Shown: positions 1 to 64,000 of the stretch, in pieces
Layout: each line of letters opens with the position of its first letter
Numbering within the stretch: position 1 is the first letter of the stretch
Origin: Candidatus Poribacteria bacterium
GTDB lineage: Bacteria > Poribacteria > WGA-4E > WGA-3G
DNA length: 64,000 nucleotides
Direction of reading: 5' to 3'
Assembly (NCBI GenBank): GCA_009839745.1
Contig: VXPE01000052.1
Coordinates: 1 to 64,000, forward strand
Notes under the pieces: generated by a model
Seen by the model: the letters and a program-made list of their open reading frames with translations, nothing else
Database searches by the model: none
Told to the model about the DNA's origin: nothing
Translations under genes and position numbers: made by a program

Positions 1-90
1 CTTATAACTTTAGGATATTTACCCTATTTAATCAACTTTTTTGGCGAAGGTATTGCCTTAAATGGCATAATTTGCCTTAGTTTTACATTT

Positions 91-162
91 GGAGAGCGGA
101 TATAAGAAAGGTATGCTAAAATTCAAATTTACATTATTTAACCGCAAGGAATAATTAAAGTT
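91..162 (+). promoter_or_regulatory. Composite leader repeat ending in the CCGCAAGG ribosome-binding cassette
   Basis: The block GGAGAGCGGATATAAG at 91 followed by a segment with ATGCTAAAATTC recurs near 58036 in almost the same form. Both lead into AACCGCAAGGAATAATTAAA just before an ATG. Here the cassette is at 140-160 and the ATG at 163. AAGGA supplies a Shine-Dalgarno core. The conserved flanks on both sides suggest a dispersed repeat rather than an ordinary RBS. Confidence 0.6.
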
Positions 163-864
163 ATGAACATCTTGATTACCTCCGCTGGTTCTGAGTTGGC
201 GCGCAGCGTAGCGGGAGCATTCGCGGCGGAACACACACTCCGCTTGACAGAGTTGTATTCTGTTGACACTGTTGAAGGGACGTTCGTGCAAAGCGAACTT
301 GGGCACGACGAGTCAACCAACGAACTGGTGCGCGGTATAGATACCATTATCCACATCGCCGAAACACCGCCTAACCTTCTTGCTGAAGCCGACCAACCCG
401 ACAATTACGCTATTGATTATCAGACGCGCTGCACTTATAACCTCCTGATGGCAGCAGCGGAAGAAGGCGTGAAACATGCCATTTATGCAAGCACGCTCCG
501 CCTCTTTGAGCAACACGGTGAAGACTGGACGGTTACAGAGAGTTGGCGACCTCGTCCTACTGTGGATAGTTTTGTGCTTTCAAAGCATCTTGGTGAGTTC
601 ACATGTAGAGAATTCGGGCGTGAAGGCAAACTCAACGTGACGTGCCTCCGTCTGGGTAACCTCGTTACTGCTGATGCCGCGGCAACCGCCGAACCAGATT
701 CAATGTGGCTTGAGATGAAGGACGCAGTCACCGCGTTTCAGGGAGCCCTTGAATCGTCCTCGCCGTGGCGGATCTTTCACATCCAGTCAGAGTTCCCCGA
801 TTCTCGTTTTTCGATCGGGAAAGCCAAGGGGCATCTAAAGTTCGATCCGCAATTCGTACCGTAG
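163..864 (+). CDS. NAD-dependent epimerase/dehydratase-like SDR with altered active site
   Basis: A 233-aa extended-SDR-like protein. The N-terminus MNILITSAGSELA takes the place of the Rossmann glycine loop (GxxGxxG), but the glycines are poorly kept. Segments DTIIHIAE (about 60-67) and HAIYAST (105-111) match the beta-strand regions of nucleotide-sugar epimerases. The usual catalytic YxxxK is FVLSK (F137, K141), so the catalytic tyrosine is replaced by phenylalanine. The protein is short for the family (usually about 300 aa) and lacks much of the substrate domain. The start at 163 follows the CCGCAAGG cassette. The next gene is a similar-sized paralog, so the pair probably arose by duplication. 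Substrate unknown; NAD(P) binding without classical catalysis is possible. Confidence 0.75.
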   Translation: MNILITSAGSELARSVAGAFAAEHTLRLTELYSVDTVEGTFVQSELGHDESTNELVRGIDTIIHIAETPPNLLAEADQPDNYAIDYQTRCTYNLLMAAAEEGVKHAIYASTLRLFEQHGEDWTVTESWRPRPTVDSFVLSKHLGEFTCREFGREGKLNVTCLRLGNLVTADAAATAEPDSMWLEMKDAVTAFQGALESSSPWRIFHIQSEFPDSRFSIGKAKGHLKFDPQFVP

Positions 865-993
865 CGGACGGGAATAGTCGTCAGTTATCAGGCGACTGAA
901 AATTGTTAAAAAAATACGCCAAAGATTCAAGTTCCAAACAACGTTTGGGACGGCACCGTGAAGAGGATTCGTTTCGGCGAAACCTACATATTT

Positions 994-1014
994 AACCGCA
1001 AGGAAAGTTAAAAG
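994..1014 (+). promoter_or_regulatory. CCGCAAGG ribosome-binding cassette
   Basis: AACCGCAAGGAAAGTTAAAAG sits directly before the ATG at 1015. It matches the cassettes before 163, 1949 and 58131 in both the SD core and the AT-rich spacer. Confidence 0.6.
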
Positions 1015-1740
1015 ATGAAAGTTCTTATTTTAGGGGGGAATGGGTATCTCGGACCGCATGTCGTCAAGGCATTGGAACCTTACTATACGTTGCGCGTCAC
1101 AGACATCAACGAGATTGAAACGAAACATGAGTCGATGCACATTGATGCCGGTTCACTGGATCAGGTGATGCGCGCCGCTGAGGGAATGGACGCGATTCTC
1201 AATTGCTCCGTCCTACGACACGATCGGCAACTGGCTTTTGATGTGAGCACGCGTGGATGTTACAATACGATGCGCGCCGCTCTCGAACACGGTATCCGTC
1301 GCGTTATCAACACGGGACCCCATTTCACCATCCAAGGGGATGACTATACCACTTACGATTACGAGATTAACCCGGATGTGCCACCGCACACCAGCACTGG
1401 ACTCTATCCGTTGACCAAGGGGTTAGGACAGGAAATCTGTAAAGTCTTCACTGAACATTACGACATCTATGTTCTCTGCTATCTGTTCCTGAGTTTCCGG
1501 GAGCACGACGATCCTGCAGAAGGCACCGATCTCAATCCCTTTTCTGTCAGTTGGCGGGACGCAGGCGAAGCCTTCCGACTGGGTTTGGAGATCGATTTGG
1601 AGGACCTCCCATCACGCTGTGAGATTTTCAATATTTTCGCAGATTTACCGCATCAGCAATTCTCGAACCTCAAAGCGAAACGGATTTTAGGTTTCGCGCC
1701 TCAGGATAACTTTGAGCGGATGTGGCATAAAACGGAATAG
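1015..1740 (+). CDS. NAD-dependent epimerase/dehydratase (SDR)
   Basis: A 241-aa protein with a clear Rossmann start, MKVLILGGNGYLGPH (GGxGYLG at 7-13), and an intact catalytic YPLTK (Y131, K135), as in nucleotide-sugar epimerases and dehydratases. Segments DAILNCS and RRVINTG match the cofactor-binding strands. It resembles the gene just upstream, but here the active-site tyrosine is kept, so this copy is the more likely enzyme of the pair. It is shorter than typical GalE/RmlB proteins. The pair and the downstream glycerophosphodiesterase are co-directional and each carries the same RBS cassette, which may mean independent initiation of similar strength. The sugar substrate cannot be told from sequence. 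Confidence 0.8.
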   Translation: MKVLILGGNGYLGPHVVKALEPYYTLRVTDINEIETKHESMHIDAGSLDQVMRAAEGMDAILNCSVLRHDRQLAFDVSTRGCYNTMRAALEHGIRRVINTGPHFTIQGDDYTTYDYEINPDVPPHTSTGLYPLTKGLGQEICKVFTEHYDIYVLCYLFLSFREHDDPAEGTDLNPFSVSWRDAGEAFRLGLEIDLEDLPSRCEIFNIFADLPHQQFSNLKAKRILGFAPQDNFERMWHKTE

Positions 1741-1796
1741 AACATCAATACACAGACTAACAAGTCTATGCTACAAAACCGTAGCCTGCAACAATA

Positions 1797-1860
1797 CACA
1801 GAAATACGCAGAAATACGCAGAAATGCCCAAGCAAAAACGCCCCAAGCAAAAACACGCAG
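1797..1860 (+). repeat. Short tandem repeats in intergenic spacer
   Basis: CAGAAATACG is repeated almost three times (about 1799-1826), followed by two copies of CCCAAGCAAAAAC (about 1827-1858). The second unit also occurs near 58081 before the DppC-like gene, again upstream of a CCGCAAGG cassette. No gene is seen in 1741-1948. Confidence 0.6.
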
Positions 1861-1905
1861 GCGGATATACGTAAAGGGACTTCAAACTTGAAACCTACCT
1901 GACCG

Positions 1906-1948
1906 AACCGCAAGGAAAAATTAAAAAGCCGCAAGGAAAAATTAAAAA
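1906..1948 (+). promoter_or_regulatory. Tandemly duplicated CCGCAAGG ribosome-binding cassette
   Basis: CCGCAAGGAAAAATTAAAAA occurs twice in a row (about 1908-1927 and 1929-1948), the second copy ending at the ATG at 1949. This is the only tandem duplication of the cassette in the window. Confidence 0.65.
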
Positions 1949-2719
1949 ATGGAGATTAAACTCTTGGCACATCGAGGCGGCATGGGGCGTGCCCCCGAAA
2001 ACACCCTTGCTTCCTTCAGACAGGCGTTGGTGGACGGTGCCGATGGATATGAGTGTGATGTCTGTCTCACCCAAGATAAGCAACCCGTCCTGATTCACGT
2101 TGGTTTCAACCGCTACAGTATTCAAAAGGCTACGGGATGCTCAAAATCCCTCAGTGAACTTACGTGGAAAGAGGTCCAACAACTCACGATGGAGGCATCT
2201 AATGAACCTGTTGCCCACCTTGACGATACCCTTCATTTCGCACGAGAAAACCAAATGCCGTGCTTCATTGAGCCGAAGACGGACGCGCCAGAATTACTCC
2301 CAATCATCGTAGAACAAATCCGCCATTTTGAAGTCGTTCATCTTGTCAATATTCTCACGTTTTACTTTCGAAAGCATTTGCTTGTGGAGGCTAAGCGTTT
2401 GGAACCAAAGTTGCAGACGAGTGCGATTCTCATTAATCCGGCGGCGAACTTCCTCAAGGCAGCGGCTGCTATTGATGCAGACCGCATCATCTTAGGCTGG
2501 AGTGGGATTAATCACTTTGGGCTTTATAACGCTTTCACGCAGACTGTTACACGCCAGGTTAAGCAGCTCCAGGCAAACGGAATTGTTGTAGATGCCGGGT
2601 TCATTCAGACGGCAAAAGATGTCGATTGGGCGGTCTCGCCGCAGAAAGCTGGCGGTGTTGATGGCTTATGGGTGGACGATGTGCCTTATATCAGACGTTG
2701 TCTCCGAGAGATGTTTTAA
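1949..2719 (+). CDS. Glycerophosphodiester phosphodiesterase family protein
   Basis: A 256-aa GDPD-family TIM barrel. Expected active-site signatures are visible: HRG at 8-10, PENT at 16-19, the metal-binding ExD (E35, D37) and a second catalytic histidine at H50. The residue after H50 is V instead of the usual D of the HD motif, a mild departure. There is no signal peptide, so a cytoplasmic enzyme cleaving glycerophosphodiesters to glycerol-3-phosphate and an alcohol is expected. Length is normal for bacterial GDPDs. The start is set by the duplicated cassette just upstream. It converges with the ECF sigma gene, whose stop is about 10 bp away. Confidence 0.85.
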   Translation: MEIKLLAHRGGMGRAPENTLASFRQALVDGADGYECDVCLTQDKQPVLIHVGFNRYSIQKATGCSKSLSELTWKEVQQLTMEASNEPVAHLDDTLHFARENQMPCFIEPKTDAPELLPIIVEQIRHFEVVHLVNILTFYFRKHLLVEAKRLEPKLQTSAILINPAANFLKAAAAIDADRIILGWSGINHFGLYNAFTQTVTRQVKQLQANGIVVDAGFIQTAKDVDWAVSPQKAGGVDGLWVDDVPYIRRCLREMF

Positions 2720-2729
2720 ACTATTAACT

Positions 2730-3359
2730 TCAAGTTTCCGTGTACCATGCAATAGGTTCGTTTTGTAGGTAGGGAAGCAGCATTCTCCGAAGTTTCCGAC
2801 GGGCGTGATGTAAGTACGTTTTAACCGTGCTCTCCGACTTGCCCAAGCGTGATGCAATCTCTTTTATTGGGAGTCCTTCCCGGTGCCGTAGGTAAAAAAC
2901 ACTGCGTTGGGTAAGAGGCAGCTGGTAGGCGGCTTTACGGATAATCTCTTCGAGTTCTTTCCTTTCGAGAAGCTCACACGGTGAAGGTTGCACCTCGGCC
3001 ATTTGAAGTGTGTCGTCTGCGTTCTGCGGTAATTCCTCGAATCCTATAACATCGTGTCTATTGCGCTTACGGAGAAAGTCAATGCTACGATTGACAGCAA
3101 TTTGGTAAAGCCAACTGTAAAATACGGATTGCCCCTTGAAATTTGGCAATGCCTGCCACGCCTTCAGAAAGACCTCTTGGCAGAGGTCTTTCGCTGTCTC
3201 ACGGTCACAAACCTTGCGATAAATCAGATTATAGATTTTTTGTTGATATTTGTACACGAGTGGATTAAACGCCTCTGTATCACCATTTTGGGCGCGTGCG
3301 ACAAGTTCCTGCTCATCGAAATGGTTGAGTTCAGTATGTGTTGTTAAAACATTTCTCAT
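2730..3359 (-). CDS. RNA polymerase ECF-type sigma factor
   Basis: A 209-aa sigma-70 family protein of the ECF group. Region 2 spans about residues 30-100 (FNPLVYKYQQKIYNLIYRK, then the DLCQEVFLKAW core, then YQIAVNRSIDFLRKR). Region 4 spans about 140-192 with the helix-turn-helix IKEIASRLGKSESTVKTYLH. There is no obvious anti-sigma gene next to it. It lies at the 3' end of a minus-strand cluster of two ABC permeases, an ATPase, a NEW3 protein and TolC, which suggests that it controls, or is induced with, the export machinery. The start follows CCCAGGAGG at a good distance. Confidence 0.9.
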   Translation of the reverse strand: MRNVLTTHTELNHFDEQELVARAQNGDTEAFNPLVYKYQQKIYNLIYRKVCDRETAKDLCQEVFLKAWQALPNFKGQSVFYSWLYQIAVNRSIDFLRKRNRHDVIGFEELPQNADDTLQMAEVQPSPCELLERKELEEIIRKAAYQLPLTQRSVFYLRHREGLPIKEIASRLGKSESTVKTYLHHARRKLRRMLLPYLQNEPIAWYTET

Positions 3360-3405
3360 TTTTCTAATTATGGCCTCCTGGGCTGTGCTCCATTACATTC
3401 CGCAC
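3360..3405 (-). promoter_or_regulatory. GTAATGGAG...CCCAGGAGG leader repeat
   Basis: Read on the minus strand, GTAATGGAGC is followed by GCCCAGGAGGCCATAATTAG and then the ATG of the sigma gene. Nearly the same arrangement precedes the ThiY-like gene at 52960, and GTAATG-A/G-A-x-GGAG also starts the composite repeats at 38954, 55520 and 58024. This is likely another branch of the leader-repeat family. Confidence 0.5.
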
Positions 3406-3456
3406 AGGTTTTCGGTAAAGTCAAAATCCTTTTCAAACCTTGAGATAGTTAAAAAA

Positions 3457-4845
3457 CTATTCGATCCATTGCATTGTTTCTCGGAGCTGTTCCTTTGCTT
3501 TGGCGTAATCTCGACGTGCCTGATAAAAAACACGTTGCGCCTCTGTAAATTGTGCTTGTGTTTGAAACGCATCGTTATAAGTCATATTTTGATACCCGGG
3601 TATTTCAACCGTGACTTCATCCAGCACGCGTTCTATTGTTCGTAACCTTTGCTCAAAAATTCTCACGCGTGTTTCTTCGATCTCCGCCCGTTCTTTGGCA
3701 TTCGCCACGGCACGGTAAGCCCGTCGCACCTCTACGCGGATTGACTTTGTTGTTTCGACGTATTCCAACTGAAGTCGTTCAAGTTCTGCGATTTCTACGG
3801 CGCGAAGATGCTTCGTTTTGTTCCCATCGTATAACGGAATATTGAAGTTAAAACGCACTTCCCACCCATCTTGTGTCCGTGGACGGGTTTGAAAGATACT
3901 GGATGCATCTCGCTCCCGATCGAGTATCACTGGATCGTAGAGTGCCTTTGCATCCCATGTTTGGTTCCGTTCGTGTTGTTCCAGCAGCACATGAAGGTCC
4001 TTGTAACGTGCTTCAGCAGAGAGTTCAGGAAATCGGTTCCAGATTGTCTCTGCGGCGAGACGTTCTTGACGCACGATATTGCCTTGTAAGTCGCGTAAAT
4101 TGAGATTATTTACGAGTGCAAGTTCAACTGCATTCTCTAATGTCAGGTCGTCCTCAGGGAGAGGGTCTGAGAGCGTAACTTGCGCCAGCGGATCAAGTCC
4201 GGTAAGGCGGATGAGTTCCGCGGTGTCTACATCCAATCTACGCTGCAGCTCATTGAGGGCAAGCTGCTGCTCGGAGAGTTCAAGTTCCGTATTGAGGCGA
4301 CTGAGGAAAGGGATCCGTTTTTCTGCGTGCTTGATTTGTGTGCCTTTCAGTTTTTTATTCAGTTCGACCTCGATCGCACGCCGTTCCTGAATCTCTTCCT
4401 GTGTCAGGACGATGTTGTTCCAAAGATTGCGGACATCGTGAACGCTCTGCTTTTTCGAGCGTTCATATTCAATCTCTGCCCTACGGACATCTTCCTGTGC
4501 GGCGTCAAGACCTTCGGGGATTTCGCCAAATTGGACAAGGAGCATACTCGCTTGTGCGCGGGTGAGATAGTCCCTTTCATCAATATCGCCATCTTTTTGG
4601 CGTTGATATTCACCGGTGACCCCCACCTGTGGTAGGTAAATGGCTTTGGACACTCGGAGGTTTGCTTTGGCGCGTTCCACCACTTTTTCTGCCTTTTTCA
4701 CGACTTCATTGTTCTGTAGCGCGAGTTCGATGGCGCGGGCTGGCTGAAGTATGACCAGCTGCTGCCCTGAGACGACGCTCCCAATGGTAAAGAATAGGCA
4801 GATCGCTAATACTTTTGTTAACCTCTTGTTCACTACTATCTCCAT
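3457..4845 (-). CDS. TolC-family outer membrane efflux protein
   Basis: A 462-aa protein with an N-terminal signal peptide (hydrophobic stretch VLAICLFFTIGSVVSG at about 12-27) followed by the two repeated OEP halves typical of TolC. Helical-hairpin signatures include ARAIELALQNNEVVKKAEK near the start of the first half and LENAVELALVNNLNLRDLQ near the start of the second, plus long coiled-coil-prone segments rich in E, Q, R and A. Length is usual for the family. It should form the outer-membrane exit duct of a tripartite pump. The ABC transporter genes directly upstream on the same strand are the obvious partner. No canonical HlyD/MFP adaptor gene is present; the coiled-coil NEW3 protein between them could fill that place, but this is inference. 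Confidence 0.9.
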   Translation of the reverse strand: MEIVVNKRLTKVLAICLFFTIGSVVSGQQLVILQPARAIELALQNNEVVKKAEKVVERAKANLRVSKAIYLPQVGVTGEYQRQKDGDIDERDYLTRAQASMLLVQFGEIPEGLDAAQEDVRRAEIEYERSKKQSVHDVRNLWNNIVLTQEEIQERRAIEVELNKKLKGTQIKHAEKRIPFLSRLNTELELSEQQLALNELQRRLDVDTAELIRLTGLDPLAQVTLSDPLPEDDLTLENAVELALVNNLNLRDLQGNIVRQERLAAETIWNRFPELSAEARYKDLHVLLEQHERNQTWDAKALYDPVILDRERDASSIFQTRPRTQDGWEVRFNFNIPLYDGNKTKHLRAVEIAELERLQLEYVETTKSIRVEVRRAYRAVANAKERAEIEETRVRIFEQRLRTIERVLDEVTVEIPGYQNMTYNDAFQTQAQFTEAQRVFYQARRDYAKAKEQLRETMQWIE

Positions 4846-4968
4846 TTCAATAGTTATCGGTTATCAGTTGTGAGTTAAAGAAAATTTTGATAGTTCTAAC
4901 ACCTCTTGGCACTGATAACCGACCACTGAGAGGAAAACCCGAAGGGTTTCCGTACTGACGGTTATTCT

Positions 4969-7320
4969 TCAACGCCGACTAATACGGACTGTGACGATAA
5001 CAATCCCAATCATCAGGAGGATCAAGGCACCGAACAGGAGCGTCGTCACCGACATTTGTGTCTGAGACTCGACTTGCACCGTGATCGAACGGTCGCGTGC
5101 TTCAAACTTACGATTGTCGACAGTGACTTCTGCGTTCAACTTCGCTTGGTATTCTCCCACGCCGATGTCCACAGGTGGACTCAGCGTCAATTGAATGTCT
5201 GTCTCCTCGTTTCGTTCCAATGCGCCGACAACTTCAGGGATAACCGTGTATTTCCAATCCGTGTTGACATCGACAAGCATACGAATGTCCACGAGGTCGC
5301 GGGTGCCTATGTTCTTTAGCGTCGCTGTCATGTTGACTTCTTCGCCTATCTTGATCGTCTGGAAGGCGTTCGGCACGAACACCTCAATCTCCGGCACACC
5401 CTTTGGAATCAACTCGAACCGCTCGACACCGCCTTGTATATTCGCAATCCTATCGGCAGGTAAATCCAAGCGATTGTTCACACCCCCGAGTTCATTCGCT
5501 TCCGCCTCATCAATCACAGCTACATAGAACTCAAGCGTGTTATCGAGGTAGGACGCATCGAGTTCCTCCGGGAGATAGACAATCAATGACAGATCCCGCT
5601 TTGACTGTTCTTGCGTGAACTTTACCTGAGACTGTCGAGATTGCGTCTCTGGGTCTTGGAATTCAAAGGAGAGGCGGTTGAGAAGGTTAATAACGCGGAG
5701 TTGGAAGGTGTTCTCCGTTTCTGCCAACCGATCGAGCGTCAAATCGTAGGTGACACTGCTGCCTAAGTTCCCTTCCTGTGAAAAGCGGAGCGAGCTGACG
5801 TTTACCACATCCAACGCAGATTCTTTTTGCAGATAGATGAGTCGCGTTTCGGGTTCGTCAAGTTCGGGGTAATCTAACGATACCTTCAAACTCTCGACAT
5901 CTTTCTGAAGTTGGAACGTCAATTCCGCTGTTTCATTGTAGCCGAGAACCGGGATCTTCTCTTCATACGGTTTAACGATGTTCGTGTCATCGGTAACATC
6001 GAGTAAGGAGACATAGATGCCGCGAATCTCATTTGCGGCTGCAATCTCTTCAGGGGTCGCGTTGACGGGCATTGCCTCGGTCGTAGATGTGTTTTTTAGT
6101 TGAATCGTCACCATCATTTGGTTGTCGACGCGAAACTTCTTCGCACTCAGGATAGAGATGTAGCGTGTGTCCTCCTCAAGATGAATTTTGTAAGAAATAT
6201 CCTTATCCAGGTATTTGAGATTAACAGTGAGGTTATCCACATTCCGCCGCAGTTCAAAGTCGAGGGTTTTCTCCTGTCCGTCTTTCAGCGTTGGAATGCG
6301 GGGTTCATAAGGATAGCCGATGATGGATTCCGTGTCGTCTTTAATGGAGACATAGACGTTATTGATTTCTTGTGCCGTGTTGGTACCTGTTTCTTCTGTT
6401 TCGCCTTCCAAGGCACCGTAGGTCAGAACAACTTCCAGACGCCGCCGATCCGCCTCCTTATAACGTCTCGCCGATACCACAGAGATATACGGGTCATCCT
6501 GTTTAAGGTGGATGTTCTTCTGCTCCTCACGCCCCGAGTACGTCAACTCGACGACGACATCCCGCACGTTTTCTTTAATGAGCTCAAACTCCAGGGTAAC
6601 AGACTCCCCCTCTTTGAGCGTCTCAATCCGTTGTTCGTAAGGTTCGGTGATCGTCGCTCCGCTGGTGCCATACCCTTCCTGCTCTTTAATCTCGACGAAG
6701 ATGTCGTCAATCTGTGCGCTGATGATAATCTCGCGGCCCAACACTTTCGAGCTTTCAACGAGTTTGACCGGCACTGAACTGTTCCGCAAGGTAATTGAGA
6801 ACAACTCCCGTCCATCAGCGGATTCATAGAGTCTTGTCTTTTCAACGGTGATATGCCACTCATCTTGCAGCGACTCAAGTTCTGTCTGTTGGAGCGTCAA
6901 TTTTGCCTGTTCATATTCATCGACGGCGCGTTCGTAAGCCTCTTCTGCAGTATTCACCTCCGAGACGGTGACGATGTTGTTTTCCTCCATCAGCATCGCC
7001 TTGAGGTTTTCGAGCTCCACCTGCTTCTTTTTCATTAGATTTTCTGCCAACTCCATCTTCAGGCGATCGATTTCTATCAGGATTTGGCGGCTCTGTTCCT
7101 CTTTCGTTTTCGGGCTGTTATCGTTAACAGGCGGGATCTCTTCTGGCACTGCTGCCAATGGAACAGACAGTGATACCGCTATCGCGCTCATAAATATCAG
7201 TGCAAACGTCAAAGACTGAAAGCAGGAATGGAAGGATGGATGGGTGGAAGGATAGGTGCCCAATCTCCCAATCTTCCAATCTTCCAATCTTCTCTTCCTT
7301 TTTTTCTTGCATCCATCCAT
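4969..7320 (-). CDS. Membrane-anchored NEW3-type multi-domain protein
   Basis: Up to 783 aa. A hydrophobic signal segment (LTFALIFMSAIAVSLSVPLA, about 37-56) is followed by a charged coiled coil (about 70-165), several beta-rich repeats of about 100 aa recognisable by PYEPRIPTLKDG / PYEEKIPVLGYN-like lines, a C-terminal domain like the NEW3/CARDB Ig fold (PEIEVFVPN..GEEVNMTATLKNIG), and a last transmembrane helix (about 757-779) ending in RISRR. This matches the COG1470-like proteins found next to ABC-2 exporters. The start is uncertain: codons 1-35 lie in a low-complexity repeat, and starts at about 7212 (TTG) or 7191 (ATG) are also possible. Likely exposed outside the cytoplasmic membrane, working with the transporter genes around it. 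Confidence 0.75.
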   Translation of the reverse strand: MDGCKKKRKRRLEDWKIGRLGTYPSTHPSFHSCFQSLTFALIFMSAIAVSLSVPLAAVPEEIPPVNDNSPKTKEEQSRQILIEIDRLKMELAENLMKKKQVELENLKAMLMEENNIVTVSEVNTAEEAYERAVDEYEQAKLTLQQTELESLQDEWHITVEKTRLYESADGRELFSITLRNSSVPVKLVESSKVLGREIIISAQIDDIFVEIKEQEGYGTSGATITEPYEQRIETLKEGESVTLEFELIKENVRDVVVELTYSGREEQKNIHLKQDDPYISVVSARRYKEADRRRLEVVLTYGALEGETEETGTNTAQEINNVYVSIKDDTESIIGYPYEPRIPTLKDGQEKTLDFELRRNVDNLTVNLKYLDKDISYKIHLEEDTRYISILSAKKFRVDNQMMVTIQLKNTSTTEAMPVNATPEEIAAANEIRGIYVSLLDVTDDTNIVKPYEEKIPVLGYNETAELTFQLQKDVESLKVSLDYPELDEPETRLIYLQKESALDVVNVSSLRFSQEGNLGSSVTYDLTLDRLAETENTFQLRVINLLNRLSFEFQDPETQSRQSQVKFTQEQSKRDLSLIVYLPEELDASYLDNTLEFYVAVIDEAEANELGGVNNRLDLPADRIANIQGGVERFELIPKGVPEIEVFVPNAFQTIKIGEEVNMTATLKNIGTRDLVDIRMLVDVNTDWKYTVIPEVVGALERNEETDIQLTLSPPVDIGVGEYQAKLNAEVTVDNRKFEARDRSITVQVESQTQMSVTTLLFGALILLMIGIVIVTVRISRR
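7259..7291 (-). repeat. 8-bp tandem repeat at the 5' end of the NEW3-protein gene
   Basis: On the minus strand AAGATTGG is repeated three times and followed by GAGATTGG. Four 8-bp units lie just inside the longest reading frame. A gain or loss of one unit would shift the frame relative to the ATG at 7320. Confidence 0.65.
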
Positions 7321-7347
7321 AGTTTTATCCTTCTAATCCAGTTCGGT

Positions 7348-8073
7348 TTAAACTTCTTCCGGTTCGTATCCAGCAACATAGTGCAGATACAACGTCTCAA
7401 GGTTTTCTTTGAGAATTTCTTCGCGTGTCAACTCGCGTTCAAGGTTGCCTTCCACGAGAATGCCGATCCTGTCAGCGATCTCCTTGGCACGAAAGATGTC
7501 GTGCGTAGACATGAAGATGGCTTTGCCTTCCTCTCTCAACTCACGAAGAAGATTCAGGAAATCGGCACCCCCTTTGGGGTCCAAACCCGAAGTCGGCTCA
7601 TCGAGGAGAACGGCTTGTGCATTCTTCATGATCGCAATGGCAATGCCCAAGCGTTGGCGCATTCCTTTGGAAAAGGTCTTGACGCGCCGTGTAAAGGCTG
7701 CCTCCGGTAAACCGACACGTCCAAGCGTCGCATCGAGGTCCGCGTTGGATACCTTCTTGCGTCCACCGAGCTTCGCGAAGAAGGATAGGTTTTGACGCGC
7801 CGTAAAATTTCGATAGAGTTCAACGTTTTCAGAGACGTAGGCGAGATGCTTCTTTGCCTCCAGTGGGAACTTTGGAATCTCAATGTCGCCTACCAAGGCA
7901 GTGCCGCTTGTGGGTTCGATGAAGTTCAGCAGCATGGAGATGGTCGTGCTTTTCCCAGCACCGTTCGCGCCGAGGACAACATAAATTTCGCCATCGTCCA
8001 CTTTCAGGTTCAACTTGTTAACAGCTAAAACGCTTTCGTTATAAACTTTCGTAAGATCACGGGTTTCTAACAT
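7348..8073 (-). CDS. ABC transporter ATP-binding protein
   Basis: A 241-aa ATPase with all motifs: Walker A GANGAGKST (35-43), signature FSKGMRQ, Walker B AVLLDEP, D-loop SGLD and H-loop STHD. It is closest in style to the CcmA/GldA/NatA-like ATPases that drive ABC-2 exporters. The start follows the strong SD GGAGG at 8080-8085. Two ABC-2 permease genes lie immediately upstream in the same direction, so a complex of one ATPase with two different permeases is likely. It exports an unknown substrate, perhaps in gliding, envelope or efflux function. Confidence 0.93.
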   Translation of the reverse strand: MLETRDLTKVYNESVLAVNKLNLKVDDGEIYVVLGANGAGKSTTISMLLNFIEPTSGTALVGDIEIPKFPLEAKKHLAYVSENVELYRNFTARQNLSFFAKLGGRKKVSNADLDATLGRVGLPEAAFTRRVKTFSKGMRQRLGIAIAIMKNAQAVLLDEPTSGLDPKGGADFLNLLRELREEGKAIFMSTHDIFRAKEIADRIGILVEGNLERELTREEILKENLETLYLHYVAGYEPEEV

Positions 8074-8182
8074 GAGGTTCCTCCTACGGTTGATTTTTCT
8101 CTAATGGTACTGGAAATATAAGGAATTTTCAAGGAAGAATTTTATTTCTCCTTTTAGTGATGGGCTTATGGGCTGCAGATAT

Positions 8183-9730
8183 TCATACCTCCGAACGTAT
8201 GAAAACGAGGAATGCTCCGGAAAGAAACACAACGAACAGCAACATAAGCAGTAGTATATCCACCATTGCCGCGTTGACCGTATCGCTGAAAGTAATCTTA
8301 TCCTCATAAGTTGGGAGTGCCCTTGACGAGATCGGCTTTTTAGACATACCCTCAGGGATACCGATAATATGAGGACTCTCTGTATCGGCGCGGTCGGTTT
8401 CAACAATGAAGTTTCTGAATGCCTTTATATGAATATCTACACGCGCAAGGAATTGCAAATGGCGATTCAACCCGGTGCCTGCCATGGATTCAAGGGCGTA
8501 TTCGACTATCGCCGCTGGAGAGAAACGGGTAATGCCTCGTGCACGCTGGACCTGTGCGATTTGTGCCGCTAAATGCGCTCTGTTCAGTCTTTCCCGAATC
8601 TCCACATCTTTGTTGACAAATTCAGCCTTGATCTGTAATTCCCCTGAATCTACCTCTCTGGATTGCAACTTTGCCAATTCCGATGTTAAGGCTTCCTCCT
8701 TCCCTGCCGCGAATTCTCCTGCCTTTTCGGGCGAAGTTTTTATAAGTTGCATAAATTCACTCAGAAAGCTGCTGACTTGTAATTTGGCTTCCAGTTGTGC
8801 GTAAAAACTTTCATCAACCTGATCAAGAGCACTCGCTTTTGCCATTTCCCGTTGGTGGACGGTTTGGACGGGTGCCATCCATTTCTGGGCAAGCGTGCCG
8901 AGGGTAGAAGGCATAAACACGACAAGTGCCACCCAGATTATCAACAGGATGACGAGACTCACGCGGCTCTCTCGGGTGCTCGCCGACACCATCAATCCTA
9001 TCGCGATAAAGATGCCAGCATAGCCTGACGCAATCAGGACGATCATGCCCAAACGGCCCCAGTCTGCCGCTCCGAACTGTGTCCAACTGTCCGTGGAAAT
9101 CACTGCCAGATTCAGCAACACCGCAAAATAGAAGGGGAGTAGGACCGTTAGGAGGGTCCCCAAAAACTTTCCAACTAACAGGGCAGGACGCGATATCGGA
9201 TTCGCGAGGCACAGTCGAAGCGTTCCCCTTTCTCTTTCGCCAGAGAGGGCATCAAACGTAAACAGAAGCGGGATAAAGGAGAGCAGATAGGTGATGATGA
9301 ACACCCAATCTATTTTTGTCGCCGCGGGACGAAGATCTCGCACATTCGGGTTGACGGTGGAATAATCCAGCGACCAGATACTTTTTACTGATACGCCTGG
9401 GAACGTTTCTTTACGCCAAGACCCCCAATTGTTCGTTCCTTGCCCCGGCAAAAACGTCTCGCTACCGGCTGCAATGAAGGTCAGCGGAGAGGGGCGTTTG
9501 TAAAGCGCACCGGGCCCCTCTTGTAGCAGAGAATAGAGATCCGTCTGGGACTGCAATTCATTTCGGGAGGTGTTAACATTCTCGGAATACTTCCGGACCT
9601 TAGCTGGGTGTGTCTGAAGATGCACGACAGCGTTGGTTACCATTAATGCTGACATCACCAAGACAGTCAAGGCAAAACGCAGACTATTGAGATGGTCTAA
9701 GAATTCGCGTTTGATAACATGTCCGATCAT
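8183..9730 (-). CDS. ABC-2 type transporter permease
   Basis: A 515-aa membrane protein. An N-terminal helix (about 14-34) is followed by a large soluble loop (about 36-140), then a group of five transmembrane segments with the ABC-2 signature GERERGTLRLCLANPISRP (about 164-182), another large loop (about 285-480) and a final helix. The two large loops on the outer face match the DUF3526/GldG-like permeases. It is a paralog of the next permease upstream, with the same topology and the related motif GDWEAGTLRLVISHPVRR. Its start has the SD GAAGGAGAAAG. The two probably form a heterodimer with the ATPase. Confidence 0.85.
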   Translation of the reverse strand: MIGHVIKREFLDHLNSLRFALTVLVMSALMVTNAVVHLQTHPAKVRKYSENVNTSRNELQSQTDLYSLLQEGPGALYKRPSPLTFIAAGSETFLPGQGTNNWGSWRKETFPGVSVKSIWSLDYSTVNPNVRDLRPAATKIDWVFIITYLLSFIPLLFTFDALSGERERGTLRLCLANPISRPALLVGKFLGTLLTVLLPFYFAVLLNLAVISTDSWTQFGAADWGRLGMIVLIASGYAGIFIAIGLMVSASTRESRVSLVILLIIWVALVVFMPSTLGTLAQKWMAPVQTVHQREMAKASALDQVDESFYAQLEAKLQVSSFLSEFMQLIKTSPEKAGEFAAGKEEALTSELAKLQSREVDSGELQIKAEFVNKDVEIRERLNRAHLAAQIAQVQRARGITRFSPAAIVEYALESMAGTGLNRHLQFLARVDIHIKAFRNFIVETDRADTESPHIIGIPEGMSKKPISSRALPTYEDKITFSDTVNAAMVDILLLMLLFVVFLSGAFLVFIRSEV

Positions 9731-9762
9731 CGTACTTTCTCCTTCAGAAGTTACCTGTCCAG

Positions 9763-11238
9763 CTATACCTCAATTTTGACAAAAATCAAGATTGCCACCA
9801 TGAATAGGACGATATTGATTAACAATAGCAAAAACAATTCTGGCAGGGCGCGCTGCGCGTTTACGTTAACATCTACTTGCTGGAAAGTAAACCGAGGTAA
9901 ATCCCACCAATCTACTCTCCCTTTGTCAGACGCGAACCAGAGTCGACTTGCGAATGCGTCTCTGTCATGGAAATAGTCAATTAACGTTTGGCGATACCTC
10001 TGTGTAGCACGACTAAAATCTAACATCCCATCCAAGTCAGTACCCGCCCAAGCAGAGGTCGCGAACGTATACAAGCTTGCAGGACTGAGTTTCATCAACC
10101 TTTCATCCCATTTCGACTGCCGGATATCTGTTCGTGCCAAGCCTTGTTCACGTATCAATGCAGCCTTTTCTGCGAGACGGATATGCATCGCATTGATGAA
10201 CGCGTGGTAATTTTGGAAAGGCGAGATGAACGGTTCTGAAGCCGTATTCACTTGATACATATTGAGCCTATATCTTCTGTCAGCACGCAAGGATGCCCCT
10301 GAATAGCCTATATTAAACCTGGGAGGATCCCCCTCCAGGGGACTGTTTGCTAAGAACTGTTGTTTTTCTCTCTCGGCTTCTTCCCACATCTGCTCAATTT
10401 GTTGGCTCACGGATTGTTTTTCGGCGCGTATATCGCCCCCCGGATTCATGGAAAACCGACTCCAGTTGGGATAAACAAGCACCAAAGTCACCCAGAAGAA
10501 CATGCAGAGGATCAGGGACGTAGCCGTGCGGCGAGTCGTCACAGAAATCAACAACCCGATCAGGTAGAAGAGGGACAAGTAGACAATTGTCGTCAAAACG
10601 ATCCCACCAATCCGGAGGAAATCCTGTCCGTTGAGTTGAATTGAATTCGCGAGAGAGCAAAGAAGCAGCACTATCAGTAAGCTCATTAGCACAGGGAGTA
10701 GCAAGCAGATCATCGCAGCGATATATTTACCAAGCAAAATTCCGCCGCGTCGAACCGGGTGTGAGATAACCAGACGTAAGGTGCCAGCTTCCCAATCTCC
10801 CGCAATCGCATCATAAGCGAAAAGCAAGGCGAGAAGACTCAGCACCACTTGAAAGACAGAGACCAAGTCTACCTTTGAAAAGAGATTCAAATACGGATTC
10901 TCCAGATTTCGCCCGGAAACACTTGAAATCAACGGGACACTCCCATGATCAATTTCAACAGTCGTCCCCAGTCGCTTGTCTAATCCTGTGCTAAAGAGAC
11001 TTAAAGGGTTCGGAGTCCGCTCGACGAACAGTTCTAACATCGAATAGGTGGGGGCACTCACCGCTTTCTCACGATGAACCTTTGCTTGCTGGCTGGAACT
11101 CGCCACTCGGCTTTCATGATCATCAATTAGCACAATTGTATTGGCAACAACGAGCAGAAGCGTAATCAGGAAGGCAGCAAGGAACCGCGCGCTCATGAGA
11201 TGGGTTAAGAGTTCTTGGCGTATCAGGGTGCCTAACAT
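9763..11238 (-). CDS. ABC-2 type transporter permease
   Basis: A 491-aa membrane protein of the same architecture as its neighbour: an N-terminal helix (residues 17-37), a periplasmic loop, then transmembrane segments around the signature GDWEAGTLRLVISHPVRR (about 145-162), a second long loop and a final helix at the C-terminus. It is the first gene of the export cluster (permease, permease, ATPase, NEW3 protein, TolC, ECF sigma). The start follows AGGAAGGATC, and a sigma-28-like 35-bp element lies 28 bp upstream of the ATG, so this is probably the promoter-proximal gene of the operon. Confidence 0.85.
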   Translation of the reverse strand: MLGTLIRQELLTHLMSARFLAAFLITLLLVVANTIVLIDDHESRVASSSQQAKVHREKAVSAPTYSMLELFVERTPNPLSLFSTGLDKRLGTTVEIDHGSVPLISSVSGRNLENPYLNLFSKVDLVSVFQVVLSLLALLFAYDAIAGDWEAGTLRLVISHPVRRGGILLGKYIAAMICLLLPVLMSLLIVLLLCSLANSIQLNGQDFLRIGGIVLTTIVYLSLFYLIGLLISVTTRRTATSLILCMFFWVTLVLVYPNWSRFSMNPGGDIRAEKQSVSQQIEQMWEEAEREKQQFLANSPLEGDPPRFNIGYSGASLRADRRYRLNMYQVNTASEPFISPFQNYHAFINAMHIRLAEKAALIREQGLARTDIRQSKWDERLMKLSPASLYTFATSAWAGTDLDGMLDFSRATQRYRQTLIDYFHDRDAFASRLWFASDKGRVDWWDLPRFTFQQVDVNVNAQRALPELFLLLLINIVLFMVAILIFVKIEV

Positions 11239-11265
11239 AATGTTGATCCTTCCTGCCTACATATT

Positions 11266-11300
11266 TTAATTATATGCAGCTAAATCCAAAATCTTTAGTT
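11266..11300 (-). promoter_or_regulatory. 35-bp sigma-28-like promoter element, copy 1
   Basis: On the minus strand it begins AACTAAAGATTT and ends GCATATAATTAA. The same 35-bp layout without gaps occurs at 21309-21343 and 22897-22931, each upstream of a minus-strand gene. TAAAG-TTT and the following GC..ATATA resemble a FliA/SigB-type promoter. This copy ends 28 bp before the ABC permease start. Confidence 0.5.
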
Positions 11301-11330
11301 TTTTTAAGATGTACGCTTGAATGTAATAAC

Positions 11331-11460
11331 ACCTTCGTCAAAGAAGAATTGAGTAAATAAGGAAACCAATACCTTAACCTTATAGGTGAGCGCGCTACAC
11401 CTTAGAAAGGATATTTGCCCATGTATGAGATTATATCACTCTTTCAGTTTCGTATCTACG
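11331..11460. repeat. Diverged direct repeat, copy 1 (partner at 13635-13768)
   Basis: CAAAGAAGAATTGA, GGAAACCAATA, ATGTATGAGATTATATCACT and a TCTACGTTTTA-like end occur in the same order here and at 13635-13768. Each copy lies upstream of a minus-strand gene (the ABC permease and the SpoIIE phosphatase). On the minus strand each contains TGATATAAT, an extended -10-like sequence. I see nothing further in 11461-11546. Confidence 0.6.
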
Positions 11461-11546
11461 TTTTATTTCGTCCATTAATAAACGGACAGAGTGCCAGCGT
11501 TTATAGTCGCATGCAGTGTGATCTACGACCTTTGAAGAAAGACGGG

Positions 11547-13628
11547 TCACTTCACTTTAATGACAACAAGCGTCACGTCATCCGCTTGGGGTTTACCGTT
11601 TGCCCAGGATGTACTTGCCTTGAAGATGTGGTCAATAATCGCTTGCGGGGATTGGGTTGCCACCTCCGTAAACAAATTTTTTGTCTTTGGATAGTCTAGC
11701 ATTTCATTTTCCGGATTCAACATCTCTGGCAAACCGTCACTCATGAGCAAGAGGGTATCGCCGCTGTGGAGTTCGTACGACATCTCTTCTCGCTCGGATC
11801 CGATAGACCAGCCGAGGGGCGTGCCTTCAAGGAATATCTCCTCAACTCTGTTTTCGTTCGCTATATAGAAGAGGGCAGGTGGCATTCCAGCACCTGTCAG
11901 TGTTAGTGTGTTGTGATTTACTGTAGCGAGCATCATCGCCATGGATAATCTTTTCAGATTCATGCTCTTAATACCCTGGGAGATATGATCGAGCGTTTCC
12001 AAGTTGTCAGCGTCTTGTGCTGAGGTCTTGAAAAGGCCCTTAACAGCGGAAACCACGAGTCCAGCATTCATGCCGTGTCCTGTTGCATCCCCGATGGCGA
12101 ATGTAAGCCGACCGTTCTCGCTGAGAGTGTAGTCATAATAGTCGCCCCCAACTTCCGTTGCGGGTTGCATCTTAAAGGCGACATCAAGGTTAGGAAGTTC
12201 CGGTGGGGTTTGCGGCAGCATTGACACCTGAAGGTCATGTGCTGCTGCAAACTCTTCTGTTTTACGGGCGTTTTCGGCTGCTAACAATTTTCGCTCAAAT
12301 ACCTCAGTTTCGAGTTGGCGGCGGCTCCGGGCGAAGTTGCGAGCAAGATAAACCGACATCGGAAAAAAGGGAACAAGTGCACTAAATTTCCAACTAATGT
12401 ATATTGTGGTAATATGTGTTGGGAAAAAAATATACGCGAGCGGCAGGATAAAAGGGGCGAACGAGCCGATTCCAAAAATCCACGCGTCATCTTTTTTCTT
12501 AGAGATGGCGACGATAATTACCCGTGCCATCTCTAAAAATGTGAGGCTTGTAAACAGGAATAGAAGTGAAAGTGTTAGTCCTACACTCTCCGAAACCCTG
12601 ATATTGTGGGTCCCATCAGACCAGCTTGAATGGGGTGTACTTTCACTAATGGGCGGAAAGCCTGACTTAAGACTCAGGAGACCCACGCAGAGTGTTACAC
12701 CCCAGCCAATAAGAAAGCCCCAAAAAGATTTTGGCAGTTTTACATAGAAAAGCGTGTACAGAAACAGCAGGGCTGCCAAGAACATCAGGACATAAACGCA
12801 GATAAGGAGTTGAAGCAGGTGTAGAATATGGGTTCCATTTGTCGTCAACAAGGTAAATTGGTGCAGAAAAAAAACAAACGTCCCGATACTCCCCGTTAAG
12901 ATAGAAAAATATAAGTTTTCCCGCATGCGAGGGTAAAAGATAAATAACAACAGGTGCTGCAGCATCAGAAAAGCCGAGATCGCTGTCCACACCATCTGAA
13001 AAGTAGTGCCTTGGCGAACTGTGTTGACACGTTTTTTAATGCTTGCGTTTAGCGGGGTGAGACTCAAACTGAAGCCGAGGAAGGGGCTCGATTGATGGAG
13101 CAAGAAATTGGAATATCGAACCGCGATGAGATGATCAGTTTTACCCGAAAACGAAATCGCCTGTGGATTTCGCTCCCAATAGGGTTCCTCTTCCCCTTGT
13201 CGTGTTCCTACTTTACCGAATTTATAAATCAGTTTTCCGTCGAGATAGATTTCAGATGCCCCCATTTGATACACCACATGGAGGGCTAACGGCATATTCC
13301 AAAGCTGCTCATCAGCAACGGAGAGATGAAGTCTGAACCATCCAATACCCTGCCATCCACCCTCGGGCAAGGCATTGGGAGATAACAATATGCTCGTGGA
13401 TTCCCACGCTGTATCATCGAAAGTTGGACTCGCCCATTCCAAGTTATCGCCTGGGTGATACTTCCAAGAGGCACTCGACCAATTTACCCTCCCCGAATTC
13501 ACAGTTTCTAACGTCAGGACGTATACGTCGGTGCCCGGTATAATTTCAGTTTCGTGGGCAGACACTTGTGATATGAATATGAGTCCTATTAAAATGAGAT
13601 AGAACCTTAGAATTACCCTGTGTTTCAT
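11547..13628 (-). CDS. Membrane SpoIIE-type PP2C phosphatase with extracellular sensor and 7-TM region
   Basis: About 693 aa from the ATG at 13628; a TTG 45 bp upstream is possible but less likely. Order: signal peptide; a jelly-roll, galactose-binding-like outer domain (about 30-190, with FRLHLSVADEQLWN and ASEIYLDGKLIYKFG); seven transmembrane helices (about 200-410); a coiled linker (RRQLETEVFERKLLAAENAR); and a C-terminal PP2C/SpoIIE domain with metal-binding GGDYYDY, GDATGHG and SDGLPE. It fits the 7TMR-DISM signal receptors. Known relatives dephosphorylate STAS anti-sigma antagonists. A STAS protein with the target serine is at 21640-21981 and a suitable sigma factor at 22140-22817, so it probably heads a partner-switching pathway that senses an outside ligand. 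No anti-sigma kinase is seen in the window. Confidence 0.88.
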   Translation of the reverse strand: MKHRVILRFYLILIGLIFISQVSAHETEIIPGTDVYVLTLETVNSGRVNWSSASWKYHPGDNLEWASPTFDDTAWESTSILLSPNALPEGGWQGIGWFRLHLSVADEQLWNMPLALHVVYQMGASEIYLDGKLIYKFGKVGTRQGEEEPYWERNPQAISFSGKTDHLIAVRYSNFLLHQSSPFLGFSLSLTPLNASIKKRVNTVRQGTTFQMVWTAISAFLMLQHLLLFIFYPRMRENLYFSILTGSIGTFVFFLHQFTLLTTNGTHILHLLQLLICVYVLMFLAALLFLYTLFYVKLPKSFWGFLIGWGVTLCVGLLSLKSGFPPISESTPHSSWSDGTHNIRVSESVGLTLSLLFLFTSLTFLEMARVIIVAISKKKDDAWIFGIGSFAPFILPLAYIFFPTHITTIYISWKFSALVPFFPMSVYLARNFARSRRQLETEVFERKLLAAENARKTEEFAAAHDLQVSMLPQTPPELPNLDVAFKMQPATEVGGDYYDYTLSENGRLTFAIGDATGHGMNAGLVVSAVKGLFKTSAQDADNLETLDHISQGIKSMNLKRLSMAMMLATVNHNTLTLTGAGMPPALFYIANENRVEEIFLEGTPLGWSIGSEREEMSYELHSGDTLLLMSDGLPEMLNPENEMLDYPKTKNLFTEVATQSPQAIIDHIFKASTSWANGKPQADDVTLVVIKVK

Positions 13629-13634
13629 ACCAAT

Positions 13635-13768
13635 ACCTTTGCCAAAGAAGAATTGAATAGATAGGGAAACCAATATGCCAAAGTGATGGATGAAGAAACC
13701 ATAGTGTGAACAGGAGAATGCCTATGTATGAAATTATATCACTTTTTAGCGTTTTACATCTACATTAA
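13635..13768. repeat. Diverged direct repeat, copy 2 (partner at 11331-11460)
   Basis: Same ordered blocks as copy 1: CAAAGAAGAATTGA, GGAAACCAATA, ATGTATGAAATTATATCACT. On the minus strand TGATATAAT again forms an extended -10-like site, here upstream of the SpoIIE gene. It ends just before the MITE-like element. Confidence 0.6.
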
Positions 13769-13777
13769 CTTGATATT

Positions 13778-13908
13778 ATACCATTTCTGATTGAAAATGC
13801 TTCAATAAACGAGCTCTTTGTAGCATAGGAGACCGTTGGTCTCCTGTGCAGTCTGGTGGGGTCTTTGAAGCGATCTGTCAATGCAATATAATCTTTTAGA
13901 AATGGTAT
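13778..13908 (-). mobile_element. MITE-like element, copy A
   Basis: 131 bp bounded by inverted ATACCATTTCT ends. The right end, read on the minus strand, runs ATACCATTTCTAAAAG then TATATTGCATT, as in copies B (21405-21540) and C (49072-49213). The centre contains the perfect hairpin AGGAGACC-GTT-GGTCTCCT (13827-13845). There is no coding capacity. Its outermost bases overlap the stop codon of the cytochrome-like gene at 13908. Confidence 0.65.
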
Positions 13909-15011
13909 TACATGCCTTTTGTAGAGGTGTTTAAAACAAGGTGACCTTTTTCCGTCGCTACGCGAATGTTGCTTTGCTGGGCAGTTGGGTCTAGGGATAG
14001 TCCCAGGTGTCCGGTAGGGTTGGTCTGTACTCGGAAACTCCCCTTCTTCCAAGTAAAGCACAAGGATTGTGAGGCCAATCGTTTCCCACCTTTCGAGATG
14101 ACTTGGAGTGACAGGAGATTGTGGGGCTGTGCCAACCCAGCAGCGTAGGTATGATAAAGTGCTTGTGTTAGGTCAAACGCAACCGCGCGAAGGCGGGTAA
14201 GTGACTCCTGCTTTAAGTGCTTTCCACCTATTTCCCCGTCATGACACTGAGCACAGACAGAAACCGTCTGTTCAGGAACCTTCATCCTCTGGACACTGTT
14301 ATGTTGATGCACCCCAATCATTTTTGAGATCATTTTAGGGATTTCAGATATTGGTGGTGTCTGTGTCCGAACCAGTTCAAATACTTCGTCCCGCCAGCGG
14401 GCACGGACAATGCCTAAGGGTAGAACGGATGGGTTCGCCCAAATTTCCAAAAGAGGCTCACAACTGCCATCCGGGGCTTGTAGTTGGGCAAAATAGTGCT
14501 GGCATTCAAAGATACCGCTTGCTGTTTCCACCATTTCTTTCCCAACATGTTCGAGAATTAAAGGATGAGGCGGCACACTGCGCGATGGAACGAGAAATGG
14601 AACAGCCCTTGTGGTAAAGATAACCTTAGCACTTTCGCTGCCAGGGCGGAGAGATTCTGTGCTCAGAAGCCGCCATACCTCCATATCTATTCCATTATAT
14701 TGTACCAGCCCCTTCGTTTTCAGCCAAAAATCACTGTTGGGTTGGCTTTCCGATGCGACGACTTGGAAGGCGATTTGTCTATGATCGGTATTGGTTTTGA
14801 GTTGATATACTGCAGAATCACCGGGGTTCCATTTGTCAACTCCCAATTGTTCTGGGGCAATGAAGAGGTACCTCACGCTGAGTGGCGCCTCCTTAACGAT
14901 GGTGTGAAAAGCAGCAGCGGCTTTCCACCGTTTCTGGAAGTCAAGGAATAGCCACAGCGTTAACAATGTAGTGACACACACAATAATAGGGAGTAAGATG
15001 CGATTACCCAT
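13908..15011 (-). CDS. Monoheme c-type cytochrome-like protein with fused C-terminal beta domain
   Basis: 367 aa from the ATG at 15011, chosen because GGAGA precedes it at good distance and the upstream gene stops 5 bp before. An N-terminal membrane anchor (ILLPIIVCVTTLLTLWLFL) is followed by a large domain with QLGVDKWNPGD, GIFECQHY and LEIWANPSVLPLGIVRA, then one heme c motif CAQCH (C253-H257), then a C-terminal beta domain (KKGSFRVQTNPTGHLGLSLD). The main domain is homologous to the gene at 18239-19108. The C-terminal part matches the separate lipoproteins at 17815 and 17298. Periplasmic electron transfer is likely. The family is not one I can name. Confidence 0.7.
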   Translation of the reverse strand: MGNRILLPIIVCVTTLLTLWLFLDFQKRWKAAAAFHTIVKEAPLSVRYLFIAPEQLGVDKWNPGDSAVYQLKTNTDHRQIAFQVVASESQPNSDFWLKTKGLVQYNGIDMEVWRLLSTESLRPGSESAKVIFTTRAVPFLVPSRSVPPHPLILEHVGKEMVETASGIFECQHYFAQLQAPDGSCEPLLEIWANPSVLPLGIVRARWRDEVFELVRTQTPPISEIPKMISKMIGVHQHNSVQRMKVPEQTVSVCAQCHDGEIGGKHLKQESLTRLRAVAFDLTQALYHTYAAGLAQPHNLLSLQVISKGGKRLASQSLCFTWKKGSFRVQTNPTGHLGLSLDPTAQQSNIRVATEKGHLVLNTSTKGM

Positions 15012-15015
15012 AATA

Positions 15016-17235
15016 TTAGTTTCTCCTCTGAAAAGCGACAAAACCATTTTCATATATGTGACAGATTCCGCTTCTGATCGGAGCACTTGTCTCGGTCAGT
15101 TGTTGCACTATGACTCTGTACTCGCCCGGTGGTGGCGCGGGCAGGTCGAAGGCGACAGCATTGGATGTTTTAGTTATCAATTTGCTATCGTGATACGTGC
15201 TTGTACTCACAAGGACTGGTTCGCCCTGTTCTGATTTGGGATACCAAGTTACCTTACATCCGACGCTGTGTTCCCATGGGGTTGTCAGTTCACATTGATG
15301 CTCATCTACCTGATAATAGAGACAAAGGGTCACATGATTCGGGGAAGTAGTACTTTCATAAAGTGTCAGTGCTACAATGTCCGGAAGAGAATTTTCCATC
15401 TCTGTAGAATTAAAGCCTACTTTGTAAAGCCTATTTGTGTCTTCACGCGCGAGAGAGATGAGCCCATTTCCTTCCAACGCTTCCAATTTCTGTTTTTCCT
15501 TTTCGTTAAGTTGTGCTTCATGTGTTAAGACATATTGGGTACCAAAGGTATTGAACGCTGCGAGGACGGTTTCAGGTGACGATTCCGCTATCACTTTTTT
15601 CAGATCAACTTTGGCATGTGGGGTAAAGCCGGAATATCCATTCACTATCCTATGCCAATGGAGGGTGCTGTAATACAGGAACAGTGCCTCCGTTTCTAAT
15701 TGTCGCTCCGAAGGACCTCTCGCTAATGGGAGTTCAAGCAAGGTTGCCTCGGGGGGAAGTCTTTTGACGTGCTGGTAGATGCGTGGGACTTCCGCAATGC
15801 TTCCTGGCACCTTAACCAGCCGAGCAGGGAGCGGCCAGCTCTCTAAAATCACAACTGTTAGGAAGATGGGGATAAGTACAAACCGCCATCGTGGGGCTGC
15901 TCGTTGAGATAACCAAAGGACACCCCACCCCGCAAGTACGGCGAGGAACAGGGTAGAAAAAATGACGAACCGATATGGCGATCGGATGGAGGAAAATCCT
16001 GGAACAAATTGATAAAGCAGATTGTAAGGCGAGAACCATGCCACGATTCGGTATACGCCTAATCCGGTGGCGTTTGTCGGTGTGAGTGCCATGCCGAAGG
16101 AGAGCCAAAAGGCGAGCCCAGCCATGACGAAGTAGAATCTCCCGTAGTGTTGTGGGAACCCCACCTTCTGGGCCTGTTGCCCTCTACCTACCGGCATGCT
16201 TTGTTTATTGGCGGTGTTTTTAGGATCCTTGGCTCTAAAAATGGCTATTGTTCCGATACCTGCAAGGCACACGAGCGTCGCACCGAGGAATATGCTCCGG
16301 TCGGGACTACCGATGTCCAAAATTCTCCCGTAAAGCCAACTGTTCTGAGGCAATTTAAGGTAATCTGAAAGCACTGCGGATAGGTTCTGAACAAGGAACT
16401 TCGGACGCGACAATTCCATCGCAGTCTTAGCGGATTGCATACCGACAATTAAGGGTGCTAAACACGAGAAAGTTATCACTGCTGTAACGCCGCCACGGAT
16501 TAAGGTTTTCCATTCCATGTCTAACACTTTTCGATACCCAAATTTAAGGACGAAGCAACAGACGAAAACGCTAAGAAAGAGTCCATAGTAGGCACATGTA
16601 TACCAGCATCCAAGGAAGCCCGCACAGAAAAGGAGGGCATCTGCCCATCTGTTGCTGTTGAGAAAGCGATGGATGCCTAAAAAGGTGAGGGGCAGAAAGA
16701 GCGTCGCTAACAGTTGCAAGACTCCCATTTCAGCGAACATATAGAAATGAAATCCATATAGGATACCTGCTATGACAGCGGCTCCCCATCGGTAACCTCG
16801 GTATGTCTTGGAGTGAAAATTCTCCTTCCTTAACGTTCCAAAGAGGGACCAACAGAGGGCGTAAACCGCCATACCAGCCCCCCAGATGAATCCGAGCAGA
16901 AGCAGGTTATACATTAAAACCGTATTCGCACCGAGGAACACCAACGGGAATGTGAGTAAGCCCATACCCAATTGAGGTTCTGAATAGGCAAGGGTTTTCT
17001 GATGCGGATAGAATAAATTCGCATCCCAATAACTGTCCGCTTGTCCTTTTAACCAGTGATGATTCCATGCTAAGGTCCAAAGGTTGAGATAGGGGACGGT
17101 CATAACAGGCTGCTGGCCGGGGGTTACATGCGTGTTCAGATGCATAGCAACGGGCCAAGTCATTGCTACAGTAAGTACCAAAAAACAGAGGCCTGCTAAT
17201 AAGTGTGGATGAGATTTTAACAGTCTAATGAGCAT
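15016..17235 (-). CDS. Polytopic membrane protein, GT-C/YfhO-like
   Basis: A 739-aa protein with about a dozen predicted transmembrane segments and a soluble C-terminal domain of about 200 aa. After the first helix comes a large loop containing an HVTPGQQP..YLNLWTLAWNHHW-like segment with acidic DANLFYPH. This layout resembles lipid-linked sugar glycosyltransferases of the GT-C fold or YfhO-like proteins. No family-specific catalytic residue can be named with confidence. The C-terminus (YKVGFNSTEM to the end) reads as a beta-sandwich. It lies in the redox-protein operon, 5 bp before the downstream cytochrome-like gene and 62 bp after the lipoprotein gene. Role unknown; glycosylation of a secreted partner is a guess. 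Confidence 0.65.
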   Translation of the reverse strand: MLIRLLKSHPHLLAGLCFLVLTVAMTWPVAMHLNTHVTPGQQPVMTVPYLNLWTLAWNHHWLKGQADSYWDANLFYPHQKTLAYSEPQLGMGLLTFPLVFLGANTVLMYNLLLLGFIWGAGMAVYALCWSLFGTLRKENFHSKTYRGYRWGAAVIAGILYGFHFYMFAEMGVLQLLATLFLPLTFLGIHRFLNSNRWADALLFCAGFLGCWYTCAYYGLFLSVFVCCFVLKFGYRKVLDMEWKTLIRGGVTAVITFSCLAPLIVGMQSAKTAMELSRPKFLVQNLSAVLSDYLKLPQNSWLYGRILDIGSPDRSIFLGATLVCLAGIGTIAIFRAKDPKNTANKQSMPVGRGQQAQKVGFPQHYGRFYFVMAGLAFWLSFGMALTPTNATGLGVYRIVAWFSPYNLLYQFVPGFSSIRSPYRFVIFSTLFLAVLAGWGVLWLSQRAAPRWRFVLIPIFLTVVILESWPLPARLVKVPGSIAEVPRIYQHVKRLPPEATLLELPLARGPSERQLETEALFLYYSTLHWHRIVNGYSGFTPHAKVDLKKVIAESSPETVLAAFNTFGTQYVLTHEAQLNEKEKQKLEALEGNGLISLAREDTNRLYKVGFNSTEMENSLPDIVALTLYESTTSPNHVTLCLYYQVDEHQCELTTPWEHSVGCKVTWYPKSEQGEPVLVSTSTYHDSKLITKTSNAVAFDLPAPPPGEYRVIVQQLTETSAPIRSGICHIYENGFVAFQRRN

Positions 17236-17297
17236 TTTTTATCCCCTGCGAAAAAGTTGCAACCTGAAAAACGAGAGAAAACCGTCGATAATTCCGT

Positions 17298-17645
17298 CTA
17301 CCATATCACGCGAACCTTACTCTTCTTCGCTTCTGCAGAAACCATTACCTCGTAATCTAATATATCTTTCTCAAACTCCATACGAAGCACGCCATTTGGA
17401 TCCGTTTGGAAACTCATACGTCCACCTTCAACCCATCGGAATTTTAAGAGTCCAAACGGAACCGATTCCCCCTGCCGTGTGAGGATTTGAAACTGAACCT
17501 TCTGTCCAGGCAACTCACGGACATGGGTTTTGAGAAATGACCCGAGTTCAAATGCCTCTTCAAATTCAATGTGGTTTGGGGAGGAACACCCCACGACACC
17601 GAGCCAGACTGAAAATACTATCAGGTAACTGTATTTTGAAATCAT
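17298..17645 (-). CDS. Small lipoprotein with GSFRV-type beta domain
   Basis: A 115-aa lipoprotein: signal peptide then lipobox VVGC (Cys at about 20). The mature part reads VQFQILTRQGESVPFGLLKF..SFQTDPNGVLRMEFE, which lines up with the C-terminal domain of the cytochrome-like protein at 13908-15011 (LQVISKGGKRLASQSLCF..SFRVQTNPTGHLGLSLD). It probably folds as a small beta sandwich on the periplasmic face of a membrane. The start follows GGAGGTTAACAGAAA. It belongs to the same minus-strand redox operon. No enzyme motif is visible, so a structural or partner-binding role is most likely. Confidence 0.7.
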   Translation of the reverse strand: MISKYSYLIVFSVWLGVVGCSSPNHIEFEEAFELGSFLKTHVRELPGQKVQFQILTRQGESVPFGLLKFRWVEGGRMSFQTDPNGVLRMEFEKDILDYEVMVSAEAKKSKVRVIW

Positions 17646-17814
17646 TTTCTGTTAACCTCCTATCGTGAATTTTAGAATGAATTAGACAGTGTAGGCGAGG
17701 TTAGGAACTTTGCCCACACGTTAAGAAACGATTTTTGCTTGGAGTTTACCAAGGGTCTACTTATTTATCAGATTTGCCATAAATGGTTCTCAGATCTGTT
17801 GACGACTTCCTTTT

Positions 17815-18282
17815 TCATCGAATGGGTTGTGAAGCGATTTCAAAGAATTGTAGTCCTATTTCTAATCCATCAAGTGTTGCTACCTGAACATGGCTAAAGA
17901 GTGTCTCCTCATCCATGTAGATAACCACTCGACCAAGATCGTCGGATTGAACTCGAAAGGATCCGCGTTCCCACGAAACACGGGCTATTTTACGAGGCGT
18001 TCTTTTCAACTTCGTTGGAGGTTTCGTGTGTTTGAGTGCATTGATATTGGACACGCTGGGAACCGCCATGATTTGGCAGACGAGCGGATCTATACTCGGT
18101 TCAAACATGCCGGCTTTCAAGCGATGGTAGAGATCCTCTGTGACATCTTTCGCCTTCCCAAAGTCGCTGATGTCTTTTGGTTTATTCCCACATCCGCTCC
18201 AGATAAGTGCTATGATGCCTATGAGGAGTGCCAATGCCTTACCGGGGTGGCGAAATGAGTTCGTGGCAGTTATCATATCCAT
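17815..18282 (-). CDS. Lipoprotein with GSFRV-type beta domain
   Basis: 155 aa. Signal peptide KALALLIGIIALIWSGC with a lipobox cysteine at about 31, then a linker, then a C-terminal domain (VSWERGSFRVQSDDLGRVVIYMDEE..HVQVAT) clearly related to the last 90 residues of the protein at 13908-15011. Its first 44 bp overlap the 3' end of the cytochrome-like gene at 18239, so translation is coupled. Together, the upstream gene and this one equal the single fused protein encoded at 13908-15011. The 17646-17814 spacer downstream contains no gene that I can see. Confidence 0.7.
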   Translation of the reverse strand: MDMITATNSFRHPGKALALLIGIIALIWSGCGNKPKDISDFGKAKDVTEDLYHRLKAGMFEPSIDPLVCQIMAVPSVSNINALKHTKPPTKLKRTPRKIARVSWERGSFRVQSDDLGRVVIYMDEETLFSHVQVATLDGLEIGLQFFEIASQPIR

Positions 18283-19108
18283 GGCAAGAGGTACATCCTT
18301 GTGCTAATGTTGTGATGCCTTCAATAACAGGGTGAATCAGTTCTGGGACATCAAATACTGTGTCTTGTCCGTAGGATGCAAGTTCCAAAACTTCGTTGGG
18401 TGTGCTCACTCGGACAATTCCCAAGGGCCGGATTTTGGGGTTTACCCAGATTTCTATTGGGGCGGAATTCGTCCCAAACTCAACACGGTAGTGAATACAA
18501 TCGAACAGACCCGCTGGGGTTTTCGTTTCACTTTCCTCCAGTTTGACGAGGGTCGCTAAGGGAGTGGAAACTTGTTGACAAAAATCATCTCGCCTGGGAA
18601 CATAATTCCTCACAAAATGAAATCGCGGGGTTTCAGAGGTGATACGTAGATCCGTGGGCGAGACTAACCGATAGATATCCTTGGGGATCGCACGAAAAAA
18701 AGCGAGGCCCGTTTTTCGCATCCAGTAACGACTCTGTCCCAATGTGCTTAGTTCTCCGATAATATGAAATTTCACATCCCTCGCAGACAAACGCGCTTGC
18801 ATTGCATCGGACTTGAAATGTTGCTCCAGTAGAGATGAGACTATAGCAGACTTTTGGTTGTATTGATATTCCGCATAGTCCCCGATTTGCCACTGTTTTA
18901 CCCCCAGTTGAGAGGGTGAGATTAAATTCAGTGTATAGGCGATATCGTCCGTAGGGCATTCTCGGACTCCAACATCTTCATAAGAAGCTCCTTTTAAAAC
19001 AGAGAGGCTGACTAAGAGAGCACCTGCAAGGCATACGGAGATGAGGAGGCTCATTCGCCACCCTTGAAGGTTTTGGTGAAGGAGATTTTTGAGTTTGTTT
19101 CCCTGCAT
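18239..19108 (-). CDS. Monoheme c-type cytochrome-like protein
   Basis: 289 aa from the ATG at 19108 (SD GAGAGGAC). A membrane anchor (LLISVCLAGALLVSLSVL) is followed by a domain with QLGVKQWQIGD, RYWMRKTGLAFF, GLFDCIHYRVEF and IEIWVNPKIRPLGIVRV, each with a counterpart in the protein at 13908-15011. A single CTSCH heme motif (C272-H276) lies near the C-terminus, closely followed by CHE. Unlike its paralog it stops soon after the heme motif; the missing C-terminal domain is encoded by the overlapping lipoprotein gene downstream. Likely a periplasmic electron carrier anchored in the inner membrane. Confidence 0.72.
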   Translation of the reverse strand: MQGNKLKNLLHQNLQGWRMSLLISVCLAGALLVSLSVLKGASYEDVGVRECPTDDIAYTLNLISPSQLGVKQWQIGDYAEYQYNQKSAIVSSLLEQHFKSDAMQARLSARDVKFHIIGELSTLGQSRYWMRKTGLAFFRAIPKDIYRLVSPTDLRITSETPRFHFVRNYVPRRDDFCQQVSTPLATLVKLEESETKTPAGLFDCIHYRVEFGTNSAPIEIWVNPKIRPLGIVRVSTPNEVLELASYGQDTVFDVPELIHPVIEGITTLAQGCTSCHGYDNCHELISPPR

Positions 19109-19124
19109 AATATCTGTCCTCTCA

Positions 19125-19889
19125 TCACTGCGTGCTGCTATTTGGGGGCCAGGGGGCAACTGTTTTAGGAACGAGTTCTTTGCGTCGCTTATCAACGAAC
19201 GGCAATACAAATTGCTTCTCTGTTGCTTTCTTTGGTACTACCACTATTGTTGCTGTCTGTTCGCCAAGAATTTCATGCCAGACACGAATTGTGTGAGTGC
19301 CGGCAGGAACATTCTCCAGTCTAAAAACCCCTTCTTCATCTGTGACAGTGTAAAATGGGTGTGTGAAGACCAAGATGTAGGCTTTCATCCATGTATGTGT
19401 ATCGCACTCTACGCGATAGGTGCCTGCCCATCTGAACTTCCGCTTGAACTTCTGATTCGGATTCAAAAGGGTTATATTGAAGATAGTCTTTTGATTGTTC
19501 CACCACCCGTGTGGGTTATGTGTTACCTTATCACCGCTGTTGAGCATCAAATAATTCTCGAGTCGCGTTGCTTGAACGCGTGGATGAAACCGACACCCTC
19601 GACTCTGAAGATGTATAGGGGTAGGCAGTTTTCCAGCGGTGGGGACCTCCGTTTGCCAGTCCAGGGATACCACTGCCCCCTGAATGCCTCGGTTTTGAAC
19701 CATCAGTACAGCATCTGTCAAGGTTTCCCCGCAAAATTCAACGTTTTTATCTACTGCAATTTGGGGTAATGCTGGTGGCTCTCTGTCTAAAAAAATTTTG
19801 CCAGTAATTCTGCCTGTGCCTTCGTCAGCGGGTAGAAGTCCGGCATAGATTAGCAGAAAATTGAGAAGTAAAAAAGATGTGTGTTTCAT
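19125..19889 (-). CDS. Secreted cupredoxin-like / carboxypeptidase-regulatory-like protein
   Basis: A 254-aa exported protein (signal peptide about 1-20). The first half reads as an Ig-like beta domain; the C-terminal part has VTDEEGVFRLENVPAGTHTI, typical of carboxypeptidase-regulatory-like folds. In between, H124 (in HNPH), C162, H165 and M168 (CDTHTWM) give the His-Cys-His-Met set used by blue-copper proteins, although the Cys-His-Met spacing is tighter than in plastocyanin. Such proteins often sit beside cytochrome c peroxidases, as here: its start overlaps the stop of the di-heme peroxidase gene (ATGA). The CxxCH protein follows 16 bp downstream. Copper-dependent electron transfer is likely but unproven. 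Confidence 0.65.
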   Translation of the reverse strand: MKHTSFLLLNFLLIYAGLLPADEGTGRITGKIFLDREPPALPQIAVDKNVEFCGETLTDAVLMVQNRGIQGAVVSLDWQTEVPTAGKLPTPIHLQSRGCRFHPRVQATRLENYLMLNSGDKVTHNPHGWWNNQKTIFNITLLNPNQKFKRKFRWAGTYRVECDTHTWMKAYILVFTHPFYTVTDEEGVFRLENVPAGTHTIRVWHEILGEQTATIVVVPKKATEKQFVLPFVDKRRKELVPKTVAPWPPNSSTQ

Positions 19890-20896
19890 TGTGCAAGTCC
19901 CTTGAGTTCTTCAACCGTCACTGAAAAAACTGGACCGGTAAGACTTTTCAAAAAAGCCAGTAAATCCGCTTTTTCTGCGTCGGTGAGTTCAATAGGTTTC
20001 ATTTCTTTGTCGAGGTTGAGGTTAGGACGACCTCCTTGGTCGTAAAATGCGATAACATCTTCAAGGCGTGCTAAGCTGCCGTCGTGCATATAAGGCGCTG
20101 TTAGTTCAATGTTTCTCAAGGAGGGTGTTTTGAACTTGCCAAAATCAGCGGAATCGCCCGTCACCGCGGCACGTCCCGCATCCTGCTGACCCGCACCTTC
20201 ACCAGCGCCGATGTTGTGAAATTGCTCGTCTGTAAAATTAGTGCCGATGTGACATGTGTTACATCTCGCTTTGCCTCGAAACAGGACGAGTCCTCTCGCG
20301 GCACTCTCACTCAGAGCAGGTTTCTCGCCCTCCCACTCATACCGATCAAAAGCCGTTTCGCCCGTGAGGAGTGTCCGTTCAAAACAGGCAATGGCTTTGC
20401 CGACACTCTCTACTGAGGGCTCAGAGGTTCCAAATGCCTCATAAAAGAGGTTTTGATAAGTTGCATCTGTCTTCAATCTTTGCAGGAGCAAGTTTTCGTT
20501 CATCCCCATCTCGTCGGGATTGAAGAGGGGTCCCAATGCTTGAGATTCCAATGTTGCCGCGCGGCCATCCCAGAATTGGGCATTCCCATAGAGCCGATTC
20601 ACAAGGGTTGGCACGTTTCGGCTACCTTTCCGCCCTGAGACTCCTTCAGTAACAGCCAACCCATTTGAAAAACCTTGCCCTGGGTCATGACACGTCGCAC
20701 AACTGAGGCTTCCATCAAGACTCAACTGTTTGTCAAAAAAGAGGCGTTTACCGAGTCTGACTTTTTCCGCAGTTATCGGGTTGTCTATTGGAATCTCAAA
20801 ATCGGGCTCAAGCCCTAAGGGCCAGTCACCCTCTGGTATATTTCCCTCCCCTTTTGAGAGACTAAAGATGAATAAAAAAATCAAGAAAACTTTCAT
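19886..20896 (-). CDS. Di-heme cytochrome c peroxidase (CcpA/MauG family)
   Basis: A 336-aa secreted protein with a short signal peptide and two heme c motifs, CATCH (66-70) and CNTCH (212-216), spaced as in bacterial cytochrome c peroxidases. Family landmarks include LGKRLFFDKQLS before the first heme, RNVPTLVN and QFWDGRA after it, and KFKTPSLRNIELTAPYMHDG near the end, the last carrying the methionine and histidine that fit the distal heme pocket. It would reduce hydrogen peroxide in the periplasm, or, as MauG-like members do, modify a partner protein. It overlaps the cupredoxin-like gene by 4 bp, which suggests that they function together. Confidence 0.9.
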   Translation of the reverse strand: MKVFLIFLFIFSLSKGEGNIPEGDWPLGLEPDFEIPIDNPITAEKVRLGKRLFFDKQLSLDGSLSCATCHDPGQGFSNGLAVTEGVSGRKGSRNVPTLVNRLYGNAQFWDGRAATLESQALGPLFNPDEMGMNENLLLQRLKTDATYQNLFYEAFGTSEPSVESVGKAIACFERTLLTGETAFDRYEWEGEKPALSESAARGLVLFRGKARCNTCHIGTNFTDEQFHNIGAGEGAGQQDAGRAAVTGDSADFGKFKTPSLRNIELTAPYMHDGSLARLEDVIAFYDQGGRPNLNLDKEMKPIELTDAEKADLLAFLKSLTGPVFSVTVEELKGLAQ

Positions 20897-20925
20897 TTAT
20901 CAAAACCTCTATGATATGGAGATGC

Positions 20926-20947
20926 GGGGAAACCGTAAAGTTTCCCC
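20926..20947. repeat. Intergenic hairpin GGGGAAAC/GTTTCCCC
   Basis: A perfect 8-bp stem with a 6-base loop between the peroxidase gene and the 59-aa gene. No T tract, so it is not a clear terminator. It may stabilise or process the operon mRNA. Three GGGTTA units follow at about 20959-20977. Confidence 0.5.
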
Positions 20948-20973
20948 GGCATACTTAGGGGTTAGGGTTAGGG

Positions 20974-21153
20974 TTAGTCCGTATATGTTTCTATCCCGAA
21001 ATGTACACTACCTACCCCAATGTAAGTCTCGCTGGTATGATGTGACTGAGCCAAGCTGTCGGTATCAAAACTGCCTATCATAAGCATCGCGCCAAAAATC
21101 AACGCGGCTGTGAGTAGAGTAACTTGGACGATACGTCGAAACTTTGCTAACAT
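20974..21153 (-). CDS. Small secreted or membrane protein, 59 aa
   Basis: A reading frame from the ATG at 21153 to the TAA at 20974-20976. SD GGAGG stands 10 bp before the ATG. The sequence begins MLAKFRRIVQVTLLTAALIF, a basic start followed by a hydrophobic stretch, and passes DSLAQS (a possible signal-peptidase site) to a short polar tail. It is the first gene after the sigma-28-like element at 21309-21343, followed by the peroxidase, cupredoxin-like and cytochrome-like genes on the same strand. No family is recognised. It may be a leader or a small subunit of the redox complex. Confidence 0.6.
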   Translation of the reverse strand: MLAKFRRIVQVTLLTAALIFGAMLMIGSFDTDSLAQSHHTSETYIGVGSVHFGIETYTD

Positions 21154-21308
21154 GAGAATTTACCTCCATTGGAGCATCTATACTGATGGGTGTTTAAGCA
21201 AACTTGTTGATGCTCCATAAATTGCGCTATTCTATAGCACAGACCTGTTTAACTTGCTGTAGTTTCCAAACTTCATAGAAGGAACTATGTGGATAATTCT
21301 CTCTATGC

Positions 21309-21343
21309 TTAATTATATGTAGCCGAGACGGAAACCTTTAGTT
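21309..21343 (-). promoter_or_regulatory. 35-bp sigma-28-like promoter element, copy 2
   Basis: On the minus strand AACTAAAGGTTT then GGCTACATATAATTAA, the same gapless layout as at 11266-11300 and 22897-22931. It lies 156 bp upstream of the 59-aa gene that begins the redox operon. The rest of 21154-21639 holds a MITE-like element and a terminator. Confidence 0.5.
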
Positions 21344-21404
21344 ATAAATAACCCAAGTTGCCACTTACTTATACACATAGCACTCCGCTGGAGTGCAAGC
21401 GGTA

Positions 21405-21540
21405 ATACCAATTCTGATTGATGATTCTTCTTAAAAAGGAATACTGTTTTGAGTTACGCCCAGTGCGGTTAGGAAACCGCGCCTACTGGGATCTGGATGA
21501 ATATCTCGGTTAATGCGATATAAACTTTTAGAGATGCTAT
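21405..21540 (-). mobile_element. MITE-like element, copy B
   Basis: 136 bp. The left end ATACCAATTCTGATTGATG and the right end (ATAGCATCTCTAAAAG then TTTATATCGCATTAACCG on the minus strand) match copies A and C. Inside is the perfect palindrome GCGGTT-AGGA-AACCGC (21465-21480), also found in the hairpin at 43656-43709. There is no reading frame. Confidence 0.6.
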
Positions 21541-21583
21541 TAGATGGTGTGAAAGGTTGCATTATTTCTAAAAAGAACCGCAT

Positions 21584-21616
21584 AAAAAAACGGGGGTGAT
21601 TTTACCACCCCCGTTT
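21584..21616 (-). terminator. Rho-independent terminator of the STAS gene
   Basis: On the minus strand AAACGGGGGTG, a 7-base loop, CACCCCCGTTT and a run of T. It sits 24 bp past the stop of the STAS gene. Confidence 0.9.
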
Positions 21617-21639
21617 AACATTTCACAGAATTTTGGGTT

Positions 21640-21981
21640 TTAAGCGGAGAGTCTTGAAACCGCAGCAGCCTCATTATCGAAACGTTCAAAGAGGCTCACG
21701 AGTCGACTCATAACAATTAGGTTACCGATGTGTTTGCTGACATTGATAACCCCGACCCGTCCTTTTTTTCGCGCGACAACGGCACGTGCTTTCATCATCA
21801 CACCGAGGCCTGTGCTGTCGACCTTGTTGACGTGCTCAAAATTGATGAGAATACGGGGTGTATCGGAACCCTCTATCTGCGGCGAGATTTCCGCCCATAA
21901 TTCTGATGCTGAGGATCCCATTATTTTCCCTTTAGGTTCTAAAATCGTGATGCCATTCTCTCTACGAACTTTAGTGGTCAT
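21640..21981 (-). CDS. STAS-domain anti-sigma factor antagonist
   Basis: A 113-aa single-domain protein of the SpoIIAA/RsbV family. The phosphorylation site is VDSTGLG with serine 56, preceded by the usual strand RILINFEHVNKV. The whole length is a STAS fold; there is no membrane segment. In known systems the unphosphorylated form binds the anti-sigma kinase and frees the sigma factor, and a SpoIIE-like phosphatase restores it. Both such partners are close by: the membrane phosphatase at 11547-13628 and the sigma factor at 22140-22817. No RsbW-like kinase is seen here. The gene is monocistronic or the end of a short unit, with a strong terminator. Confidence 0.92.
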   Translation of the reverse strand: MTTKVRRENGITILEPKGKIMGSSASELWAEISPQIEGSDTPRILINFEHVNKVDSTGLGVMMKARAVVARKKGRVGVINVSKHIGNLIVMSRLVSLFERFDNEAAAVSRLSA

Positions 21982-22139
21982 GATTGACTCCTCTTTTTAA
22001 GTGAATGTTCCGTTGGACTTCCAGGGAACAACTTGGTTTGAAATTGAGTATTCATTGATTAAAGTGATGTAACTTGTAACGTAGGTATGAAAAGATTGAA
22101 GTATCAAAGATAACCTAAATCAACACTCCCTACATATTC

Positions 22140-22817
22140 TCATAGGTTACTGCGGCTTGCTTCAGGAACGACATCGACCCGTATTGGACATGCGTCCTCT
22201 AACAAACGCAGATATGCCTTTTTCAACTTTGCTAACGCACTTTTCGTAATTTGGCTGACGCGCCCCTCGGATACGGTCAACGCGTCGGCTATCTCTACCC
22301 CACTACAACACTCGAAGTATTTCAATCTCAAGATTTCGCGCTCTCTCTTTGAAAGTTTCGAAAGCAGTTGTGGAAGTAATTTTCGGAAGTGATCCGCTTC
22401 TATGTCCTCGACCACAGTATCTTCAAAGTTTTCGCAAGCACATGCCCCGGCAATGAGGGCCTCAACCAACGGATTTGATGCTAAATCCTCAGTAGTAGGA
22501 TCCTCCTCATCCTGTGAACAGGGCAGATATTTCATCTCTTGTCGTCTTTCAGACCACAGTCGACCACACACACGAGATTTGATAAACGTGATAAAACTCG
22601 CACCACTGACATGATCAGGATCATACTTCGGACCCTCTTCGAGAATCGTCAAGAACGCAACTTGGTAGAAATCTGCCCTTAACTTTTCTAACCGGGCGTT
22701 TCCGTAGGTAACACACTTAACGCAGTGATTTACTGAGGCTTCCGCAGAGAGCGGATCGTCAGGCACAATATAGAACGGGCACTTTGCTGAGTTGTGTGGG
22801 CCTCTATGTTCGTTCAT
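22140..22817 (-). CDS. Sigma-70 family factor with FliA/SigB-like region 4 and cysteine-bearing N-terminus
   Basis: 225 aa. The C-terminal part holds KLSKREREILRLKYFECCSG and VEIADALTVSEGRVSQITKS, where SEGRVSQ is typical of FliA/SigB/SigF region 4.2. Region 2 is less clear (ASFITFIKSRVCGRLW at about 80-100 fits the end of region 2). The first 40 residues carry C13, C32 and C35 (HCVKC), unusual for sigma factors and possibly a metal or redox site. It lies beside the STAS gene, so partner switching is likely. The sigma-28-like 35-bp element 80 bp upstream suggests autoregulation. Confidence 0.8.
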   Translation of the reverse strand: MNEHRGPHNSAKCPFYIVPDDPLSAEASVNHCVKCVTYGNARLEKLRADFYQVAFLTILEEGPKYDPDHVSGASFITFIKSRVCGRLWSERRQEMKYLPCSQDEEDPTTEDLASNPLVEALIAGACACENFEDTVVEDIEADHFRKLLPQLLSKLSKREREILRLKYFECCSGVEIADALTVSEGRVSQITKSALAKLKKAYLRLLEDACPIRVDVVPEASRSNL

Positions 22818-22896
22818 GGGTGTTCCCCTTTCAGATGTAAAGTCAATGAAAAAGAAAATTTATGGATTTCGTGAATACCATATATCCTATCCTTGC

Positions 22897-22931
22897 TTAA
22901 CTATATACCGCCAAACCCAAAACCTTTAGTT
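22897..22931 (-). promoter_or_regulatory. 35-bp sigma-28-like promoter element, copy 3
   Basis: On the minus strand AACTAAAGGTTTTGGG then GGCGGTATATAGTTAA. TAAAG-TTT and GCGGTATA come closest of the three copies to the sigma-28 consensus (TAAAGTTT, GCCGATAA), though the spacer is about 2 bp shorter. It lies upstream of the sigma-factor gene. Between 22932 and 23255 I see no gene. Confidence 0.5.
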
Positions 22932-23255
22932 TTTTTTCAAAAAATATGAGTTTAACGTGAGGACTTACCTTCTAACGCAACCATCAAAAAAAAACGAAAC
23001 TAAACTATCAGGGTAAAACGTTCTGATGTCCCTCTATGAACCCTTTTAAGCAAGTTTCGTGCCAATTCCTAAAATAAACGTCTTTTTGCTCCCAAATTTG
23101 TTAGAACTTCAAGCGTCTATTTGAGAAGAGAATCGCCTAAAATACACGGACGGCTTAGCTTGTTAGATCCATTAACAGCGTTTCCTTCTCCTTAAAAATA
23201 AAATATTATTGCCGCAGAGATGGAACATATTCGTATGAACTCAAGGCTTGTCTAT

Positions 23256-23352
23256 ACGCAAAAATTGTAGGTTGACACGCAAAAATTGTAGGTTGACACG
23301 CAAAAATTGTAGGTTGACACGCAAAAATTGTAGGTTGACACGTAAAAAATTG
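23256..23352. repeat. 21-bp tandem repeat array
   Basis: ACGCAAAAATTGTAGGTTGAC is repeated four times exactly (23256-23339) plus a degenerate fifth start. TTGACA appears at each junction. There are no spacers, so it is not a CRISPR array. Confidence 0.9.
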
Positions 23353-23384
23353 AGCACCGCGAGGCTCTTCAACCATCGCGGTGC
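23344..23384 (-). terminator. Rho-independent terminator of the 140-aa protein gene
   Basis: On the minus strand GCACCGCGA, a 13-base loop, TCGCGGTGC then CAATTTTTTA. It lies about 120 bp past the stop of the gene at 23505 and directly abuts the 21-bp array. Confidence 0.75.
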
Positions 23385-23418
23385 TGCTTGTATAGAAAAC
23401 TGTATATACTTAATCTAA

Positions 23419-23484
23419 ACCCCAGTGGAGTAATATGTGTCTGAGAACACATAGAAGCCCGTAAATGAAGTAGTCCTATGGGGT
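23419..23484 (+). ncRNA. Structured RNA-like sequence, possible IS605 omegaRNA/right-end remnant
   Basis: An outer stem ACCCCA/TGGGGT (23419-23424 with 23479-23484) encloses the hairpin ATGTGT-CTGAGA-ACACAT (23435-23452), followed by AGAAGCCCG. Hairpin plus AGAAGCCC resembles the 3' non-coding part of IS605-type tnpB elements. No tnpB reading frame is next to it. The assignment rests on pattern memory only. Confidence 0.3.
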
Positions 23485-23504
23485 GGTGCGAGTGAAGCTG
23501 CAAT

Positions 23505-23915
23505 CTACGTGCCTGACAGTTCAGTCTTATATTCTTCAACAATTGCCGCTAAAACAGATTCAGGGATATCCTCCAACTGCGACGCTAACTCTTCTTCGAC
23601 GTTAACCATCAGGCTATGATCGAACGTCTCGCGCTCGGCACAAGGGTCGAAGTATTCACCGCGCGCTTCCAGCAAAACTGTCAAGCGTGCAGGGGTTAAC
23701 CCCTCAGAGATCCCATGCAGACTCCATGCTGTCCCTCGGTAGCCTTTCTCATAATCGTCACCGAGGTGTTTTTTTAAAATTTCTTCTCTTTCAGTGCCTT
23801 GCGCTCCGCTGTTTTCAAGTTCTTCTGCTGCGGCAATTGCGCGTGGATCCAGTTCCACTTGAAACGCAGTTGAGGCATCCGCCGCTGGGATAGGATAAAT
23901 TTTGTAGATTTCCAT
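23505..23915 (-). CDS. Hypothetical acidic protein, 136 aa
   Basis: The start at 23915 is preferred over the ATG 12 bp upstream because GGAGAACAAT precedes it. The protein begins MEIYKIYPIPAADAS, has an alpha-rich middle with ELDPRAIAAAEELENSG and a glutamate-rich C-terminal helix (NVEEELASQLEDIPESVL). There is no signal peptide or membrane segment and no recognised motif. It is isolated: a MITE/repeat-rich region lies downstream and an SDR gene ends about 110 bp upstream. Codon use looks native and it has its own terminator, so it is probably a real cytoplasmic protein of unknown function. Confidence 0.6.
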   Translation of the reverse strand: MEIYKIYPIPAADASTAFQVELDPRAIAAAEELENSGAQGTEREEILKKHLGDDYEKGYRGTAWSLHGISEGLTPARLTVLLEARGEYFDPCAERETFDHSLMVNVEEELASQLEDIPESVLAAIVEEYKTELSGT

Positions 23916-24036
23916 ATTGTTCTCCATAAGTTGCTAGCTTTATATATAGCAAGTTTTGGAAACTTGCGAGTCGCGCTAAAAAGGGCGGTCCCACGGAATA
24001 GGAGCCGCCCATTTCTCTACGTTTAGAAAATGTCTA

Positions 24037-24819
24037 TTATACGACTGCCGAGAGTCCACCATCAATATTGATAGCAGTGCCTGTAATAAACGATGCACAC
24101 TCCGAAACGAGGAAAGCGACAAGATTGCCCACCTCATGCGGTTCCCCTAAACGTCCGAGTGGATGCCCCGCGCCCTGTTCTTCCCAATATTCCTCAAGCG
24201 TTCCGGGTGAACCCGCCGCTTTCCATGCGCGTTCCCCTTGGGCAGTCTTAATCGAGGTCAGGCAGACCGTGTTAACCAAGATTTTATGGGGTAGCAGTTC
24301 CTTAGAGAGTGCCTTCGTCATAGCGATCCCTGCTGCTCGACTGACGGAGGTCGGACAGGAACCTGCGCTGGGCTGTTTGCCCCCCGGATGCGTGATGTTG
24401 ATAATCCTACCACTGCCATTGCTTTTCATGTGTGGAATCACCAATCGCGCGCAACGAATAGCCCCCATTAACTTGAGATCCAGGTCCTCGTACCATGCTT
24501 CATCGCTCATGGTTTCGAAATCACCACCTGCCGAACGTCCGGCGTTATTGATTAAAATGTCAATCTTTCCGAAGTGGGTCGCGGTCTGTCCGATGAAATT
24601 TTCCAGTGTTTCCGGTTTCGTTACATCTGCGGGGATGGCAAGGACTTCACCCCCGGTTTGTGTGCGGATGTTTTCAGCCGCATCTGTTAAGACTGATTCG
24701 CGTCTCCCACAAATTGAGACTTTCGCACCCTCTTCACACAGACGGTGCGCGATACCTTTGCCGATCCCCTCACTACCGCCAGTAATAACAGCAACTTTTC
24801 CAGTTAATCCGAGTTCCAT
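24037..24819 (-). CDS. SDR family protein with non-canonical catalytic residues
   Basis: A 260-aa classical-SDR fold. The cofactor loop TGGSEGIGKGIA (14-25) and the NNAG motif are intact, and the C-terminal GTAINIDGG is typical of FabG-like enzymes. At the catalytic position, where YxxxK is expected, the sequence reads TSVSR (inside CPTSVSRAAGIAMTKAL), so both tyrosine and lysine are replaced. The upstream catalytic serine region (IINITHPGG) is also unusual. It may bind NAD(P) without normal dehydrogenase chemistry or use another mechanism. It ends about 110 bp upstream of the hypothetical gene at 23915; the spacer toward nnr has a 31-bp direct repeat. Confidence 0.82.
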   Translation of the reverse strand: MELGLTGKVAVITGGSEGIGKGIAHRLCEEGAKVSICGRRESVLTDAAENIRTQTGGEVLAIPADVTKPETLENFIGQTATHFGKIDILINNAGRSAGGDFETMSDEAWYEDLDLKLMGAIRCARLVIPHMKSNGSGRIINITHPGGKQPSAGSCPTSVSRAAGIAMTKALSKELLPHKILVNTVCLTSIKTAQGERAWKAAGSPGTLEEYWEEQGAGHPLGRLGEPHEVGNLVAFLVSECASFITGTAINIDGGLSAVV

Positions 24820-24847
24820 ATTTTTACCCTATTGAATCTGGTCCGTA

Positions 24848-24936
24848 CCTCCGTTGTCGGCACGGATCTAAAATTGTTTTTCTAACTATGTGCTTCTGAG
24901 CGATGCCTCCGCTGTCGGCATCGATCTAAAATTGTT
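24848..24936. repeat. 31-bp direct repeat in spacer
   Basis: CCTCCGTTGTCGGCACGGAT plus CTAAAATTGTT at 24848-24878 recurs at 24906-24936 with three changes. A related CCTCCGTTGTCGG is at about 26659 near the other end of nnr. Confidence 0.7.
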
Positions 24937-24967
24937 AAGAAACCTACTTGAGATTATGAAGGGTTCG

Positions 24968-26593
24968 TTAACCATTGGAATACTGCAAGGACAACGGACG
25001 CAGCAGCCCAGGCGCAATCGTTAAAATTGCCTCCGGAACCGTCTTTAGCACATCACTGGCAATGAGCCCATGTCTCCCAAATCTCTCCGCGGCGATGTCT
25101 CCCGATAACCCGTGTAGATAGACCCCAAGCGCAGCTGCACTTTCACTCGGTATGCCTTGTGCCATTAACCCCGCAATTACGCCTGTCAATACGTCCCCCA
25201 TACCGCCTGTTGCCATGCCGGGGTTACCCGTTGAATTTATCCATAGATTTCCATTTGGATCGCTGGTAACAGTCGGTGCCCCTTTAAATACGAGTGTTAC
25301 ACCCTGTTCACTTGCAAACTGTTGAGCGGTCCCAATCCTGTCTGCCTCTAATGTAGGAACTGCGGTGTTCGTTAACCGCGCCATCTCACCGGGATGCGGT
25401 GTGAGCACTGCCTCGCTGTTGAGGCGTGAAAGGGTTTCTCTATCTTGCGCGAGGGCGTTCAGGCCATCTGCATCGATAACCATCCGTAAGTCAATCCTCT
25501 GTTCCCGGTTTTCGCGTATCAATTGATGGACGAGGGACACTGTTTCGGGATGTTGGGAAAGCCCGGGACCGATTGCCAGTATTGATTTCGTTTTTTCCGC
25601 AAATTCGAGGATGGGTGAGGTTGCCGATGCTGCTAAGTTCCCGACATCCGTTTCTGGTAAGGGTAGCGTCATCACCTCAGGGAGAAGACCCTCTAAAATT
25701 GGGTTGAGATGTTTCGGAGTTGCGAGCGTTACCAACCCCGCACCGGTGCGTAAAGCCGCTTCGCTGGCGAGTGCGGCAGCTCCCGTCATCCCTGTCGAAC
25801 CAGCGACGACAAGAACGCGCCCATAACTCCCTTTATGAGAGAATGCCGGACGCGGTGGCATCCATTGTGATGCTTGTGCTGCTGATGTCCAGTTTACCTG
25901 AATATCTTGTGCGTTTACAACCTGTTCTGGGAAACCGATATCAACGACTTCGAGTTTTCCGACGAGTTCGGCACCCGGATGCATCAACAGTCCTCTTTTG
26001 GGCAAGCCTATCGTTACCGTTCGATCGGCTTGAACACAGACACCTAACGGATGTCCCGTGTCAGCATCCAAACCGGAGGGTAGATCGACAGAAAGGATGG
26101 GGGTCGGAAGCCTATTGATCGCATTAATTACGGTAGCGATTGGATTGCGCACCGCACCCCGCAGCCCTGTCCCAAAGATCGCGTCCACAAGCAGTTCGCA
26201 ACTCGCGATGTGCGTCAAAGAGGTCCTGCGTTCCGCGAAGAAATCGGAGCCGAGTGCTGCATCTGTCAGGATTTCCTCAATCCGCAAGCCTAAACGTTTG
26301 GTAATTTGGAGATTGGTGTGTGCCTCTCCCGTAAAACTGTCTTCAGGAGAAACCAAGAAGAGAAGCACATCGCGCCCTATGTGGGCAAGTTGGCGTGCGA
26401 TAACAATACCATCCCCGCCGTTATTACCCTTACCCGCGAAAATGCCAATCCGTTGGCATGTCGGGTAGTGTTTTTCGATTGCGCGAACGATGGCACTCCC
26501 AGCGGTTTCCATCAGAACGATGCCGGGAATGCCAATACCTTCAATGGTGTCCTGATCGATCTGGCGCATTTCCGCCGCGGTCACGACTTTCAT
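24968..26593 (-). CDS. nnr: Bifunctional NAD(P)H-hydrate epimerase / ADP-dependent dehydratase
   Basis: A 541-aa fusion of the two NAD(P)HX repair enzymes. The N-terminal YjeF_N epimerase part (about 1-220) begins MKVVTAAEMRQIDQ and holds GKGNNGGDGIVIARQL and the catalytic-region aspartates in SVDLPSGLDADTG. The C-terminal ribokinase-like part (about 235-530) has HKGSYGRVLVVAGS, LTPHPGEMARL and the GNPGMATGGMGDVLTG loop with the catalytic aspartate. Together they repair hydrated NADH and NADPH. Length and order agree with E. coli Nnr. It is a single cytoplasmic gene with no clear operon partner. This is one of the firmest assignments in the window. Confidence 0.95.
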   Translation of the reverse strand: MKVVTAAEMRQIDQDTIEGIGIPGIVLMETAGSAIVRAIEKHYPTCQRIGIFAGKGNNGGDGIVIARQLAHIGRDVLLFLVSPEDSFTGEAHTNLQITKRLGLRIEEILTDAALGSDFFAERRTSLTHIASCELLVDAIFGTGLRGAVRNPIATVINAINRLPTPILSVDLPSGLDADTGHPLGVCVQADRTVTIGLPKRGLLMHPGAELVGKLEVVDIGFPEQVVNAQDIQVNWTSAAQASQWMPPRPAFSHKGSYGRVLVVAGSTGMTGAAALASEAALRTGAGLVTLATPKHLNPILEGLLPEVMTLPLPETDVGNLAASATSPILEFAEKTKSILAIGPGLSQHPETVSLVHQLIRENREQRIDLRMVIDADGLNALAQDRETLSRLNSEAVLTPHPGEMARLTNTAVPTLEADRIGTAQQFASEQGVTLVFKGAPTVTSDPNGNLWINSTGNPGMATGGMGDVLTGVIAGLMAQGIPSESAAALGVYLHGLSGDIAAERFGRHGLIASDVLKTVPEAILTIAPGLLRPLSLQYSNG

Positions 26594-26706
26594 GTTTTCT
26601 GTCCTTGCGCCAAGCGAGAAACAACGGAATTGGTTCTACCGCGGTTTTAACATAAGTTCCGCAAGCCTCCGTTGTCGGGTTGCTGCGTGCGTCTTTCAAC
26701 TGATAA

Positions 26707-27105
26707 CTACTGCTGCAATTTGTCCGCGAGCCCTAACAGGTGTGCTTCCATTTGCGGGATTGCCTGTTCTAAGGTTTCCTGCGCTATCTGTATTTCTTGA
26801 ACCCTTTCATCTTGGTGGGTTTGGAGACAGAAATTCAAATTTGTGCGGAGATCGAACAGGCTCTGCTGAATGTGGTCTTGGAAAGTGCCGTCTGGGTACA
26901 TCCACCGTCTACCGCGGGTCTGCCGCAGATTAAAATGGCAATGCCCATTATCACCACCGAAACAGTCGAAACGCATGATCTCGTCGTCATAAACAAATAA
27001 CGAAGCCGCGGGACCGCGTCCACCAGCATCGTCACGCCAGTATGATTCTAACCGGACGTTCTCCTGGATGGGATATTCAACCAGGTCGTGTTTTTCATTC
27101 GCCAT
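26707..27105 (-). CDS. Hypothetical protein, 132 aa
   Basis: The start at 27105 follows AAGGAGGGAC. The first half is beta-rich with YWRDDAGGRGPAASLFVYDD and GGDNGHCHFNLRQTRG; the second half is helical (QQSLFDLRTNLNFCLQTH onwards). There is no signal peptide or membrane segment. I do not recognise the family. It lies between nnr and a decayed dehydrogenase fragment on the other strand and has no operon partner. Confidence 0.65.
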   Translation of the reverse strand: MANEKHDLVEYPIQENVRLESYWRDDAGGRGPAASLFVYDDEIMRFDCFGGDNGHCHFNLRQTRGRRWMYPDGTFQDHIQQSLFDLRTNLNFCLQTHQDERVQEIQIAQETLEQAIPQMEAHLLGLADKLQQ

Positions 27106-27279
27106 CTGTAGTCCCTCCTTGGGTGTTTTGCATGATTGAAAGAACCACGCCTACAGTACGGGTTAAAAAGTGACTTGAATTTGAACCAGATTTGCGCTAA
27201 AGTATAGCAAACCCAAAAATAGAAGTCAATAAGCAATTTATAAGGATAGAGCGATAACGTGCATATTTCGATCACTGAT

Positions 27280-27581
27280 GCGCGGCAGCTCACGGAAACT
27301 TTACCCAAATCCTTACGGGTGTCTTGGTCAACGCTGCGACAATCCCGCCTCCCGGTAAAAACTACGGCTTACTCATTGTTGCGATAGACCCAACCAGTTT
27401 TGTTCCATTGACACAGTTCAAGACGGAAGTCGATACCCTCATTGCGCGCGTCAAAGAGAATCGACGAGAAGCAGGGGTTGCGGAAATCCTGATTCCAGGT
27501 GAACGCGCCTATCGTCAGAGGGAAGTACATCTCGCTAAGGGTATTCATTTAGAGGACACACTCGTAAATCAATTAACGTGA
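27280..27581 (+). pseudogene. C-terminal fragment of an Ldh2/MDH2-family oxidoreductase
   Basis: About 100 codons of open frame end at 27581. The translation HGNFTQILTGVLVNAATIPP, then YGLLIVAIDPTSF, then EILIPGERAYRQREVHLAKG matches the C-terminal end of malate/L-lactate/ureidoglycolate dehydrogenases of the Ldh2 family. The frame is closed by TGA at 27276-27278 and no N-terminal part is seen upstream. The native protein is about 350 aa, so this is a truncated remnant. A TTG at 27324 could start a short product, but no clear SD precedes it. Confidence 0.65.
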
Positions 27582-27595
27582 ACACATCGGTAGGA

Positions 27596-27611
27596 GCGAT
27601 CTTGTGATCGC
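27596..27611 (+). repeat. Short hairpin before the Gfo/Idh/MocA gene
   Basis: GCGATC-TTGT-GATCGC, directly followed by AATGAAACGGAG, which acts as SD region for the ATG at 27630. AATGAAACGGAG also belongs to the leader-repeat family (for example at 55524). Confidence 0.5.
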
Positions 27612-27629
27612 AATGAAACGGAGATTCAT

Positions 27630-28637
27630 ATGACAACTTTTAAAGCAGGAGTTATTGGTTGTGGCGGACGTGGCCGCTCACATGCACGCGGGTATCAGGC
27701 ATCCCTCGATGTGGACATCGTTGCCTGTTCTGATCCGGTTGAAGATGCCCGAAACGCCTTCGCTGAAGAGTTTAAGGTTCCTAACACCTACGAGAGTTAT
27801 CAGGAGATGCTGGATACAGAATCCCTGGATTTCGTCAGTGTCTGCACTTGGATTGAACTCCATAAGGACATGGTAATCGCCGCCGCCAATAGCGGGATTA
27901 AAGCCATTCATTGTGAGAAACCGATGGCACCCACTTGGGGGGATGCTAAGGCGCTTTATCAAGCCTGTGTTGATAACAACGTAGTGATAACGTTCTGTCA
28001 TCAACGCCGTTTCGGTGCACAGTTCATCAAAGCCAAACGCTTGGCAAACGAAGGGGCAATCGGTGAATTGCGTCGACTCGAAGCCGCATGCCCAAATTTA
28101 CTTGACTGGGGGACGCACTGGTTCGATATGTTCTTTTTCTACAATAATGACGAACCTGTTGATTGGGTTATCGGTCAAATAGATGTAGCGGAAGAAAAGA
28201 CTGTCTTCGGTGTTCAGGTTGAAACGAGTGGGGTCTCGTGGATTCGCTGGAAGAACGGCGTTGAAGGGCTGCTCGCGACGGGGGATGCATCTTTAAGTGG
28301 TTTCTCCAATCGTCTCATCGGTACGAAAGGCATCATTGATGTTGGTGGGCGTGGGGCACCCTTACGGATGCTCCGCGAGGGTGGAGACGGATGGGAAGAG
28401 CCTGATTTAAGTGGCTTAGCCGCTGAACGCGACGCAACAACACTCTCTGTCCTCGACCTTGTTCACGGTGTAAAGACCGGACGTGAGCCGGAACTCAGTG
28501 GTCGGAAGGCACTTCAGGCGACTGAACTCATTTTCGCAACGTATCAGTCGAGCCGACAGCGGGCAAGAGTTGATTTACCTCTGACAGTGGACGATTCTGC
28601 GTTGCTGACGATGGTCGCCACTGGTGATGTCGGTTAG
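27630..28637 (+). CDS. Gfo/Idh/MocA family oxidoreductase
   Basis: A 335-aa protein with the N-terminal NAD(P) Rossmann motif AGVIGCGGRGRSHARG (6-21), the family EKP motif (CEKPMAPTW, 95-103) whose lysine is catalytic, and DWGTHWFDMFFF with the active-site histidine near 153. The C-terminal alpha/beta domain is complete. Such enzymes oxidise or reduce sugars, inositols or their derivatives. It stands alone between an Ldh2 remnant and the giant Ig-repeat gene. There is no signal peptide, so it is cytoplasmic. Substrate unknown. Confidence 0.9.
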   Translation: MTTFKAGVIGCGGRGRSHARGYQASLDVDIVACSDPVEDARNAFAEEFKVPNTYESYQEMLDTESLDFVSVCTWIELHKDMVIAAANSGIKAIHCEKPMAPTWGDAKALYQACVDNNVVITFCHQRRFGAQFIKAKRLANEGAIGELRRLEAACPNLLDWGTHWFDMFFFYNNDEPVDWVIGQIDVAEEKTVFGVQVETSGVSWIRWKNGVEGLLATGDASLSGFSNRLIGTKGIIDVGGRGAPLRMLREGGDGWEEPDLSGLAAERDATTLSVLDLVHGVKTGREPELSGRKALQATELIFATYQSSRQRARVDLPLTVDDSALLTMVATGDVG

Positions 28638-28653
28638 ACACGCTGCCTACAAG

Positions 28654-28690
28654 TTACAATGCGCGATTGACAGTTAACCGCGCATTGTAA
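28654..28690. terminator. Long perfect hairpin after the Gfo/Idh/MocA gene
   Basis: TTACAATGCGCG, a 13-base loop, CGCGCATTGTAA: a 12-bp perfect stem 16 bp past the stop codon. There is no T run, so termination is likely but not certain. The remainder to 28976 holds only simple repeats of the TATCAGTTATCAG type (about 28838-28855). Confidence 0.55.
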
Positions 28691-28976
28691 CGGCGTTTCG
28701 TTCCGCTGGCGTCTCTATAATTTTATCAACCTAATTGAAGTTTCTGCGTCTAATCAAAATAAGGGGATTCTTATTACACGTCTATTCCCCAAGAACATGA
28801 AATCAAAAAAATCGGAAGAAATCAATCCTTAATAGTTATCAGTTATCAGTCTAAAAGAGGATAGCCGCATGCAGGAAGCCGCTTGTAACGCTCACTGTGA
28901 GGTATGCTGACTGCTGATTGCTGACTTCTATTCTCCTTTAGTTACCTTCGGACTCGCGACAAGCAGGGAGAAACGA

Positions 28977-31900
28977 GTGTCAAAAAATAAATATATATAT
29001 GCCGCAGCTTGTAAGAGCCAACCGGTCTCCAATCCCAGTACCGAATTAACCAAAAACATGCCTGAAACGAATCGTAGAGGGTGGGTAATCCAGCCCGCAA
29101 AGAAGGCACCCCAGAAGCAATCCATTAAAAAAGCGAATTTTCTCTTTTTTCTCAGTTTTGTCTGTTTCGCACTCCTAACGATAGCCACCACCGGTTGGGC
29201 AGAATTGACCGGTCTGACAGTTGATGCAGGTGGGGATGACAGTTTTAGAGGCGGCACAGATAGGGTGCGTATTATTTTTACCGTTGATGAGGATTCCGAT
29301 GGAGATCCGTATGTCGTTCAGGTCGTCACTATTGGTTCAGGTGAAAATCCAAGAATCAACATCCTTGGGGTCATTGCTGAAGGAGTCGTATCGGCAAACG
29401 AGACTGTGGAACTTTTTTGGGACGGAACCGTTAACAACAGGCAGCTTGCGGACGGGGACTATACGATTCGTGTTATTGTTGATGATGATACAGCAAATGA
29501 TCAGAGAGCAACGGTGACTTTAGATTCCAGTGCACCGCGTGTTTCCGATGTCCTTGCAAGCGACGGTGTTGACGATATACCGATTACCGATGGCAGTTTT
29601 CTCAAGGGACCACTCCGATTGATTAAGGTAACGGGGATAGATGATGGGGCCCCGATTGATCTGAGTAACAGGCGAAACACTATTTTCCTGAGAAATGCCC
29701 GACAGGCTGTATCACGCGGAACCCTCAATTACGACGATGCCAACGAAACCCTCATCTTTACTTTGGTAGATCCCTTAGACGAACCTAATGAAAATGGAAA
29801 ATACACCCTTATTCTCATCTTACTGGATGAAGCCGGGAATGTGGTCCAAAACATAAGGGAATTCACCTTTGATAACGTCGCTCCCCGTATAGCAAGAGTC
29901 TCTACGAACAGAAGGACAATTGTGCCCGGTGGGAGTGTTAACCAACGGATCAGTTTCGTTGAAGCCACGCTCACGGATAACCTTCCGGACGGTATAAATC
30001 CTTTAGCATCCGAAATAAAACTCACTGGACCTGGTGGTCCTGATGATGTTATACCCGGAAACCAGACGGTGGATTCTGATAGTGGTAGAATCCGGTTGGA
30101 GCTGCTGTCCCCCTTATTAGGCATGGACAGTTCCGATGATGGTCGATATACCGTTACGGTTGAAGCAGTTGATAAAGCGGGCAACCCAACTTCCCAGAGC
30201 GTGTCATTTGTTTATGATAATCGCGCGCCGAGCCTTATTTCGTTAAGCCCCATACCAAGTGATGAGGAGTCGTTTGACTTCACTAACTATACGTTTGGCG
30301 ATACGGTTTATTATAATCTCCCAATCAATGGATTTGTCGCTACCTTTAACGATGATTCTGGAGTAGGGGTGCATCTTACCGGCGGGCGGCAATCGACGCA
30401 GCTTGTGTTTGGGACACCGAAAAAATCTGGGGAGGGTATTAATGCCCTTAAAGGACGAGTCGTCACTGATAGCGAGGAGAACACATTAACTTACATCCTC
30501 GATGAACCCATTGTCCGCCGGGATGGAAGCCAGGATGGCCGCTATACACTCAATATTCAGGCAACAGATATTGCTGGCAATACGAAGACTTACGATTACC
30601 AACTTATCTATGATACGCAAGTTCCCACACTCGTTTCTACAGTGCCAGCCTCCAATGAGACCGTTTCAGAGTTATCACAGGTTCAGGTGAAACTCAATGA
30701 AAAAACCAGTGGTATTAATTTCATTGAAAGCGAATTTCGACTGTGGAAAGGGACAGTGGAAGATGTTCTTAAGGATGCACTTGAGCAACACGCAACGCTG
30801 TCAGTGCAGGTGCCTGTGAATGTTACAAGTAACGGCACAGATACGTTCACACTGACACTCATGAAACCGTTTGCATTAGATGGTTCGGATGACGGGCCCT
30901 ACACAATTGAAGTTATTCCCGTCGACCAAGCAGGCAACAAGCCTCGCGACCGTGCGGCCAACAAGCCTAACGACAACCTTGTAGACTTCAATACGCTCCC
31001 TGTTATACGGGGGTTCTACTTCGTCAGCCAGGGGCATGAACCCAAAATCCGATTGACAATGCCTGAAGCCACAAGAGTCAACCGTTTACCGACGATTCCC
31101 GTGGAACTGGTTGATTATATCGGTGTGGGCATCAATGTCGATGCGTCAACGGTGACCCTCAAAAACCCTCAAGGGACTCTCGTGCCACAGGTAGACTCCG
31201 AACGCACCGTAGAAGAGGTTTACAACCCCGATTCCTCGATATGGACCTTGACCTGGACGCCGGCCGCACGCGTCGCCCGTGATGGTAGCGCAGATGGTGA
31301 GTACATTGTAACCGCGACGTTTGTAGATTTTACCGGACGCCGCTTCACACAAGAATTTCCGATCGTTTTAGACACCCAAATTCCCGCACTCGTTTCTACA
31401 GTACCAGCAGCGAATGAAATCGTCTCGGAGTTATCACAGGTTGAGGTGAAACTCAGCGAGCTAACGAGTGGCATTGATTTCCTCCAGAGTACCTTCCAAC
31501 TCACTCACGGTGATGCGGAGGTGCCTGTGAATATCACAAGCAACGGCACGGATACTGTCATGCTAACGCTCGCGGAACCGATTGCGTTAGACGGCTCAGA
31601 CGATGGCACCTACGCGATTAAAGTAGCACCTACTGACCGGGCAGGCAATACAGGTATCCCTGTTGTGCGGGAGTTTTATCTCGTCAGCCAGGGGCATGAA
31701 CCCGAAATCCGATTGGTGATGCCTGAAACGACAACCCTTAACAGTTTGCCAACAGTTGTTGTAGAACTGGTAGATTATGTTGGCGCGGGTATAGATTTTG
31801 ATGCGTCAACCGTGACCGTCAGGAGTCCGCAAGGCGTTCTTGTTCCAGAAAAGGATCTCGAACCCGATGAAGCCAGCAATTTGCTAACGTGGAACACCGA

Positions 31901-34900
31901 AGTCTCTGTCCCCCGTGACGGAAGTGAGGACGGTGAATATACCATAACGGCGACGTTTGTCGACTTTATCGGACGCCGCTTCACACAGGAATTCTCGTTC
32001 GTTTTAGATACGCTATTTCCCACTGTTGAAACCGTCCAAGTAGCAACCGGATCCCAAACCCCGCTTATTGAGGATCGCACCGTATATAGTGCGGAGTCCA
32101 TCATTGAGGTAACCGTTGTGTTTGATGAGACCTCTAATGATGTTGATTTTGAAGGAACCCTTATATCGCTGGTAGGATCCAGTGAAGCCAGTATTCCTGT
32201 TACCACGGTTAATGATGGGCAAACTGTTTTGACGATCAGTTCCGATGCCTTGACCCAGGACGGTGAATACGAGCTCTCAATTACGCCGCGAGATCGGGCA
32301 GGCAACCAAGGCGGGGTCATCTATCGTAAGTTCGTTTATGACACGGAAGAGCCTCGCATCACTGTGCCTACACCTTTAATATTTAACCAACAACCTGTTA
32401 CGTATATCGGGAATGCTTTAAGACAATTTCAGTTTTCGTTTACGATTGAAGACGTAGGTCCAGCGGGCTTGTATTTAGAAGAGCAAACCCTTGAAGTAAT
32501 GAATGCAGCTGGAGTGAATATTCCTGTCGCTGTGACGCGGGACGAACTAACGAATCAAATCTTTTTGGCACTTCCTGCGTCGTTCCCTCGAGACGGAAGT
32601 GTGGATGGTGAATATACAGCAAAAATATCGCTTGTCGACAAAGCGGGGAATCGTTCGGATGCGGAATACACCATCATTTATGATTCCACGCCCCCGCAAA
32701 TAGCGTCAGTCGTGATAGATGCCGACCCACAGGTAGGGCTTGTCCCGAATCGTATTGCCAAGATCGTGGAGCCTATAAACAGGATCACCCTTCAATTTGA
32801 GGAGGCAACACGCATTAATTTTGCCAATACACAGATTACCTTGACGGGACCTGGAGCCTCCGATACACCCGATGACGCTGCGCCCTCCTCGATTCCGCTG
32901 ACGTTGGAAGATGACGGTGTCTCTCAGGTGTCTCTCAGTTTCTTAGATGTGGAACAGGTCGGAACGTATACCTTATCCGTTACCCCGCAAGATGCCGCTG
33001 GGAATGCCGCAGCGGGTGCCGTTGAATATAAATTCATTTTGGATATGCCGTTGCCGAGTGTCGGTTCTGTTGTCGTAAATACAGACCCGCCGATGGAGCT
33101 TGTCCCGAATCGGATTGCTGAGATCCTGGAACCCGTAAACAGTATTACCCTTCAATTTGAAGAGGCGACACAAATTAATTTTGCCAATACGCAAATTACG
33201 TTGATGGGTCCAGATCCATCTGGCGCGACGGATCCTGATTCTGGACTACCGATTGAGTTTGAATTCCCACTCACATTGGAAAATGATGGTGTCTCTGAGG
33301 TTACGGTTAGTTTCTTGGATTTGGAACAGATCGGATCGTATGTTTTATCTGTCACCCCACAAGATGTAGCGGGGAATGTCGCAGCAGGTGCCGTTGCGTA
33401 TAGGTTCATATTGGATATACCCTTACCGCAGGTCAGTTCTGTTGTTATTGGGGAGACTGTGGCAGAGACGAGCAGCGATGTCGTTTATGTCAACGCAAAC
33501 AATATACGCATCGGAGCCTTTCTCCTTGACCCAACGGAGACAGGATTATCCCTTGGGAGTGAGGGGTCGACTATTACTGTCGTGGATGCTGCTGAAACAG
33601 TCGTTCCCGGTGCGATGGGTTCCAATGGAGAAGACTTGATCGTTTGGCAACCGATAACCCTTACATCGGATGGGACTACGGATGGAAGGTATAGTGTATA
33701 TGTTACGCCTGTTGATAAAGCGGGACGGCAGGGAAGCGCGGTATATCGTGAGTTTATCTATGATACGCAGGAACCCGAGATTATAGCCGCTGCTCCAATG
33801 GAAATGAATTTGAGCCAGCCTGTTTCCTATATGAGCGAGAGTTTAACGCAATTCAACTTCACTGTCGCAGATGTCGGTCCCGCGGATCTCGAACTGTCCG
33901 ATCAGATGGTCAGTCTCCGCGATGCAGAGGGTAGTTTGGTCCCGGCACAACTCACGAACGATACTGAAAACCAACTCTTCCTCACGTTGGACCAACCGTT
34001 ACCGCTTGATGGCAGTATGGATGGGGAATACACTGTCCTTGTTGAGTTGGCAGACAAGGCGGGAAATTTTTACACGATTGAGCACTTGATTGTCTATGAT
34101 ACCCAAGCCCCAACATTAGTGAGTACAGTGCCATCCGATGGTGCCCTACTTACGGAGGATGTTACGCAAATACAAGTGAAGCTCAATGATGAGGGCGGTA
34201 GTGGTATTGACTGGACGGAGACTACGGTGACATTGATTAATCCAAATGGCACTGAAATATCAGGTGAACTTGTCAGTGATGGCGAAACGGAGTTAACGCT
34301 CACTACCCGTCAGCTTATTGAAGATGGTCGATATGTTATCCGTGTGCAAGCCGTTGATCGCGCAGGCAATGGAGGTGCTACCGATTTTCGGCAGAATTTT
34401 ATCCTGTCAAGACGCTTACCGACTATCGTTTCAACGGAACCAACTACAGCACCCGCGGATGAAGCGTTTATGAATGAGGCGCTGGAGCGGATAGAAGTAA
34501 CACTCGAAGCGGGAGACACCCACGATATAGGACGGCACCTGTCAACACTGCGTTTACTAAATCCCACCACTCAGGTCGTCGCAGGGCAACTGGAGCGCAC
34601 AAATGATCAGTTAATCTATAACCTTGTTCGTCCGCTCGCTACCGACGGTTCCGAAGATGGGGTTTATACTATTGAGTTCACCCCTATTAGTGCTTCTGGA
34701 CGAGCAGGTCAACTGCAGCGATTAATCTTTACCTACGACACACAGGCACCTGAAATTGAATCTGATGAAGTGATTAACCTTGTTGTCGCACAACCTGAAG
34801 TTAATAACTCTCTGACAGAGATTCACGTCAATCTTACAGATGAAACGTCTGGAATTGATTGGGACAATCTTGATGAGAAATGGTTAACTTTTGAACGCCT

Positions 34901-36140
34901 CTCACCAAATCCAACCAAAATTTCGGGACGGATCTCTGACGATGGGCAAAGCAACCTCACTTTCCGGTTGACTGTGCCACTTGCAGACAACGGGTCCGCA
35001 GATGGTGAATATCGGATCACCCTTACCCCTAAAGACCGGGCAGGGAACGACGATAAACCTTATGAAAAGGTCTTCATCTACGATACCAGTCCACCGATGA
35101 TTGACCCGGGCACATTACTTATCAATGAGGCACCCCTCCTTGTTGACATCAATGCGGAAAATTACCCGACTGCGGTTTCCACAACCGGCGGCGTTGTCAT
35201 CCAGGCGAATATCTTTGACACTGGATTAGGGGTCAACTTGGCACAATCGAAGATTGTGGTGAGAAGTCCGGATGGATCGGAGATTTCTGGTAGCACGCAG
35301 CAGAACGGCGTAGACACCCTCATTTTCAAATCCGACGGACTTACGGTCCAAGGCGTTTACAAAGTCACGGTTATAAGTATCGGAAATGACTCCGAACTCC
35401 TCGGATTCGCGCCAACGGACTCGCTTACCACCGAATTTCTGTATGAAACTACCGTGCCAACTGCCACGCTAACGAGCGATGGCGGGGAAACCGAGCTCAC
35501 CGATAAAGCCTTACCATTAGAAGGCACAGCCACCGACCCAAGTGGCACGCAGCGGATCGGTCAAGACGAAATGACAGTCCCAGCGTCTGGCGTGTGGCTC
35601 GTTGAGATTGTTGGCATTGGACCCGACAAACAACCTATAGATCCTGTTCCCGTTGTTGATGATAGTGATGCGGAACAGGAACCGTGGAGCGTCTGGTCCA
35701 TTGACTTCTTGCCAACACGTTCCGGTGAATACGACTTGGATGTCCGGGTTACTGACAATGCGGGGAACTACGAGGTTTACGACATCGGCGAATATACTAT
35801 GTCTGTGTCTCTCACTTTCCGAGGGACGACCTTTGGATGGCCAAACCCACTCCGACTTTCAAAACGGGATGTTGCTTTCTTCTCCTTTGATGTCAATGTG
35901 CCACGTGGAGATACAATTGAACTCACACTGAGTATCTACGATTGGAGTGGGGATATGATACTCTCACAAACGTATCCCGATGTTGTATCAGGGCAGCGCA
36001 ATGATCAGTTGGTGAAATGGAATTTGGAGAATCAAGCGGGCACCTCTGTCGCACGGGGACTCTATATCTTCAGGTTGGAAGCTGTCAATTCAGCTGGAAA
36101 TCGCGCGAACGTTGTCGGCAAAGTACTGGTCGTGGAATAG
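28977..36140 (+). CDS. Giant surface protein with about 18 Ig-like repeats and C-terminal FlgD-like domain
   Basis: A 2387-aa protein starting at GTG (SD GGGAG). A basic N-region of about 50 aa precedes a hydrophobic export segment (FLFFLSFVCFALLTIATTG, about 51-69). Then come about 18 Ig-like modules of 90-130 aa, each opening with (Y/L)DTxxPxLVST-like lines and ending in DGSxDGxYTxxVxxxDxAGN. The last about 100 aa (FGWPNPLRL to VVGKVLVVE) form a FlgD-Ig-like domain with YDWSGDMI and ARGLYIFRLEA, as at the C-termini of proteins sorted by type IX-like secretion in FCB bacteria. Two pairs of modules are recent duplicates. The PorV-like gene follows 68 bp later. Adhesion or envelope structure is the likely role. 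Confidence 0.85.
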   Translation: MSKNKYIYAAACKSQPVSNPSTELTKNMPETNRRGWVIQPAKKAPQKQSIKKANFLFFLSFVCFALLTIATTGWAELTGLTVDAGGDDSFRGGTDRVRIIFTVDEDSDGDPYVVQVVTIGSGENPRINILGVIAEGVVSANETVELFWDGTVNNRQLADGDYTIRVIVDDDTANDQRATVTLDSSAPRVSDVLASDGVDDIPITDGSFLKGPLRLIKVTGIDDGAPIDLSNRRNTIFLRNARQAVSRGTLNYDDANETLIFTLVDPLDEPNENGKYTLILILLDEAGNVVQNIREFTFDNVAPRIARVSTNRRTIVPGGSVNQRISFVEATLTDNLPDGINPLASEIKLTGPGGPDDVIPGNQTVDSDSGRIRLELLSPLLGMDSSDDGRYTVTVEAVDKAGNPTSQSVSFVYDNRAPSLISLSPIPSDEESFDFTNYTFGDTVYYNLPINGFVATFNDDSGVGVHLTGGRQSTQLVFGTPKKSGEGINALKGRVVTDSEENTLTYILDEPIVRRDGSQDGRYTLNIQATDIAGNTKTYDYQLIYDTQVPTLVSTVPASNETVSELSQVQVKLNEKTSGINFIESEFRLWKGTVEDVLKDALEQHATLSVQVPVNVTSNGTDTFTLTLMKPFALDGSDDGPYTIEVIPVDQAGNKPRDRAANKPNDNLVDFNTLPVIRGFYFVSQGHEPKIRLTMPEATRVNRLPTIPVELVDYIGVGINVDASTVTLKNPQGTLVPQVDSERTVEEVYNPDSSIWTLTWTPAARVARDGSADGEYIVTATFVDFTGRRFTQEFPIVLDTQIPALVSTVPAANEIVSELSQVEVKLSELTSGIDFLQSTFQLTHGDAEVPVNITSNGTDTVMLTLAEPIALDGSDDGTYAIKVAPTDRAGNTGIPVVREFYLVSQGHEPEIRLVMPETTTLNSLPTVVVELVDYVGAGIDFDASTVTVRSPQGVLVPEKDLEPDEASNLLTWNTEVSVPRDGSEDGEYTITATFVDFIGRRFTQEFSFVLDTLFPTVETVQVATGSQTPLIEDRTVYSAESIIEVTVVFDETSNDVDFEGTLISLVGSSEASIPVTTVNDGQTVLTISSDALTQDGEYELSITPRDRAGNQGGVIYRKFVYDTEEPRITVPTPLIFNQQPVTYIGNALRQFQFSFTIEDVGPAGLYLEEQTLEVMNAAGVNIPVAVTRDELTNQIFLALPASFPRDGSVDGEYTAKISLVDKAGNRSDAEYTIIYDSTPPQIASVVIDADPQVGLVPNRIAKIVEPINRITLQFEEATRINFANTQITLTGPGASDTPDDAAPSSIPLTLEDDGVSQVSLSFLDVEQVGTYTLSVTPQDAAGNAAAGAVEYKFILDMPLPSVGSVVVNTDPPMELVPNRIAEILEPVNSITLQFEEATQINFANTQITLMGPDPSGATDPDSGLPIEFEFPLTLENDGVSEVTVSFLDLEQIGSYVLSVTPQDVAGNVAAGAVAYRFILDIPLPQVSSVVIGETVAETSSDVVYVNANNIRIGAFLLDPTETGLSLGSEGSTITVVDAAETVVPGAMGSNGEDLIVWQPITLTSDGTTDGRYSVYVTPVDKAGRQGSAVYREFIYDTQEPEIIAAAPMEMNLSQPVSYMSESLTQFNFTVADVGPADLELSDQMVSLRDAEGSLVPAQLTNDTENQLFLTLDQPLPLDGSMDGEYTVLVELADKAGNFYTIEHLIVYDTQAPTLVSTVPSDGALLTEDVTQIQVKLNDEGGSGIDWTETTVTLINPNGTEISGELVSDGETELTLTTRQLIEDGRYVIRVQAVDRAGNGGATDFRQNFILSRRLPTIVSTEPTTAPADEAFMNEALERIEVTLEAGDTHDIGRHLSTLRLLNPTTQVVAGQLERTNDQLIYNLVRPLATDGSEDGVYTIEFTPISASGRAGQLQRLIFTYDTQAPEIESDEVINLVVAQPEVNNSLTEIHVNLTDETSGIDWDNLDEKWLTFERLSPNPTKISGRISDDGQSNLTFRLTVPLADNGSADGEYRITLTPKDRAGNDDKPYEKVFIYDTSPPMIDPGTLLINEAPLLVDINAENYPTAVSTTGGVVIQANIFDTGLGVNLAQSKIVVRSPDGSEISGSTQQNGVDTLIFKSDGLTVQGVYKVTVISIGNDSELLGFAPTDSLTTEFLYETTVPTATLTSDGGETELTDKALPLEGTATDPSGTQRIGQDEMTVPASGVWLVEIVGIGPDKQPIDPVPVVDDSDAEQEPWSVWSIDFLPTRSGEYDLDVRVTDNAGNYEVYDIGEYTMSVSLTFRGTTFGWPNPLRLSKRDVAFFSFDVNVPRGDTIELTLSIYDWSGDMILSQTYPDVVSGQRNDQLVKWNLENQAGTSVARGLYIFRLEAVNSAGNRANVVGKVLVVE
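30610..32004 (+). repeat. Duplicated two-module block inside the giant gene
   Basis: A two-domain block (about 30610-31368) is followed by a copy (about 31369-32004). Shared stretches include ACTCGTTTCTACAGT, AGTTATCACAGGTT and GTCAGCCAGGGGCATGAACC. At protein level SQGHEPKIRLTMPE and SQGHEPEIRLVMPE mark equal positions. Confidence 0.8.
32693..33425 (+). repeat. Recently duplicated Ig-module pair inside the giant gene
   Basis: Unit 1 (32693-33047) and unit 2 (33048-33425) share long DNA matches, for example CTTGTCCCGAATCG, ACCCTTCAATTTGA and ATTAATTTTGCCAATAC, more than protein constraint alone would need. Unit 2 has an insertion of about 8 codons. Confidence 0.8.
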
Positions 36141-36208
36141 TTGTCTGGTAACTGATAACTGACACCCACAAAAGAATGGACACTCTACTGGGAGACCATA
36201 GTTAAAAA

Positions 36209-37195
36209 ATGAAAATAAACTGCTCACCTTTTCAAAAAATCGCAATACTGCTTCTCATAGTAACCGCGGTCGCCCCAAATGCGCACGCAGTTAATATCCA
36301 CGATGGAGCAGGAACAGCCGGTGCCGCTTTCTTAAAAATTGAAGGTGGAAGTCGGCCTGTTGGAATGGGGGGTGCCTTCGCTGGACTTGCGAATGACGTT
36401 AGCACTATCTTTTGGAATCCGGCAGGATTAACCGCTGTCCACGATCAGGAACTCACCGCAATGCAGCACTTCTCATTTGCGGACATTAACAATCAAACCA
36501 TCGGATACGCCCAGCGGATAGACCGGCTCGTCTGGGGAGCAAGTTTTCTCGGAAGTTTCACTGAAATTGAACGCCGACAAGGCCCAACGGAAGACCCGGA
36601 TAGTACTGTAACGGTCGGAGGTTTCGCGACGGGGTTGTCGCTTGCCTACCCACTTGGCACTGCACTGTCGGTTGGTGGCACTGCAAAGATGATTTCGCAA
36701 CAACTCGACATTCAGAATGCCTATGGTGTTGCAGCAGATGTCGGTGTAATCTTGCGTTTGCTTGACAATCACCTCGGAATCGGGGTTGCTGTCCAAAATG
36801 CTGGCGTCTTAGATGGCGGGGAAAATCTGCCGATGGCACTCCGGGCAGGGATGGCTTATAGGACTTGGAAACAACCCGCGGAAACCGAAACTGGGGAGGT
36901 AATGCCTTCACAGGAGGTGTGGGCATTCGTGGCAGACGCAAACCTTCCCCTCATTGATGCAAATCCAAGTTTTCACATCGGGGCAGAGCGATGGTTTTAC
37001 GAGAGCATTGCTGCGCGTATCGGATACCGAATCGGGATGAATGAGAATCCCAGCGATGGGTTGGCACTCGGTATCGGTGTACGACGCAGCGGTGAAGATG
37101 CATTAGCGAACATGGACTTCCAGTTCGACTACGCTTTCGTACCCGACGCGTATGTCGGCAATGCGCATCGCGTCTCTGTCATCACGCGATTTTAA
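36209..37195 (+). CDS. PorV/PorQ-like outer membrane protein
   Basis: A 328-aa protein with a signal peptide (about 1-28) and the family hallmark GGSRPVGMGGAFAGLANDVS, then IFWNPAGL (about 48-80), typical of PorV/PorQ and UPF0164 proteins, which are FadL-like beta-barrels. The rest alternates short beta strands and ends in HRVSVITRF with a terminal aromatic residue, as in outer-membrane barrels. In Bacteroidetes PorV shuttles type IX cargo at the cell surface. Here it follows a giant protein with a FlgD-like C-terminal domain by 68 bp on the same strand, which suggests a cargo-receptor pair. SD GGGAG is 15 bp before the ATG. Confidence 0.88.
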   Translation: MKINCSPFQKIAILLLIVTAVAPNAHAVNIHDGAGTAGAAFLKIEGGSRPVGMGGAFAGLANDVSTIFWNPAGLTAVHDQELTAMQHFSFADINNQTIGYAQRIDRLVWGASFLGSFTEIERRQGPTEDPDSTVTVGGFATGLSLAYPLGTALSVGGTAKMISQQLDIQNAYGVAADVGVILRLLDNHLGIGVAVQNAGVLDGGENLPMALRAGMAYRTWKQPAETETGEVMPSQEVWAFVADANLPLIDANPSFHIGAERWFYESIAARIGYRIGMNENPSDGLALGIGVRRSGEDALANMDFQFDYAFVPDAYVGNAHRVSVITRF

Positions 37196-37278
37196 TAGTT
37201 GCTAATTATCGGTTGTCGATTATCAGTTAAAGGAGGTTTTTGTTAAACGCACACCTCTTAACCGAGAACCGAGAACCA

Positions 37279-38406
37279 CTACACACTTGCTTCAAGCATT
37301 CGCTCAATCGGGGTCCGGGCTTTATTGATAATCTCCGGACTCAGTGTAATTTCGTATTCACCGAGGTCCGCATTCTGATCGATCGCTTCCAGAATGTTCG
37401 CTATTTTACCCAAGCTCACCTGTGCCATGTGTGTGCATCGGACCGAGCAAGCTGTCCAGAACTGGACTTCTGGAAACTCTTGTGCCAGATTTGAGGTGAG
37501 TTCACACTCCGAGGCAACAAACGCGCGCTCAAGTTGGTTTGCTGCAACACGTTCCGCGATATCCTTCATAATCTGACTGGTACTCCCGTAAAAATCTGCT
37601 TCCTGTAAAACGTTTGGGCGGCATTCCCAGTGCGCGTAGAGTTTACGGCGAGGATGCCCTTTCGGGATTTCAAACGATTCTCGGATTCCCAGAAGGTCAT
37701 CAAGTGTGAATCTTTCATGAACTTCACAGACTGCGCCGCGCGCTGTGTTGTCTTTGCCGGGATAGACGACATTTTTCTCGCCTTTCAGTTCTTCCTCCAA
37801 ATTCTGTGCAAAGAAGATATCGGGCACAAAAATCACTGTATCGCCTGGCATCGTTTTCGCGATGTGTGCTGCATTCGCTGACGTGCAGCAGATATCCGAT
37901 TCTGCTTTCGCGTCGGCGTAGCTATTGACGTAAATCATCACCGGGGCGTCGGGATAAAGCGCTTTCAACTCCTTGACATCTTCGGCACCGAAATTATCGG
38001 CGAGCGAGCATCCTGCTGTTTTGTCTGCGACCAGCACCGTTTTACTCGGATTTAAAATTTTCGCTGTTTCTGCCATGAAGGGGACGCCGTTAAATATGAG
38101 ATAGGGGGCTTCTGTTTTTGCGGCGTACATGCTCAGACCGAGCGAATCGCCCTGTTCCTCTCTCTCAGACAGTCCAAAAACCAATGGTTCCATGTAGTTG
38201 TGACCGAGCATCACAACGTTGTGTTTCTCTTTCAGTGTTCGTATCTTGTGAATCGTCTTCGCATGGGCTTCTATGTCGAGAAACGTTAAACTCGGATGGT
38301 GCCGGTTATATAGTTCCTGTTTGACATCTTCAAGACTCAGTTCTGTCGTACAATTCGGTGCATCTGCTGTGTCGGGAATCTCTCCCTTAGAATGCATGAC
38401 AGTCAT
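37279..38406 (-). CDS. nadA: Quinolinate synthase
   Basis: 375 aa from the ATG at 38406. This start is preferred because the CCGCAAGG cassette lies just upstream on the minus strand; a longer frame to 38505 would translate the cassette itself. NadA landmarks: VVMLGHNYMEPLVF, GVPFMAETAKILNP, DKTAGCSLAD with the first Fe-S cysteine, the YVNSYADAKAESDICCTSANA segment, HWEC with the second cysteine, and the C-terminal TACSVRCTHMAQVSLGKI with the third. The enzyme condenses iminoaspartate with dihydroxyacetone phosphate to quinolinate in NAD synthesis and needs a [4Fe-4S] cluster. No nadB or nadC is adjacent. Confidence 0.95.
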   Translation of the reverse strand: MTVMHSKGEIPDTADAPNCTTELSLEDVKQELYNRHHPSLTFLDIEAHAKTIHKIRTLKEKHNVVMLGHNYMEPLVFGLSEREEQGDSLGLSMYAAKTEAPYLIFNGVPFMAETAKILNPSKTVLVADKTAGCSLADNFGAEDVKELKALYPDAPVMIYVNSYADAKAESDICCTSANAAHIAKTMPGDTVIFVPDIFFAQNLEEELKGEKNVVYPGKDNTARGAVCEVHERFTLDDLLGIRESFEIPKGHPRRKLYAHWECRPNVLQEADFYGSTSQIMKDIAERVAANQLERAFVASECELTSNLAQEFPEVQFWTACSVRCTHMAQVSLGKIANILEAIDQNADLGEYEITLSPEIINKARTPIERMLEASV

Positions 38407-38447
38407 TTTTTTTATACGCTCCAAGTTTTTAATTATACCTTGCGGAG
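38407..38447 (-). promoter_or_regulatory. CCGCAAGG cassette upstream of nadA
   Basis: On the minus strand CCGCAAGGTATAATTAAAAA then CTTGGAGCG and the ATG of nadA. The cassette is the same as before 163, 1949 and 58131 but is about 20 bp farther from the start, with a second SD (TTGGAG) between. A plus-strand copy lies at 38490-38510. Confidence 0.6.
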
Positions 38448-38582
38448 AAACGACGTGAATTTGAACCGTGCTTGACATTCGACTTACCATACCGCAAGGA
38501 AACATTAAAAATTATTCAGTTCAATTAGAATACCGCCAATTTTTTTTTTTGTCAAGTCCAATATATTCAAAAGGACACACAA

Positions 38583-39191
38583 ATGTTAAATTTATGCCAT
38601 ATTTTCTCTCTAAAACGAAAAAAAATCTGCGCTTTTGTCCTTATTGTCTGCCTAATTTGTGGATTAACGCCAAATGCGGAGAGTGTTTCAGTCAAATTAA
38701 GAGGAAAAATAGCGTTAGGTGGGATTCTTTCGGGTTTGGCGTATGTGACTTACACGCTTGTAACACGCGACGAGCGGGCAGCGGAGAAGTTGCAGCTTCA
38801 CCTCGGCCCGCCTGATCGTGTTATCCAGTTTGAACGTGGGTTTGATCGATGGCGTATCGACTCTCACGGGGAGCAGTGCTATCTATTTCGCAACAACTTG
38901 TTTCTCAAAACTGGACCTTGCACCAATATCTTGGGTAAGTTCAAACCTGTAGCCCGTAATGTAATGGAGGGCGGTTCTACGGAGAAGTCCTTCATCCATC
39001 AAACTGCCCTGACCGAACCGCAAGGTAAACTTAAAAATCCGTTTCTTATTGATATGCCTGTTTCAGACCACCCCACGTGGTTGCGGCTTTACCTTTCGCG
39101 TCCACAGCGAGTCCCTCAATTTGTATCTTCCTATCCTTATCGGTTGGAAGTCGAACGTTGGCTTGGTCGGCAACCGTTGCCTTCACGTTAG
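38583..39191 (+). CDS. Hypothetical secreted protein with repeat-derived C-terminus
   Basis: 202 aa, start with SD AAAAGGAC. An N-terminal signal/anchor (ICAFVLIVCLICGLTPNA), then KLRGKIALGGILSGLAYVTY and a compact domain with LGPPDRVIQFERGFDRW and two cysteines (EQCYLF, TGPC). From about codon 125 the sequence is encoded by a leader-repeat cassette (38954-39037) and beyond, and the last 146 bp overlap the convergent CBM-like gene. The original protein probably ended near 38950, and the present C-terminus is an insertion product. Family not recognised. Confidence 0.55.
   Translation: MLNLCHIFSLKRKKICAFVLIVCLICGLTPNAESVSVKLRGKIALGGILSGLAYVTYTLVTRDERAAEKLQLHLGPPDRVIQFERGFDRWRIDSHGEQCYLFRNNLFLKTGPCTNILGKFKPVARNVMEGGSTEKSFIHQTALTEPQGKLKNPFLIDMPVSDHPTWLRLYLSRPQRVPQFVSSYPYRLEVERWLGRQPLPSR
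38954..39037 (+). repeat. Composite leader-repeat cassette inside a reading frame
   Basis: CCCGTAATGTAATGGAGGGCGG on the left and CCGCAAGGTAAACTTAAAAA on the right, 64 bp apart from start to start. The cassette at 55520-55603 has the same two ends at the same 64-bp distance. Both are translated, in both cases starting with Ala-Arg-Asn. Confidence 0.7.
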
Positions 39192-39720
39192 TCGTCACGA
39201 AAATTGCATCCAACATCGTCGCGTCTTCCCGCACTGCGATACGTAGGAGCGTTTCGCCGGCTTTGTTAAACTTCCATTCACGATCGAATGTTCCGCCATC
39301 TAACCAGTGGTTGATGCGATCCCAATGCCAAGCGGCACCTTGACCAACCCCCCAACGGAACTGTGTATTCTGGGTTGCTTGCGCATTTTCCTTTGGGTCG
39401 GCGGGTTCCCATGTTACCCAGAACGAATCACTGTTGCCATCCCATGCAATGACGTGACCCCAGAGGGCATATTTTCCAGGTTCCGGGATATTGACAATAA
39501 AATCTGCATGACCTGCACCACCACCGCCAGCAACGGGTTCACCTGCCATCCAGATGAATTTCCCGTCAGAGGCGTCTTTCTCCTCATCAATAATCATCGG
39601 TTCTACAATCTCTTGCGCCAGTTCTGCTTCCAGGGCAATCTCTACCTCAGCCCTAAGTCCTACAATACCGCACAAAAACGCTGTCAGTATAAACAGTGGA
39701 AAAATTATTCCGTATTTCAT
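39046..39720 (-). CDS. Secreted CBM-like protein with TTWGGLK tail
   Basis: 224 aa, signal peptide about 1-24, SD GGAGG upstream. The mature part is one beta-sandwich domain with ALWGHVIAWDGNSDSFWVTW, FRWGVGQGAAWHWDRINHWL and LRIAVREDATMLDAIFVT, a pattern found in carbohydrate-binding modules of the galactose-binding fold. It is a clear paralog of the next gene upstream (39797-40450). The C-terminus is AATTWGGLKQAYQ, matching the tail shared by the LamG proteins at 42772 and 43719. Possible function: binding of polysaccharide outside the cell. Confidence 0.75.
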   Translation of the reverse strand: MKYGIIFPLFILTAFLCGIVGLRAEVEIALEAELAQEIVEPMIIDEEKDASDGKFIWMAGEPVAGGGGAGHADFIVNIPEPGKYALWGHVIAWDGNSDSFWVTWEPADPKENAQATQNTQFRWGVGQGAAWHWDRINHWLDGGTFDREWKFNKAGETLLRIAVREDATMLDAIFVTTNVKATVADQANVRLPTDKDRKIQIEGLAVDAKGKAATTWGGLKQAYQ

Positions 39721-39747
39721 TTTTTAATGTATAGCCTCCTTTTCGTA

Positions 39748-39767
39748 AGGGCGGGGAAACCCCGCCC
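39748..39767. repeat. Intergenic hairpin GGGCGGGG/CCCCGCCC
   Basis: A perfect 8-bp GC stem with a 3-base loop between the two CBM-like paralogs. No T run. It is one of several similar perfect hairpins in the spacers of this window. A plus-strand CCGCAAGG cassette follows at 39784. Confidence 0.55.
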
Positions 39768-39796
39768 GTTACCGAGTTCTTATCCGCAAGGTAAAA

Positions 39797-40450
39797 TTAA
39801 AAACCCGCTTTGAGTTTGCCCCAGGTTGTAGTCAGTTTGTCTTGTGGCTCGACAGGCGTTAGGGAATCTTCAGGAATCGGATCCCGCGGATTCACTTCTG
39901 CTTCGTCTTCTGAGAGGTTGTCAGTGATATAGATCACGTCCAGCATTGTTGCATCTTCCCGAACGGCGATACGCAGCGTGGTGTCCCCGGCTGCGTCTAT
40001 TTCCCATTCCCGTTCAAAGGTGCCACCGTCTAACCAGTGGTTGATACGATCCCAGTGCCAATCGTTGCCTTGAGCAACACCCCAGCGGAACTCAGTATTT
40101 TGAGTTGCTTGTGCATCTTCGTTTGGGTCGGCGGGTTGCCATGTCACCCAGAAGGAATCGCTATTGCCATCCCATGCGATGACTTTGCCCCAGAGTGCGT
40201 AAGTGCCGGGTGCCGGGATATGTAGTGTGTATTCCGCCCAACCTTCGCCGCCGCCACCAGCAACGGGTTCACCCTCCATCCAGATGAACTGTCCGCCGGA
40301 AGCGTCTGCATCGTCGGCAACGACCATTGGTGCTTCGATCGCATCTGCCATCTCTGCCTCGATCGCCCGCTCATAGCCGTAACTCGTACCGCTTGTTAGC
40401 AGTAAACCAAACATGAAAAGCATACCTAATACTAACGTTGTGAAACGCAT
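39797..40450 (-). CDS. Secreted CBM-like protein with TTWGKLK tail
   Basis: 217 aa with a signal peptide (about 1-24). Same fold and lines as its neighbour: ALWGKVIAWDGNSDSFWVTW, FRWGVAQGNDWHWDRINHWL, LRIAVREDATMLDVIYIT. The C-terminus is PQDKLTTTWGKLKAGF, the shared tail. The two genes are tandem duplicates on the minus strand with 76 bp between them, the spacer holding a strong hairpin. Likely a sugar-binding extracellular or periplasmic protein; no catalytic residues of a glycosidase are seen. Confidence 0.75.
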   Translation of the reverse strand: MRFTTLVLGMLFMFGLLLTSGTSYGYERAIEAEMADAIEAPMVVADDADASGGQFIWMEGEPVAGGGGEGWAEYTLHIPAPGTYALWGKVIAWDGNSDSFWVTWQPADPNEDAQATQNTEFRWGVAQGNDWHWDRINHWLDGGTFEREWEIDAAGDTTLRIAVREDATMLDVIYITDNLSEDEAEVNPRDPIPEDSLTPVEPQDKLTTTWGKLKAGF

Positions 40451-40603
40451 AAAATATCTGTTCCTTTCAACCTGAGTATTTCTATAGAAGCCTATAAAAA
40501 ATCTCGGTTTGCATCTGCCTGAGTTCCAACCTGTTCCAGGGGTTCAGAGGTTTCCAACTTAACCGAAAACCACCGTGAAATATAATGGAACGGTGCCCAG
40601 GCG

Positions 40604-41575
40604 TTAATAAATTAAAAGTCGAATTTTGCCCCATTGCTGAATCTGTAATGTTGAGGGTTCTATAGGCAGGACATCTAAGTTTCCGCTGAACCATTTCGGT
40701 TGTGCCGCCCATGCCCCGTTGTTAATCAATTCACGTCGTTGGGTTCCATCAGCGTGCATCAGGTGGATAACCCATCTGCCGTCTTTTTCAAATTGAAAAG
40801 CGATGCTATCACCATCAGGTGCCCATGCCGGAACGGCTTCATCTGTTGGTGTGTCCGTAAGTGCTTGCTTATTCCCACCATCAATTGCGTCCATAAGGTA
40901 TAAATCGAAATCGGCGAGTTCTACCTCTTGGTGCATAGACGCATATACAATCCGTGTGCCATCGGGTGACCAGGCGGGATAGGTATCCATTAGCGGTTGA
41001 TCTGTCAATCGCCGTTCCACCCGACTGCCTACATCAATCACGTAGATATCCCAGTTAAATTCCCGTTTTGAGTGGAAAACTAAGGTATTTCCATCGGGTG
41101 CCCACGCAGGGGCTTCATCTTCAAATGGGTTATCGGTGAGGGGGGCTACCTCGCCGTTATTGAGGTGGAGCAGGTAAATGTTGAAATGCCCATCTCGATT
41201 TGACGTAAAAGCGAGTCGCTTACCATCGGGTGCCCAAGCAGGAGCCTTATCTGTTGCTGGGTGGTGTGTTAAGCGTTGCTGATGCGTTCCATCAGCCCGC
41301 ATCATATAAATTTCATGGTTCCCATCGCGCCGGGAGAAGAAAGCGATATGAACGCCATCGGGTGCCCACGTCGGATAGTAATCCGCGGCGGGATTCTGTG
41401 TAAGATTTACCGGGCGTTGGTTTCCGGTCGTATCTGTCAGATAGATTTCCCAATCACCGCTCACGTCCGAAGCAAAAGCAATAGTCATCGGTGGGAGTGG
41501 TTGGCACAAAGCACTACTGATTAAAAGTGCGAACGTCACAAAAATACTGCTCTGATATGCTAACAGAATTCTCAT
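40604..41575 (-). CDS. Secreted PD40/TolB-like beta-propeller protein
   Basis: 323 aa with a signal peptide (about 1-24). Six repeats of the PD40 type follow, each with a line such as PTWAPDGVHIAFFSRRDGN, PAWAPDGKRLAFTSNRDG or PAWSPDGTRIVYAS and then a strand naming DIY or EIY. This matches the propeller of TolB without its N-terminal domain. Such proteins usually bind partners or ligands in the periplasm. The C-terminus (PSTLQIQQWGKIR) faintly resembles the TTWGxIK tail of its neighbours. It lies beside four other secreted proteins on the same strand. Confidence 0.85.
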   Translation of the reverse strand: MRILLAYQSSIFVTFALLISSALCQPLPPMTIAFASDVSGDWEIYLTDTTGNQRPVNLTQNPAADYYPTWAPDGVHIAFFSRRDGNHEIYMMRADGTHQQRLTHHPATDKAPAWAPDGKRLAFTSNRDGHFNIYLLHLNNGEVAPLTDNPFEDEAPAWAPDGNTLVFHSKREFNWDIYVIDVGSRVERRLTDQPLMDTYPAWSPDGTRIVYASMHQEVELADFDLYLMDAIDGGNKQALTDTPTDEAVPAWAPDGDSIAFQFEKDGRWVIHLMHADGTQRRELINNGAWAAQPKWFSGNLDVLPIEPSTLQIQQWGKIRLLIY

Positions 41576-41613
41576 TTTTTGTCTATATTGTTTTTACGCC
41601 TCAGTACAAAATA

Positions 41614-42717
41614 TCAGAATTTTCCGTCACGCACCTCGAAATGCGTCGGTTTTCGGAGTGTTGGACCGCCTATCCGAACCCATTCTGCCACCCACTCGAT
41701 CATCTGTTCCAAAGAAACACGTGGGTATCCAAACAATCGATGACACCGAGATGCATTACTTAAGAGTGCCGTTTCTGCTTCACTGCCCTCGAGATGTGGT
41801 GATTTATTGAAAAGCGCGCCGAAACGTGAAGCAAGGTATCGGACAGACACAGTCTCTGGTCCCGTGAGATTGAGGATTAACGGTGGGCTTTGGCAGTGTG
41901 CGAAAACCCGCAATACCACAGCGTTCGCATCTCTTTGCCATATTACGTTCACGTTGCCCATCTCAAGTGAAATCGGTTGTTCTGTGTAAACTTTTTCAGC
42001 GATATCCAGCAGTATCCCGTAGCGGAGATCAATGGCGTAATTTAATCGCAAAATCGCCATCTGCGTTCCGAATTGCGATGAAAAGTAGGTACAGATCCGC
42101 TCACGACTCAGACACGATTGCGCGTATTCACCGATTGGGACAGGTGGCAAACATTCTGTTGCCCCCCCATGGGAGACTGGGGTCAGTGGGTAGACGTTCC
42201 CTGTTGAGAAAATAACGAATCGTGAATCTTTATACGTATCTGCCACGCGTCCGGGCATGTAGCTATTCAGTGCCCACGTTAAACTCTCATTATCTATGGA
42301 ACCGAACTTCCTACCTGCCATCAGGATCACATTTTGAATGTTAGGGAGATTTTTCAGACATTCTTCCGACAGTAGATCCGCGGCAATCGTTTCAATACCG
42401 GCTTCCTGCAAACCTTCTCGCACACCCGGGGTCGAAAAACGGGACACACCGATGACTTTTTTGGTTATCCCCGCAAGATCAATGGCGCGTTTCGCTTGTT
42501 TGGCAAGCGTCGGTCCCATCTTTCCACCAACACCGAGGATAAGAATGTCTCCCTCCAGCGCAGCCATGGACGCTATCACTTCGTCTGTCGGTTCCGACAG
42601 ATATGATTCTAACTGGATTTCTGTTTTAATCAAGGGAGGGATCCTGTAGACCTGATCGGTTAAAAACGTGGCAATGAGATAGTTTTCAGTTAACGGTAAC
42701 ACTTCATGGAAGGTCAC
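41614..42717 (-). CDS. NAD-dependent epimerase/dehydratase family protein
   Basis: Up to 367 aa (GTG start at 42717; a TTG at 42633 is also possible and would remove 28 poorly conserved residues). The Rossmann loop is LILGVGGKMGPTLAKQA. Further lines are FVIFSTGNVYPLTP and ILRLNYAIDLRYG, as in extended SDRs. The classical YxxxK is not obvious; near its place stands YAQSCLSRE, so catalysis may be altered. The C-terminal part has the usual epimerase order up to YPRVSLEQMIEWVAEW. There is no signal peptide. Substrate unknown. It is preceded by a strong palindromic hairpin. Confidence 0.8.
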   Translation of the reverse strand: MTFHEVLPLTENYLIATFLTDQVYRIPPLIKTEIQLESYLSEPTDEVIASMAALEGDILILGVGGKMGPTLAKQAKRAIDLAGITKKVIGVSRFSTPGVREGLQEAGIETIAADLLSEECLKNLPNIQNVILMAGRKFGSIDNESLTWALNSYMPGRVADTYKDSRFVIFSTGNVYPLTPVSHGGATECLPPVPIGEYAQSCLSRERICTYFSSQFGTQMAILRLNYAIDLRYGILLDIAEKVYTEQPISLEMGNVNVIWQRDANAVVLRVFAHCQSPPLILNLTGPETVSVRYLASRFGALFNKSPHLEGSEAETALLSNASRCHRLFGYPRVSLEQMIEWVAEWVRIGGPTLRKPTHFEVRDGKF

Positions 42718-42721
42718 TGTT

Positions 42722-42746
42722 GTAAGGGCTGGGTAACCCAGCCCTA
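42722..42746. repeat. Intergenic palindromic hairpin
   Basis: GTAAGGGCTGGGT-AACCCAGCCCTAC, an almost perfect inverted repeat of 11 bp per arm, between the LamG gene and the epimerase gene on the minus strand. Confidence 0.6.
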
Positions 42747-42771
42747 CAAAACTGACGACTGACGATTCTGG

Positions 42772-43557
42772 TTAATACTCAGCCTTGATATTTGCCCATG
42801 TGGTGCTGAGTTTCTCTCTGGGATCAACGGCAAATAAAACACCGTCGTTCATGTCGGCGTTAATCTCGTCCTCACTCAAAGCGCGCGTATAGAAGGCGAA
42901 CTCATCGATAAACCCGTTCAGGTATTGAATATCTGCTTCATTGTCCTTACCGAGGACGATGGCACCTGTCGGTGCTGCGAAGATAGAGATTTTTCCACTC
43001 CACGCTTCTTCGCCGACCACTTTACCGTTGAGATAAGACTTCTGGACTTTCCCGTCATACGTGCCAGCGATATGTACCCATTTTTTCGTCGGTAGGACCG
43101 GAATGGGTGTGCGATGTTCCGTGTTTTTAGTGTCATAGATATAGAACACCATGTCCGCAGTTCCTTCAATGAAGGTTTCGGCGGGCCACGCCCCCGCGGC
43201 GTTCAATGCTTCCCAGACTTGCTGTGTGTCGCCGGTCGCCGCAGTAATCATTACCCAATGCTCCACGGTCATTGCTGTTAACTCGGTATCAGTGAGCCCT
43301 GGAACCTCTGGTGGGCTTTTGATAGCACTCCCGCCGTCAAATTCCATCGCGCCGCCGAGTTTGCCCTCCTTGCTCCAATCCGCTCCGTCGACTTCAGCAT
43401 CAAACCCGTTACCGCTGTCGTCCGCAACCTCTTTGTCATTGTCTTCATCGAAGGAGTAGTAGATTATTAAGTCTGAGTCATTCCGAATTGCTTCAACGTT
43501 CATAGAAAGCGCGAGGATCGCGCCACAGGAAACCAAGCAAAATAACAACGTTTTCAT
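42772..43557 (-). CDS. Secreted LamG-domain protein with TTWANIK tail
   Basis: 261 aa from the ATG at 43557, chosen because GGAGGTCATC stands directly before it. Signal peptide about 1-23. The rest is one concanavalin-like LamG domain with LIIYYSFDEDNDKEVADDSG near the start, AGTYDGKVQKSYLNG and GKISIFAAPTGAIVLGKD, and FIDEFAFYTRALSEDEI at the end, as in the LamG/laminin G jelly-roll families. The C-terminus is PREKLSTTWANIKAEY. It probably binds sugars or proteins outside the cell. Its partner LamG gene is next upstream. Confidence 0.88.
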   Translation of the reverse strand: MKTLLFCLVSCGAILALSMNVEAIRNDSDLIIYYSFDEDNDKEVADDSGNGFDAEVDGADWSKEGKLGGAMEFDGGSAIKSPPEVPGLTDTELTAMTVEHWVMITAATGDTQQVWEALNAAGAWPAETFIEGTADMVFYIYDTKNTEHRTPIPVLPTKKWVHIAGTYDGKVQKSYLNGKVVGEEAWSGKISIFAAPTGAIVLGKDNEADIQYLNGFIDEFAFYTRALSEDEINADMNDGVLFAVDPREKLSTTWANIKAEY

Positions 43558-43655
43558 GATGACCTCCATGTCAGTATATCAGCAGAAGGGCTGGTGCTTA
43601 AGCATCAACCCTTCGGAAACTTAGCACAAAATTGGGTGATTCGTTTATGGACAGA

Positions 43656-43709
43656 ACTTACGCAAAAGTAGCGGTTAGGAAACCGCACCTACCGGGGAAG
43701 TGCGTAAGT
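43656..43709. repeat. Nested palindromic element
   Basis: An outer stem ACTTACGCA/TGCGTAAGT (9 bp) encloses GCGGTT-AGGA-AACCGC. The inner palindrome and its GTTAGGAAACCGC context also occur in MITE-like copy B at 21465-21480. Confidence 0.7.
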
Positions 43710-43718
43710 CCTGATAGA

Positions 43719-44492
43719 TTATCTATTCGACTTGATGTTCGCCCAGGTCGTGGCGAGTTTACCTTGTGGTTCTACTGGGGTTGGACCTTGATTCATGATC
43801 GCTTGAATCTCGTCTGCCGAGAGGGCACGGTTCCAAAGCATAACCTCGTCAACACTCCCAGTCCACGCTTCACCCCCCCAAGTGCCGATCGTCACCGCAC
43901 TCGTGTTTTCGGCAGGAGCAACAGGATTTCCGGATTCCTCCGAATGCGTTACCTCGCCATCTACATAAATCTCCACTAAGCCGTTGCTATCGTCTGTGTG
44001 GGTATAGGCAAGGTGATACCATTTACCTGTTTCCAGTTCTGTTTCGTTATCATTGATGTCTTTGAATCCACCGGCTGCACCGTTGGTCCAGACTTTGATA
44101 CCGTTTGCTGGATTCATACCGAACCCGAAACCGATGTGCCGTGTCGCAGCACTCTGTCGAGTGCCGAAGATGATGGCGTGTGCGCCCGGCAACCTGTCAA
44201 GTTGTACCCATGCGGCTTGCGTGATGGCACCTTCAAGATGAAAAGCGGTATCGTCTTCAATGAGAACATGATCCGCCGCCGCCGCAAATTGCAGGGCGTT
44301 GCCGTGTTGTCCTTCAATCCATTTCGCGTTGCCCTTTAATTCGCCTTCAAAACCGTTTGCAGAGAAATCCTGCGTTGCGGTTCCAGAGCCTTCGTCGAGA
44401 GGCATGTATAGAACAAGTCCCTCCGTTAAGTCTGCGTGCGAAAATGCCGTACATACGAGCAAACAGAGCGTGATTACTGAAAAGATTTTCAT
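43719..44492 (-). CDS. Secreted LamG-domain protein with TTWANIK tail
   Basis: 257 aa from the ATG at 44492, with GAAGGAGATGCA before it. Signal peptide about 1-20. The LamG domain begins LVLYMPLDEGSGTATQDFS, has WYHLAYTHTDDSNGLVEIYV and VTIGTWGGEAW in the middle, and ends VDEVMLWNRALSADEI. The C-terminus is PQGKLATTWANIKSNR, the best example of the shared tail. It is homologous to the gene at 42772. Probably an extracellular ligand-binding protein. Confidence 0.88.
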   Translation of the reverse strand: MKIFSVITLCLLVCTAFSHADLTEGLVLYMPLDEGSGTATQDFSANGFEGELKGNAKWIEGQHGNALQFAAAADHVLIEDDTAFHLEGAITQAAWVQLDRLPGAHAIIFGTRQSAATRHIGFGFGMNPANGIKVWTNGAAGGFKDINDNETELETGKWYHLAYTHTDDSNGLVEIYVDGEVTHSEESGNPVAPAENTSAVTIGTWGGEAWTGSVDEVMLWNRALSADEIQAIMNQGPTPVEPQGKLATTWANIKSNR

Positions 44493-44683
44493 TGCATCTC
44501 CTTCGCTGAAAAGTGAAAGTAGCTTAACGTTATACAAAAAGCAAAAAATGAACGAGTGTCCTTTTCCGCTTAGGTTCCATTCTAACAGATTTTCGTTTTT
44601 GTCTCAACACACAAAATTTGGTGGTGTGCCTCAGGTTCGGCACGTGTTTTCGATTGCTATCTGTGTAAAATCTTTACACACCT

Positions 44684-46018
44684 TTAATAGATCTCCAAGT
44701 AGTTATCAATCTCCCATTGGCTAACGCTCAGATGGTAGTTCCGCCATTCCTTGCGTTTAACCTGGATGTAATAGTCAGCGTATTCCATGCCGAGTGCATT
44801 CTTGATGACGTCATCTGTGTCGAGCGCAGCTGCCGCGTCGCCGAGTGTCGCGGGTAGCGAACCGATACCTCGCTGTTGCAATTCCGCCTCCGGCACTTCA
44901 TAAAGGTTGTCTTCGTTCTGTACCCCCGGATCAATCTTATTTTCGATACCGTCCAGTCCAGCGGCAAGCAGAACCGTCGCCGCGAGGTAAGGATTCGCCG
45001 CGCCATCGCCTAATCGGTTCTCAATCCGTCCCGGTGCAGGAATCCGAATCATCTGGGTCCGATTGTTTGCCCCGTAGGTGACATATACCGGTGCCCACGA
45101 TGAGCCGGAACGCGGGGGTCTGCGAACTAAACGTTTGTAACTGTTCACCAGTGGATTTGTGACCGCTGTCACTGCTTTCGCATGTTTGAGAATACCCCCC
45201 GTAAACCAGTAAGCGAGTTGAGATAAACCGTTTCTATCCGCTTCATTCAGGAACAGATTCGTTTGATTTCCCTCGTCCCAAAGGCTCATGTGGAAATGGG
45301 CACCGTTTCCCGTCAAATTGGTGAAGGGTTTCGGCATAAACGTAGCCAGTAGCCCACGTTCCTCTGCGAGCGTTTTGACCATCCATTTGAAGAAGGTATG
45401 TCGATCCGCTGTCGTAAGTGCGTCCGAATAGGTCCAATTTGCCTCGAACTGACACGTTCCATCTTCATGGTCGTTGGCGTAGGGGTCCCATCCCAATTCT
45501 TGCATATATTTGATCAAGGTGGTCATCGTATCAAGATTGCGATGAAGTGCTCTGAGATCGTAGCACGGCTTATCCAAGGTATCCAATTTGTCCCATGGGG
45601 CATAGGAACCCGTCTCATCCTGTTTCAACAGCATGAATTCTGCCTCTATGCCGACGTTGAAGACGTAACCTTTTTCACGCGCTTTTTCCAATTGCCGTCG
45701 CAGGATAGTTCTCGGACAGTAGTGCCAGGCTTCGCCTTCAACGAACATATCTCCTGCGACCCACGCTATGTTTTTCCGCCACGGCACAATTGTCAGCGAG
45801 TTAAAGTCGGGGATACTTGCCATCTCTGGGTCGTGCGGATATTGTCCGATCTCACCTGCAGCGAAACCCCCGAAACCCGCACCTTCTTCTGCCATATCTT
45901 CAAGGTGTGTGGATGGGATAACCTTTGCCTTCGGGGCACCGCTCATCTCTACGAAGGAGCAAAGAAAAAACTCAATGCCGTTCTCTTCAACGAAACGTTT
46001 GACTGCATCTCGATTCAT
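44684..46018 (-). CDS. Glutamine synthetase-like enzyme (GlnT/GMAS-like)
   Basis: 444 aa from the ATG at 46018, which follows GGAGAACAAT. Glutamine synthetase features: GIEAEFMLL with metal-binding glutamates, DDHEDGTCQFEANW-like line (NDHEDGTCQFEANW), NGAHFHMSLWD with the catalytic histidine, NSYKRLVRRPPRSGSSWAP and RTQMIRIPAPGRIENRLGDG. The length and the start (VEENGIEFFLCSFVEMSGA) fit the GlnT / gamma-glutamylmethylamide synthetase branch rather than housekeeping GlnA, and the adenylylation tyrosine motif is not seen. It may ligate glutamate to an amine. Single gene, divergent from the membrane protein gene at 46241. Confidence 0.88.
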   Translation of the reverse strand: MNRDAVKRFVEENGIEFFLCSFVEMSGAPKAKVIPSTHLEDMAEEGAGFGGFAAGEIGQYPHDPEMASIPDFNSLTIVPWRKNIAWVAGDMFVEGEAWHYCPRTILRRQLEKAREKGYVFNVGIEAEFMLLKQDETGSYAPWDKLDTLDKPCYDLRALHRNLDTMTTLIKYMQELGWDPYANDHEDGTCQFEANWTYSDALTTADRHTFFKWMVKTLAEERGLLATFMPKPFTNLTGNGAHFHMSLWDEGNQTNLFLNEADRNGLSQLAYWFTGGILKHAKAVTAVTNPLVNSYKRLVRRPPRSGSSWAPVYVTYGANNRTQMIRIPAPGRIENRLGDGAANPYLAATVLLAAGLDGIENKIDPGVQNEDNLYEVPEAELQQRGIGSLPATLGDAAAALDTDDVIKNALGMEYADYYIQVKRKEWRNYHLSVSQWEIDNYLEIY

Positions 46019-46240
46019 GAAATTGTTCTCCAATAGTTCGCACCTCGAAAGAATAATGATTCCTGAAAAGCCGATTTATTAAGGTGCAAAATTAATATAC
46101 TTTATTATGAAAAAATGTTATTCATAAAGTGCGGAAACATGATAGTATTATAACTGAAGTCCTGAAAATTTCAAGACGCATCTTTTAACAGTAAGTTTTA
46201 AAAACCTACCCGTTACGCCAAAATGGATAAAAGGAAAGTA

Positions 46241-47782
46241 ATGACACTCTTTTCCCGATGCCACATGCTTCTACGCAAAAACGGATCGCTTTTGGTTGGT
46301 GCACTCATTGTTGTCTATTTGCTGCCGATATGGTTGTTTCCCTATTTTCCAACACAAGATGGCGTGAGCCATGTTTATAACTCGCAAATTTTGACCGAGT
46401 ATAACAACCCAGAATATCAGTTTCGCGACTATTACGAGATTAACTGGTATCCTTTCCCTAATTGGCTTTCCCACTTTTCGTTAGCGATATTAATGTTCGT
46501 CTTCCCGCCTCTCGTCGCGGAGAAAATATTTCTGAGTCTCTATGTTATTTTGTTCCCGCTTGCAATCCACTATTTTCTTGAGGCTGTCCAACGCGGACGG
46601 TATCCGCTCGTAATACTGAGTTTCACCTTTATCTACAATTATCTCTTTCTCATGGGATTCTACAATTTTGCTGTCAGCGTGCCCCTCTTTTTTCTCGCCC
46701 TCGGTTACTGGTGGAAACACAAGGATGAGATGAACAGGACGCGGATTATTCTGCTCAACCTGCTTATCGTTATTACCTACTTTGCCCACCTCATCTCCTA
46801 CGCTTTCATTCTGTTCTCTATAGCCTTGCTGGCACTGTTCCATTTCAAGCGGGACCTCAAGCGAATTTTGATAACAGGATGTTATCTGCTACCCGCAGCT
46901 GTCCTCATCCTCGTCTATCTTCCGACCTCCGACCTCCTCGCAGGAGAGCCTCCTGAATTTGGGTTTGGGAGGATCGGAGAACTCTTCAGTAACCTCATCG
47001 GGATGCACGTGCTTGTTGCCTACGCCGAACCTCCGAATTGGATTTCCCCTTCAGTTTCCGTCCTCTTGCTTTTTCTTACTGCTGGAACAATCTGGCAAAA
47101 TAGGAAAGACCCCGAAGAGAGTTCCTTTGGACAGAGGGCGTTTCTCTGTCTTGCAGGTGTGCTTTTTGGACTCTATTTCATCTTGCCAAATTCTATAGGA
47201 CCCGGGGGGTGGGTCAATGACAGGCTCGCTATTTTGGCGGTCCTTGCCATGTTCGCATGGTTCCGTGTTCTCGATCCTCTTCCATGGAGACGCGTATTCA
47301 CAGCGATAGTTGTCCTACTCGCGCTCGTTAACATCCTCTATGTTGGCATTCGCTTCAAGAATCTCAACGCCGAGATACACCAGTTTAACGCTTTTGTCCA
47401 ACAGATTGGAAAGAACAAGGTTATCCTTCCACTTCACTTTGATCCGAGGGGCAGTTCTAAACGCGTGGGCATCTTTGTCAACGCTGCCAATTACTACTGT
47501 CTCGACAATGGAGGCATCAACCTCGGCAATTATGAAATACAGTTCGACTATTTTCCAATCCGATTCAATGCCGATTTTGAGACCCCTTTGGAAGAGAAGG
47601 AATGGGTGCAGATTGTGCACTGGGAGCCTGAAAGGATTGACCTCTGCGATTATGCTGACAACGTGGATTATCTGTTGTTGTGGGACACGCCGGACGAACC
47701 TATTGTCGCCGAGGCGATTGAGGCGTGTTATACCTTGGTGGCGTCTGAGGGGAAATTGAAGTTATTTAAGGGGAAGCGGTAA
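46241..47782 (+). CDS. Polytopic membrane protein, GT-C-like
   Basis: 513 aa from the ATG at 46241, which has AAAAGGAAAG before it; an ATG at 46223 is in frame but has no SD. About eleven transmembrane segments with a first outer loop containing FPTQDGVSHVYNSQIL, where the aspartate fits the catalytic-loop position of GT-C glycosyltransferases. The C-terminal about 130 aa form a soluble domain (HFDPRGSSKRVGIFVNAANY onward). It may transfer sugar from a lipid carrier, but no specific family is recognised. A CCGCAAGG cassette lies 15 bp past the stop at 47799. Confidence 0.65.
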   Translation: MTLFSRCHMLLRKNGSLLVGALIVVYLLPIWLFPYFPTQDGVSHVYNSQILTEYNNPEYQFRDYYEINWYPFPNWLSHFSLAILMFVFPPLVAEKIFLSLYVILFPLAIHYFLEAVQRGRYPLVILSFTFIYNYLFLMGFYNFAVSVPLFFLALGYWWKHKDEMNRTRIILLNLLIVITYFAHLISYAFILFSIALLALFHFKRDLKRILITGCYLLPAAVLILVYLPTSDLLAGEPPEFGFGRIGELFSNLIGMHVLVAYAEPPNWISPSVSVLLLFLTAGTIWQNRKDPEESSFGQRAFLCLAGVLFGLYFILPNSIGPGGWVNDRLAILAVLAMFAWFRVLDPLPWRRVFTAIVVLLALVNILYVGIRFKNLNAEIHQFNAFVQQIGKNKVILPLHFDPRGSSKRVGIFVNAANYYCLDNGGINLGNYEIQFDYFPIRFNADFETPLEEKEWVQIVHWEPERIDLCDYADNVDYLLLWDTPDEPIVAEAIEACYTLVASEGKLKLFKGKR

Positions 47783-47818
47783 CGACGCGTTGCCTTACCC
47801 GCAAGGTAAATTAAAAAG

Positions 47819-49045
47819 TCAATACTGACCGCGGAGCGTGACGGTCGCGATGGTCTGCGTATAATTAAGAAAATCGAGCAGTGGATCTACCTCATTTGTG
47901 CGGTTCTGGGTAACCTGATAATCGGCATTGAGTGTTAGATATGGATTCAATTCCCAATTCAACTGCACATTCGCACCTATCTGTGTGTCCCGACGGTTTG
48001 GTGCGTCTTCCAGTATATTTCCTATTTCGTCTGGAATCTGTCTGCCTTCAAAAAGCACCCAGAGTCTGGAGAATCGAAGCCGAAGCCAGCGGCCCATCTC
48101 AAAGCGATAAAAGGAACTTGCCGCGACTTCGGTACTGACGAAGTTAAAGAAATCGACATTGGAACGATTCAGAAATAGGTTCACCTCTTCCTGAAACACG
48201 AATCTATCCATTGCGACCTGTATCAGTTTTGCGGAACCGATGTGTCGCCAATCATTTCGGCGTTCATTGTCGTCAAGTCCCGTTATACCTAAGATAAGAT
48301 TGTTCAGATTGGTTTGGTAGCTACTCCGCTCTATCCCGTATTCCAGTTTACCAAGGATCTGTTTAAGAATCCCAAATTGCAGGCGTGCAGTCATTTTATG
48401 GTTGGTAGAGCCGACAAGTAAGAAATCCTCTCTTCGCGAATCTTCGTCATCAAATCGGTGTAACCGCAGATTATATTCTAAGACGCGCCCAAAGCGGAGA
48501 CCGAATTGTCGTTCGGTGTTATTATAGACGTTTGAACTTCGCACGAGGCGTTGCAGTTGATGGGACGTGACAAGAGGCGGTAAATTCGCGACGGGTTGGA
48601 AACTCACTTCAGTGAGGAAGACATCACTAAACGCGTCGAATTCGTTGAGTTTTCCATCGGCACCGGTGTAGTTTTCAACTTGTGGCGCGTATTGCAATTT
48701 GAGCCTGAGTTTATCAGTTATCGGTAAATCCCCGAGCAAGTTGACCCCAAAACGGTTAATCATACCTTCAAGTTGTGAATCTTCCTCACCGGCGAGACCA
48801 CTGGTGTATGGATCGACGCTCAGACCGAATTCAATGTGATTGTTGAATGTATTAGAGAAGTAGGAGTCAATGGTAAGTTCTGCGGAATCGGTTTCAGAGG
48901 TTTCGGGTTTTCTGTCGAGGAGACTCTGTCCGAATTCAGTCTGGAGTTGGGCAAAGGCATTTTGCGGATGAGGTAAGAGAACGCTGCCTACGAATTGCGT
49001 AGAAATAATCAGGCATATCCAGAAAAAGTGGGATGTTTTTTTCAC
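47819..49045 (-). CDS. Probable outer-membrane beta-barrel protein
   Basis: 408 aa, GTG start at 49045 with GGAG nearby. Signal peptide about 1-32 (FFWICLIISTQFVGSVLL). The mature protein alternates short amphipathic strands (for example KLRLKLQYAPQVENY, RQFGLRFGRVLEYNLRLHRF, LTLNADYQVTQNRT) and ends in TIATVTLRGQY with a terminal aromatic, which is the usual barrel end signal. There are no cysteines and no enzyme motifs. Function unknown; a porin or surface protein is likely. It is not obviously in an operon. Confidence 0.7.
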   Translation of the reverse strand: MKKTSHFFWICLIISTQFVGSVLLPHPQNAFAQLQTEFGQSLLDRKPETSETDSAELTIDSYFSNTFNNHIEFGLSVDPYTSGLAGEEDSQLEGMINRFGVNLLGDLPITDKLRLKLQYAPQVENYTGADGKLNEFDAFSDVFLTEVSFQPVANLPPLVTSHQLQRLVRSSNVYNNTERQFGLRFGRVLEYNLRLHRFDDEDSRREDFLLVGSTNHKMTARLQFGILKQILGKLEYGIERSSYQTNLNNLILGITGLDDNERRNDWRHIGSAKLIQVAMDRFVFQEEVNLFLNRSNVDFFNFVSTEVAASSFYRFEMGRWLRLRFSRLWVLFEGRQIPDEIGNILEDAPNRRDTQIGANVQLNWELNPYLTLNADYQVTQNRTNEVDPLLDFLNYTQTIATVTLRGQY

Positions 49046-49071
49046 ACACCGACTCCAATTCTATGTATGTA

Positions 49072-49213
49072 ATACCATTTCTAAAAGTTTATATCGCATT
49101 AACCGCACTTGAGTGCACAGCGTCTTTGCGAATGCCACACGCGCATTCGCCAGTCTATGCTACAAGCATGCACAAACTAAAGTTTATGCTACAATTTCAA
49201 TCAGAAATGGTAT
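49072..49213 (+). mobile_element. MITE-like element, copy C
   Basis: 142 bp. Left end ATACCATTTCTAAAAGTTTA then TATCGCATTAACCG; right end TCAGAAATGGTAT. Inner sequences include GTCTATGCTACAA, also found at about 1765. Opposite orientation to copies A and B. It abuts the IS605-type remnant directly. Confidence 0.65.
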
Positions 49214-49520
49214 AAGTTTCTGTCTATTGACACTCCCATAGCTAAAGCAATGGGATTCTTGCTTCGTCGTCCACACCCTCAAAATGAGGAATTACACGGA
49301 CTCCACAAGCGTTTAGACTCTCGGTATGCCCTACCGCGAGCGGTTTTGGCGGGAATGCAAGGGAGGTTGAAAAACGATCAACCGATAAAAGTTTTCTCAC
49401 ATTCCCTAATGTTTAGAGTGATTTCGCACCAGCACCACACACCTTCTTACGATTGCGGGATAGCACCCAATCAGGGTTTGATTGGGGTAAGAATGCTATC
49501 CACGATGCTGATATAATTAT
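49214..49520 (-). pseudogene. tnpB: Decayed 3' end of an IS605-family tnpB with omegaRNA/right-end hairpin
   Basis: On the minus strand GTGTGTGGTGCTGGTGCG-like text is followed by a frame ending CGVRVIPHFEGVDDEARIPL and a TAG at 49242-49244, then GAATCCCATTGCTTTAGC and TATGGGAGTGTCAA. The last part is the CCCAT-GCT/AGC-ATGGG hairpin (49235-49254) typical of the transposon right end, which also forms the 3' end of the omegaRNA. No intact TnpB or TnpA reading frame is present. A nested hairpin at 49458-49501 is part of the same region. Confidence 0.55.
49458..49501. repeat. Nested hairpin in the IS605-type remnant
   Basis: The outer stem GGATAGCA/TGCTATCC encloses CCCAATCA...TGATTGGG. It is strongly structured and could be the left end or the omegaRNA core of the same element. 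From 49521 to 49649 nothing else is seen. Confidence 0.6.
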
Positions 49521-49649
49521 ACCACATTTTACCCTCGTTTGTCAAGACTTTTTTGACGAAAAAAGCACGAATAACGCAGGTTGGACCCCGGTGAATGCCA
49601 TAAGGCATTCATACCGTTGATTCGTCTAAAGCATTGGGATTGTTAAGTG

Positions 49650-50423
49650 TTATCCTTCAATAATGCCAGCTTGAGGACTTGAGGCAGTCGCGTAAAGTTT
49701 CCGCGGGATACGTCCAGCCAGAAACGCCGCTCTGCCCGCTTCAACTGCTTTTTTCATCGCCTCCGCCATCAGCACAGGACGGTGTGCTTTCGCGACCGCT
49801 GTGTTGAGCAGAACACCGTCACACCCTAACTCCATCGCTATCGCTGCATCCGATGCCGTTCCAACGCCCGCATCGACAATAAGCGGCACTTGCACGAGAT
49901 CTCGGATGATCTGGATATTATACGGATTACGGATCCCCATCCCTGAGCCGATCGGGGCACCTAACGGCATCACCGCTGCACAGCCAAGGTCTTCTAATTT
50001 CTTACACGTAATCGGATCGTCGTTACAATAGGGAAGCACAGTGAAGCCGTTTTTGACAAGTGTCTCGGCTGCACTCAGCAGCTGCTCCACATCCGGAAAT
50101 AGTGTTTCCTCGTCCCCGATAACTTCGAGTTTGATGAGTGATGTCTCAAGTGCCTCTCTCGCGAGGCTGGCAGTTAGGATCGCGTCCTTTGCTGTGAAAC
50201 AACCGGCGGTATTTGGGAGGATTGTCATATCTCGTTCGCGTAGGAGCGCGAACAAATTCTCTCCCGGTGTATCTGTAAATTTCACGCGACGCATTGACAC
50301 CGTCGCAATTTCGGCACCACTCGCAGCAATAGATGCTGTCATTATATGAAAATTCGGGTACCCTGCTGTTCCGATCAGCAGTCTTGATGTATATGTTTGA
50401 TCGGCAATTTTAAATTCTTGCAT
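49650..50423 (-). CDS. thiG: Thiazole synthase
   Basis: A 257-aa ThiG TIM-barrel protein. Landmarks: [12 protein letters not shown] near the start, [22 protein letters not shown], the Schiff-base lysine in [51 protein letters not shown] and [12 protein letters not shown]. It forms the thiazole phosphate of thiamine using ThiS-thiocarboxylate, 1-deoxyxylulose-5-phosphate and dehydroglycine, the last supplied by ThiO. It is the last gene of the thi operon, 170 bp after thiS; the gap holds nothing recognisable. Length is normal. Confidence 0.97.
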
Positions 50424-50593
50424 TTCTTATTTTTTGCTATTGAGTTTTCCCTGAACTCTGTCCATTGTTCATAATCCTGCTGCCGGAGTTTACCTCTGAA
50501 TAATGGTTTGAATTAGTATAACACCTTCAAAACCTCTTTATCAAGCGTTAAACGAAGGTCCTCATTTCCGAACGGACATGCTTTGCTGGAGTA

Positions 50594-50800
50594 TTATCCA
50601 CCTTGGACGGCGCGGATGATCTCAACTTCACTGTTCTCGTGAAGTTCCGTCGCTTGCCACTCCATTTTCGGGATAACTTCCCGATCCACGGCGACAGCAA
50701 TGCCCGACTGCAGTGGATTCATTTCTAAAGCGATGAGCAGCTCATGGACATTCAAATTCGGATGAACTGTTTTTGCTTCACCATTAACGCGTATCTTCAT
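50594..50800 (-). CDS. thiS: Sulfur carrier protein ThiS
   Basis: A 68-aa ubiquitin-like protein ending in the Gly-Gly that becomes a thiocarboxylate (IIRAVQGG). The beta-grasp pattern MKIRVNGE..NVHELLIAL..GIAVAVDREVIPKMEW is clear. It donates sulfur to ThiG. The gene lies between thiO (12-bp gap) and thiG. Confidence 0.95.
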   Translation of the reverse strand: MKIRVNGEAKTVHPNLNVHELLIALEMNPLQSGIAVAVDREVIPKMEWQATELHENSEVEIIRAVQGG

Positions 50801-50812
50801 TTTTCACTCCCA

Positions 50813-51952
50813 CTATGCCAAAAATCTGTCTAACCGAAACGGGGCAATTGTCTCTGAGGTCTCACCGGTCAGAATCAGTTTGGAGACCTCGTAAGCCGTG
50901 ATGGGTGTGAGTAAGATGCCGTTGCGGTAATGTCCTGTGGCGTATATTAGATTCTCAATGGGTGTTTCGCCAAGTATCGGTGCGTTGTCTCTGCTACCGG
51001 GACGTAAGCCTGTCCATGTTTCCAGAAGTGGCAGTTCATAAATACCCGGCACCGCTTCCCATGCGCCCCGGAGGAGTTCAAACATACCACCCGCTGTCAA
51101 ACGTGTGTCAAATCCCATCTCCTCGCTCGTTGCACCCACGATAAGCCTCCCATCGGTTCTCGGTACCAAATATACCGATGTCGGATACCTTGCCCTGAGA
51201 GTGCGGATGACGTTTTTAACCGTGATCCCATCTTCCATTTGCAACGCCAGCATCTGTCCTTTCACAGGACGCACCGGCGGAAGAATAGCATCGGGTAACC
51301 CTTCAATTTGCGCTGACCAGCATCCTGCCGCAAGAATGATCACATCTGCTGCTTGAAAACTTTCTTGTGTTTGAACACCGGTTACGACTTCGCTTTCTAT
51401 GACGATTTTTTCAACGGTAATGCTTTCACACAACACGCCCCCATATCTCTGATAGGCGCGTCCGAGTGCTTTCACCATCAATCGGTTATCCACTTGGTGG
51501 TCGCTCTCGCATCGGATCGCCGCCGTCACGCGGGGTGAAAGGGCGGGTTCGATTTCACGCGCCTCTCGCCCCGTCAACCATTCGACAGCCGGTATCCCTA
51601 AATCTTGTTGTGAGGTGTAAAGGTGTCGAAGTTGATGTGTATCATCAGGTTCCAGTCCGACGATCAGAGTGCCTTCCACCCGATACCCGATAGACATCTC
51701 GGCATCTGCCTCTAATTCCTGAACCCATTGCGGATAGAGTGCTAAACTTTGGCATCCGAGTTTCAGCAGTTCCGGTTCTTCGGTATGTGCTTCGGCGAGT
51801 GGCGCGAGCATCCCGGCAGCTGCCCAAGACGCAGCGCGCCCGGCTTTAGCCTGTTCGTAGATGGTGACGGAAGCACCCGATTTCGCCAATTGCCATCCGA
51901 TACCGAGACCGATCACACCGCCACCGATGATGAGAATCTTTTTGTTCTTCAT
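50813..51952 (-). CDS. thiO: Glycine oxidase ThiO
   Basis: A 379-aa FAD-dependent oxidase of the DAAO family. The dinucleotide-binding motif ILIIGGGVIGLGIGWQLAK is at 5-23. Further ThiO lines are GRAASWAAAGMLAPLAEAH, KGQMLALQM, YLVPRTDGRLIVGATSEEMGFD and TGLRPGSRDNAPILG, then ATGHYRNGILLTP near the C-terminus. It turns glycine into iminoglycine for thiazole formation, in place of the anaerobic tyrosine lyase ThiH, which points to aerobic life. It lies between thiY (21-bp gap) and thiS. Confidence 0.95.
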   Translation of the reverse strand: MKNKKILIIGGGVIGLGIGWQLAKSGASVTIYEQAKAGRAASWAAAGMLAPLAEAHTEEPELLKLGCQSLALYPQWVQELEADAEMSIGYRVEGTLIVGLEPDDTHQLRHLYTSQQDLGIPAVEWLTGREAREIEPALSPRVTAAIRCESDHQVDNRLMVKALGRAYQRYGGVLCESITVEKIVIESEVVTGVQTQESFQAADVIILAAGCWSAQIEGLPDAILPPVRPVKGQMLALQMEDGITVKNVIRTLRARYPTSVYLVPRTDGRLIVGATSEEMGFDTRLTAGGMFELLRGAWEAVPGIYELPLLETWTGLRPGSRDNAPILGETPIENLIYATGHYRNGILLTPITAYEVSKLILTGETSETIAPFRLDRFLA

Positions 51953-51973
51953 TGACGCTGTAGGGTAAAACAG

Positions 51974-52960
51974 TTATTCTTCTAAGACGTTGATGAAACA
52001 GTCTTTTGCTTCGACTGTTTTGGAAATCAAACCTTTTTCATACGCAAATTTTGCGAAGGCTGCCCATTTTTCTGCGGATTGCACCTGCGTTGTCGCGAAC
52101 ACATCCAGTGTATCCCGAAACGCCAGTTCTTCTAAATCTTTGCGGGCATCTGGATTTGCTTTGAAAAAAAGCTGCAATGCGTCATCAGGATTCTCTTTCG
52201 TGAATTGAATCGCCTCCTGAATCGCCATCATCAGTTTTTTAGCGGTTTCTGGATGTTCTTTCAAAAAAGCATCATTAGAGACAATTACCAACTCATAATA
52301 GTCGGGAATGCCGTGCTTCTCAAGTGCGAAATACCCCGCTTCTGCACCTTCAAGTTTCAATTCGTTAATCTCGTAATTCCGAAACGGACCGATCACTGCA
52401 TCGATTTGCCCACTCAGCAGAGATGCCGAAATATTTGTGCTCACGTTTATCAATTCGTAGTCATCTTCTGCTAATCCGGCGTTCGCCGCAATTGCATTGA
52501 AGAGCAGGACATCCAACGGTGCGACTGTGTATCCGATTTTCTTCCCTTTGAAATCTGCTGGTGTTTTAATACCTGTTTTCTTCAGGAAACTAATCGTGTT
52601 AAGGGGGTGCTCCACAAGTAAACCGATCGATTTAACCGGTAAAACCTCTTCACTTGCCCGCGCAATCGTGACGCTCTGTTGATAACTCACAGCGAACGGT
52701 GATTTTCCGGCTGCCACGAGTTTCAACGGCGCATTCGGATCACCCCCCCAGAGCAATTCGACCTCTAAACCGTGCTTACTAAAAATCTTTTTCTCTTGCG
52801 CGACGTAAAGCGGTGCGTGATCTACGTTCGGGAACCAATCGAGGAGCAGCGTGACCTTCTCTATTTCGGATTTCTGGTGGCCGTCCGCCTTGCTGTCGAT
52901 GTGTCCTGTTAAAAGTATACCGCAACTGATGAGAAACATTAAGTAAATTGCTGTTTTCAT
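51974..52960 (-). CDS. thiY: Thiamine-pyrimidine precursor ABC transporter substrate-binding protein (ThiY/NMT1-like)
   Basis: 328 aa with a signal peptide (about 1-22). The NMT1/THI5-like line VTLLLDWFPNVDHAPLYVAQ (about 35-55) and AGKSPFAVSYQQSVTIARA are typical of proteins that bind formylaminopyrimidine or HMP. The mature protein is a two-lobed periplasmic binding fold. Between thiO and a permease and under a TPP riboswitch, it is almost certainly a thiamine-precursor uptake protein. The start has AGGAGGAATAAATT, part of a leader repeat shared with the ECF sigma gene at 3359. Confidence 0.88.
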   Translation of the reverse strand: MKTAIYLMFLISCGILLTGHIDSKADGHQKSEIEKVTLLLDWFPNVDHAPLYVAQEKKIFSKHGLEVELLWGGDPNAPLKLVAAGKSPFAVSYQQSVTIARASEEVLPVKSIGLLVEHPLNTISFLKKTGIKTPADFKGKKIGYTVAPLDVLLFNAIAANAGLAEDDYELINVSTNISASLLSGQIDAVIGPFRNYEINELKLEGAEAGYFALEKHGIPDYYELVIVSNDAFLKEHPETAKKLMMAIQEAIQFTKENPDDALQLFFKANPDARKDLEELAFRDTLDVFATTQVQSAEKWAAFAKFAYEKGLISKTVEAKDCFINVLEE

Positions 52961-53005
52961 GTTTTTAATTTATTCCTCCTGGGCGTTGCTCCGTTCCATT
53001 ACGCA
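52961..53005 (-). promoter_or_regulatory. GTAATGGAACGGAG...CCCAGGAGG leader repeat
   Basis: On the minus strand GTAATGGAACGGAGCAACGC then CCAGGAGGAATAAATTAAAAAC and ATG. It combines the left block (GTAATG-A/G-A-x-GGAG) and the AT spacer of the other leader repeats, but with a full AGGAGG. Confidence 0.55.
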
Positions 53006-53082
53006 ACGGTCTCTGGTGACGTTAGAAACCTTTGAGCACTTGGAATGGATTGGAATTCACGATTCCCATAGTTAGAAAATCG

Positions 53083-53847
53083 TTAGAAATCTGGTTTTTC
53101 GTATTGATGCTGTCGCCACGGCATTGCGTACCGCTCCAACAGTGTCATCAATCCAAAGAGACTTAAACCTAAAATCGTTAAGCAAAAAATCGCTGCAAAT
53201 ACGAGTGAAATTTGGAGTTGTCCGTTCGCATACAGCATGAGGTATCCGAGTCCCGCCTTTGCCCCCACCCATTCCCCGATAACCGCACCAATTGTAGAGA
53301 TCGAAATGCCTATCTTTGCCCCTGAAAAGATAAACGGTAATGCCGACGGAATGCGAACCTTCCAAAGTATCTGCCATCGCGTGGCTCGCAAAATTCGGAG
53401 CAGGTTTACGGTATCTGGATCGGTGGATTTCAAGCCATCGAGTGTATTCAACACAATTGCGAAGAATACGATCAGTGCTGCCATAATGACTTTTGAAGCG
53501 ATACCGAAACCGAACCATATCACCAGTAGTGGAGCGATAGCAAACACTGGCACCGTTTGTGAGCCGATAACATACGGATAGAGGGCTTTCTCTAATGCTG
53601 GGAACTCGAACATCAGCACGGCTAACGGGACACCGATACCAACCGCGAGGAGAAATCCAAGGAGCATCTCTTGGAGTGTCACGATCGTGTGTTTCAGTAA
53701 TTGCGCGTATTCTGCAAAGAGGGTCACCACAATTTTTGAAGGGGCTGGTAGGATGTAGCGCGGCATCTCAAAAAGATACACGACACCTTCCCATACGCCT
53801 ACGACTATCAATAGGATAGCCACAGGTGCTGCAAATTTACTGAACAT
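53083..53847 (-). CDS. thiX: ABC transporter permease for thiamine precursor (ThiX-like)
   Basis: 254 aa from the ATG at 53847 (SD AAGGAC). An in-frame ATG at 53976 exists but overlaps the end of the riboswitch aptamer, so the shorter form is preferred. Six transmembrane helices with the inner-membrane EAA-like loop RILRATRWQILWKVRIPSALPF, as in NMT1/taurine-type BPD permeases. With the ThiY-like protein it would import a pyrimidine precursor. The ATPase subunit ThiZ is not in this operon, so it must be encoded elsewhere or be shared. Confidence 0.88.
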   Translation of the reverse strand: MFSKFAAPVAILLIVVGVWEGVVYLFEMPRYILPAPSKIVVTLFAEYAQLLKHTIVTLQEMLLGFLLAVGIGVPLAVLMFEFPALEKALYPYVIGSQTVPVFAIAPLLVIWFGFGIASKVIMAALIVFFAIVLNTLDGLKSTDPDTVNLLRILRATRWQILWKVRIPSALPFIFSGAKIGISISTIGAVIGEWVGAKAGLGYLMLYANGQLQISLVFAAIFCLTILGLSLFGLMTLLERYAMPWRQHQYEKPDF

Positions 53848-53979
53848 AGATATCTGTGTCCTTAACAACAAAAAACCGTCTTCCGTTTGGATATGGGAAA
53901 TATGCCCGTCCGCCAGTGGTTCTATTTCACAACCGTGGCAACACCAAAAAGAAACAGCTTTGACAACTCTTCTCATATT

Positions 53980-54056
53980 TCCCTACGCTGGTATGATCCA
54001 GATCAGGTTCAATGGGTGTTTTCTCAGCTCTTAAACAGGTAAGAGCACCCCATAAT
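53980..54056 (-). promoter_or_regulatory. TPP riboswitch (THI element)
   Basis: On the minus strand GGGGTGCTC, a variable stem, then CTGAGA, ACCC, TTGAACCTGATCTGG and ATACCAGCGTAGGGAA: the complete conserved core of the thiamine pyrophosphate aptamer. It lies 133 bp upstream of the permease start and should turn off the thi operon when TPP is high. A GCCA..GGTT/AACC..TGGC hairpin follows in the leader and could be part of the expression platform. Confidence 0.97.
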
Positions 54057-54126
54057 GTTACTTATTTAAATATTATAGCATATTCTCCACATTTAAAGCA
54101 AATTTTGAGGCGATAACGGTTTTTCC

Positions 54127-55185
54127 TTAATCAACCGGCATGGCATGCGCTGGAATTTCCACGCCCTGTTCACTCCAAAATTTGTATGCTCCGCGGTGTA
54201 GTGGAATCACAAAGGCTTTCGGTCCATTCTCTATCGTCATATCTGCTGCTGCTTGGTTTGTTTGCAGCATCATTTGATGTCCTTCCGAGGCGTAAACATG
54301 CTTTAGAAGTTTATAGATAGTTTCTTCGCTCACCGCTTTGTTCGAGATGAGTACTGTTGGCATCAGAATAGTATTCACCGGTTCCACTTTGCCTTCATAC
54401 GCGCCCTCTGGCAGAGAGCCGGGGAGGTAGAACGGATACTTTTCATAGAAGCCATACTTTTTCGCAGCTACGTCGAGATCGATCATCCGAATAGATTTAA
54501 TCGCTGTCAATTGGATAACAGCACTGTTCGGCACACTCACGAGCCACTGAAATCCAGCAACCTGTCCATCTTGGAGAGCCTCGGCAGCAGCACTCCCGCC
54601 TTTATAGATCGGCGTAAACTTTCCCCAGATACCCGCCAGTCTTGACAGGCGTTCTAACGTCTGTGCCGTACCGGATCCACTCGCTCCAGAGGCGATTTTT
54701 TTTCCAACAATATCTTCAAACTGATGAATATCGCTGTTCGCCAGCGTTGAAAATTGGTCGTAAGCCATGAAAAGCAACGTCACCATACGAATGTTAGTTT
54801 TCGGTCCCTCTTCTGCGAAAATTTCTTCGCCGCGGTAACCGAGGTAGCTTTCAGCCGCAAAAACGACACCGAGTGCTTCTGGGTCTTCGTTCACACGTCG
54901 TGTGTTTTCGACCGAACCTGCGGAAGCATCAATGGATATTTTCAGATGGGGTTCCTTGTGGTTCAAAATACGGCTAACGCCCCCGGCAAATTGTGAAAAA
55001 CTACCGCCCATCACGCCCCCTAAAATCGAGAGCCACTCCTTTTTCTGCGGGACGGCATCACCTGTTTTGGCTTTTTCACCCGATTGTTTATCACTACACC
55101 CATAGAGAACAATGAGTGCAACCAACGCGGCGGATATAAATATATGTAATAAATTATGGCACTTGCATCTGTTTTTTGTAAACAT
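54127..55185 (-). CDS. TAXI-family TRAP transporter substrate-binding lipoprotein
   Basis: 352 aa. Signal peptide with lipobox VLYGC (Cys about 30). The TAXI hallmark GGVMGGSFSQFAGGVSRILN is followed by ASAGSVENTRRVNEDPEALG, GASGSGTAQTLERL and FYEKYPFYLPGSLPEG. These proteins are the extracytoplasmic receptors of TRAP transporters for dicarboxylates or similar solutes. No TRAP membrane subunits are adjacent, so the partner is elsewhere. It is upstream of, and on the same strand as, the thi operon but is separated by the riboswitch, so it is probably not part of it. Confidence 0.88.
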   Translation of the reverse strand: MFTKNRCKCHNLLHIFISAALVALIVLYGCSDKQSGEKAKTGDAVPQKKEWLSILGGVMGGSFSQFAGGVSRILNHKEPHLKISIDASAGSVENTRRVNEDPEALGVVFAAESYLGYRGEEIFAEEGPKTNIRMVTLLFMAYDQFSTLANSDIHQFEDIVGKKIASGASGSGTAQTLERLSRLAGIWGKFTPIYKGGSAAAEALQDGQVAGFQWLVSVPNSAVIQLTAIKSIRMIDLDVAAKKYGFYEKYPFYLPGSLPEGAYEGKVEPVNTILMPTVLISNKAVSEETIYKLLKHVYASEGHQMMLQTNQAAADMTIENGPKAFVIPLHRGAYKFWSEQGVEIPAHAMPVD

Positions 55186-55210
55186 GGCGTTTCCTTTTTC
55201 GTTTGTATGT

Positions 55211-55245
55211 TGAATAGTTGTCAGTTATCGGTCGTCGGTTGTGAG
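55211..55245. repeat. TATCAGTTATCGGT-type simple repeat
   Basis: TAGTTGTCAGTTATCGGTCG and more. The same simple repeat is at about 873, 4850, 28838, 36141, 37200 and 57944, always in spacers. The 55186-55470 spacer otherwise holds no gene. Confidence 0.6.
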
Positions 55246-55470
55246 TTAAGAAATTTAATGTAACGATCTGCTTTGTCCTGAAGTACTCCAAGTTGGGACT
55301 ATTTGGACACAGCACCTCTTTAACTGAAAACCGATAACTATAAGAATACCAGATATTTTGGGGTATTTCAAGTTTTTAATTTTACCTTTTAAAAACCTTG
55401 ATAAATCTTCAGAGGACTGCTAAACTATAGGGGTGAAAGGTAAATGAAGGAAAAAGGAGGGTAAAAAAGG

Positions 55471-56853
55471 GTGAAACGCTTCTTTTCATGTCTTAATAAC
55501 AATAATAACAAAAACCAAGCCCGTAATGAAACGGAGGACGACGCTGACGACAGACACGTCAAAGCACAAACCTCGTTGTTCCTCCGCAAGGTAAGCTTAA
55601 AAAGTCTGCTCGTGATAGGATTCAGTCTGTGTTTCATGATTGGCACTATTGCTGTGAGCGATGCAACGCCAAAGAAACGTATTGCTGTTCTCTATTTTGA
55701 GGATCACAGCCGCTTTGATTCTCCTACCGGATGTGGTTGTGTCCCCGCCTTCATCGGAAGCATCTTCGGCACCAAGAAACGATGGGATTTGGAGGCAGGA
55801 TTTGCGAAAATGCTCAATCGGAAGTTCGTCGAAACGAATGTGTATGAACCTGTCAGTAAAGATGAACTCCTCGATGCGATGGCACTTATGACGCTCTCAC
55901 GGCAGAACCTGAGAAAACTGGATCAAGAACAGTATGCAACGCTTGCGAAGCATCTCAACGTAGACGTAATTGTGGTAGGCGATATCCGAAAATTTAATCA
56001 AGAACGCTTGCGGGCGAACGCTTCGCGCACGCTGCGGGAAGGTGGACGAGAATCGCAGCAAGGACTTGGGCGCACGAGTTACCTGGCGCCTGTTATCCTG
56101 CGAGGGTCTCTACACCGTGCCACCATTAAACTGAACATGAAATTCTACAACGCCGCCGGTAGCCTTGTGGCTGAGCCGCGAATCTCCGCCAGCCGTGATC
56201 ACCGGTACACCGGCACAAAATTCGCCACTCTTGAAGCCAGTATGACCGAGGAAGGAACGAACCTCTCTTTTGGTCAAACAAAGGACGCTCAACGGAAGAA
56301 TCCACGCCCGATTGTTAGACCGACCGAACTTAATCAGATCCAGTTTGCGAGTGCTGAATACGACAGAACCCTTTTCGGTGTCGTAACCAATGAAGCGTTG
56401 ATTAAAGTGGTTTTGGCACTTCGAGACAACGTCGGTCCCAATTTCATTACGCCTTGGGAACCGAAAACCGGAATCGCGAAGGAAGGACAAGAAACGCCGG
56501 AAACGGTATCTGGGGAGCCTGTGAAAGGCAAAATTCAGTACGTGGATAATGAACATCCGGATAAGATTTATGTCAATATCGGTTCCAGCAAGCGGATCGC
56601 TATCAACCAAGAGTTCGCTGTCTATACCAAAGGCAAACCGGTCCGAGATTTAGATACAGGGGAAATCCTAACATACGTCCCGAAGCAGATTGGGCTTGTG
56701 GCGGTTTCTGAAATCCTGAATGATAAGGTTTCTATCTTCCGAATTGTTGAGATAACGGAACCTCTCAAAATCGGAGATGCTGTTCGCGAGATTACACCCG
56801 ATGCTGCCCCATCCGCGGAATCTACTTCAGAAACAGATGCGTCTGAAGAATAA
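55471..56853 (+). CDS. CsgG-like secreted protein with repeat-derived N-terminal segment
   Basis: 460 aa, GTG start at 55471 with AAGGAGGG before it; a GTG at 55612 is a possible shorter start. Residues 17-45 are encoded by a leader-repeat cassette (55520-55603). A hydrophobic export segment (LLVIGFSLCFMIGTIAV, about 46-62) follows. The main domain starts KKRIAVLYFEDHSR and has FAKMLNRKFVETNVYEPVSK and LNVDVIVVGDIRKF, as in CsgG/LpoB-type proteins. A C-terminal beta domain (VKGKIQYVDNEHPDKIYVNIG to AVREITPD) resembles those of FlgT-like proteins. Role in the envelope, perhaps secretion or adhesion assembly. Confidence 0.7.
   Translation: MKRFFSCLNNNNNKNQARNETEDDADDRHVKAQTSLFLRKVSLKSLLVIGFSLCFMIGTIAVSDATPKKRIAVLYFEDHSRFDSPTGCGCVPAFIGSIFGTKKRWDLEAGFAKMLNRKFVETNVYEPVSKDELLDAMALMTLSRQNLRKLDQEQYATLAKHLNVDVIVVGDIRKFNQERLRANASRTLREGGRESQQGLGRTSYLAPVILRGSLHRATIKLNMKFYNAAGSLVAEPRISASRDHRYTGTKFATLEASMTEEGTNLSFGQTKDAQRKNPRPIVRPTELNQIQFASAEYDRTLFGVVTNEALIKVVLALRDNVGPNFITPWEPKTGIAKEGQETPETVSGEPVKGKIQYVDNEHPDKIYVNIGSSKRIAINQEFAVYTKGKPVRDLDTGEILTYVPKQIGLVAVSEILNDKVSIFRIVEITEPLKIGDAVREITPDAAPSAESTSETDASEE
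55520..55603 (+). repeat. Composite leader-repeat cassette inside a reading frame
   Basis: CCCGTAATGAAACGGAGG on the left and CCGCAAGGTAAGCTTAAAAA on the right, 64 bp start to start as in 38954-39037. The inner bases differ. It encodes Ala-Arg-Asn at its start, as does the other copy. Confidence 0.7.
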
Positions 56854-56855
56854 CA

Positions 56856-57944
56856 ATGAATCTCAAAAGGAGTGATGTGATGTGCCTTCCGACTTTTAAC
56901 GTTAACTTTTGGCTCCCCGTAACGGTGTGTCTCGTAATTCTATTTGGATGTGCTGACCCAGGCACACAGAAAAAGAGCGAAGAGGCGGATGCGACTGCCA
57001 CTCAGAAAATCAAAATCGGTTTGTCTATGGATTCGTTGCGGGTGGAACGCTGGCAGAAGGACCGAGATATTTTCACGGCTGAAGCAGAGAAACTCGGTGC
57101 TGAGGTTATCGTCCAGTCTGCTGATGGAGATGAACGTCGACAGAACGAACAAGCCGAGAACATGATTACCCAGGGTGTGGACGTTCTCGTTGTTATTCCG
57201 AAGGATAGCGTCGCTGCTGCACAAATCGTCCAAATCGCACACGCTGAGGGAATCAAAGTCATCGCCTACGATCGACTCATCCGTGAGAGTTCACCTGATC
57301 TCTATATCTCTTTTGACAACGAACAGGTCGGGTACTTGCAAGCCGAATACCTACTGCGTCAGAAGCCAGAAGGTGCCTATTTCCTGCTCGGTGGTGCCCC
57401 AACCGACAATAACGCACAACTCCTTCGACAGGGGCAGCTCCGTGCCTTGCAACCCGCAATTGACAGCGGTGCCATTCGTTTAGTGGCAGGTGGAGAACAT
57501 TGGGCGGTTAATTGGGATCCGCGGGACGCGCTCAAAAAGGCAGAACAGGTCTTGACACAGACGAACAACCAAATAGACGCTGTCGTTGCGTCAAATGATG
57601 GCACAGCCGGTGGCGTGATACAAGCACTTGAGGGACAGAATTTAGCGGGAAGCGTCCTTGTGTCGGGGCAGGATGCCGAACTTGCCGCCTGTCAGCGGAT
57701 TGTCAAAGGCTCACAAACGATGACGGTTTACAAACCGATCCACCTCATCGCAACGAAGGCGGCACAAGCCGCTGTCGCACTCGCAAAAGGTGAAGCCATC
57801 GCTGAAGCGACACAGACCGTTAACAACGGCAAAATTGAAGTGCCATCCATCCTACTGACACCTATCCAAGTTGACAAAGCGAATCTGGATGAAGTCGTCA
57901 TTAAAGATGGATTCCATACAAGCGAAGCCGTTTATCAGGAATAG
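56856..57944 (+). CDS. xylF: XylF-like sugar ABC transporter substrate-binding lipoprotein
   Basis: 362 aa (an ATG at 56880, with AGGAG before it, is an alternative start; the longer form has the basic n-region). Lipobox ILFGC with Cys about 30. The mature part matches D-xylose-binding proteins: IGLSMDSLRVERWQKDRDIF, IAYDRLIRESSPDLYISFDN, LLGGAPTDNNAQLLRQGQ, VVASNDGTAGGVIQALEG, LVSGQDAELAACQRIVKG and MTVYKPI. It should bind D-xylose or a related pentose outside the inner membrane. No xylG or xylH is adjacent. It starts 3 bp after the CsgG-like gene and may be co-transcribed with it. Confidence 0.9.
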   Translation: MNLKRSDVMCLPTFNVNFWLPVTVCLVILFGCADPGTQKKSEEADATATQKIKIGLSMDSLRVERWQKDRDIFTAEAEKLGAEVIVQSADGDERRQNEQAENMITQGVDVLVVIPKDSVAAAQIVQIAHAEGIKVIAYDRLIRESSPDLYISFDNEQVGYLQAEYLLRQKPEGAYFLLGGAPTDNNAQLLRQGQLRALQPAIDSGAIRLVAGGEHWAVNWDPRDALKKAEQVLTQTNNQIDAVVASNDGTAGGVIQALEGQNLAGSVLVSGQDAELAACQRIVKGSQTMTVYKPIHLIATKAAQAAVALAKGEAIAEATQTVNNGKIEVPSILLTPIQVDKANLDEVVIKDGFHTSEAVYQE

Positions 57945-58023
57945 TTATCGGTTATCGGTTGTCAGTTGTCGGCGGTGGCTTCAGTCATACGTAAACTTCA
58001 ACAAGAATAGCCCTAAGATTGTA

Positions 58024-58130
58024 GCGCGTAATGAAATGGAGCGCGGATTTAAGAAAGGGATGCTAAAGTTCTAGCGGAAACACCCAAGCAAAAACACCCA
58101 CGTTGTTTAACCGCAAGGAATAATTAAAAA
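58024..58130 (+). promoter_or_regulatory. Composite leader repeat upstream of DppC-like gene
   Basis: GCGCGTAATGAAATGGAGCG, then GGATTTAAGAAAGGGATGC and CCCAAGCAAAAAC, and finally AACCGCAAGGAATAATTAAA just before the ATG at 58131. It is the most complete example of the family: left block, middle block as at 91-125, spacer unit as at 1827, and RBS block. Confidence 0.65.
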
Positions 58131-59306
58131 ATGCCTATTTTTCTCATCGGGATAAATGATCCAGACATCGGCATTGATGATCGGTTAAGTTGGGTTTGGC
58201 GTTCCGATGCTTATCAAAATCTCATCATCATTGCATGCCTTGTCGGTGCGGGGTGGCTCCTCCGATATGCCTCCCAGCAAGAGTACTGGCGCAACGCCGC
58301 GCGACAAATTCGCAGAAACCGACTCGCTATTGTCTGTCTTTTCGTTCTCTTGGGATACCTCCTTGTCGGTGGGTTGGATAGCATCGGTTGGCGTGACCCG
58401 CTCGTCCGGCAGACCGACCAAACACTCACTCGAAATGAGAAGGGTGACATTGTCTATAGACCGAGAGGTTTAAGCCTCCTGGATAGGCTTTGCACACCGC
58501 TTCGAGAACGCACCGAAAAAACCTATTCCGCCCCCTTCGCAACGCATCTGTATGCGAAAAGCACCCTCCAGACACCTGATGGGCGCACGGTTCGCGACTA
58601 TCCACCGCTTCAGTATCCCCGGAGTCATCTCCTTGGCACTGACAAAGTGGGCAATGATGTCCTCTACCGTGCCTTAAAAGGCATCCGTACTGGACTCGTT
58701 ATTGGTGGATTTACGACCTTGATTGCTGTGCCATTCGCCATATTTTTCGGTGTTATCGCGGGTTATTTTGGGGGGTGGGTAGATGATGCTGTTCAGTACA
58801 TCTACGCCACACTCGATTCCATTCCGTCTATCCTCCTTATCGTTGCCTTCATGCTCCTCTTTGGACAGGGGTTATTCAATCTCTGTCTCATCATGGGTAT
58901 CAGAAGTTGGACAGGGTTGTGTCGTATCCTACGCGGTGAAACCTTGAAACTCCGGGAATTGGAGTACATCCAAGCGTCCGAAGCCTTTGGGGTCCATCGT
59001 GGACTCATTATTCTCAAGCATCTCATTCCGAACCTCATGCATATCGTATTGATCACCACGATCTTACGCTTTAGTGGATTGGTATTGACAGAGGCGTTGC
59101 TGAGTTATCTCCAAATCGGTGTTGAACCGACAACAGGAAGTTGGGGCAATATGATTAACACAGCGCGTTTAGAACTCGCTCGCGACCCGGTTGTTTGGTG
59201 GAATCTCACCGCAGCGTTTACATTTATGTTTGGATTGGTGCTACCCGCAAACCTCTTCGGCGATGCCGTCCGTGATGCGTTAGATCCCAGACTGCGGACG
59301 GAATAG
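58131..59306 (+). CDS. Peptide/nickel-type ABC transporter permease (DppC/OppC-like)
   Basis: 391 aa. Six transmembrane helices: one at about 30-45, one at about 65-83, then four in the conserved C-terminal half. Family lines are HLLGTDKVGNDVLYRALKGI, FGVIAGYFGGWVDD, DSIPSILLIVAF and the EAA loop YIQASEAFGVHRGLIILKH. A large loop between helices 2 and 3 (about 84-180) is longer than usual. DppC subunits normally work with DppB, a binding protein and two ATPases, none of which is nearby. The XylF-like protein upstream is not its usual partner. Transport of oligopeptides or metals is plausible. Confidence 0.9.
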   Translation: MPIFLIGINDPDIGIDDRLSWVWRSDAYQNLIIIACLVGAGWLLRYASQQEYWRNAARQIRRNRLAIVCLFVLLGYLLVGGLDSIGWRDPLVRQTDQTLTRNEKGDIVYRPRGLSLLDRLCTPLRERTEKTYSAPFATHLYAKSTLQTPDGRTVRDYPPLQYPRSHLLGTDKVGNDVLYRALKGIRTGLVIGGFTTLIAVPFAIFFGVIAGYFGGWVDDAVQYIYATLDSIPSILLIVAFMLLFGQGLFNLCLIMGIRSWTGLCRILRGETLKLRELEYIQASEAFGVHRGLIILKHLIPNLMHIVLITTILRFSGLVLTEALLSYLQIGVEPTTGSWGNMINTARLELARDPVVWWNLTAAFTFMFGLVLPANLFGDAVRDALDPRLRTE

Positions 59307-59345
59307 ACAGATGCCATGTTAAACAGATTGGATCATTAAAAAAAT

Positions 59346-59373
59346 AAACAACGGACAGTGATGCCCGTTGTTT
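59346..59373. terminator. Bidirectional Rho-independent terminator
   Basis: AAACAACGG, a 10-base loop, CCGTTGTTT. On the minus strand it is followed by a T-rich tract (ATTTTTTTAA) and on the plus strand by GTTATTTCC. It separates the convergent DppC-like and ferritin-like genes. Confidence 0.85.
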
Positions 59374-59399
59374 GTTATTTCCTACTTGTTCTGATGAGT

Positions 59400-59861
59400 T
59401 CATTCCTTCTCAAATTCTTTGAGGAACCCGATAAACTCTCGGCGGTGTTTTTCCTCATCGGCGAGGAGTTTGATGCAGAGGTCTTGCGTGACGTAATCTA
59501 TTCCATCGCACATACGGATAATCTTATTGTATTGATCGCACGCGAGATTTTCTGTCTCAATAACCCCATGGATTGTTGATATAAGGTCTGTAGAATCTTC
59601 TGGGGGTTGGAGCGATGCTTGTTCGGCTTTAAAACCGAACGATCCCGGCACTCTGCCGCCGATTTCTTTGATACGATTTGCTAATTCTTGGGCATGTGTA
59701 ATTTCTGTTTGGATGTCTGTTGCAAGAGATTTCTTAATCTCTTCTGCACGAATACCATCCAAATCCACAGAAATAGCGAGATAGTTGATGGTTGCCTCTA
59801 TCTCAAGCCAATAGACGCGAGTGAGTTCTTCGATGATTGCGGTGTTCGTTACTTGACTCAT
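59400..59861 (-). CDS. Ferritin-like di-iron protein
   Basis: A 153-aa four-helix bundle. Metal-binding residues fit the ferritin/bacterioferritin pattern: E20 in VYWLEIEATINY, E53 and H56 in EITHAQEL, a glutamate in VIETENLACDQYN and the E-x-x-H pair in LLADEEKHRREF. Length is like bacterioferritin, but the heme-binding methionine is not obvious. It probably oxidises and stores iron. It lies at the downstream end of an iron/heme cluster (porin-like protein, imelysin, DUF1111, heme monooxygenase), 183 bp after the monooxygenase gene. Confidence 0.85.
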   Translation of the reverse strand: MSQVTNTAIIEELTRVYWLEIEATINYLAISVDLDGIRAEEIKKSLATDIQTEITHAQELANRIKEIGGRVPGSFGFKAEQASLQPPEDSTDLISTIHGVIETENLACDQYNKIIRMCDGIDYVTQDLCIKLLADEEKHRREFIGFLKEFEKE

Positions 59862-60044
59862 AATATATCTCCTAATGATGAGGTGTTAGAATTTTGGTTT
59901 TTTATTTCTGCATCTATTAGTGTATCACATGTTAGAACCGATTTCAAACGCTTTTATATTTTGACGCGAGACGTAAACGCGCTTGATTCCGACTTGCCTT
60001 TATCAGGTAACATCGAACGCTATAATTTCGTGGATAGACTTGTA

Positions 60045-60404
60045 TTAGTGAACCTTGAAGGGACCTCCGTGGGGCTCCTCCTTCAACTCAGGTCGAGCGG
60101 AATCGAGGAACACCTCATGAAGTTCGAGTTTGTTTGATTGTGTGAACGCTTCGTTAGGCAACGTGCCGGATTGGGCATGTCCCTTGCGGAATTCCTCCGA
60201 TTCTATCCAGTTTTCAAAATCCTGTCGTGATTCCCAGAGTGTGAAAACGATGTATGGATCACCCTCGTTGACAGGGCGCAAAACTTGATTCGAGATAAAC
60301 CCCGGCATTCCATCAACGAGACGGGCTCGGTTTTGAAACCGTTCCTCAAAGGCATCTTGGTATTTAGGGGCGACATAAATTCGGTTCGCAACAGTTATCA
60401 TCAA
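60045..60404 (-). CDS. Heme-degrading monooxygenase, IsdG/HmoA-like
   Basis: A 119-aa ABM-fold protein. The three residues needed in IsdG-type heme oxygenases, Asn, Trp and His, are at N7, W66 and H76 here (MITVANRIYV; FENWIES; FRKGHAQ), nearly the same spacing as N7, W67, H77 of IsdG. VDGMPGFISNQVLRP is the usual strand line. It would break open heme and free iron for the ferritin-like protein encoded next. There is no signal peptide, so it is cytoplasmic. The start has AGGAG nearby. Confidence 0.88.
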   Translation of the reverse strand: MMITVANRIYVAPKYQDAFEERFQNRARLVDGMPGFISNQVLRPVNEGDPYIVFTLWESRQDFENWIESEEFRKGHAQSGTLPNEAFTQSNKLELHEVFLDSARPELKEEPHGGPFKVH

Positions 60405-60446
60405 AATCTTCTCCTTGTTGAAAATTGAGGATGGAGTTTGTCTGTT

Positions 60447-61847
60447 CTACAGTGATTCTAAGAACGCAATGAGAGCGTCGCGTTCTTCCTTAGACATCTG
60501 TTCAACGGCTTGACGTGATGCTTCCGCTTCCCCACCGTGCCAGAGAATCGCTTCCATTAAGTCCCGCGCCCTGCCGTCATGGAGGAAGTTGGTATGACCG
60601 TTAACCCTTCTCACCAAACCGATACCCCATAGTGGGGGGGTCCGCCATTCGCGACCGTTGGCACGAAAATCGGAACGATTGTCCGCTAAATCGGGTCCCA
60701 TGTCGTGTAACAACATATCCGTGAACGGTTGAATTGTCTGGTTGCTCACTGAAGGGACGCCTGCTAAGACACCGGTTCTTAACGTCGGAACATGGCAACT
60801 GGCGCATTGTGCTTTAGCAAAAAGGACTTCGCCTTGTTTAACCTGTGGATCGTCTACATTGCGTCGCGCTGGCACTGCCAGTGTTTGAACGTAGAACGTC
60901 ACCACTTCTAAAATCTCGTCGCTAATTTCCGGTGTTGCGTCGTGGGCAGTGAGTTGCGATTGCCCCGCTGAGTTTTCCGTCATGAACAGGGATGTAGTTA
61001 GACCCATGTCGTCGTGATATGCTGCTGCAACCTGTTGCAACAGTGTCGGTTGGTTCGCTTTCCACCCGAAGCGTCCCAGCGTGTAACGCTGGGCTACGAC
61101 ATCCCATACGTAATTCGGCCTGCCTGAGATACCGTCTCCATCGACATCGTTTTCATCTGCATAAGCAAGAATTGCTTCTTCAGGAATCGCTTCCAGCAAA
61201 CCCAGTCCAAAGACGGATGGTGCGACGCGTGGTGATACTTCAACGTTTTCTGGCAGTGGTTGATAGGTTTCCGTAAATGTGTAATTCGGATAACGCAGAT
61301 ACACACGCGTCCCGTCTGCTGTTGTTAGCGTCTGCTCGGTATAGTCAATTTTGATCTTACCCTCTGGGGCTGTTCCGAAAATGGCGCGGTTGTTAAGTTG
61401 TGTACCGAATCCCGGAACGGGGATAGGAGGTTGTCCATCCATCGCATCTGCCGGCTTCGGAAGACTGAGCCTAAAGAGCATAGACACGAATTTCTCATCA
61501 ACTTTTGGTGGTCGCCCACGACCATCCCGGGAATGACAGTTGATGCACGAAATATTGTTGTAAATGGGTCCCAGTCCAGGGTTTACTTCCGCAGGTGCTG
61601 TTACAAAATTGGCTTCAAATTCGACATCGCCTTCCAAATGCTTTTCAAATGCCGAGGTCGAAAGGTTGGGAGCAGGGGTTGAAAACGCGTGGCTTGATGC
61701 ATCAAAGACAGTCGTCTCACCACCGGAGAGCTCGCTTGTTGCAAATACTGGTGTCGATTCTACAGCCACGGGTGACTCGGTGTCACACGCACTTAGCAAA
61801 ATTGACATCAAAAGGATTAGAGGGAGTAAACTAAAAAAAGATTTCAT
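60447..61847 (-). CDS. DUF1111 di-heme thiol-oxidoreductase-like lipoprotein
   Basis: 466 aa from the ATG at 61847. Signal peptide with lipobox LLSAC (Cys about 21). Two heme c motifs, CINCH (101-105) and CASCH (about 358-362). DUF1111 lines include GLGPIYNNISC, CHSRDGRGRPP, FGLGLLEAIPEEAI and FGWKANQPTLLQQVAAAYHDDMG, then the C-terminal TPPLWGIGLVRRVNGHTNFLHDGRARDLMEAILWHGGEA. It is related to cytochrome c peroxidases. In cyanobacteria and others it stands next to imelysin genes and is iron-regulated, as here. Likely periplasmic; reaction not settled. Confidence 0.92.
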   Translation of the reverse strand: MKSFFSLLPLILLMSILLSACDTESPVAVESTPVFATSELSGGETTVFDASSHAFSTPAPNLSTSAFEKHLEGDVEFEANFVTAPAEVNPGLGPIYNNISCINCHSRDGRGRPPKVDEKFVSMLFRLSLPKPADAMDGQPPIPVPGFGTQLNNRAIFGTAPEGKIKIDYTEQTLTTADGTRVYLRYPNYTFTETYQPLPENVEVSPRVAPSVFGLGLLEAIPEEAILAYADENDVDGDGISGRPNYVWDVVAQRYTLGRFGWKANQPTLLQQVAAAYHDDMGLTTSLFMTENSAGQSQLTAHDATPEISDEILEVVTFYVQTLAVPARRNVDDPQVKQGEVLFAKAQCASCHVPTLRTGVLAGVPSVSNQTIQPFTDMLLHDMGPDLADNRSDFRANGREWRTPPLWGIGLVRRVNGHTNFLHDGRARDLMEAILWHGGEAEASRQAVEQMSKEERDALIAFLESL

Positions 61848-61889
61848 CTCTTTCGCTATTGATATCACAATAAGACTATAAATGTATAG

Positions 61890-61920
61890 TGCGGGAACAG
61901 CATCTCTGCTGTTCCCCGCA
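61890..61920. repeat. Intergenic hairpin between imelysin and DUF1111 genes
   Basis: TGCGGGAACAGC-ATCTCT-GCTGTTCCCCGCA, a 12-bp stem with one bulge. It stands directly next to the terminator-like hairpin at 61919-61941. Confidence 0.55.
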
Positions 61921-61941
61921 AAAACGAAATAGCCCTTTCGT
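61919..61941 (-). terminator. Terminator-like hairpin after the imelysin gene
   Basis: On the minus strand ACGAAA, GGGCTA, TTTCGT then TTTTG: a weak 6-bp stem with a T run. It probably attenuates transcription into the DUF1111 gene. Confidence 0.5.
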
Positions 61942-61978
61942 GTTTACATTTTTGGAATTAAACGCTTTACAAACTATA

Positions 61979-63052
61979 TTAATTAAATTCACTCGATTGG
62001 ACGAGCGGGAGTATATTTTGTTCGAGTGTCAGTTGAACCGTGCTGACAGCATCAATCGCAGCTTGGACAGCACCGCGGTTCGCAGTAATCGAATCCCGGA
62101 ACGGATCTGGAATTGCGCCGATAGCAGAAATCGCTGCCTGCACCTCTTGTTGGAAACGAGCGTCTAACGCTGGATCTTGACCGCTCACGAATCCGTTGAG
62201 TCCTTTTCCGTAGACGTTCTGAATCCCACGGATGTTGTTTTGGAAATCCGAGATGGAATTGAAACTGAACTGAGATTCAACAAGGGTTGTGTCAGATTCG
62301 TTGTAGGGATCGGAGATCTTACCATTCGCTACCTCATCGGCAATGACGATCATGCCGTTGACGATCTCTTGCACTGCTGCACTTTGTGAGGGATAGACAA
62401 CACTGCCCGTGCCAGCTTGGGCAACTGCACTGACAAAATTTTCGCCGCCTGGTGCCCATGCCGCCTGAAGTTGAGAGGTACTTACCTTGAGATTCTCTGT
62501 CGTCGAAAGGAGGTACTTCAACTCACGATCGGTTATATCCGATGCTTTGCGTTGGTCTCCTTCGCGGAACAGCAGGAATTCAATTGTGTGAAAACCTTTC
62601 TGTGTATCTTCTAATCCACCGACAAAATCCACTGTTAAGGAATCGCCGCTGTCCAGAACGGATTGTAGATTGACACGATCAACCGGCCAGCTATCCAGTG
62701 CCGGATCGAGTCCTTGCGTGTCTACGGGACCGAACAGGAATGCTTCGCTCTGTTCCCACGGTATTCGCGTGGCTATCCACGCCTGTTGCGCTTTTTCGAG
62801 ATTCCCTTGCGAGGTATCGCTTTCCAATGCCTTGACAGCGGCTAAAAGTTCCCCCGCTTTATTGTCCAGATCGGTATAGGTGGATAACACGAGACCATTC
62901 GCAAAATCGTTGAGCATCGTGGTGGCATCAAAAGCCTCAGCGTGATCGTGTTCATCGTGCTCGTCTGTTTCTTCATCACTGCCACATCCAATAACAAAAG
63001 CGGATGCCAGTAGTAAACAAAAGAGTAATGTCCAAATCTTATAGAGTTTCAT
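61979..63052 (-). CDS. Imelysin-family (M75-like) iron-regulated lipoprotein
   Basis: 357 aa from the ATG at 63052, chosen because GGAGGTTTTT stands just before it. Lipobox FVIGC (Cys about 23). A histidine-rich stretch follows (DEHDEHDHAEAF, about 30-41), which may bind metal. The imelysin motif GxHxxE is GFHTIEFLLF; WIATRIPWEQSEAFLFGP is the other family line. Imelysins such as IrpA and EfeO-like proteins take part in iron uptake rather than proteolysis. It lies between the porin-like gene (19-bp gap) and the DUF1111 gene. Confidence 0.92.
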   Translation of the reverse strand: MKLYKIWTLLFCLLLASAFVIGCGSDEETDEHDEHDHAEAFDATTMLNDFANGLVLSTYTDLDNKAGELLAAVKALESDTSQGNLEKAQQAWIATRIPWEQSEAFLFGPVDTQGLDPALDSWPVDRVNLQSVLDSGDSLTVDFVGGLEDTQKGFHTIEFLLFREGDQRKASDITDRELKYLLSTTENLKVSTSQLQAAWAPGGENFVSAVAQAGTGSVVYPSQSAAVQEIVNGMIVIADEVANGKISDPYNESDTTLVESQFSFNSISDFQNNIRGIQNVYGKGLNGFVSGQDPALDARFQQEVQAAISAIGAIPDPFRDSITANRGAVQAAIDAVSTVQLTLEQNILPLVQSSEFN

Positions 63053-63071
63053 AAAAACCTCCATGTTTTTA

Positions 63072-64000
63072 TTAATATTGAAAACCGAAACCGAGCGAAA
63101 AGGTATTTTCTCGGTTTTTATCTTTTGCCGCTAACTGACGAAGGGAATAATGGCTCTTGAAAACCATCTTTGGATGGACATGGTAGTTAACGCCAAAGGT
63201 CCATGCAGCTCTTTCCCATCGTGGATTGTCGAAGATAATACCTTCAACACTCGCCATCGTATCGTAATAGTCGTAACGCGCAAAAACATCTAAGACCTGG
63301 TCTGGCGGCGTGTCCTGCAGATCTTGGTGTTCCGTGCTGTTGTTAGATTGTCCGAAAAGTGATAATAGGTCGTAACCCGCCTCAATATACCAACCTAAGG
63401 CTGAACTTCCTATCGGAGTTCGCTTTGCATTGAGATTATTGGAGAGGGTCCGGTTGACTTTAGACAGTTGATCGGCATTCTCAAGCGTTCCCCAAAGGAA
63501 CAACCCTCGAACTTTCACAGCATTCATTTCGTAGAATCCGTGGAGACTCACAATCCCAACATGTGCATCGAAATCCACATCAGGTTTCGGTCGATTTGCC
63601 GCAGTATCTCCGTAATAACCGGAGAGGCCGATGGTAGCGTTTTCATTAAACACATAATCGAGGCGTCCAACGAATGCGGGTGCTTCGGCGTTGATTGTTT
63701 CAAATCGTAGTTGGTGTCCGCGAACGATCCAGTGCCGAGAACTGAAACCCGTTGAATCCAATCCGTTGACAATTTGTGCCTGATAGTTCAGGGAACCAAG
63801 CGATCCAAAAATTTCAATACCTGTTTCATGCCAGATGGTTGGAATAATGTGTGCCTCCGCTTCCGGACGCGTTGTCGTAAAGTAGTGCTGTGGTCGATGC
63901 CGTTTCGCGACAAGGCCGACTGGGACAATGATATGCCCGACGCGGAAGTTATAGGAGGGCTGAAAGGAAAAGACAACGGCAAGTTTTTCGACAATGACCT
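63072..64000 (-). CDS. Porin-like outer membrane protein, partial (5' end outside the window)
   Basis: The frame is open from the window edge at 64000 to the stop at 63072, at least 308 codons. Lines such as NFRVGHIIVPVGLVAKRH, HIIPTIWHETGIEIFG and RWIVRGHQL-type strands (HWIVRGHQLRFETINA) recall phosphate-selective porin O/P-like barrels. The C-terminus ENTFSLGFGFQY carries the terminal aromatic of barrels. It precedes the imelysin gene by 19 bp, so it probably supplies the outer-membrane step of iron or iron-complex uptake. Confidence 0.82.
   Translation of the reverse strand, partial: VIVEKLAVVFSFQPSYNFRVGHIIVPVGLVAKRHRPQHYFTTTRPEAEAHIIPTIWHETGIEIFGSLGSLNYQAQIVNGLDSTGFSSRHWIVRGHQLRFETINAEAPAFVGRLDYVFNENATIGLSGYYGDTAANRPKPDVDFDAHVGIVSLHGFYEMNAVKVRGLFLWGTLENADQLSKVNRTLSNNLNAKRTPIGSSALGWYIEAGYDLLSLFGQSNNSTEHQDLQDTPPDQVLDVFARYDYYDTMASVEGIIFDNPRWERAAWTFGVNYHVHPKMVFKSHYSLRQLAAKDKNRENTFSLGFGFQY

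Follow-up and report, generated by a model that had tools for sequence, protein, structure and literature searches.

Introduction

Candidatus Poribacteria are symbionts of sponges. A 64-kb stretch of DNA from one such bacterium, here referred to as the window, carries a 35-bp element three times on the minus strand, in each case ahead of an operon, and one of the three copies precedes a gene for a sigma factor. The locus raises the question of which factor reads this element and how far the resulting regulon extends. A first-pass annotation had described the element as a sigma-28-like promoter that joins the sigma gene, a redox operon and an ABC exporter operon in one autoregulated regulon. 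A sigma factor with an assigned promoter permits genes that are switched together to be predicted from sequence. Here, the genes under the element are a MauG-like redox operon and an ABC exporter, while those found elsewhere encode small exported or beta-propeller proteins. No description of this sigma factor was found in the open full-text literature, and the Poribacteria genome and expression papers that were checked make no mention of sigma factors.

Three Elements in One Gene Cluster

The three elements are present without gaps exactly where they had been placed (Table 1), and the distances of 80, 156 and 28 bp given from the elements to the first start codon of the sigma, redox and exporter operons are likewise correct. 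One target needs refinement, as the redox operon is indeed headed by an element but opens with a 59-aa ORF, the peroxidase-like gene being second. Pairwise, the elements agree at 26, 27 and 29 of 35 positions, 24 of which are invariant; no unrelated 35-mer in the window has more than 20–22 positions in common with any of them.

Table 1. Predicted promoter elements and genes of the cluster, in window coordinates.
Feature	Position	Strand	Remarks
35-bp element, predicted promoter of the sigma gene	22897-22931	-	AACTAAAGGTTTTGGGTTTGGCGGTATATAGTTAA; -35 CTAAAG, -10 TATAGT; 80 bp before ATG
A8 tract, UP-element-like	22930-22937	-	just upstream of the -35 of the sigma-gene element
Sigma factor, 225 aa	22140-22817	-	cysteine-rich N-terminus; divergent region 2 (~48-96); region 4 (151-200); region 3 undetected
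STAS-domain protein, anti-anti-sigma-like, 113 aa	21640-21981	-	DSTGLG site; follows the sigma gene
Intrinsic terminator, strong	21588-21616	-	13-pair stem; after the sigma-STAS pair
35-bp element ahead of the redox operon	21309-21343	-	AACTAAAGGTTTCCGTCTCGGCTACATATAATTAA; -10 TATAAT; weak A-tract
59-aa ORF	~20974-21153	-	N-terminus resembles a signal peptide; opens the operon behind the 21309 element; from sequence and translation
MauG/MbnH-like enzyme	19886-20896	-	di-haem cytochrome c peroxidase family
Carboxypeptidase-regulatory-like protein	19125-19889	-	redox operon
CxxCH protein	18239-19210	-	redox operon
155-aa protein	17815-18282	-	redox operon
Membrane protein with C-terminal SpoIIE-type phosphatase domain	11547-13673	-	candidate STAS activator
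7-A tract	11299-11305		precedes the 11266-11300 element
35-bp element ahead of the ABC exporter operon	11266-11300	-	AACTAAAGATTTTGGATTTAGCTGCATATAATTAA; -10 TATAAT
ABC exporter operon	3457-11238	-	
ABC-2 permeases (two)	9763-11238, 8183-9730	-	exporter operon
ATPase	7348-8073	-	exporter operon
783-aa protein	4969-7320	-	exporter operon
TolC-like OEP	3457-4845	-	exporter operon
Second, ordinary ECF sigma gene	2730-3359	-	~98 bp after the TolC-like gene; may be the last gene of the exporter operon

The 5.04-Mb genome was scanned with the pattern CTAAAGNTTTNNNNNTNNGCNNNATATANTTAA and up to three mismatches. The scan returned exactly three matches, namely the three elements, all at operons of the cluster, whereas the reversed pattern gave none in the same genome and 100 dinucleotide shuffles of the window contained no match either. 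Exact matches to a shorter core are again limited to the three elements in the whole genome. When up to two mismatches are allowed, the core has 255 sites as opposed to 370 for the reversed control, a genome total lower than that of the control. Since no further sites rise above control genome-wide, the regulon is, as far as sequence can show, a local one of three promoters within ~12 kb, all located in one ~20-kb cluster. A genome-wide regulon in this genome was rejected, as sites with one or two mismatches are no commoner than those of the reversed control.

Upstream of the predicted sigma promoter lies a 21-bp tandem repeat of 4.4 copies (ACGCAAAAATTGTAGGTTGAC; 23256-23348). Within the redox operon, the 59-aa ORF, which ends in SETYIGVGSVHFGIETYTD, adjoins the MauG/MbnH-like gene (19886-21153, minus strand) and could encode a modified peptide or a substrate.

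Anatomy of the Predicted Promoter

The element would consist of an UP-like A-tract, a -35 of the form CTAAAG-n-TTT and a -10 (TATAAT or TATAGT) about 17 bp further on. Across 51 elements compared, CTAAA(G/C)-n-TTT is followed by a variable spacer biased to GA and CG and then by ATATA(A)T, and most copies carry an A5 tract at a fixed offset upstream of the -35. TAAA(G/C)-n-TTT is present in nearly all of the 51, which places a TAAAG -35 and a T-rich stretch at the spacing of sigma-28 promoters. The consensus promoter of FliA is TAAAGTTT-n11-GCCGATAA (PMC2859248). The window elements, two with TATAAT and one with TATAGT as the -10, at 17 bp from TAAAGN, do not carry the sigma-28-type -10 GCCGATAA. 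CCGATAT occurs at the -10 only in order-level relatives (e.g., L136 and L138), and the description as sigma-28-like is therefore fully right for the -35, which equals that of sigma-28, but only partly for the -10.

The -10 leaves room for another reading, in which the elements are promoters of the housekeeping sigma factor and CTAAAG-n-TTT serves to bind a local activator or repressor instead of acting as the -35 of the linked sigma factor. Since the -10 is close to that of housekeeping promoters, an activator together with the housekeeping sigma factor could use the same sites; most copies do hold a good TATAAT-like -10 at the housekeeping position, and A-tracts are not specific to any sigma factor. 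However, the distance between the motif and the -10 is constant, and the motif itself matches the -35 of sigma factors with a region 4 of the kind described below. Furthermore, no DNA-binding regulator besides the sigma factor accompanies the element among the loci compared, where the recurrent genes are those for the sigma factor and the STAS protein, and the presence of the element tracks the sigma gene. A housekeeping origin of the promoters is thus considered improbable.

The Sigma Protein

Recognition of the -35 would fall to region 4 of the sigma protein, which gives a clear Pfam match (2e-13) and has its closest solved structures, by PDB profile search, in WhiG (3e-10), SigF (6e-9) and FliA (5e-8). 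Region 4 (SEGRVSQ), previously called FliA/SigB-like, is accordingly related to WhiG, FliA and SigF, but the protein as a whole falls outside the FliA and SigB families: its score is 62.7 bits for FliA_WhiG (TIGR02479; cut-off 189.6) and 60.5 for NF005413 (cut-off 201), with only region 4 aligned in both cases, and 42.7 for the SigBFG family (cut-off 234.35). Membership in the FliA/WhiG family was rejected on these scores and on the failure to detect a complete set of regions 2, 3 and 4. The family matches listed for 30 members of the sigma group do not include Sigma70_r3, and the fold model shows a low-confidence linker at residues 100–113.

The protein follows the ECF layout, with regions 2 and 4 only and a short linker, and the generic sigma70-ECF model TIGR02937 covers residues 44–201 at 77.8 bits (cut-off 42.9). 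Region 2 is divergent; the Sigma70_r2 Pfam model scores 12.5 bits against a cut-off of 24 on the window protein and matches 15 of 30 members at E up to 1, and the fold match to region 2 of sigma-E is weak. The fold model of the whole protein resembles sigma factors.

The N-terminus contains the motifs CPF, C-x2-C and K-S-R-(V/I)-C. The conserved cysteines are C13, C32-x2-C35 and C84, the last located in region 2, and all four residues are invariant in 23 aligned members. Metal or redox sensing by these cysteines is a suggestion that draws on CorE-type ECF sigma factors, where a cysteine-rich domain senses metal; by this analogy, the signal might be perceived by the sigma factor itself. The cysteines here are, however, N-terminal or within region 2 and not part of a C-terminal tail, and the putative site is a prediction from sequence, as the N-terminal 100 residues by themselves gave no significant match in a PDB fold search (best: sigma region 2, TM 0.54).

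The system combines features that are usually found apart, namely a two-domain sigma factor, a sigma-28-like -35, a cysteine-rich N-terminus and linkage to a STAS gene. It appears to be a variant on a known theme, that of an autoregulated, cluster-specific alternative sigma factor, here with a cysteine-rich N-terminus. A more far-reaching proposal, which we regard as tentative and rather unlikely, is a lineage-specific class of two-domain sigma factors in which C13, C32, C35 and C84 bind a metal or form a redox switch, the sigma factor itself sensing the signal and driving, by way of a hybrid promoter (sigma-28-like -35, TATAAT -10), a regulon that is self-contained and specific to its cluster.

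Co-occurrence of Element and Sigma Factor Within the Genus

The sigma factor of the window and its orthologs, together termed sigma-A, were compared across 38 genomes of the genus using the core pattern CTAAASNTTTN12YATAT, with reversed patterns as controls. Eight further genomes of the genus have orthologs at 49–62% identity, in some cases as two or three copies. The core pattern has 29 matches in the 38 genomes, 27 of them in the nine ortholog-carrying genomes and two in the 29 others (genome-level Fisher p = 3e-7), as opposed to 16 matches of the reversed controls, one of which falls in the nine sigma-carrying genomes. This distribution also bears on the possibility that a different sigma factor, such as the ECF factor of the window or those of a sister clade, reads the elements and that the sigma-A gene is merely one target. 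There is no shortage of candidates, given ~35 region-2 matches and hence dozens of other sigma factors in the genome, among them the ECF factor that closes the exporter cluster; yet genomes with sister-clade sigma factors but without sigma-A almost all lack the element, the exceptions being the two matches above, and no relative of the ECF factor was seen in the homologous loci compared. Reading by another sigma factor is therefore held to be very improbable.

Of the 14 orthologs in the genus, 12 have the element immediately upstream. In G021 an ORF for a DDE transposase lies between the two, and in G033 the element is found ~520 bp upstream. Further copies precede neighboring genes, many of which are short ORFs with signal-peptide-like starts. 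Decaying copies that retain their promoters are seen at two loci (L056 and L067): G011 has a truncated sigma gene with both elements still present, and G029, which has no sigma-A ortholog, holds two elements 73 bp apart before the same family of exported proteins, apparently as if a sigma gene had been deleted from between them.

No cargo function shared across the sigma-A loci was found, and the redox and exporter genes of the window have no counterparts in the other loci compared. Conserved runs of unnamed genes follow sigma-A elements in G003 (L048:7727-12317) and G006 (L044:13207-16486); two of the genes are short with signal-peptide-like starts, and most have no Pfam match. In G060, a Hen1/Pnkp RNA-repair pair lies just after the sigma-STAS module (L050:2175-6154, minus strand); the pair has no detected element ahead of it and, like other genes near the sigma gene of relatives that lack one, is not counted as a regulon member.

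Conservation Beyond the Genus

A matrix trained on the elements of the genus only was applied to orthologs from outside it, drawn from a different genus of the family and from a different family of the order. It matches within 400 bp of 14 of the 17 testable orthologs (scores 7.8–28.5; ~0.2 expected by chance), with the A-tract at a fixed distance, whereas resampled upstream sequences give a chance rate of 1.3% per region at the loosest threshold and 0.1% at the next. The remaining three (L125, L127, and L131) have no same-strand element nearby: inspection by eye places one on the other strand in L127, where it faces the divergent STAS gene, in L131 the element lies 3 kb upstream of the sigma ortholog, and in L125 the matrix found none near it. 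Conversely, in the sister clade, which is 29–40% identical to sigma-A and has the cysteine-rich N-terminus in common with it, the matrix found no element upstream of 23 sigma genes. A shared promoter for both clades was rejected on this result, the best score being 6.4.

Spacer sequence is common to some copies within a locus, which makes duplication of promoters probable. The same observation could be taken to mean that the elements are copies of a mobile repeat or resemble each other by chance. Shuffled sequences and the rest of the genome are nevertheless free of copies, the element keeps its position before genes in three genera, and the spacers have diverged among copies while the -35, the -10 and the A-tract have been kept. 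An origin as chance similarity or mobile repeat was rejected, as it is contradicted by the core-pattern counts in the genus and by the matrix and resampling results; its probability is taken to be negligible.

The co-occurrence within the genus, the 14 of 17 orthologs outside it and the absence from the sister clade together make the element very probably the cognate, autoregulatory promoter of sigma-A, and recognition by sigma-A is strongly supported by this co-conservation. The comparison thus supports the promoter nature of the element, its link to the adjacent sigma gene and the autoregulation that had been proposed, the regulon itself shrinking to three local promoters. The recurrence of the pairing in distant relatives points to a regulatory module, of which no earlier description was found. 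A relative of the sigma factor is encoded on RKRR01000002.1 of Candidatus Poribacteria bacterium PNGco_C_binSS2.

Proposed Partner-Switching Control of the Sigma Factor

A STAS gene is linked to the sigma gene in 11 of 13 intact loci of the genus, in several family-level loci and, within short flanks, in at least 16 of 29 sister-clade loci. Linkage of a SpoIIE-type phosphatase was seen in the window cluster only. Of the three components that normally make up a partner-switching system, this cluster thus has two. The third, an anti-sigma kinase (HATPase_c_2), was not seen in the window cluster; four lie above the cut-off elsewhere in the genome. Partner-switching control is suggested by the linkage of the STAS and SpoIIE-phosphatase genes. 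An anti-sigma factor would probably sequester the sigma factor, the STAS protein encoded next to it would free it, and this STAS protein would itself probably be dephosphorylated by the membrane phosphatase of the cluster. Once released, the sigma factor would activate its own gene, together with that of the STAS protein, and the redox and exporter operons, forming a self-amplifying switch for one cluster. This account as a whole, from cognate promoter through local self-amplification to release by partner switching, is judged likely with good confidence.

Relation to Known Systems

The TAAAG-n-TTT -35, its near-identical spacing to the -10 and region 4 are shared with sigma-28 (FliA/SigD), as is the CCGATAT -10 of order-level relatives. 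The TATAAT/TATAGT -10, the undetected region 3, the cysteine-rich N-terminus and the scores below the FliA/WhiG cut-off set the system apart from sigma-28, as do the genes under the elements, none of which is flagellar. ECF (group 4) sigma factors are similarly small and composed of regions 2 and 4 only, and positive autoregulation is common among them. In contrast to ECF systems, the promoter has no GGAAC or CGTC, and linkage to STAS and SpoIIE genes takes the place of a membrane anti-sigma factor. An antagonist gene next to the sigma gene, a SpoIIE-type phosphatase in the cluster and a predicted autoregulated sigma operon recall the partner switching of SigB and of SpoIIAA-SpoIIAB-SpoIIE, from which the present cluster differs in the absence of a HATPase anti-sigma kinase and in a sigma factor without detectable region 3. 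Elsewhere in the genome, on contigs C5, C6, C58, C91, C101 and C132, Sigma70 region 2 matches lie in open frames of ~970–1070 codons, corresponding to sigma factors with very long extensions.
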